Positions 1-33,060 of a stretch of 33,060 nt of DNA are shown here, piece by piece. The stretch comes from Treponemataceae bacterium. GTDB taxonomy: Bacteria; Spirochaetota; Spirochaetia; Treponematales; Treponemataceae. The stretch lies in contig JAILBN010000018.1 in NCBI GenBank assembly GCA_024680915.1, forward strand, positions 1-33,060, read 5' to 3'. Below the pieces are notes generated by a model. The model saw only the letters and a program-made list of their open reading frames with translations, was not told where the DNA came from and did not search any database. The first letter of the stretch is position 1, and each line of letters starts with the position of its first letter. Made by a program: the position numbers and the translations under genes.

Positions 1-1530
1 ATCTTCTAATTCAAAAGTTTTAACGCGTGCATTTTCTTTATAAAGTTTCATGTTATTAATATCTGAGTATCCGTTAATAAGTTCAAGTTCAATAACAGGT
101 TCTGTAAATTCAATTGTAATGTATTCCCCAATACCATTTCCATCAACACCTTCTACCCATGGAATGTGATTATAATTCCACCAGTATGGATGACATCTAC
201 AACCTATTTCAAAGGCTTTGCCCAAATTGTCAGGAGTATATTTTATGAGCTGGCCTTTTATTGTTTCCTCAAATGAAGATGAGGCTGTAATTGATTTAAT
301 ATTCATATTGTGAAAGCCTTCGTTTTTTTCTGGATCATCATAGGTATTTTCTCCGTCATTTTTAAAATCACGGAAAACCTGATTAATTCCACCTGTAATG
401 AAAAGCAATGAAAACTGGTTATATTTACATTTAAGGTAACCGTCGGTATCAACAGCCAGGCAAGATCTTGGAAGTATTGTATACAATCTGTTATAGCCTG
501 TTACAAACCATATATTATTATCATCATAGAAGAAATAAGATTCTGCATCCGGTTCAATATCAAAACAGTTTAATTCAGCTGGTAAATTGCTTGTGTCTGC
601 ATTGACAATTTGTACAGCTCCTGCTTTTTCAAACTTATCTATTAATGTAGCAAAACGAGTTTTTGCTACTTCAGAAGTATCAGATTTACTTGTTGATTTT
701 CCATTTATCCAGCCATATTTAGAATCTGAAAGAGTGTCAATTCTTACATAATACCAGACTTCGTCTGTCTTATCCTTCGGAATGTATTTAGCTCTTGCTT
801 TAAGATGTATACCTTCAACAGCTGGAATAGAGAAGGGATGATTTATAATTTTAAGTTTTTGATTAAACAATCTTCTATCTTCTGAATAATTTGAATTAGC
901 TAGTGGATTTTTTGTTATGAATATTTTGTTGCTGGAAAAATCTGGTTTTTCATAAAAATATGTTTCTTCAGAAATTATTAAAACTGATTGTGAAAAGTTA
1001 ACCTCGTAATCATTCAAAGTAAAATTGTTAAGAGCCTTTGATCTGTCTGCATCTAAAAATATATATCCATTTATTACATAAGCACCAGATTTTTGTTTTT
1101 CCAAATCAAAACTTTCCTCGTCCCATTTTAAGATGGCAGTTTCTTTATTTGGAAAAAGAATATTCAGCCATTTTGAGATATATTCAGAATCAGCGGTTTC
1201 ATTGATTTTGTCCGGATATTCAAGATAAAATTCATCTTTTGTCATCTTAAGGTTTCCTGATATCATCGTAATTTTGTCTTTTTGAAAATTATAAACTGCT
1301 GAAGTAGGATCTTGAGGTTTAGGGCCTTTTATTATAATTTGTGAAACAATATCATTTTCGTCATAGTTTTCTAAGTTTCTTAATTTTGATGGAATGTTTA
1401 CAAACTGAGGCGAGTCTTGATCAGTTGATCTATCTTTTGTTTCTTTTGAAATAATATTCAATGATTCACTTTTTTTTGAACAACTGAAAAAACAAAAAAC
1501 AATAAAAAATAAGAACGAAACTTTTTTCAT
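1..1530 (-). CDS. Lipoprotein with NADase-type glycan-binding domain, integron cassette 3 (partial, runs off left edge)
   Basis: The frame stays open for 510 codons from the ATG at 1530 to the window edge, so the C-terminus is missing. The start has a clear ribosome site (AGGAG) at proper spacing. The N-terminus is a lipoprotein signal: two lysines, a long Phe/Ile/Val run, then a lipobox FFSC with Cys17, so the protein is probably exported and lipid-anchored. Near residues 407-470 it shows ITASSSFEE and later WVEGVDGNGIGEYITIEF, followed by an ELINGY stretch. This matches the discoidin-like NADase-type glycan-binding domain common in Treponema and Leptospira surface proteins. The middle is unrecognised; a short SH3-like patch may lie around residues 190-200. 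The gene starts about 40 bp after an attC junction, so it is read as an integron cassette gene. Domain call fairly sure, function unknown. Confidence 0.78.
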   Translation of the reverse strand, partial: MKKVSFLFFIVFCFFSCSKKSESLNIISKETKDRSTDQDSPQFVNIPSKLRNLENYDENDIVSQIIIKGPKPQDPTSAVYNFQKDKITMISGNLKMTKDEFYLEYPDKINETADSEYISKWLNILFPNKETAILKWDEESFDLEKQKSGAYVINGYIFLDADRSKALNNFTLNDYEVNFSQSVLIISEETYFYEKPDFSSNKIFITKNPLANSNYSEDRRLFNQKLKIINHPFSIPAVEGIHLKARAKYIPKDKTDEVWYYVRIDTLSDSKYGWINGKSTSKSDTSEVAKTRFATLIDKFEKAGAVQIVNADTSNLPAELNCFDIEPDAESYFFYDDNNIWFVTGYNRLYTILPRSCLAVDTDGYLKCKYNQFSLLFITGGINQVFRDFKNDGENTYDDPEKNEGFHNMNIKSITASSSFEETIKGQLIKYTPDNLGKAFEIGCRCHPYWWNYNHIPWVEGVDGNGIGEYITIEFTEPVIELELINGYSDINNMKLYKENARVKTFELED

Positions 1531-1564
1531 TTTCTTTCTCCTAGCGCCCCAGTGCGGGCGTCCA

Positions 1565-1624
1565 CATAACATCTGGTTGTACCGCAGCGGGCTTGACCCG
1601 CTGTCGGCTACGAACCTTTGTTAC
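1565..1624 (-). repeat. attC recombination site between cassettes 2 and 3
   Basis: The segment folds into a long imperfect hairpin. On the + strand TAACA (1567-1571) pairs with TGTTA (1619-1623) and GGTT (1575-1578) with AACC (1613-1616). GTACCGCAGCGGG (1579-1591) pairs with the right arm, with a CTTGA loop. On the + strand T1604, C1608 and G1612 are left unpaired. The T and G are eight bases apart on the recombining (bottom) strand, as with the extrahelical T12'' and G20'' of known attC sites. The expected cut in G^TT would lie between 1569 and 1570. The stop codon of the upstream cassette gene lies inside the R'' box, which is typical for cassettes. Confidence 0.8.
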
Positions 1625-2013
1625 ATGTTTATTTTATTAACTTCTCCAATTTTTTGTTCTATATCTGCAAGAGACATTCCTTTTTCATGAACAAAAGCCT
1701 TTGATTGAACAAAGTTAATTATTCTTTCTTGTCTTTCTTTATCAATAAAAGTTCTGTTTATTAAATCTGTATTTTCTAATGGATATGTCATAGTCCAATA
1801 CTTCATATCTTCTATTTTTAAAACTCGAAAAGCTTTATTTCCGGAAATTTCTGTATATCCATTAATTTTTATAAAATATGCGAAATCGATCATTTGGGAA
1901 TGTAAGTCTTTGTTCCATTCCAAACAAGTATATTCATGAGGTGCGGTTATATAGGTTTTTGCATACTGCCATCTTACTTTTTTTACGTAATCTTCAGCTT
2001 CTTCCAAAGTCAT
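1621..2013 (-). CDS. Hypothetical protein, integron cassette 2
   Basis: A 130-residue soluble protein with no signal peptide or membrane segment. I do not recognise a characterised family. It carries a compact aromatic patch (KVRWQYAKTYITAPHEYTCL, residues 12-31) that resembles a recurring motif in small hypothetical proteins of mobile regions; this is recall, not a search. The charged C-terminus could be helical. The ATG at 2013 has only a weak GGA upstream, so translation may be modest. Its TAA stop is embedded in the attC site that follows, a hallmark of cassette genes. It shares strand and AT-richness with the neighbouring cassettes and would be read from the cassette promoter near 3950. 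Confidence 0.7.
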   Translation of the reverse strand: MTLEEAEDYVKKVRWQYAKTYITAPHEYTCLEWNKDLHSQMIDFAYFIKINGYTEISGNKAFRVLKIEDMKYWTMTYPLENTDLINRTFIDKERQERIINFVQSKAFVHEKGMSLADIEQKIGEVNKINM

Positions 2014-2020
2014 TTTTTTT

Positions 2021-2075
2021 CCAATCGGCGCAAAGTCCCGTTCTACCGCTCCTTGTTACAGCCCGAGAGTTAGAT
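2021..2075 (-). repeat. Degenerate attC-like joint between cassettes 1 and 2
   Basis: On the minus strand the left box ATCTAAC (2069-2075) fits the RYYYAAC consensus exactly. At the far end the expected GTTRRRY has become GATTGGA. Short outer pairings remain (CTAA with TTGG, TCGG with CCGA), but the inner arms do not form a clean stem. A copy of TGTAACAAGG, shared with the good attC at 1565-1624, lies inside. This may be a decayed or recombined site; the assignment rests mainly on position between two cassette-like genes. Confidence 0.4.
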
Positions 2076-2078
2076 TCA

Positions 2079-3791
2079 TTATTTAAAATTGAATTCAGTA
2101 TATCTTTGAATTAACAATTTCTTTCTTGCCTCGATAAAATCCAAGAAATGATCAAAGTCATAATGTTCAATTTCAGGTATCAAATGGCGTTTCTTAAAAT
2201 TCGAATCACGACTCTTTATCCATTCATCAAATTGAGTTGCATTTTTTGCCTTATTCTCATTTTCTTCCAATAATTCGAGATTAACAATTGTATTATAATT
2301 GCTCAAATATGCCTGTATTTTATCCTCAGAATAACCACGCTTAACGAGTTTTGGTCGAGTAAACTCGCTTTGTGGGAATATATGATCTTCGGCATATTTT
2401 TTATCAAGCCAATCTCTGTCAGGATACAAAAGTGTTAAAAGCAGGTAACTATATTTTGTTCCGTATGTATAGAGTAGGAAATTATTAATTTCTGCTTCAT
2501 TAAATGTAGAACTAACAGAAAGCTTCTCATTAAGTTTTTGATAAGGAAATTCTTTATTTTTATACTGTTCCAAAATTTCCTGACACTGTTTCAAAGTTGT
2601 ATCTGATGAACTACCAAAAATATTTCTTATTGTATTCAAAACAAACCATTTTTGAATATCATTCTTTATTTTCATCAAATCTTGATTTGATGAATTTACA
2701 AAATTTGTAACAGTTTTATTTTTTATGTAGTAGGAAATAGGAAGAACTGCATTTTTCGATACAATATTCTTATCATTAAAACCAAAATTGCTCAAAAGTG
2801 AAATAGTCTGACTTAAACTTGATTTTATTGTTTCCCAATTATCTTCTATTTTCTCCAAATTCTCACGAGTAAAAGAACTTACCTTATATTGAATTGGCAA
2901 TCCTTCTGTAAGATACATTGCACCTTTCATTACAAAGTCTTTTCCAAAACGATATCCTAAACCAATTTTATTAAGAGAGTCTGTAAAATTATAAATTTCC
3001 TCACGGGCATTGAGTTTTTTCCATTTTGCAGTAGCAGTTGAAAGTAAAATATCGCTGTATTCGAGTTTTACACCACCCGTATTTGTTCTGACGAAAATTT
3101 CTACAACTTTGTCATAGTCATCAGTTTTTTCATCATAATAGTTTATACAACGATTTGTATGAACCATATTATGTAAATCTTCCAAATTATCTTCAATAAT
3201 TTGTTGCTGTTTATCTGAGTAAAGAGCAATTTTATTAGAAATCGACTGTTTCGCTTCTCTTGGTTTGTCAAAATTTAAAATATCACCAACTTTATACCAG
3301 CAATGTTCTGGGTTAGCGAATTCGCTTTCTTCGATAAACGCAAAACCATACTGTAATTCATCAGGATTTATTTCATTTGATGGTTGTTTTAACAAATCAA
3401 TAGCCAATACTTCTTTTCTTTTGCGATAATAGAAATATGAATAAGAACCTTTAAGACCTATATACAACGAAGTCATTCTTTGCTGACCGTCCAAAACAAG
3501 ATACAAGTCTTTGTTTAATCCAGCAAAATTTGCTTCTTTATTATGAGGTGATTCCTTATCAAAATCTCGAATAAATTCGTATGCATTCCATTTGTTTTTA
3601 TCTTCTTCTCTGATTTTCCAAAATAAAAAAGAACTTATTGGATAGCCACACATTAGAGAATCAAATAATTTACAAATTTCGTATGTTCCCCAGACATACT
3701 CACGCTGAATTGCAGGAAGAAAAGTATTGTTATTAACAAAATTTCTTATAATGTCGCTTACAGTTGTGTTTATGTAATCACCTGTTGTCAT
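2079..3791 (-). CDS. DUF262 / HNH protein of GmrSD type, integron cassette 1 (putative phage defence)
   Basis: 570 residues. The N-terminal DUF262 domain (about residues 10-260) has the AIQREYVWG entry motif, the CGYPISSFLFWKI segment and the signature LVLDGQQRMTSLYIG near residue 100; DGQQR is the family's nucleotide-binding or hydrolysis motif. The C-terminal part has DHIFPQSEF near residue 470, the HNH-like motif of the DUF1524 half seen in GmrS/GmrD fusions. Family members of this build restrict modified DNA or act in phage defence; the actual target here is inference. The start ATG at 3791 has AAGGAG at good spacing. It is the first cassette after the promoter and attI, the best-expressed slot in an integron. 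It is full length with no disruption seen. Confidence 0.88.
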   Translation of the reverse strand: MTTGDYINTTVSDIIRNFVNNNTFLPAIQREYVWGTYEICKLFDSLMCGYPISSFLFWKIREEDKNKWNAYEFIRDFDKESPHNKEANFAGLNKDLYLVLDGQQRMTSLYIGLKGSYSYFYYRKRKEVLAIDLLKQPSNEINPDELQYGFAFIEESEFANPEHCWYKVGDILNFDKPREAKQSISNKIALYSDKQQQIIEDNLEDLHNMVHTNRCINYYDEKTDDYDKVVEIFVRTNTGGVKLEYSDILLSTATAKWKKLNAREEIYNFTDSLNKIGLGYRFGKDFVMKGAMYLTEGLPIQYKVSSFTRENLEKIEDNWETIKSSLSQTISLLSNFGFNDKNIVSKNAVLPISYYIKNKTVTNFVNSSNQDLMKIKNDIQKWFVLNTIRNIFGSSSDTTLKQCQEILEQYKNKEFPYQKLNEKLSVSSTFNEAEINNFLLYTYGTKYSYLLLTLLYPDRDWLDKKYAEDHIFPQSEFTRPKLVKRGYSEDKIQAYLSNYNTIVNLELLEENENKAKNATQFDEWIKSRDSNFKKRHLIPEIEHYDFDHFLDFIEARKKLLIQRYTEFNFK

Positions 3792-3831
3792 TTTTTTACT
3801 CCTTAAAACTTACCAGCCCAGTGGGCTGTCC

Positions 3832-3900
3832 GCCTAACAAATATTATCCCTATCCGCTATAGGAGTTTTATACTGACAACAACTGTCAGTATAATCTTAA
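3832..3900 (-). other. attI-type junction and leader of the cassette array, with long inverted repeat
   Basis: On the minus strand GTTAGGC (3832-3838) is a perfect GTTRRRY core and marks the boundary of cassette 1, with the expected cut between 3837 and 3838. It lies between the integrase stop and the first cassette, where attI is expected in an inverted integron. Upstream of it is a 27-bp inverted repeat at 3868-3894 with 11-bp arms (TTATACTGACA / TGTCAGTATAA) around a 5-bp spacer. It has no T-tract, so it is more likely a protein-binding or recombination site than a terminator. Confidence 0.6.
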
Positions 3901-3921
3901 GACTGAAAAGGATTTCTTCTT

Positions 3922-3950
3922 ATTGTAGCATGCTTTTGTAACAAAAGCAA
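3922..3950 (-). promoter_or_regulatory. Cassette promoter (Pc) overlapping an inverted repeat
   Basis: On the minus strand the -35 element TTGCTT (3945-3950) and -10 element TACAAT (3922-3927) are separated by exactly 17 bp and point into the cassettes. A perfect inverted repeat TGCTTTTG-TAA-CAAAAGCA (3931-3949) covers the spacer and most of the -35, so a repressor site or a weak hairpin at the end of intI is possible. Confidence 0.65.
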
Positions 3951-3984
3951 AAGAGTTTATACGGTTACGGATAAAATTATGAAA

Positions 3985-5017
3985 TCACAGTCTGTCCAGC
4001 GGACTAACCAATCCACCAGCTCCACGGTTCAATACATGGGTATAAATCATTGTCGTACTTACATCATTGTGGCCAAGCAGCTCTTGGATGGTTCTGATAT
4101 CATATCCAATTTCAAGCAAATGGGTTGCGAAGGAATGGCGGAAGGTGTGGCAGCTGGCGTTTTTATTTATTCCGGCTTCTAAAACTGCTTGTCTTACGGC
4201 TCGCTGCATGAGGCTTTCGTCCGTGTGCCAGCGGCCTTGTTCTCCTGTCAGGGGATTAGTCCAGCGGTTTTTCTGGGGAAAGAGCCACTGCCATTTGAAC
4301 TCTTTGCAACTGTCGGGATATTTTCCTGCAAGGGCACCAGGCATTGAAACTGCCCCCCAGCCATCTGCTAAATCCTGATTATGAATCTGGCGAACTTTTT
4401 CTATATGGTCTTTTAGCTCTGCTACAAGTTTTTTCGGAAGCATTACGTGTCGGTCTTTGTCTCCTTTACCGTGGCGGATAATGATTTCATTCAAATCAAA
4501 ATCAAGGTCTGATATGCGCAGGCTCAAAGCTTCATTCAGTCTCATTCCTGTTCCATACAAAAGCTTTGCAATCAGTTTTTTTGTCCCATACATACATTCA
4601 ATAACTTTGTTAACTTCTTCCCGACTGAATACTACAGGAAGACGCTCTTTCTTTCCCGACTGTGTTGATATTTTTTTGATGTATCAGAAGGAATTCTTCT
4701 ACCCATTTTTTGTAGCAGGCCTTTGTGTGGTCGCTATAGTGACGGACTGTCATTGTTTCTATCAATTTTCTTATCTCTGCTTTGAGGTAGGAAGCTTCCT
4801 TTTCATCTTTTCTATAAGTGAATAAGCCGGTTTCGTAAAGATTGACAATAAGTTTGTCTTTTGTAAGCTTATTATCTGGAAGCAGCCATAGCTTTTCTTT
4901 TTTGTTCCATCTTCTTCTTGATACATTGTGTACGGCATGCAGAAGGACTTCGTTAAAATTACCAAGAAAGCTCACTGAAAAATAATCTTTATCGAAGGGT
5001 TTTATCAGAACATCCAT
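3985..5017 (-). pseudogene. intI: Integron integrase, broken by internal deletion and frameshift
   Basis: Two overlapping frames together make a tyrosine recombinase. The 3' part (from about 4660) has KERLPVVFSREEV, LLYGTGMRLNEALSLR (catalytic Arg), HTFRHSFATHLL (HxxR), LLGHNDVSTTMIYTHVL (catalytic Tyr) and the IntI-specific insert around ALAGKYPDSCKEFKW, so it is an integron integrase and not XerC/D. The 5' part starts at the ATG at 5017 with AAGGAG and has an extra N-terminal domain of about 75 residues (WNKKEKLWLLP), then the start of the SAM-like core-binding domain (SDHTKACYKKWVEEFLLIHQ). Near 4660-4690 the text jumps from that helix to RLPVVF in another frame. Compared with IntI1, roughly 60-70 residues of the core-binding domain are missing. 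The integrase is probably inactive. Confidence 0.85.
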
Positions 5018-5344
5018 AAATTCTCCTTATTCTATTATAGGATTTTGTTGTGGCAAAATTTTGTGTTTGTCTTATAATTTATTCGTGTGTTATGCGCCAG
5101 GGGCTGGAGTGGTGGCGTAGCCAGCGACCGGAACGGCGTGAGGGAATGTGGCTTATGTGCCGGAGAAGCTTTTTTGCAGGGTGCAGGGCTTTCTGCGGTG
5201 GAGTTTTGGAGTGAGGACGCCGAGCGTGAGTGAGCCACGGAAGGCCCGCCCCCCGGTTTTGAGGGGAGCTTTGCTACCTGAAAAACCGGGCAAGGTGGCG
5301 TAGCCACCGATGGGGGCGCCCATATTATCATAAGGAGAAAAATT
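5018..5344. other. Intergenic region upstream of intI, with short repeats
   Basis: No gene seen. A TATAAT on the minus strand (5034-5039) lies just ahead of intI and could be its -10, without a convincing -35. On the + strand TATAAT at 5073-5078 has a weak TTGTGG 19 bp upstream and could serve the MBL gene. The rest is GC-rich. The motif GGTGGCGTAGCCA occurs twice (5111-5123 and 5294-5306); the second copy is a perfect GGTGGC-GTA-GCCACC hairpin. CCCGGTTTT and AAAACCGGG near 5257 and 5282 form a 9-bp inverted repeat. Confidence 0.5.
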
Positions 5345-6031
5345 ATGGCAGAAATCATTCAGGTAAACGATAAGACTTGGCGGATTGAGGACGGGATGGT
5401 CCGTTTTTTCCTTTTTGCCGGAGATTCCAAGGCGGCTCTTATCGATAGTGGCATGAATACGCCGGATGCCAGGTCTATGGCCCAGGGGATAACTTCGCTC
5501 CCTTTGATGCTGATAAACACTCATGCGGATCCGGATCATATCTCTGGAAACGTGGCTTTTGATGTGGCTTATATGAGTCCTGCCGAGGAGGAGAATTATC
5601 GTGCCCAGGGGGCGGAGGGGAAAATCGAGAAGCTTCATGATGGTGATGTGATTAATCTTGGAGGCCGATCCCTTAGGGTTATCGATCTGCCTGGTCACAC
5701 CAAGGGCAGCATCGCCATCCTTGATGAGAAATACCGGGTGCTTGTGGGTGGTGACTCCATTCAGGACGGGAATATCTTTATGTTCGGGCCCCAGCGTAAT
5801 CTTGCCCTTTATATCGAGAGTCTTGGGAGGCTGGGGGATTATCAGGGGCTTTTTGATGAAATCTATCCTATGCATGGGACTTTCCCTGTGAAAGCGACCC
5901 TTATTCCTAAGCTTATGGAGGGGGCTCAGTCTATTCTGGATGGCAGGGCTTCGGGCTCTCCTGTGGATATGTTCGGCAATAAGGTGATGCTTTACAAATT
6001 CGATTACGCTGGCTTCTTGTGTGAAAAATAG
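5345..6031 (+). CDS. MBL-fold metallo-hydrolase
   Basis: 228 residues, a compact single-domain metallo-beta-lactamase fold. The metal-binding signature is intact: THADPDHISGN (HxDxDH, near residue 60), then a Gly-His pair in LPGHTKGS (near 118), GGDSI near 138 and a final His in YPMHGTFP near 180. These are the residues that bind a two-metal centre in glyoxalase II-like and lactonase-like enzymes. No signal peptide, so it is cytoplasmic. The substrate cannot be told from sequence. The ATG at 5345 follows ATAAGGAG at good spacing. It stands alone between the integron and a toxin-antitoxin pair with its own promoter, and shows no sign of damage. Confidence 0.88.
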   Translation: MAEIIQVNDKTWRIEDGMVRFFLFAGDSKAALIDSGMNTPDARSMAQGITSLPLMLINTHADPDHISGNVAFDVAYMSPAEEENYRAQGAEGKIEKLHDGDVINLGGRSLRVIDLPGHTKGSIAILDEKYRVLVGGDSIQDGNIFMFGPQRNLALYIESLGRLGDYQGLFDEIYPMHGTFPVKATLIPKLMEGAQSILDGRASGSPVDMFGNKVMLYKFDYAGFLCEK

Positions 6032-6068
6032 AAATCTTTTAGATAAAAGTTGGCTAACATATTAAAAC

Positions 6069-6097
6069 TTGACTAGGTTATTTTCCCGTGCTAAATT
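6069..6097 (+). promoter_or_regulatory. Promoter of the Phd/YefM-PIN operon
   Basis: TTGACT (6069-6074) and TAAATT (6092-6097) with a 17-bp spacer, about 43 bp before the antitoxin start. A near-consensus -35 and a 4/6 -10. No clear inverted repeat overlaps it. Confidence 0.65.
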
Positions 6098-6139
6098 CTA
6101 AGTAAATCTACTCTTTTATGATCACATAAGGAGGTTTCC

Positions 6140-6406
6140 ATGTGCCGGACGTCTATTTATGAAGCCCGCAATAATTTCTCAGCCCTGGTGAAAAGGGCGG
6201 AGGAGGGGGAGGTCGTTGAGCTTACCCGCTACGACAAGCCTGTTGCAGTCATCATAAGCTATGAGGAATTTGAAAACTTCTCTTCGAAAGAGGATGATTG
6301 GCTTATGAAATGGCGAAAAGAAAATGAAGGCCAGCTTGATGATTTGGGCTTTGATATCACTCCTTCCCGCGAATGTCCTGATTATTCCAAGGATCCTTGG
6401 GCTTAA
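6140..6406 (+). CDS. Type II antitoxin, Phd/YefM family
   Basis: 88 residues. The N-terminal half matches the Phd/YefM fold: TSIYEARNNFSALVKRAEEG followed by EVVELTRYDKPVAVIISYEEFE, where the conserved P-V-A-V strand and the ExF turn are clear. The C-terminal 35 residues are charged and probably unfold until bound to the toxin, as in the family. Such proteins bind their own promoter as dimers and neutralise the downstream toxin. The start has AAGGAGG at good spacing. The stop is 24 bp before the toxin ATG, so the two are co-transcribed. Confidence 0.92.
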   Translation: MCRTSIYEARNNFSALVKRAEEGEVVELTRYDKPVAVIISYEEFENFSSKEDDWLMKWRKENEGQLDDLGFDITPSRECPDYSKDPWA

Positions 6407-6430
6407 TTGTTTAGGAAGAGAGGAATTTCT

Positions 6431-6859
6431 ATGAAAAAGACATATCTATTGGATACAAATATTGTCTTGGAGTTTATCAAGGAACGCCCTGATGAGCAGG
6501 TTCTCGCTTTTTATTCAGCACGGAGAAATATTTGTGCAATATCGTCAATTACATGGCAAGAGATGACCCGTGGAGTGAAGCGTATGCCAGAGGGTAAAAG
6601 ACGTGACAGAATTCAGGATTTTATTGATAAGTTTGGGGAGAATGTGGATGTAATCCCCTACGATAAATTCTCTGCCTCAATATGTGGCGAGATTCAGGCA
6701 ATGGCTGAGCAGGAGGGCAGGGTTCTTCCCAACTACGATTCCCAGATTGCCGCTACGGCTATATCAAACGGTATGGTGCTTGTAACCCACAATCTTGCAG
6801 ATTTTGAGCCGATGAAGGAGATGGCCTTCCTCCGGGTGGAGGACTGGTTCTCGGCCTGA
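6431..6859 (+). CDS. PIN-domain toxin (VapC/FitB-like ribonuclease)
   Basis: 142 residues, a single PIN domain. The acidic metal-binding set is complete: D8 in LLDTNIVLEF, E44 in SITWQEM, D103 in NYDSQIAATA and D124 in THNLADF. PIN toxins of this build cleave RNA, often tRNA, when the antitoxin is lost. I chose the ATG at 6431 because a GAGAGGAA site precedes it and MKKTYLLDTN is the normal family start. An in-frame TTG at 6407 directly after the antitoxin stop is less likely. Pairing of a PIN toxin with a Phd/YefM-type antitoxin is common enough not to be surprising. It appears intact, unlike the second PIN gene at 31201-31627. Confidence 0.9.
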   Translation: MKKTYLLDTNIVLEFIKERPDEQVLAFYSARRNICAISSITWQEMTRGVKRMPEGKRRDRIQDFIDKFGENVDVIPYDKFSASICGEIQAMAEQEGRVLPNYDSQIAATAISNGMVLVTHNLADFEPMKEMAFLRVEDWFSA

Positions 6860-7203
6860 CGGCCCGTGAGTTTCCCCCGTGGAGGCTTGTGTTGGCTTGT
6901 GTTGGCTTGTGGTGGCGGGTTCCCATGATGGGCGGACTTTTATGCTGGGCGGGAACTGGCGGACTTCCATGCCGGACATTTTTCCGTCTGGGCGGGGCTG
7001 TCGATGTTTGCGGACTTCCATGCCGGGCATTTTTTCTGTCTATGCGGACTTTTCCGGACCACCGCTGTTGACGGCATTTTTCCGTCTGGGTTGGAGGGAG
7101 TGCCGGGCTTCCATGCCGGGCATTTTTCCGTCTGGGGGCCGGGCAGGAGGTGCCGGACAGGGGCCGGAATCTTTGTCGTGTGGGGGCAGTGCCTGTCGGG
7201 TCT
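6860..7203. repeat. GC-rich intergenic array of about 34-bp imperfect repeats
   Basis: No gene seen. A unit built on CGGACTTCCATGCCGG followed by CATTTTTCCGTCTGGG recurs at 6959-6992, 7010-7044 and 7104-7137, with a shorter copy at 7068-7090 and a diverged one near 6931. Spacing is irregular (51 bp, then about 58 and 36). Before it, GTGTTGGCTT is repeated in tandem at 6889-6912. The open frames across it change phase between copies, which argues against coding. Confidence 0.7.
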
Positions 7204-7881
7204 CTACTCCAAGAAGCTCATCACCCTCTCGTTGAAGTCCTTAGGATTCCTGTTGGCTATGAAATGGTCGCCCTTTATGAAGGCCAGCTCTGCTCCTTCT
7301 ATGCAGGATGCGATGTATCTTGTGTGGGATGCTTTTATCATATCCCTTGTCCCGGCGATTACCAGGGTCTTGGCTTTTATTCTGCTTAAATCGGTTGGGG
7401 TCAGATTTGGGTCATTGACCATGAGTCCCAGCATCTCCGCATTCGCTTTGGCCTCAGGGCTTTTATGGGCGAAGAGACTGGCAATCCTGTAGCCTATTTC
7501 TATGGGAAGCTGGGTGAGGACCTTTACTCCGGAGGCCTTCATGTTGGCTCCGTTAAGTATCAGTCTGTCCACCTTCTCCGGGTGCTCCATGGCAAATACC
7601 ATGGCTATGTTTCCCCCATCAGAAAAGCCCAGCAGGTGGGCTTTCTCTATATTCTTCTCAGTCATAAAACCGAATAAATCCTGGGCGAACTGGCGGATTG
7701 TGAAGGGCTTGTCTCCTCTGGCTGTCTTTCCGTGTCCTCTGGTATCAAGGGCAAGCACCCGGTATTTACTGCTGAAGGTCTCTATCTGGTGGCAGAAGTA
7801 GTCACAGTTCTCTCCGTTCCCGTGGAGTAAAATCAGCGGCTTTCCCTGGCCTTTTTCTATGTAGTGGTGTGTAATGTCCAT
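7204..7881 (-). CDS. Alpha/beta hydrolase
   Basis: 225 residues from the chosen start, normal for a small alpha/beta hydrolase of the haloperoxidase/lipase-like group. The oxyanion region is LILLHGNGENC (residues 16-26), the nucleophile elbow is LLGFSDGGNIA with Ser87, the acid is probably Asp180 in VIAGTRDMI, and the base is His206 in IKGDHFIANRNP. The substrate is not deducible. The open frame extends to 8061, but that extension runs through a repeat cluster and reads as low-complexity Arg/Ser/Gly sequence. The ATG at 7881 (MDITHHYIEKGQGKPL) gives the usual family N-terminus. The ribosome site there is weak (AAAAGG about 14 bp upstream), so the start is uncertain. It lies downstream of the phosphate transporter on the same strand. 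Confidence 0.85.
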   Translation of the reverse strand: MDITHHYIEKGQGKPLILLHGNGENCDYFCHQIETFSSKYRVLALDTRGHGKTARGDKPFTIRQFAQDLFGFMTEKNIEKAHLLGFSDGGNIAMVFAMEHPEKVDRLILNGANMKASGVKVLTQLPIEIGYRIASLFAHKSPEAKANAEMLGLMVNDPNLTPTDLSRIKAKTLVIAGTRDMIKASHTRYIASCIEGAELAFIKGDHFIANRNPKDFNERVMSFLE

Positions 7882-8188
7882 GTCTTGATTTTGTGCCTTT
7901 TCGGGCTGTCTGTAAAGTCTCAAGCCGGAGAACCCGGATAGAAGCACACCGGCCATACGCCACTCGCCCGGACTGAGCCACACGGGCCACATGTCCAGAC
8001 AGAAGTCTTCGCCACTCGCCCGGACTGAATCGCACCGGGTACACGCAGGCCTGTCGCCCACTGAATGCGCCTCCGGCCTGTCACCAGAACTGAGCCACTC
8101 GCCCGGCTGCCTTCACGCCATGCGCACCGGCAAGCTCCGAAAAAGAGAGCCTTCCCATTGACTGCGCGCCGCTGCTTTGTAATTCTTT
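7882..8188. repeat. Intergenic repeat cluster
   Basis: CGCCACTCGCCCGGACTGA occurs at 7958-7976 and 8010-8028, 52 bp apart. A third truncated copy, GCCACTCGCCCGGCTG, lies at 8094-8109. GC-rich, no gene supported. It separates the transporter gene from the alpha/beta hydrolase gene. No terminator was found in it. Confidence 0.6.
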
Positions 8189-9850
8189 CTACAGCTCCTG
8201 CATCATGGTCCATACGCAGTCACCTGCGTGTTCTATTTTACGCACCATGTCTATGTACTGCAGTTCCTTTTTGACTTCGGAGCCTGATTCCAACCGCTTT
8301 CTGCTTGCCTTCTTCAGTTTCCTTTTCTTGTCGTCAATTTGCTGCTCCAGGTCCTCGCCGGCATTTTTCTCTTCCTGGGTTATTCCCATGGTGAAGAACA
8401 TGCAGGCCTGCTCGAAGAAAACCCGGACCAGCTCCAGATAATCCTGGATTTCCTTTGTCCTGGCATCTGAGGAATCGTAATATTTTCCTGAGATGTATTT
8501 TTTTGCGGTGTGCATGAGGGAGCAGGTCTCGTCACTGAGATTCTCAAGGGTGTCGGTTATGTGAATCAGCTTGGAGAAGTGGCTTCTGTCCTTTGAATTG
8601 GCGTTGGGCTGGCGGGAGCATTTTTCCAAGAAGCCGCTGATGGCAGAGTTCATCTCGTCCACATAATTCTCCAGTATTTCGACCTTTTCTGTCTCAGTCT
8701 CCACCACCTGTGTGTCACTCTTGGAGTTCAGGAAGCTGTTACAGATTGAGTCGAACATCTCCATGACCTTTGAGGCCATCTTTGAAATCTCGCTGTGAAT
8801 CTGGGGAGCGTATAAATCTGCGCTCATCCTGGTGTAGGGGATGATGGCAGGCATGTGATAGTGGGCATCCTCTTCCTTCTTTGAGTCAGGGACAAGCCTT
8901 GTCGCGATAAGGGCAATCTGGTTCACGAAGGGGAGGAAGATAAGAGTGGCACAAAGGTTGAAAATCGTGTGCAGCATGGCTATGTGGGTGGTGATGTTTT
9001 CTGAGGGGTTGCCCGGAATTATAAAGTCTATAAGCTTAAGGAAGGGGGTGAATACAAGGAGGGCGAGAAGGGTGCCGGATACGTTGAAGGCCACGTGGAC
9101 GAATGCTGTCCGCCGGGCATTCGTGGTAGCCCCGAAGCTTGACATGACTGCATCCACTGTGGAGCCGATATTGCTTCCCAGAACTATGGCGGCGCTCAGG
9201 TCCCAGCTTAATGAACCGTTGGCGGCCATGGTCAGGACAATAGCCGTCATGGCTGAGCTTGAGTGGATCAAGGCTGTGATGGCGGCTCCTATAAGGACCC
9301 CCAACAGTATTCCCGGTAGTCCCCAGCCAGAAATCGTGGAAAGAAGCTCTTTCGTCGCATCTCCCAGGGTAAGGCTTTCCTTCAAAAGCCCCAGTCCCAT
9401 GAAAAGCAGGGCGAAGCCCATGAAGCAGTCAGCGAAGTTATGTATACGGAATTTCTTGAAGTATTTAAGGATAAAACCGAAGCCGAAAAGGGGGAGGGCC
9501 GCAGCGGAGATTGAGAAGCTGAAGCCGAAAAAAGAGACAATCCAGGCGGTGACCGTGGTACCGATATTGGCTCCGAAAATAACCCCTATGGCCTGGGACA
9601 GGGTCAGAAGCTCTGCGTTGACAAAGCTGACCACCATAACCGTGGTGGCACCGGAGCTCTGGATAAGAGCCGTTATCCCAAGCCCTGTAAGGACTGCGTA
9701 GAACCTGTTCCCTGTAATCTTTGAGAGCAGCTTTTGAAGACCCCTTCCAGCTCCCTTCTGAATACCGTTGGAAAGCATGTTCATTCCGAAAAGGAGCAGG
9801 CAGAGCGAACCCATAAAGCCGAGAATCTGCCCAGCTATGTTAAATACCAT
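8189..9850 (-). CDS. Na+/phosphate cotransporter with C-terminal PhoU-like domain
   Basis: 553 residues. The N-terminal two thirds are a multi-pass membrane protein with two inverted copies of the family signature: QSSGATTVMVVSFVNA with GANIGTTVTA, and HSSSAMTAIVLTM with GSNIGSTVDA. These are the Na/Pi cotransporter (NptA/YjbB, PF02690) repeats. From about residue 345 the protein is soluble, helical and charged, and matches the PhoU-like tail of bacterial members. It should import or export phosphate with sodium at the inner membrane. It follows the two-component pair on the same strand, and a PhoP-type box sits 46-62 bp before its start, which supports control by phosphate. The ATG at 9850 lacks a good ribosome site; a TATAGT lies 6 bp before it. 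Confidence 0.92.
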   Translation of the reverse strand: MVFNIAGQILGFMGSLCLLLFGMNMLSNGIQKGAGRGLQKLLSKITGNRFYAVLTGLGITALIQSSGATTVMVVSFVNAELLTLSQAIGVIFGANIGTTVTAWIVSFFGFSFSISAAALPLFGFGFILKYFKKFRIHNFADCFMGFALLFMGLGLLKESLTLGDATKELLSTISGWGLPGILLGVLIGAAITALIHSSSAMTAIVLTMAANGSLSWDLSAAIVLGSNIGSTVDAVMSSFGATTNARRTAFVHVAFNVSGTLLALLVFTPFLKLIDFIIPGNPSENITTHIAMLHTIFNLCATLIFLPFVNQIALIATRLVPDSKKEEDAHYHMPAIIPYTRMSADLYAPQIHSEISKMASKVMEMFDSICNSFLNSKSDTQVVETETEKVEILENYVDEMNSAISGFLEKCSRQPNANSKDRSHFSKLIHITDTLENLSDETCSLMHTAKKYISGKYYDSSDARTKEIQDYLELVRVFFEQACMFFTMGITQEEKNAGEDLEQQIDDKKRKLKKASRKRLESGSEVKKELQYIDMVRKIEHAGDCVWTMMQEL

Positions 9851-9895
9851 GACTCAACTATAAAGGAAAAGGCTTTCTCCGGAAAATCAGGTTAA

Positions 9896-9912
9896 TGTTA
9901 AATTTGTGTAAA
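9896..9912 (-). promoter_or_regulatory. PhoP/PhoB-type box ahead of the phosphate cotransporter
   Basis: On the minus strand TTTACA-CAAAT-TTAACA: two TTWACA units 11 bp apart, the layout of PhoP-family direct repeats in Gram-positives. The same arrangement with near-identical flanks occurs at 11998-12014 ahead of the regulator gene. It lies just past the kinase stop codon. Confidence 0.6.
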
Positions 9913-9916
9913 ATTC

Positions 9917-11275
9917 TCATTGGTCCATCGCAGTTCTTCCCCAGATTACCGTAAAGCTGCTGCCTTTGCCTTCTTCCGACTTTACAAGCACATTTGCGTT
10001 ATGGTATTTTGCCGCATGCTTTACGATACTCAACCCCAGGCCTGTTCCTCCCATGGTCCGTGAACGGCTTTTGTCCACCCGGTAAAAGCGTTCGAAAATC
10101 CTCTCCTGCTCCTTCTCCGGAATACCGATTCCTGTGTCTTTTACGGTAAAGATGACTCCTCCTTTATCGGAATCTGTCCTGATCTGTATATTCTGTATCT
10201 TTATGTCCACGGAGCCGCCTTCTTTGTTGTATTTGATGGCGTTGTCGATAAGATTGTAGACCATCTCGTATATTACAGGCTGTACGCCCCTTATCACACC
10301 GCTGTCTCCGCTCAGCTTCATGCTCACGTTTTTTGCGGCAGCACTGGCTGAAAGGACTGTCATAGCCTCCCTGGAGACTTCTCTAAGACTTATCTCTTCC
10401 TTTTCCAGGCTTATGGATTCTTCATCTAACTTCGAGAGCTTTATTATGTCATTCACCAAGGTAATCATTCGCTGGCTCTCGTCATAAATCGATGAGGCAA
10501 AATCCTGGGTGGTCTTTTGATCCGTTTCTCCGGTTTTTAGGATTTCCGCGAAGCCGCTTATGCTTGTAAGCGGTGTTTTAAGTTCATGGCTCACATTGGC
10601 CGTGAACTGCTGCCTTAGCTCCTCCCTCTGCTTTTTCTCAAAGTTCTCCTCGGCAATACGTTTTGTGAAGGGCATTAGCTCATCATAAACCTTCGTGGCT
10701 TCCGGATTCTCCAGATCGATATTGTTGAGTGGGTTCACCACTTTCTTTGATATCCAGCTGGCAGACAAGGCTGAAATGATTATGGCTATTATCAGAATGG
10801 CGACAAGAGTACGGCTCATCCCCAGCACCAGGATCCATACAGAATGCTGGTCGCAGCTTATCCTTATCACGTCTCCGCTCTCTACCTGCTCCGCATAATA
10901 GAGTGTTTTCTCTGTCATTGTGGAGGAATATCGTGATATTTGGTGGGAGCCTTTTGTTATCGCCCCCAGGAATTCCTCTCGGCTTCCATGGTTCTCAAGG
11001 TTCTCTGCTTTGACCTTGTTGTCGAAGTAAACGCTCCCGTCCTTGTGGATCAGCGTGATTCTGTTCTCTGTCTCTATTTTTTTCAGCTCTTCTATGTCAT
11101 TCTCAAGGACATAGTTCTTAAGGAAATTGCTTTCTGTTTTCAGCTCGTGGAAAAGCTGATCCTCAAAATAGCCGTACAGGTTGCTGATGAAAAGGAAGGC
11201 ACAGATTAAATAGACCAGTGTTCCCACAAAAAAGGTATTTATAAAAATACGGAAGGTCAGGGATTTTTGTTTCAT
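9917..11275 (-). CDS. phoR: Sensor histidine kinase, PhoR-like
   Basis: 452 residues. Transmembrane segments are near residues 11-30 and 147-170, framing an extracytoplasmic sensor of about 115 residues. The DHp helix carries the phospho-acceptor His230 in NVSHELKTPLTSISGF. The ATPase domain has the N box (YNLIDNAIKYN), G1 (DTGIGIPEKE), F box (FERFYRVDKSRSR) and G2 (GGTGLGLSIVKH). The order is that of PhoR/ResE-type kinases. The start ATG at 11275 has GGGGAG. The gene begins 9 bp after the regulator stop. The phosphate role is inferred from the downstream transporter and the shared boxes; kinases of this type serve other signals too. Confidence 0.88.
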   Translation of the reverse strand: MKQKSLTFRIFINTFFVGTLVYLICAFLFISNLYGYFEDQLFHELKTESNFLKNYVLENDIEELKKIETENRITLIHKDGSVYFDNKVKAENLENHGSREEFLGAITKGSHQISRYSSTMTEKTLYYAEQVESGDVIRISCDQHSVWILVLGMSRTLVAILIIAIIISALSASWISKKVVNPLNNIDLENPEATKVYDELMPFTKRIAEENFEKKQREELRQQFTANVSHELKTPLTSISGFAEILKTGETDQKTTQDFASSIYDESQRMITLVNDIIKLSKLDEESISLEKEEISLREVSREAMTVLSASAAAKNVSMKLSGDSGVIRGVQPVIYEMVYNLIDNAIKYNKEGGSVDIKIQNIQIRTDSDKGGVIFTVKDTGIGIPEKEQERIFERFYRVDKSRSRTMGGTGLGLSIVKHAAKYHNANVLVKSEEGKGSSFTVIWGRTAMDQ

Positions 11276-11284
11276 TTTTCTCCC

Positions 11285-11953
11285 CTATCTGATTGTGTAT
11301 CCGACACCGCGGATGGTTTCTATCTGTTTTTCGTACTTGCCAAGCTTCTGCCTCAGTGTGCGGATATGAACGTCCACAGTACGGCTTTCTATTTCCGCAT
11401 CTATGTTCCATACTGAGTTCAAAAGCTGTTCCCGTCTGAGGACATGCCCCTTGTTCTCCACCAAAAGGGTCAGCAGGTCGAACTCCTTTACCGTCAGAAA
11501 AATCTGAGTATCGTCCGCAAATACGGTATGCTTTGATATATCTATTCTCAAGGGACCTGCAGTCAGTATTTTTGCTTCTCCCCCTTTCTTCTCGTAGCGA
11601 CGTAGTACAGCCTTTATGCGGGAGACAAGACTCATCATGCCGAAGGGTTTTGTCACGTAATCATCGGCTCCGGAATCCAGTCCTGTGACCACGTCGAATT
11701 CAGTGTCCTTCGCGGTGAGCATGATAACCGGAATGGATTTGTAGCGGTCGTCAGAGCGTATTCTTTTAAGGATCGAAATACCGTCCTCCTCCGGTAGCAT
11801 TATGTCCAGGAGCAGAAGCTCAGGCTTTTCTTTCTCCAGTGCGGTCCAGAAGTCCGAAGGCTTCTCGAACCCGCAGCATTGGAAGTTCTGGCTTTGAAGA
11901 GTATAGATTATTAATTTCCGGATGTTTCCGTCGTCTTCAAGAATATGAATCAT
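11285..11953 (-). CDS. phoB: OmpR-family response regulator, PhoB/PhoP-like
   Basis: 222 residues. The receiver domain has the acidic pair in ILEDDGN, phospho-acceptor Asp50 in LLLLDIMLPEEDG, the switch Thr in VIMLTAKDTE and Lys in VTKPFG. The C-terminal winged helix ends with the family pattern SRTVDVHIRTLRQKLG and ETIRGVGYTIR. It should bind DNA as a dimer after phosphorylation by the adjacent kinase. The upstream box at 11998-12014 predicts autoregulation. The ATG at 11953 gives the normal MIHILEDD start but lacks a clear ribosome site, as does the cotransporter start. Confidence 0.9.
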   Translation of the reverse strand: MIHILEDDGNIRKLIIYTLQSQNFQCCGFEKPSDFWTALEKEKPELLLLDIMLPEEDGISILKRIRSDDRYKSIPVIMLTAKDTEFDVVTGLDSGADDYVTKPFGMMSLVSRIKAVLRRYEKKGGEAKILTAGPLRIDISKHTVFADDTQIFLTVKEFDLLTLLVENKGHVLRREQLLNSVWNIDAEIESRTVDVHIRTLRQKLGKYEKQIETIRGVGYTIR

Positions 11954-11997
11954 GACTATATTCTTGGAGATTATTTTGAAATAATCAATGAGGATAA

Positions 11998-12014
11998 TGT
12001 AAAGTTTGTGTAAA
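11998..12014 (-). promoter_or_regulatory. PhoP/PhoB-type box ahead of the regulator gene
   Basis: On the minus strand TTTACA-CAAAC-TTTACA, two TTWACA units with 11-bp period, ending about 45 bp before the regulator ATG. A GATTAT lying 11 bp beyond it could be the -10. Confidence 0.6.
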
Positions 12015-12069
12015 AGAATACTTTACAATAATCAGAGGAAGAGCTGTATATAGGTATATAGGAAGAATG

Positions 12070-12106
12070 AAAAAAGCCCGGAGTCAATTCGGGGGAGACT
12101 CCGGGC
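12070..12106 (-). terminator. Rho-independent terminator behind the small membrane peptide
   Basis: A perfect 10-bp stem GCCCGGAGTC / GACTCCGGGC with an 11-base loop at 12076-12106, followed on the minus strand by six T (12070-12075). It isolates the small transcript from the regulator gene at 11953. Confidence 0.85.
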
Positions 12107-12148
12107 AAGGATATAATAAACGGCAAGGAGGTTCTTCCGTTTATAGCA

Positions 12149-12235
12149 CTACTGTATTAATGATATAAGCTGCAAAACCAACATCACGAAAACAACGACG
12201 AATAATATAAATTTTTCCCAATCGATTCTCAGCAT
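12149..12235 (-). CDS. Small hydrophobic peptide, 28 residues (possible small membrane protein or type I toxin-like)
   Basis: The frame reads MLRIDWEKF and then an unbroken hydrophobic helix (ILFVVVFVMLVLQLISLIQ) to the TAG at 12149. This is one membrane segment with a charged N-terminus. AGGA lies about 8 bp before the ATG at 12235. The frame is open further up to 12376, but that part is rich in Phe/Cys/Arg and has no better start. A strong terminator follows 43 bp after the stop. A hairpin with an anti-Shine-Dalgarno CCTCC (12118-12142) lies just past the stop. The unit is divergent from the membrane regulator at 12455. Coding is plausible, not proven; no homologue recognised. Confidence 0.5.
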   Translation of the reverse strand: MLRIDWEKFILFVVVFVMLVLQLISLIQ

Positions 12236-12316
12236 AAATAAGATCCTGTTTCTTGTATCTATGAAGAAAAAAAATCTCCTCGGATCAAGCCTTACAAACT
12301 TTTTCCAGTTAATATT

Positions 12317-12382
12317 ACAATACCTACAGCACAGAATCAGCACAAAATTATGGAAAAAAGAGCACAGAATCAGCACAAAATT
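12317..12382. promoter_or_regulatory. Four 11-bp iterons between the small peptide and the membrane SARP-like regulator
   Basis: AGCACAGAATC and AGCACAAAATT sit back to back at 12328-12349, and again at 12361-12382. The second pair is 33 bp after the first, so all copies are in one 11-bp phase. Read on the minus strand, the last iteron is 5 bp from a possible -10, TATTGT (12317-12322), pointing into the small peptide gene. Tandem sites with 11-bp period just upstream of the -10 are the classic layout of SARP-family activators. Confidence 0.65.
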
Positions 12383-12413
12383 GTGAAAAATGAAAGAATT
12401 CCTCTTTTTTTTA

Positions 12414-12422
12414 TGTTATAAT
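12414..12422 (+). promoter_or_regulatory. Extended -10 promoter of the membrane SARP-like regulator
   Basis: TGT-TATAAT, a consensus -10 (12417-12422) with the TGN extension, 33 bp before the ATG at 12455. No recognisable -35. It lies 35 bp after the last iteron. Confidence 0.5.
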
Positions 12423-12454
12423 ACTCAGGAATACCTTTTGAGTTTTTTTTTGAA

Positions 12455-13498
12455 ATGTTTTTTTTGAATTCGATAAGAAATCACTTTAATGAGAAGTTTT
12501 ATATACCTGAATTGGATTTGGCGGATGTGGGGGAAAGTAACAGACTGGTTCTGTTGTTCCTAGGGCCTTGTTTTTTTGTTTTCGGCTTTGTAGATTTTAC
12601 AGTGGTTTTCGTAAGGAATTATTCGAACCTGAAAGATCACCTTGTATCTTTGATTTACTTCAGCATTTTTACGCTTATCAGCATCTATGTATTCATATGT
12701 TCTAAAAAAAACAAGAATATAGACAGGGAAAAGGCTTATATAAAGAAGACTATTCCCTTTTATATGCTTTGCCATACATGTATGCTGGCAGCTCTGTATA
12801 ATTTCTATATTCTTGACCAGCCTTTCAATGGTTATGCCATTTTCTGTTTGACAGGTACCATTTCCCTCTGCCTTTTTTCATTTTCTCCCTTTCCTTTTCT
12901 TATTGGACTGGTACTGGAAATGATTTTTATGGGACCAGGACTTTATTTTAATTTCGGAATAAGCGGGCTGGCTGATGGTATTTTGACTGCTATGGTTATG
13001 TTCTGGATTTCTCTTTATAAAAGAAGGCTGGCAAAAAAGCATTTAATGCTTCTTAAAAAGCAGAAGAAAAATCTGGAAGCAAAGACATTCGGGAATTTTA
13101 CCCTTTTATTTGAAAATAAAATCGTTAAGTTTTCCCGGACCAAATCGAACGAGCTTTTCGGGTATCTAGTATACAAAAAAGGAAGTTCCGTCAACTCAAA
13201 GGAGCTTATCTCAATCCTTTGGGGCGATTCCGCCGATTCTACCCGTTATGGTAATAATCTGCGTAATCTTATTGTTGATATAAAACACACACTAAAGGAC
13301 CTTTCAATTGATTCCGTCTTTATTGCAGAATATAATAATTTCCGCATAAATCCTGAGATTATAAACTGCGACTACTATGATTTCCTTGCTGGTAAGAAAG
13401 AAGCTGTGGACAGCTTTGCCGGCGAGTTCATGAGCCAATACAGTTGGGCTGAGGATGTTTCCGCTTTCCTTGAGATGAAAGCCATAAAAAAAGAATGA
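12455..13498 (+). CDS. Membrane-anchored SARP-like transcriptional regulator
   Basis: 347 residues in two halves. Residues 1-195 contain about six hydrophobic segments (for example VLLFLGPCFFVFGFVDFTVV, LIYFSIFTLISIYVFIC, FPFLIGLVLEMIFM), then a basic KRRLAKKH linker. Residues 210-345 match the winged-helix domain of SARP/OmpR-type regulators and the start of the activator domain: TFGNFTLLFENKIVKF, RTKSNELFGYLVYKKG, LISILWGD, LRNLIVDIKHTLK, then CDYYDFLAG and FMSQYSWAED. The topology suggests a membrane sensor that binds DNA from the inner face, with the order reversed relative to CadC/ToxR. The ATG at 12455 is the first in frame; AGGA is rather far upstream. The 11-bp iterons next to it are a likely target. 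Confidence 0.78.
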   Translation: MFFLNSIRNHFNEKFYIPELDLADVGESNRLVLLFLGPCFFVFGFVDFTVVFVRNYSNLKDHLVSLIYFSIFTLISIYVFICSKKNKNIDREKAYIKKTIPFYMLCHTCMLAALYNFYILDQPFNGYAIFCLTGTISLCLFSFSPFPFLIGLVLEMIFMGPGLYFNFGISGLADGILTAMVMFWISLYKRRLAKKHLMLLKKQKKNLEAKTFGNFTLLFENKIVKFSRTKSNELFGYLVYKKGSSVNSKELISILWGDSADSTRYGNNLRNLIVDIKHTLKDLSIDSVFIAEYNNFRINPEIINCDYYDFLAGKKEAVDSFAGEFMSQYSWAEDVSAFLEMKAIKKE

Positions 13499-13600
13499 TG
13501 TCCTATGGACGGTACCGCTCCTCTTCCTTGCTGCATGGTAAGAAGAGCAAGCTTGTCTGAATTGGCAGACCGAGAACAGCCTGTTACCAGACTTCAGGAT

Positions 13601-14167
13601 TCATACCAGCTTTGAGAAGGGTATGAAGGCCTCCGGTGGACAGCGATGCTCGTCGATTATCTTCTCCATATAGATAAGATTGTACCATCTTCCGAATTTG
13701 TTGCCGCATTTTTGGAAAAAGGCGATAGTCTTGTATCCTATGGCAGCATGGAATAATTCGCTGTTTTTTGTGAGATACTCGTCCTTGTCTTCAAGGGGGT
13801 CTGCGATTCCTGCGTAGAGATTTGTTATATTCTGAGCTTTCAGGGTTTCTTCAATCTTTTGATAAAGAAGTCTGCCCAGCCCCAATCTGTGGTAATCCTT
13901 ATGTATGTAAATAGAAGTTTCTGCGACCCAATCGTAAGCTGCCCTGGGGCTGAACCTTCCCGCATATATATAACCGGCAATAGTTCCGTCGACCTCTGCT
14001 ACATAATAGGGGTAATTCACGAGAGTTCCTCTTATTCTGTCTGAGAAAGCTTCAAGTGAAGGAACTTCATATTCGAAGGTGATGGCAGTATTCTTGATAT
14101 AGTAGCTGTAGATATCAAGCAAGGCCTGCGCATCCTCAATTCTTGCGACCCTTGTTTTTATATTCAT
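13601..14167 (-). CDS. GNAT-family N-acetyltransferase, phosphinothricin-acetyltransferase-like
   Basis: 188 residues. The fold reads as a standalone GNAT: MNIKTRVARIEDAQALLDIYSYY, TAITFEYEVPSLEAF, then AGYIYAGRFSPRAAYDWVAE, the acetyl-CoA loop RLGLGRLL (R-x-G-x-G pattern) and the late ELFHAAIGYKTIAFFQKCG. The TAITFE and YxxxRxAYxW-like pieces are those of the Pat/Bar/YncA subgroup, which acetylates phosphinothricin or methionine derivatives; the real substrate is open. I chose the ATG at 14167 because GGGTGA precedes it at the right distance. An in-frame ATG at 14179 and TTG at 14182 lie within or before that site. It converges with the SARP-like gene. Confidence 0.85.
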   Translation of the reverse strand: MNIKTRVARIEDAQALLDIYSYYIKNTAITFEYEVPSLEAFSDRIRGTLVNYPYYVAEVDGTIAGYIYAGRFSPRAAYDWVAETSIYIHKDYHRLGLGRLLYQKIEETLKAQNITNLYAGIADPLEDKDEYLTKNSELFHAAIGYKTIAFFQKCGNKFGRWYNLIYMEKIIDEHRCPPEAFIPFSKLV

Positions 14168-14322
14168 ATTGTCACCCATCAAAAATCAGGATGATGAGTA
14201 TTCTATTCCTATCAGCATAAATTAACAATAATTAAAATATTCATTTACTCATTTTTTTTATGGGCATGCTCATGAATCCTATTTCCAAGGAAAGCGGCTA
14301 TTAATAATTGCAGCCATGATCA

Positions 14323-14351
14323 TTGAAAAATACCGGGAAGAAGCGGATAAT
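14323..14351 (+). promoter_or_regulatory. Promoter of the regulator-kinase-ABC operon
   Basis: TTGAAA (14323-14328) and GATAAT (14346-14351) with a 17-bp spacer, 34 bp before the TTG start at 14386. Each element is one base off consensus. Confidence 0.65.
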
Positions 14352-14385
14352 AGAGCAATAAGTGTTTTTTATTCTGGAGGAATAG

Positions 14386-15084
14386 TTGGAGCAATTATTG
14401 ATCGTGGAGGATGACCTGACGCTGAACCAGGGCTTGTGCAAAGCCTTGAAGGATGATGACAGGCAGATTGTTTCCTGCGTCAATATCGCTGAGGCCCGGC
14501 TGCAGCTTTCTTTGGGCACAGTAACCTTTGTCCTGCTGGATATAAACCTTCCTGACGGCAGTGGTCTTGTCCTCCTCCGTGAGATAAAAAAGGAAAAGCC
14601 CTCTTTACCTGTTGTCCTTCTTACTGCCAATGACACTGACAGGGATATAGTGAATGGTCTTGAAGAGGGTGCTGACGATTATATAACCAAGCCTTTCTCC
14701 CTTGCTGTTCTGCGGGCTCGTGTGAATTCTCAGCTGAGAAGGGCCTCTAAGCTGACAGGAGGAGAAGCAGGAAAAAAGGCTGCTTGTTTCACTGACGGTA
14801 AATATTCCTTCAATTTCAGGGATATGCTTTTCTATGTGGACGGGCTTTCTGTGGAGCTTTCCAAAACGGAACAGAAGCTTTTGTGCCTGCTGACCCAGAA
14901 TGCTCCCAATACAGTTCCCCGGGAGCTTTTGATTGACCGTATCTGGACTGACGGAGCTGAGTATGTGGATGAGAATGCCCTTTCTGTCACGGTGAAAAGA
15001 CTTCGGGACAAGCTTTCTTCAGGAGATAAGATAAGGACTGTATACGGCATAGGTTATGCCTGGTGCCTGGGTGAGGCAAAATGA
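14386..15084 (+). CDS. OmpR-family response regulator of a Bce-like module
   Basis: 232 residues. Receiver: acidic pair in LIVEDDLTLN, phospho-acceptor Asp52 in VLLDINLPDGSG, Thr in VVLLTANDTD, Lys in YITKPFS. The winged-helix half ends with LSVTVKRLRDKLSS and IRTVYGIGYAWCLG. Translation starts at TTG (14386), decided by the GGAGG five bases upstream and by the family start (E-Q-L-L-I-V-E-D-D). The stop overlaps the kinase ATG (ATGA), so the two are translationally coupled. Likely targets are its own operon and the transporter genes behind it; no binding site was identified with confidence. Confidence 0.9.
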   Translation: MEQLLIVEDDLTLNQGLCKALKDDDRQIVSCVNIAEARLQLSLGTVTFVLLDINLPDGSGLVLLREIKKEKPSLPVVLLTANDTDRDIVNGLEEGADDYITKPFSLAVLRARVNSQLRRASKLTGGEAGKKAACFTDGKYSFNFRDMLFYVDGLSVELSKTEQKLLCLLTQNAPNTVPRELLIDRIWTDGAEYVDENALSVTVKRLRDKLSSGDKIRTVYGIGYAWCLGEAK

Positions 15085-16085
15085 GTCTTTTTTTGCTTAT
15101 CGCCGCCACTCTTCTTTTCTTGGCAGCCCTTGGGCTTGTGCTTTATGACCGTATCAAAACAAAAGGAATCCTGGATTCCATTGAGAATATGCTTACTCAG
15201 GCCATGAAGGGGGATTTCTCTGAATCCCGCTATGATGAAAGCAGGCTTTCCAAGCTTGAGTCCGAGCTGTCGGACTATCTTTCCTCCTCAGCCCTTTCTG
15301 CTAAGAATGTGCAGAATGAGAAAAACAAGCTTAAGGAATTGATTTCTGATATTTCCCATCAGACCAAGACTCCTATCGCCAATCTGGTGCTTTTCAGTGA
15401 GCTCCTTGAGGACTCCTCCCTTGATGGAGAAGCAAGGGAGAGTGTAGCCGCCATAAGAGGGCAGGCCGAGAAGCTCCGTTTTTTGATTGACAGCCTTGTA
15501 AAGCTTTCCAGGCTTGAAAGCGGCATAATCGCTTTGAATAGGCAGAGGACGGAATTGTATCCCCTGCTGCAGAATGTTACCGCTCAGCTTAAGGATCGTG
15601 CTGCAGCAAAGGGACTGACTCTTACCCTGGAGCCTACGGAGGCTGTGGCTGACATAGACCCAAAGTGGACACAGGAGGCTGTCTTCAACATAGTGGACAA
15701 CGCTGTCAAATACACGGCCCAAGGGAGCGTGGCCATAAAGGTTATTCCCTACAATATGTTCGTCAAGGTCGATGTGACTGATACCGGCCCCGGCATAGCG
15801 GAGGAGGAGCAGACCAAGATTTTCGGCAGGTTCTACAGATCGGCCGCTCTGGTATCTGAGGATGGGGTTGGAATAGGCCTTCATCTTGCCAGGCAGATTG
15901 TGAGCGGGCAGGGAGGCTACATCAAGGTCTCGTCTCCGGTCGGCCCGGAAGCTGCCTCCAAGAGAAGCTCAGGTGCTTCTGCCAGTTTCTGCGATGCAGT
16001 CAGCCATTCTTCAAGCTCTGTCAACGTGGATTCTGACCAAGGTTCCGGACCCGGCACAACCTTCTCCATTTACCTCCCCATTTAA
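15081..16085 (+). CDS. Short histidine kinase with a single membrane helix, partner of the ABC transporter
   Basis: 334 residues. One hydrophobic segment (residues 2-22) and no extracytoplasmic sensor domain, then the DHp helix with His93 in ISDISHQTKTPIANL. The ATPase part has the N box (FNIVDNAVKYT), G1 (DTGPGIAEEE), F box (IFGRFYR) and G2 (GVGIGLHLARQIV). Kinases without a sensor domain beside a FtsX-type ABC transporter usually read the signal through the transporter (Bce paradigm). Oddly, about 35 Ser/Ala-rich residues are inserted between KVSSPVGPE and GPGTTFSIYLP, two pieces normally adjacent in the last strand pair. The insertion is in frame and the motifs are intact, so activity is plausible. 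Confidence 0.87.
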   Translation: MSLFLLIAATLLFLAALGLVLYDRIKTKGILDSIENMLTQAMKGDFSESRYDESRLSKLESELSDYLSSSALSAKNVQNEKNKLKELISDISHQTKTPIANLVLFSELLEDSSLDGEARESVAAIRGQAEKLRFLIDSLVKLSRLESGIIALNRQRTELYPLLQNVTAQLKDRAAAKGLTLTLEPTEAVADIDPKWTQEAVFNIVDNAVKYTAQGSVAIKVIPYNMFVKVDVTDTGPGIAEEEQTKIFGRFYRSAALVSEDGVGIGLHLARQIVSGQGGYIKVSSPVGPEAASKRSSGASASFCDAVSHSSSSVNVDSDQGSGPGTTFSIYLPI

Positions 16086-16168
16086 AATCTTTCAAAAGTG
16101 ACAGAATTATTTTTTTCTCTGAAAGAATCTGGAAAGAATCCTTTTGTATATTTCCAGATATGTAAGGT

Positions 16169-16258
16169 TGCGGACAGAACAAGTGCTTTTGCGGCAGGAA
16201 AGGCACAAGCTCACTGCAAGGGCCTCCGCTCTGCGGACAGAACAAGTGCTTTTGCGGC
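16169..16258. repeat. 27-bp direct repeat doublet
   Basis: An identical 27-bp unit starting TGCGGACAGAACAAG and ending CTTTTGCGGC lies at 16169-16195 and 16232-16258, with 36 bp between. It sits in the 211-bp gap between the kinase and the ABC ATPase, inside an otherwise tightly packed operon. No coding role is likely, although the frame happens to be open through it. Confidence 0.8.
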
Positions 16259-16296
16259 CGGACGAAAAACACACACCAAGAAAAGGAGCAGATAGA

Positions 16297-16971
16297 ATGG
16301 AAATACTAAAGACTGAAAAGCTGACGAAAATCTATGGCAAGGGCGAGGCAGAGGTCCAGGCCCTGCGGGGAATTGATTTGACTGTAGAGAAGGGGGAATT
16401 CCTAAGCATTGTAGGAAGCTCCGGCAGCGGAAAATCCACCCTGCTTCATATGCTGGGTGGCTTGGACCGGCCCACTGAGGGCAAGGTATTCATAGAGGGA
16501 AAGGACATTTTCTCCCTTAAGGATGAGGAGCTGACTATCTTCCGCCGAAGAAAAATCGGCTTTGTCTTCCAAGCCTTTAATCTTGTTCCTGTGATGTCTG
16601 TCTATGAGAACATAGTCCTCCCTGTGGAGCTTGACGGCGACAGGGCGGACGAAGCCTTTGTTAATGAGATTATCGATATTCTGGGGCTTTCTGAAAAAAA
16701 GAAGGCTCTTCCCTCCCAGCTCTCTGGCGGCCAGCAGCAGCGTGTGGCCATTGCCCGTGCCCTGGCCTCGGCTCCGGCCATAATTCTGGCAGACGAACCT
16801 ACAGGAAACCTGGACTCTAAGACAAGCCAGGACGTAATGGGGCTTTTTAAGGTTACCGGCCAGAAATTCGGGCAGACAATCCTGATGATTACCCACAACG
16901 AAGAGATTGCCCAGCTTGCGGACCGGACTATCCGCATTGAAGACGGTCTTATAGTGGGAGGAAGCAAATGA
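16297..16971 (+). CDS. ABC transporter ATP-binding protein (MacB/BceA-like)
   Basis: 224 residues, the usual size for the family. Walker [11 protein letters not shown] loop in GFVFQAFNL, signature [15 protein letters not shown], Walker [16 protein letters not shown] loop in MITHNEE. The ADEPTGNLD variant is that of LolD/MacB/BceA ATPases, which power FtsX-type permeases that act on the outer face of the membrane instead of moving solute across it. The ATG at 16297 is chosen for its AAAAGGAG site; an open frame from 16144 runs through the repeat doublet and is not believed. The stop overlaps the permease start (ATGA). Confidence 0.93.
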
Positions 16972-19613
16972 GCAGCAAGGAAAAAAATCTTTTCAGCCCT
17001 AAGGTAAAAAACTCCTCTGTTATCAGAAGGACCGCCCGTCAGTACATTCTCAAAAGCCGGGGAAAAAGCCTTATCATTATTCTTTCTGTTGCCCTTTGTA
17101 CCTTTTTGTTTACTACGCTTTTCACTACAGGGGGCGGTATCCTCAAAATGCTGGAAAAGTCAATGCAGCGTCAGATTGGAAGCAGCGCCATGGGCTCCTA
17201 TAAATACCTTAATCAGGAGGAGTGTGATAAGCTTGCTTCCTATCCTGGTTTTAAGGCTGTTTACCCCTGGATTATAGTGGGGGAAGCGTCAAACCGTGAG
17301 TTGGCAAAGGTTCGTACCGAGCTTCATTGGGCAAGCGAGAAGGCAGCGGAGAAAAGCTTCTGCGCTCCCGAGGTGGGAAGCTTTCCTCAGGCAGAGGATG
17401 AGGCTGTTTTCAGCAGCCTGACCCTGCAGGCCCTCAAATTCGACATAGATGCGGACAGGTACGATGAGCTTCTGGGACAGAAGGTTCATATCCATGTGGA
17501 TACAAACTATAAAGTTTTCGATAAGGACTTTACTATTTGTGGTGTCTACACAGGCGACCGGGTTTCCATGTCCCAGGTAACCCTTGTGTCAAAAGCCTTC
17601 CAGGAAAAATATACCCCGGTTCCAAAGGCTTCCTACTACGACAAAAGCGGCACAGAGACTGGCTACCAAGGTTATTCCGGCCGCATAAATCTGGATGTGG
17701 ATTTTGCTGTTCCCTTTGATATCGAGGGGAAAATGATAAAAGCTCTTATGCTGAATAATCTTCCTCCTGACATACAGATCGGGGTGAGCCAGGCCAATGC
17801 CCTGAGCTCCATGGATGTTGGCACCTTGCTGCTGCTTGTTTTTCTTTTGTTCACGATTTTTCTTTCAGGTTATCTTATCATAAATAATATTTACAGAATC
17901 AATGTCTATTCTGACATCCGTTCTTACGGACTTTTGAAAACCATAGGCATGAGCGGAAAACAGCTTAACAAGCTTGTGAAGTGGCAGGCTCTTTATCTTT
18001 CAATTCCGGGAATCCTGCTGGGCATACTGGCCGGTAGCTTGGTTGGAATTGTTCTTATTCCAGTGGTCTCAACTCTGTTCGATGGCATTTCTTCTTATGA
18101 TATGAGCATGTCTCTTCATGTGAATGCCCTTGTTCCCCTGCTTTCGGCCCTCTTTTCTCTTGTTACAGTTCTGATTTCCTGCCGGAGACCTGCCCGGCTT
18201 GCCTCCAAGGTCTCACCCATTGAAGCCGTGAGATTCACCCAGGGACAGAACATAGGAAAAAAAACGAAAAAAAAGGTCGGAAAGAATACTCCATATTCAA
18301 GCTTTTCTTTTGCAAGAAGAAATCTTTCCAGAGACAAGAAAAAAGTTTTCTGGGTAGTGTTATCTCTTTCACTTTCGCTGGTAATTCTGAACAGTGTGTA
18401 CACTATGCTTCACAGCTTCAGCGAAGATAAATTTGTAGAAAACCGGATAGCCACAGACTTTTCCATTGCAGATGCCAGTCTGGATAATGCAGGAATCAAG
18501 TACAACGCTAAAAATATAAACGGAGTCAGCCAAGCCTTCCTGCAGGAGCTTGATAGAAAAGACGGAATCCAAGAGCAGGGAAACATTTATTTTGAGAACA
18601 CCTATCAGCGTTTCACAGAGGATGATTTTGACAAGCTTGAGAAGAACCTTTTCAGCCAGGATGTAATGCAGACCATCTACAACTGGGAGGGAACGAAGCT
18701 AGTCGCAGATGTATACAGGGAATACCGGGCCGATGCGGTTTTTGCCTATGGAATTGACGAGTTCGTCCTTAATAACATGCGGATAATCCGTGGTCAGCTT
18801 GATATGGAAAAATTCTTGAGCGGAGACTATATTCTTGTAAGCGAATACAGCATGGGACTTTCTGATAAGACAAAGTCCATTCCCTTTTTTCTTCCAGGTG
18901 AGAAAATCACAGTCTCCAACAATAAGGGGGAGACCAAGGAATATGAAGTTTTGGCCACTGTGGAAATGCCTTATGCCTTCCGTTTTCAACAGTTCTCAAC
19001 CTTGGACATTTCTTATTATGTTCCCTCCGGCGAATTTTCCAGCTTTTTTGGAGAAAGGGATCCTATGCGCTGCCTCTTTAATGTAGAGGATGAATACGAA
19101 GAAGAAATGGAAAATTGGATGGCCTCTTATACAGAGGAAGTAGAGCCTATGCTGACCTATACCTCCCGCAAGGTCTTTAAGGAGGAATTCAAAAGCTTTA
19201 CCGGCATGATCGTGATTGTGGGAGGACTGCTTACGGGAATCCTTGCATTGATCGGTTTGTTGAACCTGACTAACACGATGATTACTTCCATTCTGTCCAG
19301 AAAGCTTGAGCTTGCTATGCTTGAGGCCGTCGGTATGACAAAGAAAAATCAAACCTGGGGAATGTGTCTGGAAGGTCTTTTGTACGCGGTTTTCACGTTT
19401 CTTCTTGGAGCTGTATTGAGCAGCATCTTCTCCGTGTTTTTAGTCAGATCCATAGGAAGTGGAATGTCCTACTTTGACTGGAGCTTTACTCTGCTGCCCT
19501 TGGGAACTGTTTTCCCTGTTATGATTGTCATTACTTTGCTTCTGCCTGTGCTTATCTATAAAGTTGCTATGAAAAGCACTGTCGTTGAAAGACTACGTAT
19601 GTCAGAGGTATAA
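16968..19613 (+). CDS. FtsX-type ABC transporter permease, Bce-like
   Basis: 881 residues. An N-terminal membrane segment (residues 32-55) is followed by a first extracytoplasmic domain of about 230 residues. Next come three membrane segments with the FtsX core ([33 protein letters not shown]), a segment near 460, a second outer domain, and a second FtsX core near the C-terminus ([32 protein letters not shown]). The duplicated [13 protein letters not shown] / LAMLEAVGM coupling motif is diagnostic. Together with the ATPase it likely protects against, or reports, cell-envelope-active peptides. BceB is shorter (about 650 residues), so this is a larger relative with two outer domains. Confidence 0.88.
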
Positions 19614-19620
19614 TGCAGAA

Positions 19621-20157
19621 ATGATAGGATTGATTGTAGCCCGCTCCCGCAATAATGTAATCGGGAAAAAAGGCCGTATTCCCTGGCAGATTCAAGGTGA
19701 GCAAAAACAGTTCAAGGAGCTGACCACCGGTAATATCGTTGTGATGGGCAGGAGAAGCTTCGAAGAAATCGGACATGCTCTGCCTGGACGACTGACGATT
19801 GTTGTCTCCCGCACAAAGAAATTTGAGGGAGACAACCTGATGACGGCAGGAAGCGTGAAGGAAGCGATTGAAGTGGCTGGAAAAGCCGTGCCGGCAGAAG
19901 CTGACAGGTCCAGTCAAAGCAAAGCTTTTTGCGGAAAAGACATTTTTATCGCAGGGGGGTATGGTATTTATAAAGAAGCCTTGCCCTTCGTGGATAAGAT
20001 GTACATCACAGAAGTTGACCTTACGGTAGAAGGCGGAGACACCTTTTTCCCTGATTTCGACCTGAAGGATTTTGACCTGACTCTGGGTGAGACTGACGGT
20101 GACGAGATAAAATATAGGCGGACAATTTATAGCCGACGAACCCCGCTGAAGGCATGA
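19621..20157 (+). CDS. folA: Dihydrofolate reductase
   Basis: 178 residues. Reduces dihydrofolate to tetrahydrofolate with NADPH. Family pattern throughout: MIGLIVARSRNNVIGKKGRIPW, FKELTTGNIVVMGRRSFEEIG, LPGRLTIVVSR, then FIAGGYGIYKEALPFVDKMYITEV. The catalytic acid is Glu27 where E. coli has Asp27, as in many Gram-positive enzymes. About ten extra residues (AEADRSSQSK) precede the FIAGG strand. The ATG at 19621 is preferred; the open frame upstream overlaps the permease end. An AGAGG lies 11 bp before it. It starts 8 bp after the permease stop, so it probably rides on the transporter operon. Confidence 0.93.
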   Translation: MIGLIVARSRNNVIGKKGRIPWQIQGEQKQFKELTTGNIVVMGRRSFEEIGHALPGRLTIVVSRTKKFEGDNLMTAGSVKEAIEVAGKAVPAEADRSSQSKAFCGKDIFIAGGYGIYKEALPFVDKMYITEVDLTVEGGDTFFPDFDLKDFDLTLGETDGDEIKYRRTIYSRRTPLKA

Positions 20158-20281
20158 AGCATGATGTCTCCGGCACCACGCCGCCCCCGGCATACCCTGC
20201 TTGGACGACCCCCAGAATCTGACGCCCCGCCGCCCTGGTACTCGTGTAGCTTAGAGAAAGCATGGAAGTATGTGGCTGATA

Positions 20282-20311
20282 TTACATAGCCAGTATCCTT
20301 CATGCTATAAT
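20282..20311 (+). promoter_or_regulatory. Promoter of the acetyltransferase at 20350
   Basis: TTACAT (20282-20287) and a consensus TATAAT (20306-20311) with an 18-bp spacer and a TGC extension before the -10. It lies 38 bp before the ATG. Confidence 0.65.
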
Positions 20312-20349
20312 AAAGCCAGAAAAAGTTTTATCAAAAACAGGAGACTTTC

Positions 20350-20853
20350 ATGTCCGAAAGAAGCTTTACAATACGAAAGGCAGAGCCTGCCGACATCCCT
20401 GCCATAATGAATGTATATCATGCCGCCCAGGAGATTATGATCCGCACTGGGAATGCCACTCAATGGGGACACAGTTACCCCTCCGAAGCTTTGGTCCGGG
20501 ATGATATAGGGCAGCAAGTGAGTTACGTGCTTACAAATGGAGAGGGCCGGGTCTGCGGTGTCTTCGCTTTTCTTTTCGGTGAAGAAGAAACTTACCACTA
20601 TATAGAGGATGGTTCCTGGCTCAATGATAAACCCTATGCCACAATCCATCGGATAGCCAGCGATGGCTCTGAGCATGGAATTTTCCGCTCTTCCATCGAG
20701 TTTTGCAAATCACTTTCTGACAATATCCGGATAGATACTCACCACAATAATAAGATTATGCAGTCTCTCATAGAGAAGAGTGGTTTTTCCCGCTGCGGCA
20801 TAATCTATGTGACTGACGGCTCCGCCCGTATTGCCTACCAATATGTGAAATGA
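20350..20853 (+). CDS. GNAT-family N-acetyltransferase
   Basis: 167 residues. The N-terminus FTIRKAEPADIPAIMNVYHAA is the usual first strand and helix of GNAT enzymes. RVCGVFAFLFGEEETYH and ATIHRIASDG form strands 4 and 5. The C-terminal DTHHNNKIMQSLIEKSGFSRCG is the conserved HxxN...GF segment where acetyl-CoA exits. The acetyl-CoA phosphate loop is poorly conserved here (SDGSEHGIFRS), as in a subset of Gram-positive relatives. Substrate unknown. The ATG has AGGAG upstream (AACAGGAGACTTTC). Its stop is 3 bp from the end of the convergent ABC ATPase gene. Confidence 0.85.
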   Translation: MSERSFTIRKAEPADIPAIMNVYHAAQEIMIRTGNATQWGHSYPSEALVRDDIGQQVSYVLTNGEGRVCGVFAFLFGEEETYHYIEDGSWLNDKPYATIHRIASDGSEHGIFRSSIEFCKSLSDNIRIDTHHNNKIMQSLIEKSGFSRCGIIYVTDGSARIAYQYVK

Positions 20854-20856
20854 GCT

Positions 20857-21624
20857 TTATACGTTGCTGAATCTGCTGAGGAAGGCTTTCGTGCGGTCTT
20901 CCTTGGGCCTGTTTATTACTTCCGAAGGTTCTCCCTGCTCGACTATGACTCCTCCGTCCATAAATATAATCTTGGTCGATATATCTCGGGCAAAGGCCAT
21001 TTCATGAGTTACTACCACCATGGTCATTTTTTCCTGGGCAAGCTCTTTGATAACGGCAAGAATCTCACCTGTAAGCTCCGGATCAAGGGCACTGGTCGGC
21101 TCATCGAACAAAAGAACCTGAGGTTCCATTGCAAGGGCTCTCGCTATGCTGACCCTTTGCTGCTGGCCCCCGCTTAACTCACAGGGATAGTTGACTAGCC
21201 TTTCACCCAACCCTATCCTGTTCAAGATTTCTATGGCTTTCTCTTTTGCTTCCTGCTTAGTCTTTTTCAAGACACGGATCTGCGGTTCAACGACATTCTG
21301 TAAAACCGAATAATGGGGGAAAAGATTGAAATTCTGAAAAACAAGACCGCTTTTCAGAATAATCTCATGGCGGAGCTTTTTGTCCGAATACAGGCCATCG
21401 GTCACGAGGGGAAGTTTACAAATACTGATGCTGCCGCCACTGACATCCTCCAGCTGGGATATACAGCGGAGGATCGTAGATTTTCCACTGCCTGAAGGCC
21501 CGATAATCCCAAGAACCTCACCTTTTTTTACTGAGAAGGAGATACCTTTTAAAATCTCATTCGTACCGAAGGATTTTTTTAAGTTCTCGACTTTTATAAT
21601 TTCATCGTCCTGGTATTCTGTCAT
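20857..21624 (-). CDS. Polar amino-acid ABC transporter, ATP-binding protein
   Basis: 255 residues, GlnQ/HisP family. Walker [11 protein letters not shown] loop in [13 protein letters not shown], signature [15 protein letters not shown], Walker [17 protein letters not shown] loop in [11 protein letters not shown]. The FPHxSVLQNV run after the Q loop is typical of amino-acid importers. I chose the ATG at 21624, which has AAGG and GGA upstream. An in-frame TTG at 21642 directly overlaps the permease stop and is an alternative. Last gene of a binding protein-permease-ATPase operon. Confidence 0.93.
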
Positions 21625-21642
21625 TTTTCCGAGCCTTTTCAA

Positions 21643-22320
21643 TCAGCTGTAGTAACTGAGTTTTTTCTCTATTTTTGCGAAAGCGATGGAGACAATCCAG
21701 TTCATCACAAAATAGAATACACCGGCAATAAAGAGTGGGACAAAGCTGAACAAGGCGCCCTGCCTTTCCTTTGCCACCATCAGAAGTTCGCTGACTCCGA
21801 TTACACTTACAAGGGCTGTGTCCTTAACAAGGGTAATGACTTCGTTTCCCATGGCTGGAATAATCCTTTTTACGACCTGGGGAAGAATTATCCTGAAAAA
21901 GGCCTGGCTTTTTGTATAGCCCAGGACTTTGGCTGCCTCATACTGTCCCTTGGGTATTGATTCTATTCCTCCGCGGTAAATCTCAGCAAAGTAAGCCGCA
22001 TAATTTATTGAAAGCGCGATTATGGCGGCTGTGAATCTGTCCCATTTGAAGGTGACGTCGTAGCCTTTGTTGACCAGGAAGCGCACGAAAAGTCCCGGAC
22101 CAAAGTAGACGACAAGTAGCTGAAGCATAAGCGGGGTACCTCTTATGACAAGAAGAAAAACATTTATCAGGCCGGAAAGGAACTTATTCTTTGAGAGTCT
22201 GCCCTGGGCAATGGGCAGGGCCAGAGGAATCGCAAAAATCAGTGTCAGGAAGAAGACTTGCAGCGAAGTGACTGATCCGTCAAGCATCGCCGCAAGCATT
22301 TTAATATATTTTTGATCCAT
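21643..22320 (-). CDS. Polar amino-acid ABC transporter, permease
   Basis: 225 residues with about five membrane segments, HisM/GlnP family. The N-terminal MLDGSVTSLQVFFLTLIFAI and VIRGTPLMLQLLVVYFG are the hallmark TMD pieces. The EAA loop that docks the ATPase is EIYRGGIESIPKGQYEAAKVLGYT (near residues 118-141). A single permease gene implies a homodimer. Starts 18 bp after the binding-protein gene and abuts the ATPase gene. Confidence 0.93.
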   Translation of the reverse strand: MDQKYIKMLAAMLDGSVTSLQVFFLTLIFAIPLALPIAQGRLSKNKFLSGLINVFLLVIRGTPLMLQLLVVYFGPGLFVRFLVNKGYDVTFKWDRFTAAIIALSINYAAYFAEIYRGGIESIPKGQYEAAKVLGYTKSQAFFRIILPQVVKRIIPAMGNEVITLVKDTALVSVIGVSELLMVAKERQGALFSFVPLFIAGVFYFVMNWIVSIAFAKIEKKLSYYS

Positions 22321-22338
22321 CAGATTATCTGCAGATTG

Positions 22339-23142
22339 TTATTTGATTACAGAAATATCTTTGTCGAACCATTTTTTAGAAATTTTCTCGACGGTTCCGT
22401 CTGCGACCATTTCTTTAAGGACTTCCCAAACCTTATCCCTGAGCTCTGGTTCGTTCTTTCTGAATCCGATTCCATATGCCTCGTTGGCAAGAGCCTCATC
22501 AACCACGACGAAAGGCTTCTTTGTCTGTGCTATGGAATAGTTGGCGACGATACTATCCATTACGACTGCATCCACACCACCTATGTCCAAATCATTCAAA
22601 GCTGTGATATTGTCCTTGAAGTATATGGTCTCTCCGATTGAAGAGGCGAAAGTCGGATTATCATCCACAGCTTCCTGGGCACTTGAACCACTCTGAATAC
22701 CGAGAATCTTTCCTTTCATATCTGCAAGAGACTTGATTCCGCTGTCTGCACGGACTACAAGAACCTGCTCATTGTTAAGATAAGCCTCTGTAAATGAGAG
22801 CTGATTTTTTCTCTCTTCCGTGATTGTAAAGCCATTCCAGATACAGTCTATTTTTCCGGTTGAAAGCTCCATCTCCTTTGCATCCCAAGAAATCGGCTGG
22901 GCCTTGAATTCAACATTCAGGCGTTTTGCTACTTCTTTTGCAAGGTCAATGTCGTATCCTGTGATTTCGTTCGTATCATTGTCCCTGAAGCCGAGAGGAG
23001 GGAATGAATCGTCAAGACCAAGGACGAAAACCCCGCGATCCTGCAAAGCTTTTACAGCCCCGGTGGAGTTTGTTTTTTTCTTACATCCTGTGATACTGAG
23101 TAGAAGACAGAGTGCAAGAATAAGAGAAGCCAATTTTTTCAT
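22339..23142 (-). CDS. Polar amino-acid ABC transporter, lipoprotein binding protein
   Basis: 267 residues. Signal peptide with lipobox LSITGC (Cys20), so anchored at the outer face of the cytoplasmic membrane or in the periplasm. The mature part is a family 3 solute-binding protein: LDDSFPPLGFRDNDTNEITGYDIDLAKEVAKRL, then FTITEERKNQLSFTEAYL and the IQSGSSAQEAV hinge, ending with TVEKISKKWF. The GFxITxER and Y-DIDLA segments carry the residues that grip the alpha-amino and carboxyl groups of amino acids. Which one cannot be read off; the close match to cystine/polar amino-acid binders is by recall. A strong promoter overlapped by a palindrome lies about 46-74 bp upstream. AGGAG precedes the ATG. 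Confidence 0.93.
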   Translation of the reverse strand: MKKLASLILALCLLLSITGCKKKTNSTGAVKALQDRGVFVLGLDDSFPPLGFRDNDTNEITGYDIDLAKEVAKRLNVEFKAQPISWDAKEMELSTGKIDCIWNGFTITEERKNQLSFTEAYLNNEQVLVVRADSGIKSLADMKGKILGIQSGSSAQEAVDDNPTFASSIGETIYFKDNITALNDLDIGGVDAVVMDSIVANYSIAQTKKPFVVVDEALANEAYGIGFRKNEPELRDKVWEVLKEMVADGTVEKISKKWFDKDISVIK

Positions 23143-23178
23143 AAGTTTACTCCTGTTTTTATAGTTTTATGCAACAAA

Positions 23179-23216
23179 TTCTGTATAATTATACAGAAAC
23201 TGTTATTTTCTTACAA
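23179..23216 (-). promoter_or_regulatory. Strong promoter with a 20-bp palindromic operator ahead of the amino-acid importer
   Basis: On the minus strand TTGTAA (+ positions 23211-23216) and a consensus TATAAT (23188-23193) are 17 bp apart. The perfect palindrome TTCTGTATAATTATACAGAA (23179-23198) fully covers the -10, so a dimeric repressor bound there would block transcription. The core resembles ArgR (ARG box) half-sites; the identity of the regulator is inference. Confidence 0.75.
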
Positions 23217-23241
23217 TGTTTTTTTACTGTCATAAGCTTGT

Positions 23242-24189
23242 TTATCCCAGCTTCTTGAGTTCTTCGACAAGGTTCCTGCCATACACCTCGCAGCCCAGGC
23301 AGTTGGGGTGAAGCTTATCAAGGAAGTATTCAGGAAGATGAGGCACCAGCTTCATGCCGTCGATGATCCTTACGTTCTTATACTGGCCTGCGATTTCCTT
23401 CACCTCCTGGCAGAAGTTCATGAGGACAGGAATTCCCTCCACAGAGTCCCCTCGCCACAGAGGGGAGATACATACCACAGGAATATCATTTCCGTAGATC
23501 TCCATCAGTCTTTCGTAGTATTCTTTTATTGGCGTCATATCCGGATCCCCGTACTGGTTAGTTCCCAGGGCGACTATGATTTTGTCCGGCCTGTAGCCCT
23601 CCATCCTCATAAGAGATTTTTTGTCGTATATGTAACCACCGATTCCCTGATTTATGATATCGTAATTCAAAAGCCTGTTGGCCACACTGACATAAGAGCA
23701 GGAGGAACGAAGAGGACCATAGCCCTGGGTTATGGAGTCCCCCAGCCACAGAACCTTCTCTCCCTTAACGGCGGGCTTCACCTCGGCATCTATGGTAAAA
23801 TTGCGGAGCAGCACCGTGGCATCGATGGGAAGATAAATAACCACAGACTTGTCTCCCTCTGGAAGCTCCCATTCAAGCCTGCCCTCATCATTAAGACCTT
23901 CCACATACTCGATATTAGTGATAAGTCCGTCCACCATAAGCTCAAAGGAATCAAGGGAGCTTTTCCAAATCATCTTGTATTCAAAGGAAAGCTTGGTGGC
24001 AGAGGTAGTGAACTCAAGGGTCTTTGCCGTTGAGGATGTACTACGCTCATACCAGAAATCAGAAGCACCCTTAAAGTACTCCACCTGTTTTTTAGTGTAT
24101 TGAAAAGCCTGGAGATAACCCTCCGCCGTCTCTTCAAACTCATAGGCACCAAAATAAATCTTCTTTAATTCTTCGTTGGATAAAAGCAT
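23242..24189 (-). CDS. SGNH/GDSL hydrolase with N-terminal beta-sandwich domain
   Basis: 315 residues. Residues 1-140 form a beta-rich domain (LEFTTSATKLSFEYK, ELMVDGLI, VVIYLPIDATVLLRNF), as in two-domain CE2/CE3-like esterases. The catalytic domain follows: block I VLWLGDSITQGYG with Ser152, block II NQGIGGYIYD, block III VALGTNQYG, block V DKLHPNCLG with Asp291 and His294. Such enzymes deacetylate sugars or glycans. No signal peptide, so it is probably intracellular. The ATG at 24189 is chosen because GAGGGG lies just ahead; an in-frame ATG at 24201 would put that site inside the gene. Confidence 0.88.
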   Translation of the reverse strand: MLLSNEELKKIYFGAYEFEETAEGYLQAFQYTKKQVEYFKGASDFWYERSTSSTAKTLEFTTSATKLSFEYKMIWKSSLDSFELMVDGLITNIEYVEGLNDEGRLEWELPEGDKSVVIYLPIDATVLLRNFTIDAEVKPAVKGEKVLWLGDSITQGYGPLRSSCSYVSVANRLLNYDIINQGIGGYIYDKKSLMRMEGYRPDKIIVALGTNQYGDPDMTPIKEYYERLMEIYGNDIPVVCISPLWRGDSVEGIPVLMNFCQEVKEIAGQYKNVRIIDGMKLVPHLPEYFLDKLHPNCLGCEVYGRNLVEELKKLG

Positions 24190-24538
24190 TTTTCCCCTCA
24201 TTTCTTTAAGATTTTGCTCCGCTTGGATTATGTGAGAAGCAGTCCGCGATTTTTATCCTGAAAAAAACAACGAACCCATCAAGCCACCTTCAAACAGATT
24301 CTTTTAAATCTCTTTATCACGAATATGGAATAAGTGTCAACTGAAGCTGTGTAGAATAAAAATATTAGGGTTGATCGCAACATCATGATATAATGAGAGA
24401 GGGGAGGAGTCACAGACTGCTTTCTCTCTGCGGACATTCTGACAGGGAGAAAGATTTTTGGCTTCCTTTCTGCGGAACCTTTTACAGACAGAAGGCTTGA
24501 GGCTTTCTTCTATGGTCCGTATTCTCATAGGAGGAAAA
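24190..24538. other. Divergent intergenic region with extended -10 promoter for the dehydrogenase
   Basis: No gene seen in about 350 bp. TGA-TATAAT (24386-24394) on the + strand is an extended -10 pointing to the dehydrogenase, giving a leader of about 140 bases. The leader holds imperfect repeats (CTCTGCGGACATTCTGACAG and TTCTGCGGAACC..ACAGACAG) that recall the TGCGGACAG unit at 16169. No promoter for the SGNH gene was identified. Confidence 0.45.
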
Positions 24539-25261
24539 ATGAAAAGGATTTTAATCACAGGTGCAGCCGGAGGGCTTGGCATTTGCCTGGTAAGGGAATA
24601 CCTTTCAAGGGGATATAAGGTTTTCGGGGCTGATATAGGAAGCCGGCCGGAGACGGAAAAGCTGCTTGCCGAGTCTGGCGGCAACTATATGTTTTTTGAG
24701 ACAGATGTGGCTGATTCTTCTTCTGTACAGAGCTTGGCAGATAAGGTCAGCTCTGAGACTGAAGCCTTGGATATCATCATCAATGCCGCGGGGATTCTGC
24801 GTCCTGAGAGCGAGAATCTGCTTGAGGCCTTTGATGTGGACGGCTCCCGTAAGCTTTTCGATGTGAATGCTTTGGGACCCCTCCGTGTGGTGAAGGCTTG
24901 CCTCAGTCTGCTGCGACAGGGAGATGAAAAGCTCCTTGTCAACATCAGCTCTGAAGCCGGCAGCATGACCACCCATGCGGATTACGTCAACCGCTATGAT
25001 TACTGTATGTCCAAGGCAGCCCTCAATATCCAGTCTATTATCCTGCAACGCTATGTTAAGCCGGAAGGAATACGGGTACTGCTTTTCAACCCTGGTTGGA
25101 TGCATACTCCCATGGGTGGTCCGAAGGCTCCCATCAATCCTGCGGATTCCGCCCGGGGCATCGCTGATTTAGCCCGGTCTCTGAGGGAAAAGCCCCTGAC
25201 CGGGGAGATAATTGCCAGTGGTATGTTCTGGGATTACGACGGAAAAGAGCGTCCTTGGTAA
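24539..25261 (+). CDS. Short-chain dehydrogenase/reductase
   Basis: 240 residues, classical SDR. The Rossmann nucleotide-binding motif is ILITGAAGGLGICLV (TGxxxGxG), followed by ADIGSRPE, suggesting NAD(H) rather than NADP(H) preference. NAAG near residue 82, catalytic Ser in NISSEAGS (137-138), and Tyr155-Lys159 in YDYCMSKAA. Ends with NPGWMHTPMGG, the usual substrate-loop region. Substrate unknown. The ATG at 24539 has a perfect AGGAGG; an earlier in-frame start at 24458 would lie in the leader. A bidirectional terminator follows. Confidence 0.9.
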   Translation: MKRILITGAAGGLGICLVREYLSRGYKVFGADIGSRPETEKLLAESGGNYMFFETDVADSSSVQSLADKVSSETEALDIIINAAGILRPESENLLEAFDVDGSRKLFDVNALGPLRVVKACLSLLRQGDEKLLVNISSEAGSMTTHADYVNRYDYCMSKAALNIQSIILQRYVKPEGIRVLLFNPGWMHTPMGGPKAPINPADSARGIADLARSLREKPLTGEIIASGMFWDYDGKERPW

Positions 25262-25269
25262 CAAGCCAT

Positions 25270-25304
25270 AAAGAGAAGCCCCCCGTATGCAGGGCTTCTC
25301 TTTT
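25270..25304. terminator. Bidirectional rho-independent terminator
   Basis: AAGAGAAGCCC / GGGCTTCTCTT, an 11-bp stem at 25271-25302, with TTTT on the + strand side and AAA on the other. It lies between the convergent dehydrogenase and XRE regulator genes and could serve both. Confidence 0.75.
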
Positions 25305-25312
25305 ACTTAAGC

Positions 25313-26290
25313 TTACCGTTTCCTCAGAGCGCTGGTAATCCCGGCCACTCCGCCGTATAAAACACCCGCGATAGGCCATACAATCCAGGAGATTTCCCAG
25401 CTGTCACTTATGAAGCTCCAAGCCAGGAAGATTGCGGTAGCCAGGCACCAGTAGACTCCGTTGATGTATCCGTAGTGCTTGTTTCTGGTCTTGTTCTCAC
25501 GGGTATAATCCCCTTCCTCCAAAAGCATCTGGTAGCTGCCCCAGATTATGGAGACTCGGACTATAAGCAGGACACCCACCGCAGCCAGCAGGAGAAGAGC
25601 TCCGATCCCTGCAACAGCCCAGAAAGACTCATCCCCGAAAATTATGCAGGCAAAAAGAGGGAGCGTCCCTGCAATGCAAAGCAGGACACCTGTAAGCAGA
25701 TAGCGGGTATGGATGGGCTGGAATTTATCTTTCTTGTCCTTGACCATTCCTGACACACCGTACAAGGTTTCTACCGCTTCTTTCTCCAGATATTCAAAGG
25801 GAGAGACCTTAAGATAGGAAAGGATAAAAAGTCCCACCGCAGGAATAAGCATCAGCATCATAATCAAAAGCCCGATACCAGCTGCCATATTCTCGGACCA
25901 AGGAAGAAGCCCGAATTCCTGGGCTCCCCCCAGCATTATCAATGCAATAGGAGAGAGTATACAAAGCATGACCGCCAGGGCTACTCTCCTGGAATTCGCT
26001 TCCTTTGCATTAAGGAAGGTATTGGCTTCCTCCATGCCGATTGTTTTGTTAAGGCTGTCGTCACTGATTTCCTGTGAAGCTTCTACCTGCTCCATATTAT
26101 CCTTCAGCAGATAATCGGTAGTGACACCGAACAATTCTGACATCTGTATGATTCTTGACATATCCGGGATAGACTGGGCGCCCTCCCATTTGGATATAGA
26201 CTGACGGCTGACATTCAGTTTTTCTGCCAGGTCTTCCTGTGACCAGCCATTCTTTTTCCTAAGATCGATTAATTTGTCCGCAAATATCAT
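25313..26290 (-). CDS. XRE-family regulator with C-terminal membrane domain
   Basis: 325 residues. Residues 1-65 are a Cro/CI-type helix-turn-helix: FADKLIDLRKKNGWSQEDLAEKLNVSRQSISKWEGAQSIPD, then FGVTTDYLLKDN. From about residue 105 there are six or so membrane segments (VALAVMLCILSPIALIML, GLLIMMLMLIPAVGLFIL, LLTGVLLCIAGTLPLFACII, GIGALLLLAAVGVLLIV, and two near the end). This HTH-plus-membrane build is common in Firmicutes and some spirochaetes; its signal is generally unknown. The ATG at 26290 has GGAGGT; upstream in-frame starts lie in the promoter region. GTGAT motifs facing each other at 26305-26319 may be an autoregulatory site. Confidence 0.87.
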   Translation of the reverse strand: MIFADKLIDLRKKNGWSQEDLAEKLNVSRQSISKWEGAQSIPDMSRIIQMSELFGVTTDYLLKDNMEQVEASQEISDDSLNKTIGMEEANTFLNAKEANSRRVALAVMLCILSPIALIMLGGAQEFGLLPWSENMAAGIGLLIMMLMLIPAVGLFILSYLKVSPFEYLEKEAVETLYGVSGMVKDKKDKFQPIHTRYLLTGVLLCIAGTLPLFACIIFGDESFWAVAGIGALLLLAAVGVLLIVRVSIIWGSYQMLLEEGDYTRENKTRNKHYGYINGVYWCLATAIFLAWSFISDSWEISWIVWPIAGVLYGGVAGITSALRKR

Positions 26291-26485
26291 TTGATTTCTA
26301 CCTCCGTGATGTGGTATCACCGTTTTTTCCCTTTTGGGTGATGCCAGAATAGCAGGTCTTACAGTGGCAAACTACCAAAGTGACTTGGAAAATCCGCAAC
26401 CTGCAGTTGCAAATGCCCTTTATCCGCAGAAAAAATGCTTTTTTGCCCGAGATTGAGAGTGCCGGTCATAGTTTATACCTGATTT

Positions 26486-27334
26486 TTATACATTTCCAGG
26501 AAAAACGTATTCCAGCTTTTCTTTGGCCACCTCCACCAGCTCCATTATGGTGCCCACCGGCGTGGGGTCTTTATCAGCAAGCTTGAAGCGGGGAAAGAAC
26601 CTTGTGATGTGGAGGGGGATATTTTTCTTGTTTTCCTTTTCAAGGCTTGCCACCCAGGCGGAAAGTTCCCGCATCTCCTCTTCCCTGTCGTTTTCACCAG
26701 GTATGATAAGGGTGGTGAGTTCGACATGGCAGGACTTAAGAGCACCCGTGATAAAATCCTTTACCATCTGGAAATCTCCGTCCAGAAGGTGGCGGTAAAA
26801 GCGGTCGGAGAAGGCTTTCAAGTCTATGTTCATAGCGTCGATATAAGGGGAGATTTCTTCCAGCACATCCTGGGATGCAGTGCCGCTTGTCACCAGGACA
26901 TTCTCCATGCCCGCTTCCTTGGATAATCTCGCAGTGTCACGGACGAACTCATAGCCCACAAGGGGCTCGTTATAGGTGAAGGCAAGACCTATGTTGCCCC
27001 GGGGGCGGAGCTCAAGGGCAGTTTTTACAATTTCCTGGGGCTCATAAAAATCCGCACGGTTTTTGTATTCAAAGGCTTCTTGTGACCAGGAAATGCTTGA
27101 GTTCTGGCAGAAGGGACAGCGGAGATTGCAGCCGTAAGAGCCCAGGGACAAAACCTTAGTCCCCGGGTGAAACAGCTTGAGAGGCTTTTTTTCTATGGGG
27201 TCCAGGGCAAGGGAGGTCAGCTTTCCGTAGTTTTCGGCAATTATCTGCCCCTCCCGGCAGGTCCTTGCCCCGCAGAAGCCGGTCTGGCCCTCTTCTATCC
27301 TGCAGTGTCTGAAACAAACTTTGCAAACAGGCAT
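26486..27334 (-). CDS. amrS: AmmeMemoRadiSam system radical SAM enzyme AmrS
   Basis: 282 residues. The radical SAM cluster motif is YGCNLRCPFCQN (Cys69, Cys73, Cys76), binding the [4Fe-4S] cluster that cleaves S-adenosylmethionine. The N-terminal cysteines (C4, C7, C11, C21, C26) are the extra ribbon of this family, and IEKKPLKLFHPGTKVLSLGSYGC is its signature lead-in. Later family pieces are FTYNEPLVGYEFV, MNIDLKAF and LTTLIIPGEND. AmrS is a conserved partner of Memo and AMMECR1 proteins; the substrate is not established as far as I know. The start has GGAGGT. The fused AmrB-AmrA gene is directly upstream with a 43-bp gap, so the trio is complete in one operon. Confidence 0.93.
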   Translation of the reverse strand: MPVCKVCFRHCRIEEGQTGFCGARTCREGQIIAENYGKLTSLALDPIEKKPLKLFHPGTKVLSLGSYGCNLRCPFCQNSSISWSQEAFEYKNRADFYEPQEIVKTALELRPRGNIGLAFTYNEPLVGYEFVRDTARLSKEAGMENVLVTSGTASQDVLEEISPYIDAMNIDLKAFSDRFYRHLLDGDFQMVKDFITGALKSCHVELTTLIIPGENDREEEMRELSAWVASLEKENKKNIPLHITRFFPRFKLADKDPTPVGTIMELVEVAKEKLEYVFPGNV

Positions 27335-27377
27335 ATTCTACCTCCGACAAATGAACCTGGTCGTGGCCACGAACACA

Positions 27378-28877
27378 TTAATAGTGACGCACGACCTCAA
27401 AGCGGAATAAGTCCACTTTCTCGTCGGGACGAATTCCTCCCTTTCTTCTTGCTATTGAGACCTGCTCTTCGACTGTATCAACTCCGTCCAGGTCCGGAAG
27501 AAGGAGGCCCCGCTTATAACCGCTCTGGACTATGACCCCGTACCTTTTTACGTCAAGCTCTGCAGGGGAAGAGATTTTTTCCGCCTGCCCCAGAACATCC
27601 ACGCTTATATCAAGATATTCCAGCTCATCTTCTTTCACCGGCTCAAAGCGGGGGTCCTTGGAGACTGCGCTCACCGCGTTGTGGATTATCTCCAGGGCAA
27701 GATTCTCCTGTGTTGGGGCGATTGTTCCTATGCAGCCCCGTAAGGCACCGAACTTGTGGATTGAAACGAAGGCTCCGGCCTGACTTTGAAGCAGCTCCGG
27801 CGGAAGAGCACTACAAAGCTTTGATGCCCCGTCTGGAGGACAGTCAGACTTGTCGGATCTGTCAGACTGGCCGGGCGAATTGGCCGGAATTTCAGGCGCA
27901 GAGGCCGAGTTGTCAGTCAGAATGGCTGCCAGCTCCATAACCCTTCCCTTCCTTACGAAATATTCCGCGGAGGCGCGTGCAAGCTTTACCCAGGCATCAG
28001 ACTTAAGGCGCTTTTCCTCAAGCTCACTTTGAAGCTGCCGGAGGCGGGCATCCAGAAAATGCCGGGACTCATCCTGACCCTTGGGCACAAAGGAGCATAT
28101 TCCGTAGCCTACGCCGGTCACATCCTCGTGGGAATATTGGCTCGCCTCAACTGCCTTGCCATCCAAAGCCCCTGCCATAATCACAAAGGATCTGTGACCG
28201 CATTCCGCAGCCTTATCGCAGAAGTCCTCGTCAAAGTCAAAAAGCTCCCCAAAGCGGGCAGTGGAACACACCTCCATTATCCGCGAGTCATAGACCGGGC
28301 CTTCCTCAGCAAAGCCATAGGGGCCGTAGTCCTGAAGCTTGTGGGACAAATCTCCGCTGGCAACATAGACAACCCTGCGGCCCAGCTCTTCCACCGCATC
28401 ACGGATCATCATACCGTATTCATAATGCTTCAAAAGGTCAAAGCCCGAAAGCCCTGTGCGGACCAGCTTGAAGTCCTTGTATTTCTTAAGAATAAAATAG
28501 AGGGGCACCATAGTTCCGTGGTCAAGGGAAGGATTCTTCTCCCCAAGAGTTCCTGCGGGCAAGTCCACAGCCGCTGCCTTGCTAGTCAAAAGCTTCACAA
28601 GCTCCTGATCATAGTCCATGTGGAATTTTATCTGGGGAGCCCCGAATTCCGAGAAGGATCCGCTGGCAGCAGACCCCGGAGAGATATGGAAATAATTAGA
28701 ATACATGACGCTGTGGGGACTGGAAATAATAATCGTTTCGGGCTTAAGGGCAGCGATTTCCTCTGCGACCTTCTCATAAGCCTTAATCGTCTTTTCAATC
28801 TGACTCTCACTTCCTCGTCCAACCTCCGGCACTATCATGGGCGGATGGGGAACCATAAAGGCGGCAACAATCGACAT
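27378..28877 (-). CDS. AmmeMemoRadiSam fusion protein: AmrB (Memo) plus AmrA (AMMECR1)
   Basis: 499 residues. Residues 1-265 are a Memo/LigB-like dioxygenase fold: AAFMVPHPPMIVPEVG (His11), SPHSVMYSN, LDHGTMVPLYF and VASGDLSHKL carry the would-be metal ligands. Residues 290-495 are AMMECR1: VKLARASAEYFVRKG, AGAFVSIHKFGALRGCIGTI, SKDPRFEPVKEDEL, and GLLLPDLDGVDTVEEQ. Between the first AMMECR1 helix and LPPELL lies an extra stretch of about 35 Ser/Asp/Pro-rich residues, coded by imperfect direct repeats (TGTCAGACT and TGGCCGG, each twice) around 27838-27892. The ATG has AAGGAGG. It sits upstream of amrS. Confidence 0.9.
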   Translation of the reverse strand: MSIVAAFMVPHPPMIVPEVGRGSESQIEKTIKAYEKVAEEIAALKPETIIISSPHSVMYSNYFHISPGSAASGSFSEFGAPQIKFHMDYDQELVKLLTSKAAAVDLPAGTLGEKNPSLDHGTMVPLYFILKKYKDFKLVRTGLSGFDLLKHYEYGMMIRDAVEELGRRVVYVASGDLSHKLQDYGPYGFAEEGPVYDSRIMEVCSTARFGELFDFDEDFCDKAAECGHRSFVIMAGALDGKAVEASQYSHEDVTGVGYGICSFVPKGQDESRHFLDARLRQLQSELEEKRLKSDAWVKLARASAEYFVRKGRVMELAAILTDNSASAPEIPANSPGQSDRSDKSDCPPDGASKLCSALPPELLQSQAGAFVSIHKFGALRGCIGTIAPTQENLALEIIHNAVSAVSKDPRFEPVKEDELEYLDISVDVLGQAEKISSPAELDVKRYGVIVQSGYKRGLLLPDLDGVDTVEEQVSIARRKGGIRPDEKVDLFRFEVVRHY

Positions 28878-28892
28878 AGAGAACCTCCTTAT

Positions 28893-29645
28893 TTATTTTT
28901 TTGCGAGATACAAAACATAAGTGTCTTTGAAAACAATTCTATTTCCGGCCTTCATTACTGCGTCATGCAGTCCTTGGAAGAACTTTGTTTTGTAAGGCTC
29001 TGGAATTACCATATGGTCGCAGTGAGTTCCACTGAAGGCTACATATTCGTCTGCAGTGAAAACTCGTTCTCCGTAAAATTCACGGCGTTCAAAATTTTTA
29101 TAGCCGTATTCCGGAGCCTTATCATAATGAAAGGCTCCGTGGGAATAAGTAGTTTCGGGCTTAAAATATGTGTCGTATATTTTCTGAATATTCTGAAAAA
29201 GCTCTTCGTTTGTTGAACGGTACTCTGCATTTGTAAGCATCATTGCTAATGTTCCGCCGGGAGAGAGTAAATCATAAGTTTTCGAAAAAGCAATATCTTC
29301 TGGAATCCACTGAATTGTGGCTGCGGAATAAATCATATCGAACTTTTGGTTGCCATAATCGTGAGTGATAAAGTCGTCGTTTACTATGTGGAAATTGTCG
29401 TAGCTGCCATATTTGCTTTTCATTTTTTCATAAAGATGTTCGCCAAGCTCTATGGCGTTATAGTTACAGCCGGTTTTCAAAATCGGATCTGTAGCCTGTC
29501 CTGTCCCAGGCCCAATCTCCAGAACATTTTTTCCAGGCCCGATTGCAGCATAATCAATCAGGCTTTTAAATAATTCCTGCGAGTATGTCGGACGATATTT
29601 ATCAAACTGTTCGGGAATTGTGTCAAAAATCTTTCTGAAGTCCAA
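28893..29645 (-). CDS. Class I SAM-dependent methyltransferase
   Basis: 250 residues from the chosen start. Motif I is VLEIGPGTGQATDPIL (SAM loop), the acidic end of strand 2 is AIELGEHL, motif II-like FHIVNDDFITHDYG, and FDMIYSAATIQWIPED is the post-II motif of UbiE/tam-like enzymes. Methyl acceptor unknown. The open frame extends to a TTG at 29699. I prefer the TTG at 29645 because AAGGAG lies six bases ahead and the following DFRKIFDTIPEQFDKYRPTY is the family N-terminus. The gene is more AT-rich than its operon-less neighbours and may be a newcomer. Not obviously in operon with the Amr genes. Confidence 0.85.
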   Translation of the reverse strand: MDFRKIFDTIPEQFDKYRPTYSQELFKSLIDYAAIGPGKNVLEIGPGTGQATDPILKTGCNYNAIELGEHLYEKMKSKYGSYDNFHIVNDDFITHDYGNQKFDMIYSAATIQWIPEDIAFSKTYDLLSPGGTLAMMLTNAEYRSTNEELFQNIQKIYDTYFKPETTYSHGAFHYDKAPEYGYKNFERREFYGERVFTADEYVAFSGTHCDHMVIPEPYKTKFFQGLHDAVMKAGNRIVFKDTYVLYLAKK

Positions 29646-29757
29646 TTTTTTCTCCTTATCCGCTTTTGCAACTTTAGAATCGTATGAAGGGTCGAGCAAG
29701 GAAACCCAGGTTGCAGAATTATCCCATGATTTTTCGCGTCCTTCTTTTCCAATAGTT

Positions 29758-29910
29758 TTAGTATAACATATAAATCATATCTCTGATAAAAATCAAAATC
29801 ATTTCGTTGATATCATCAATCTGCTCGCCAGTAAAATGAGGCCTGAGACTGCCGCCAATCTCCTTGTAAATCTTTTCTTCTTCTCTTGTCCAGAAGCATT
29901 GACATATCAT
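29758..29910 (-). CDS. Small unknown ORF or gene remnant
   Basis: A 50-residue frame from the ATG at 29910 to the TAA at 29758. Composition looks protein-like (FWTREEEKIYKEIGG, HFTGEQIDDINEMILIFIRDMIY), not the random Ser/Arg mix of shadow frames, and it resembles the C-terminal end of a larger protein. There is no strong ribosome site and a stop lies just upstream in frame, so a decayed 3' end is as likely as a real small gene. Family not recognised. Confidence 0.3.
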   Translation of the reverse strand: MICQCFWTREEEKIYKEIGGSLRPHFTGEQIDDINEMILIFIRDMIYMLY

Positions 29911-29996
29911 CTGCAATCATCCGACTGCTCCAGGACAGGCGGTCACCTTGATCTTCTGACTTTCGATTATCTTTTTTTCAGACTTTTGTCCGGTCG

Positions 29997-30923
29997 CTAA
30001 AACAGGTCCAGCATTGAATCGAGGTATATCGACTCACGTACCTCTAGCTGGTGCTCGGGCTTTGTCAAATAATAAAGCAGGAACTCCAGGACCATTGCGC
30101 TTCCCAGACCCCGTCCCTCTATCTTGAAGTTAGAAAAGCCCATTGGCAGATAGCTTGCCTTAATCTCTTTTATTCCGATGAATGCCGGATTTTTCATGGC
30201 CCGAGAAAAGGAGTAGCCGCCTTGAGAATCCGGGGATGCACACCTATGCTCAGGAAGGTCCTCCCCCAAATTTCTGCGGCTCACGTTCTCATAACAAGCC
30301 TTCCGTGTCTTGCAGTTAAAGTCGCAGCATTCGTTACAGAGAAACTCAACCTTGTCTTTTTGACCTTGGGAAAGGGACGAGAGTTTTTCAAAAGCTTTGT
30401 TCAGGCGGAAGTCAGGCACTACAAACTTGAAGTCAGAGCGGTCCAGCTCGGCGCGGAAATCCTCAAAGTCAGTAAGAACCTTTGTGGTGGAGGAAATCAG
30501 GTAAAGTCCCGGAAAGCTTCTTTTAAGATATTCCGCCAGCAAATCGGAATGGACAATCACTCCGTTTTGGCCGGGGGATTTTTCGAACAAAGCACAAAGA
30601 GAATTGCACCTTTTGTCCGAAAGATGCTCCTCCTTTAACAGTGAATTGCTGAAGGTAAGCCTGGCAGAAATACCGTATTCCCTCATCAGGGCAAGAACAT
30701 CCCCCGCATCCGCATCACCGAAGGCTGCCCTGCCGCCGCCCCAAAGACAGTCTTGAGGCGCACCGTAAACAGAGGCAATGTCGCAGTGGTCGTAGAACCA
30801 ATCCCTGTGCTCCCGGAAAAGGGGCAGGAAGACTTTGTAGAGCTCGTAGAACTCGAAGAGGCCAGGTAGGTGATAATGGGCTGCAGGCTTTTTATCCTCT
30901 TTTATCAAATGAATGTTGTCCAT
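29997..30923 (-). CDS. Conserved hypothetical protein with cysteine cluster, possibly U32-peptidase-like
   Basis: 308 residues. No signal peptide. It begins PAAHYHLPGLFEFYELYKVFLPLF and then shows a strand-helix alternation like a TIM-type barrel (ARLTFSNSLL, VIVHSDLLAEYLKRSFPGLYLISSTTK, FKFVVPDFRLN). A cysteine cluster follows at C196, C199, C200, C204 and C210 (FLCNECCDFNCKTRKACYEN), suited to a metal or Fe-S site. U32 peptidase-like proteins have a barrel followed by a cysteine set, so that is my best guess, held weakly. I do not recognise a named family. The ATG at 30923 has GAGGAAATT ahead; an in-frame extension to 31082 runs into a repeat region and is not believed. Confidence 0.7.
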   Translation of the reverse strand: MDNIHLIKEDKKPAAHYHLPGLFEFYELYKVFLPLFREHRDWFYDHCDIASVYGAPQDCLWGGGRAAFGDADAGDVLALMREYGISARLTFSNSLLKEEHLSDKRCNSLCALFEKSPGQNGVIVHSDLLAEYLKRSFPGLYLISSTTKVLTDFEDFRAELDRSDFKFVVPDFRLNKAFEKLSSLSQGQKDKVEFLCNECCDFNCKTRKACYENVSRRNLGEDLPEHRCASPDSQGGYSFSRAMKNPAFIGIKEIKASYLPMGFSNFKIEGRGLGSAMVLEFLLYYLTKPEHQLEVRESIYLDSMLDLF

Positions 30924-31200
30924 AATTTCCTCAAATCCCCCTGCTTTATTCCCGGCGAACTGACAGTACACGATCGGCAGTGCAGGACACCGGTAATCAC
31001 GGCTCAGCTTTATTCCCGGCGAACTGCCAGTATGCCGGGTGCCAGAGACGGCCGGACACCAGCAAAAGGCCAGAAAACTCACCCAGTCGAAGGGAACGGC
31101 GAGGCAGTTTCACAGCACACCAGCGAGCGGCCGACAAGTGGCCAAGAAACAATCTGCGATCCGAACTTTGCCACTCAGTATTTAATTCCGCTTACAATCA
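30924..31200. repeat. Intergenic region with 26-bp repeat doublet
   Basis: A 26-bp unit, GCTTTATTCCCGGCGAACTG plus six bases, lies at 30943-30968 and 31007-31032 with one mismatch and 38 bp between. The remaining 170 bp are GC-rich with no gene, promoter or terminator that I can support. Confidence 0.65.
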
Positions 31201-31627
31201 TCAGGTTCCGATCAACCCCTTCGAAACAAGATAGGTCTCAGGGGTCTGAACGATGACTGATGCATTTTTATAATCACGCAAATTCCTGGTCAGAATGACA
31301 TTAATTCCCTGTTCCAAGACCGTATAATACTGGACTGCAGCCTCAAAATCCAGAAAATCAGAATTGAGGGCCTTATCAAGGACGGCTTCAGAAGAATCAA
31401 TAATGTGAAGCAGAATACGAAGCTTTCTCAGGACTTTTTTTGCACTTTCCTTTCCCAGCTGCTTGCGGAGAATGTAAAAAAGTATTAGCAAAAATAAGAG
31501 AACTTGTATATAACTCCAGTTTCTTCAGCTCGGCAAAGGTGAATAGAAGGGCAGAGCAATGAAAATGCGGAATCCGCTCTGCCAGCAGATCAAGAATCAC
31601 GTCAGCATCGACGAAAACCTTATTCAT
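31201..31627 (-). pseudogene. PIN-domain toxin, frameshifted
   Basis: The 5' frame from the ATG at 31627 reads MNKVFVDADVILDLLAERIPH (first acidic residues), through SSLIFANT. A second frame then continues as LFYILRKQLGKESAKKVLRKL to the end, with DFLDFEAAVQYYTVLEQG (acidic) and ILTRNLRDYK (last Asp). Joining the two near 31485 gives a normal PIN toxin of about 140 residues. The break is one extra base by a T6 run on the minus strand (AATACTTTTTTAC), a typical slippage spot. It may be a real null mutation, a phase-variable tract or a sequencing error. The toxin ATG starts one base after the antitoxin stop. Confidence 0.8.
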
Positions 31628-31628
31628 A

Positions 31629-31868
31629 TTAATTTTCCAGATAAGAGGTATAGTCAAATTTATAGTCGTAGTTTTCATTCAGATGAATGATTCCGGAAAG
31701 CTCCTTTACAAGCGGACTGTATTCAAAATTTGAGGATTCTTTGTTAAACGTAAGACCATCGAAAAAATCTTCCACTATTGAAGAGAGCGAAGTTCCAATA
31801 GTAGAAACATATTCCTTGGCCCTGGAAATTGACTGCTCCTTTAGTTTCAGCGTTAATTTCGCATCCAT
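31629..31868 (-). CDS. Type II antitoxin, DUF6364-like
   Basis: 79 residues. The N-terminal half MDAKLTLKLKEQSISRAKEYVSTIGTSLSSIVEDFF is a ribbon-helix-helix-type DNA-binding pattern, one strand (KLTLKLKE) and two helices, as in the DUF6364 group paired with PIN toxins. The second half is charged and aromatic (FEYSPLVKELSGIIHL), fit to wrap around a toxin. AGAGGT precedes the ATG. It is intact although its toxin partner is frameshifted. An inverted repeat overlapping the promoter region probably is its operator. Confidence 0.78.
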   Translation of the reverse strand: MDAKLTLKLKEQSISRAKEYVSTIGTSLSSIVEDFFDGLTFNKESSNFEYSPLVKELSGIIHLNENYDYKFDYTSYLEN

Positions 31869-31879
31869 AGATTACCTCT

Positions 31880-31916
31880 GTACGTATGGATTATTATATA
31901 ATGTACGTACTGTCAA
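31880..31916 (-). promoter_or_regulatory. Operator and -35 of the second toxin-antitoxin pair
   Basis: Inverted repeat GTACGTA (31880-31886) / TACGTAC (31904-31910) around 17 AT-rich bases. A perfect TTGACA on the minus strand (31911-31916) directly adjoins it. The -10 is ambiguous among several TAATAAT-like steps. This fits autorepression by the antitoxin. Confidence 0.55.
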
Positions 31917-31935
31917 TAAAATCTTAAAAAAACTA

Positions 31936-31964
31936 TTGAATTCAATTTTTAATCACCTTACACT
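31936..31964 (+). promoter_or_regulatory. Promoter of the serine hydrolase
   Basis: TTGAAT (31936-31941) and TACACT (31959-31964) with a 17-bp spacer. The leader holds an imperfect hairpin at 32000-32040 (TTTCAGA / TCTGAAA flanked by TTGCA / TTGCA) ahead of the ribosome site. Confidence 0.55.
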
Positions 31965-32057
31965 TTTTTACAGGACGTCCAAAAATCAAGAAAAATGAAT
32001 TGCAGATTTCAGAGGCAGGAAAGCTTCTGAAACTTGCAATTTCAGGAGATTATTTTT

Positions 32058-33044
32058 ATGACAAAAGCAGAATTGCATGCTCTGATTCAGGAGCAGCAGG
32101 CGAATATCTGTCAGCTTGCAGCTATCCGCGATGGAAGGACGATTTACAGTGACGAGTGGAACAATTACAAAAGCGATGACTGTCTGCACGTAATGTCGGT
32201 TACAAAAAGCGTATTTGCCCTGCTGATTGGAATTGCCATAGACCAGGGGAAGATTAAAAGTGTGGATGACAAGGTTCTGGATTATTTTCCCGAATACCAG
32301 GTAAAGCGGGGAGAAAAAACAATTTATGAAGTTACAATAAAGCATCTGCTTACAATGAGGGCACCTTATAAGGGAAAGGGTGACCCCTGGAGCAAGGTTT
32401 GTTCAAGCGAAAACTGGACCTATACCTCACTGGATTTTCTTGGTGGCCGCAAGGGTATCACTGATGAGTTTGATTATCGCACCGTCTGCCTTCATATTCT
32501 TACCGGCCTTTTGTACAAGGCTACAAAAATGAAGACGGTGGATTTTGCCAACAAGTATCTTTTTGAACCGCTGGGAATTAAAAAGCATAGAATCTATATC
32601 GCAAAGTCTGCCCAGGAGCACAAGGACTTTACAATCAGCAAGGAGCCAAAAGAAAACGTCTGGTTCTGCGACAAGGAGGATCTCGGGACTCCTGGCTACG
32701 GGCTTTGTTTTTCTGCTCAGGATATGGCAAAAATAGGACTGCTCTGTCTGAACAGGGGAAAGCATGAAGGCCAGCAGATTGTGTCATCGGCATGGATAGA
32801 GGAGATGACAAGGCCCCGTACTGTGGAAGGCAAACACTTCCGCGGTATGGATTACGGCTACCTCTGGTGGATTATTGACCGAAAGCAAGGCATATACGCC
32901 GCCATTGGAAACAGCGGAAACGTAATTTACGTGAATCCGGGAAAAAATCTTGTCGTGGCAGTCGCCTCATATTTTAAGCCAACTATTTTTGACCGGGTTG
33001 ATTTTATACAGAAGTATATTGAGCCTTTTGCCTGCGGAAAATAA
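32058..33044 (+). CDS. Serine hydrolase of the class C beta-lactamase fold
   Basis: 328 residues. The nucleophile motif SVTK (Ser47-Lys50) sits after SDDCLHVM, followed by FALLIGIAIDQGKI and DDKVLDYFPEYQ, the standard helix-turn of the family. HLLTMRAPYKG and GYGLCFSAQDMAKIGLLCLNRGKHEGQQIVSSAWIEEMT are the later landmarks. The second motif, normally YxN, is YRT in FDYRT, and the KTG-like strand reads GNSG. So it resembles esterase/peptidase relatives (EstB, Pab87-type) more than true beta-lactamases. No signal peptide, hence cytoplasmic. The ATG at 32058 has AGGAG about 10 bp upstream; an earlier in-frame start at 32034 lies in the leader hairpin. Confidence 0.87.
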   Translation: MTKAELHALIQEQQANICQLAAIRDGRTIYSDEWNNYKSDDCLHVMSVTKSVFALLIGIAIDQGKIKSVDDKVLDYFPEYQVKRGEKTIYEVTIKHLLTMRAPYKGKGDPWSKVCSSENWTYTSLDFLGGRKGITDEFDYRTVCLHILTGLLYKATKMKTVDFANKYLFEPLGIKKHRIYIAKSAQEHKDFTISKEPKENVWFCDKEDLGTPGYGLCFSAQDMAKIGLLCLNRGKHEGQQIVSSAWIEEMTRPRTVEGKHFRGMDYGYLWWIIDRKQGIYAAIGNSGNVIYVNPGKNLVVAVASYFKPTIFDRVDFIQKYIEPFACGK

Positions 33045-33060
33045 GGCTTGAGTGTCTGCT

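Follow-up and report, generated by a model that had tools for sequence, protein, structure and literature searches.

A membrane-bound activator of the SARP type probably drives, through promoters carrying pairs of GTGC half-sites, both surface lipoproteins and a membrane peptide of 25-30 residues. The stretch of DNA analysed (the window; 33,060 nucleotides) comes from a Treponema-like spirochaete whose genome amounts to 3.15 Mb in 134 contigs, and whose named relatives are uncultured Treponema MAGs. The features of the regulator-peptide region, in window coordinates, are these:

13262..13330, plus strand: recognition-helix region of the regulator, residues 270-292 (RNLIVDIKHTL...), in which Asn271 varies with the half-site sequence
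12455..13498, plus strand: membrane-bound SARP-type transcription regulator, assigned by its 347-aa ORF, Treponemataceae homologues, AF2 model, and EmbR/AfsR folds
12420..12425, plus strand: TATAAT after a TGT, a possible -10 for transcription of the regulator itself (sequence)
12361..12377, plus strand: iteron pair 2, AGCACAGAATCAGCACA, distal from the peptide
12328..12344, plus strand: iteron pair 1, AGCACAGAATCAGCACA, proximal to the peptide promoter
12317-12312, minus strand: predicted -10, TAATAT, of the peptide promoter, 11 nt past the last GTGC, an offset shared by relatives
12244..12247, minus strand: AGGA resembling a Shine-Dalgarno sequence, 8 nt ahead of the ATG of the peptide gene (sequence)
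12149..12235, minus strand: gene of the 28-aa hydrophobic peptide, MLRIDWEKFILFVVVFVMLVLQLISLIQ, assigned by about 20 homologues and frame conservation
12118..12142, minus strand: hairpin AAACGG-AAGAACCTCCTTG-CCGTTT, with an anti-Shine-Dalgarno-like loop, 3' of the peptide stop (sequence)
12069..12106, minus strand: intrinsic terminator of the peptide transcript, a 10-bp perfect stem (hairpin 12106-12076) and a T run

The modelled structure indicates that the regulator is SARP-type by fold. In the AlphaFold2 model (59-row alignment, mean pLDDT 92.6) long membrane helices span residues 19-206 and the winged helix is C-terminal; residues 1-201 make up a helical membrane module of about six spans plus a long signalling helix, and residues 202-347 a SARP-type winged helix with the first helices of a BTAD-like segment. 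Foldseek returned as its top solved structures the SARPs AfsR (8hvr, 8k60; first) and EmbR (2ff4), with a probability of 1.00. A second structural alignment gave EmbR a Z of 15.1 across residues 202-347 (141 residues, 2.5 A), and the two SARPs lie at Z 13.5-15.1 with the winged helix and the start of the BTAD-like segment aligned, whereas PhoB/OmpR-type domains reach Z 10.3 at most and cover just residues ~203-302. The winged helix aligns with CadC at Z 8.2 and with ToxR at Z 7.9. Sequence profiles barely detect the regulator: the match to Pfam Trans_reg_C is weak and below cut-off, in 12 of 59 members; no PDB chain was found to match by sequence; and searches of Pfam, NCBIfam and PDB sequences placed neither the regulator nor the peptide in a usable family. 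The SARP assignment nevertheless seems right by fold, because of the structural matches to EmbR and AfsR. Since the BTAD is truncated, membership is that of a SARP-like variant.

The two parts of the regulator also occur separately. Its membrane module is common to HD-GYP-type proteins (L187, in the window's genome, and L195) and to a SpoIIE/PP2C-type protein (L196), and its DNA-binding part to REC-type response regulators (L188-L192, L194, L198, L199), these domain names being assigned by inspection. Because both parts recur joined to other domains, we regard the regulator as a modular one-component switch. A Pfam search gave no entry for the membrane module. Its fold resembles the membrane part of the adenylyl cyclases AC8 and AC9 at Z 12.2, a value under the level taken as safe for helical bundles, and is mentioned as a lead only.

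What would such a regulator bind? Between it and the peptide gene lie four GCAC units, at 12329, 12340, 12362 and 12373, in one helical phase with spacings of 11, 22 and 11, so as to build a 30-bp direct repeat of 33-bp period. Two GCAC-N7-GCAC matches in the window alone are not very rare, as 8 of 100 shuffles reach that number. Across the 3.15-Mb genome the 17-mer, allowing at most one mismatch, occurs six times, all within two promoters, the peptide's and that of a lipoprotein (G000:C60:251-371); a reversed control pattern had zero occurrences there. Judged by sequence, the window's iterons and divergent peptide exceed chance expectation. The sequence AGCACNNAATCAGCACA recurs beside regulator homologues and, toward the target gene, reads GTGCTGATTNNGTGC. 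Among 65 non-redundant sites, with a -10 accepted at no fewer than four of six hexamer positions, the hexamer begins exactly 11 nt past the last GTGC in 50 (next commonest offset, 11 sites), and adjacent iteron pairs are most often 33 bp apart. Six exact site matches (L089, L094, L097, L098, L102, L113) have no recognisable promoter or target.

The initial annotation of this DNA had called the regulator a protein of about six membrane segments with a C-terminal SARP-like winged helix, and had placed four 11-bp repeats in phase between it and a divergent hydrophobic peptide, with SARP-like spacing beside a -10. The ORF, its AF2 model and the EmbR/AfsR folds bear out the first of these claims, the four GCAC units the second, and the 50 of 65 sites, whose geometry is that described for SARPs (PMC10936776), the third. 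Its distance of 5 bp from the last repeat to the -10 is to be replaced by the 11 nt that separate the last GTGC from the conserved-position -10, TAATAT.

Site specificity appears to vary with the recognition helix. Regulators with Asn271 face mainly GTGC sites in 18 of 19 cases, and all seven with Leu, Gln, Val or Ala at residue 271 face GTAC or GCGC sites, the link having p 1.2e-5 with no phylogeny correction and roughly four non-Asn lineages behind it.

Regulator homologues (E < 1e-50; full-length or contig-cut) are present in 48 of 274 genomes of the family, often as paralogues or tandem copies; a single-sequence scan of genome contigs recovered just two Treponema loci. Outside the family, a homologue was found in one genome (G340) of another spirochaete family, where regulator, site and lipoprotein are arranged in the same layout. 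One would think from the initial annotation that homologues should have neighbouring iterons and a peptide, and this is true in part. Several have no adjacent iteron and no nearby peptide, among them regulators next to an rluB-like gene and tandem copies, but the exact 16-mer site lies somewhere in 26 of the 48 genomes with a regulator as against 5 of the 226 without one (p 2e-18). Tandem copies occur at G203:C1, G139:C15, G230:C84 and G262:C2, several of them adjoining the gene for an rluB-like pseudouridine synthase without an adjacent iteron, and in some genomes sites are found several kb from the tandem copies. Four otherwise well-conserved regulators contain one in-frame stop (G240:C31:16658-17686, G262:C2:40572-41591, G190:C4:42333-43352, G050:C15:30975-31979), reflecting either decay or assembly error.

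The genes behind the sites are mostly those of lipoproteins or secreted proteins, with InlB B-repeat, bacterial Ig-like, S41 peptidase or M13 peptidase domains; beta-helix-like proteins are among them, as is a SCENFMNGSDVQEQ type that recurs. In two loci the target is, by inspection, a chemoreceptor-like protein. Lipoproteins thus appear to be commoner regulon targets than the peptide, itself one regulon member. The compact circuit first suggested, in which a membrane sensor controls a tiny peptide, retains its SARP fold, its site geometry and its peptide linkage, but the regulon is wider than that proposal supposed.

In the window, the peptide transcript ends at the strong minus-strand terminator (12106-12076), which the initial annotation had missed. 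Adjoining the peptide, at 8189-11953 on the minus strand, are genes for a two-component pair like PhoB/PhoR and for a protein like Na/Pi cotransporters; a similar cotransporter gene lies 3' of the peptide in G173 (L132) as well. Is the functional product of this transcript perhaps the RNA, a short regulated molecule with a CCUCC loop and a terminator, and the peptide secondary? The window transcript contains the CCTCCTT hairpin and scores better in folding than its shuffled versions (z -2.6), and CCTCCTT recurs as a stretch in relatives. In six genomes, moreover, an iteron promoter divergent from the regulator is followed by a highly conserved RNA of ~200 nt (L178, L179, L180, L042, L046 and L050, in G049, G052, G051, G226, G232 and G050), which runs TTGCGGAARTCGGAGAGAGAGTTATTTATAAAAGT ... 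AAACCTCCTTT ... terminator and on which no peptide ORF was detected; its core motif occurs once per genome in five of the six. It is possible that this is a regulated small RNA. Rfam gave nothing for it at gathering scores, and covariation supports its fold thinly, at 2 of 25 pairs. Against an RNA product in general stands the peptide frame itself, which is conserved in stand-alone loci and kept when nested in, or placed behind, a lipoprotein gene. We consider the RNA reading improbable.

Sequence comparison gives good support to the peptide of 28 residues in the initial annotation as the product of a genuine, conserved gene. A single-sequence search found nothing beyond the window's genome at E < 0.05, so that a profile was required, and one was built from 13 peptides, 6 of them nested copies. 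With it the peptide is detected in 19 of the 274 family genomes (E <= 1e-3), and all 19 carry the regulator (co-occurrence p 1e-16). Since 29 of the 48 regulator genomes have no clear peptide, the regulator does not require one. At all of the about 21 clear-scoring loci the two lie on opposite strands, at distances from 79 bp to about 9 kb. The family has 25-30 residues, with start, LQxxS motif and stop conserved across about 20 loci. In stand-alone copies the peptide frame has a mean BLOSUM score of 2.41 per column, against -0.12 (with 38 stops) and 0.17 for the other frames. A SPT_ssu-like match (E 0.0066, below cut-off) was put down to chance hydrophobicity. We also considered a type I toxin, but set this reading aside because of the gene's association with iteron promoters and lipoproteins.

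One might still suspect a spurious ORF, the regulator and its lipoprotein targets alone being of consequence, as AT-rich DNA often has short hydrophobic ORFs. In seven genomes the peptide lies in the +1 frame within the ORF of a beta-helix-like lipoprotein (L053, L118, L122, L078, L057, L175, L182). There hydrophobicity alone proves nothing, because T-ending codons of one frame by default yield hydrophobic residues in the +1 frame. The evidence for a nested gene is instead the conserved start, LQxxS motif and stop, together with synonymous suppression. A profile made from stand-alone peptides only recovers all seven nested copies, at E 4.5e-15 to 1.4e-9, and has no other match below E 0.5 among 547 alternative-frame segments. 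Synonymous change at identical residues is 0.08 within the nested peptide and 0.46 outside, and the lowest of 372 windows of synonymous change fall on the peptide. Exactly where synonymous change is suppressed, the peptide frame is somewhat better kept than that of the lipoprotein (relative BLOSUM 0.79 versus 0.73). These findings, the conservation in about 20 loci and the co-occurrence with the regulator make a spurious ORF extremely unlikely. In the homologous lipoprotein stretch of G340 the +1 frame is open and partly hydrophobic, and the LQxxS motif is absent from it; the nested peptide may therefore derive from such a lipoprotein stretch. Sequence analysis, then, establishes the site, the promoter geometry, the peptide gene, its linkage and its nested copies.

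How might these parts work together? We infer sensing, DNA binding, activation and a peptide function, in the following manner. The helical membrane module would sense a cue, and the long helix would couple it to the SARP-type winged helix, which would reach nearby DNA. There the winged helix would bind one or two GTGC half-site pairs, of 11-bp period and with pairs 33 bp apart, by a weak -10, and the bound regulator would recruit RNA polymerase, in SARP fashion, to promoters pointing away from the regulator. The resulting regulon would be small, consisting of surface lipoproteins and the conserved 25-30-residue single-pass membrane peptide. The window promoter would yield a short, terminator-ended transcript with the peptide only, and the second genomic site would drive the lipoprotein. 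Under the positive-inside rule, a basic N-terminus places the N-terminus inside and the C-terminus outside. The peptide is thus probably oriented with its charged or basic N-terminus inside and LQxxSL near the outer face, and most likely acts in the membrane alongside other regulon parts.

What does the peptide do there? The likeliest single role is feedback on the sensor module, a plausible suggestion that we infer. In the full set, peptide distances track those of the membrane module (r 0.44, Mantel p 0.0004) and not those of the DNA-binding domain (r 0.11). This covariation is significant in the full and stand-alone sets but is gone when the convergent clade is removed and the nested copies are kept, and so is not robust; because it disappears in that subset, it argues weakly for feedback. 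We offer as a tentative proposal that the peptide acts within the membrane on a multi-span SARP-type receptor, as its ligand or as a modulator in feedback, and that the peptide gene shifts between a stand-alone state and one overprinted in a receptor-controlled lipoprotein gene. If so, target and feedback signal would be made from one stretch of DNA.

The main rival to feedback is that the peptide has no action on the regulator, to which it is linked merely as a target, and is a small membrane partner of the regulon lipoproteins in their export, sorting or assembly. The peptide gene lies 14-29 nt behind a lipoprotein or secreted-protein gene in five loci (L041, L044, L056, L184, L186), is nested in a lipoprotein gene in the seven genomes described, and adjoins ENFMNGSDVQEQ-type lipoproteins in other loci. 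In the window, L003, L005 and L013, however, it is directly divergent from the regulator on its own transcript without a lipoprotein, and its tracking, in the full set, of the membrane part of the regulator rather than the DNA-binding part speaks against a mere target. We hold the partner role to be a fair contender short of an even chance; it does not exclude feedback, and both may hold together.

It is unlikely that the peptide is processed into a hydrophobic signal passed between cells and detected by the membrane module, as in Rgg/SHP circuits. The peptides are short and hydrophobic and lie divergent or convergent by locus, as in Rgg/SHP groups I-III (PMC13361665), and most have a conserved acidic residue at position 2. 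Conservation extends over the whole length, however, not merely the C-terminus, and the regulator is a membrane protein rather than a cytoplasmic RRNPP receptor.

These results mark out a regulon, with a predicted operator readable from sequence, and a family of peptides connected with treponeme surface lipoproteins. A bacterial small protein conserved both alone and overprinted offers a natural control for testing out-of-frame genes, and it becomes possible to test directly whether a peptide in the membrane signals to a one-component regulator there. The pairing seems undescribed: we found no description in the open-licence papers searched, most subscription journals lying outside that coverage.

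Several known systems share parts of the arrangement. In SARPs the repeats are 11 or 22 bp apart, with the 3' repeat 8 bp from the -10 (PMC10936776), and the sites described here show the same 8-bp distance when each repeat is counted as a heptamer that begins with GTGC. Likeness to AfsR and EmbR extends to the winged helix, the BTAD-like start and tandem repeats of 11-bp period. The regulator differs in its reversed domain order, with the DNA-binding part C-terminal, in its helical membrane module and partial BTAD, in its spirochaete host, and in having lipoprotein and peptide targets instead of antibiotic clusters.

In ToxR and CadC the winged helix is N-terminal, and a single membrane helix separates it from a C-terminal periplasmic sensor. 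They resemble the regulator in combining sensing and winged-helix DNA binding in a single membrane protein (PMC5430869), but its multi-span module and C-terminal winged helix depart from their layout. Rgg of streptococci is cytoplasmic, and SHP is exported, cut and re-imported. As in Rgg/SHP, where the regulator has beside it the gene of a very short hydrophobic peptide in divergent or convergent orientation (PMC13361665), our loci have the peptide gene near the regulator and site. The regulator, with its membrane module and SARP-type domain, is unrelated to the cytoplasmic HTH-TPR receptors, and the peptide, unlike SHP, appears to be a whole membrane span, whose gene in some loci is nested in that of a lipoprotein.

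In MgrB-PhoQ of enterobacteria, the tiny membrane protein is induced by the signalling system and in turn acts on its membrane sensor (PMC2789325). MgrB acts on a two-component sensor kinase, unlike our peptide with its one-component regulator, and no sequence similarity is claimed; by analogy, the same feedback logic is what we propose for the regulator-peptide pair.
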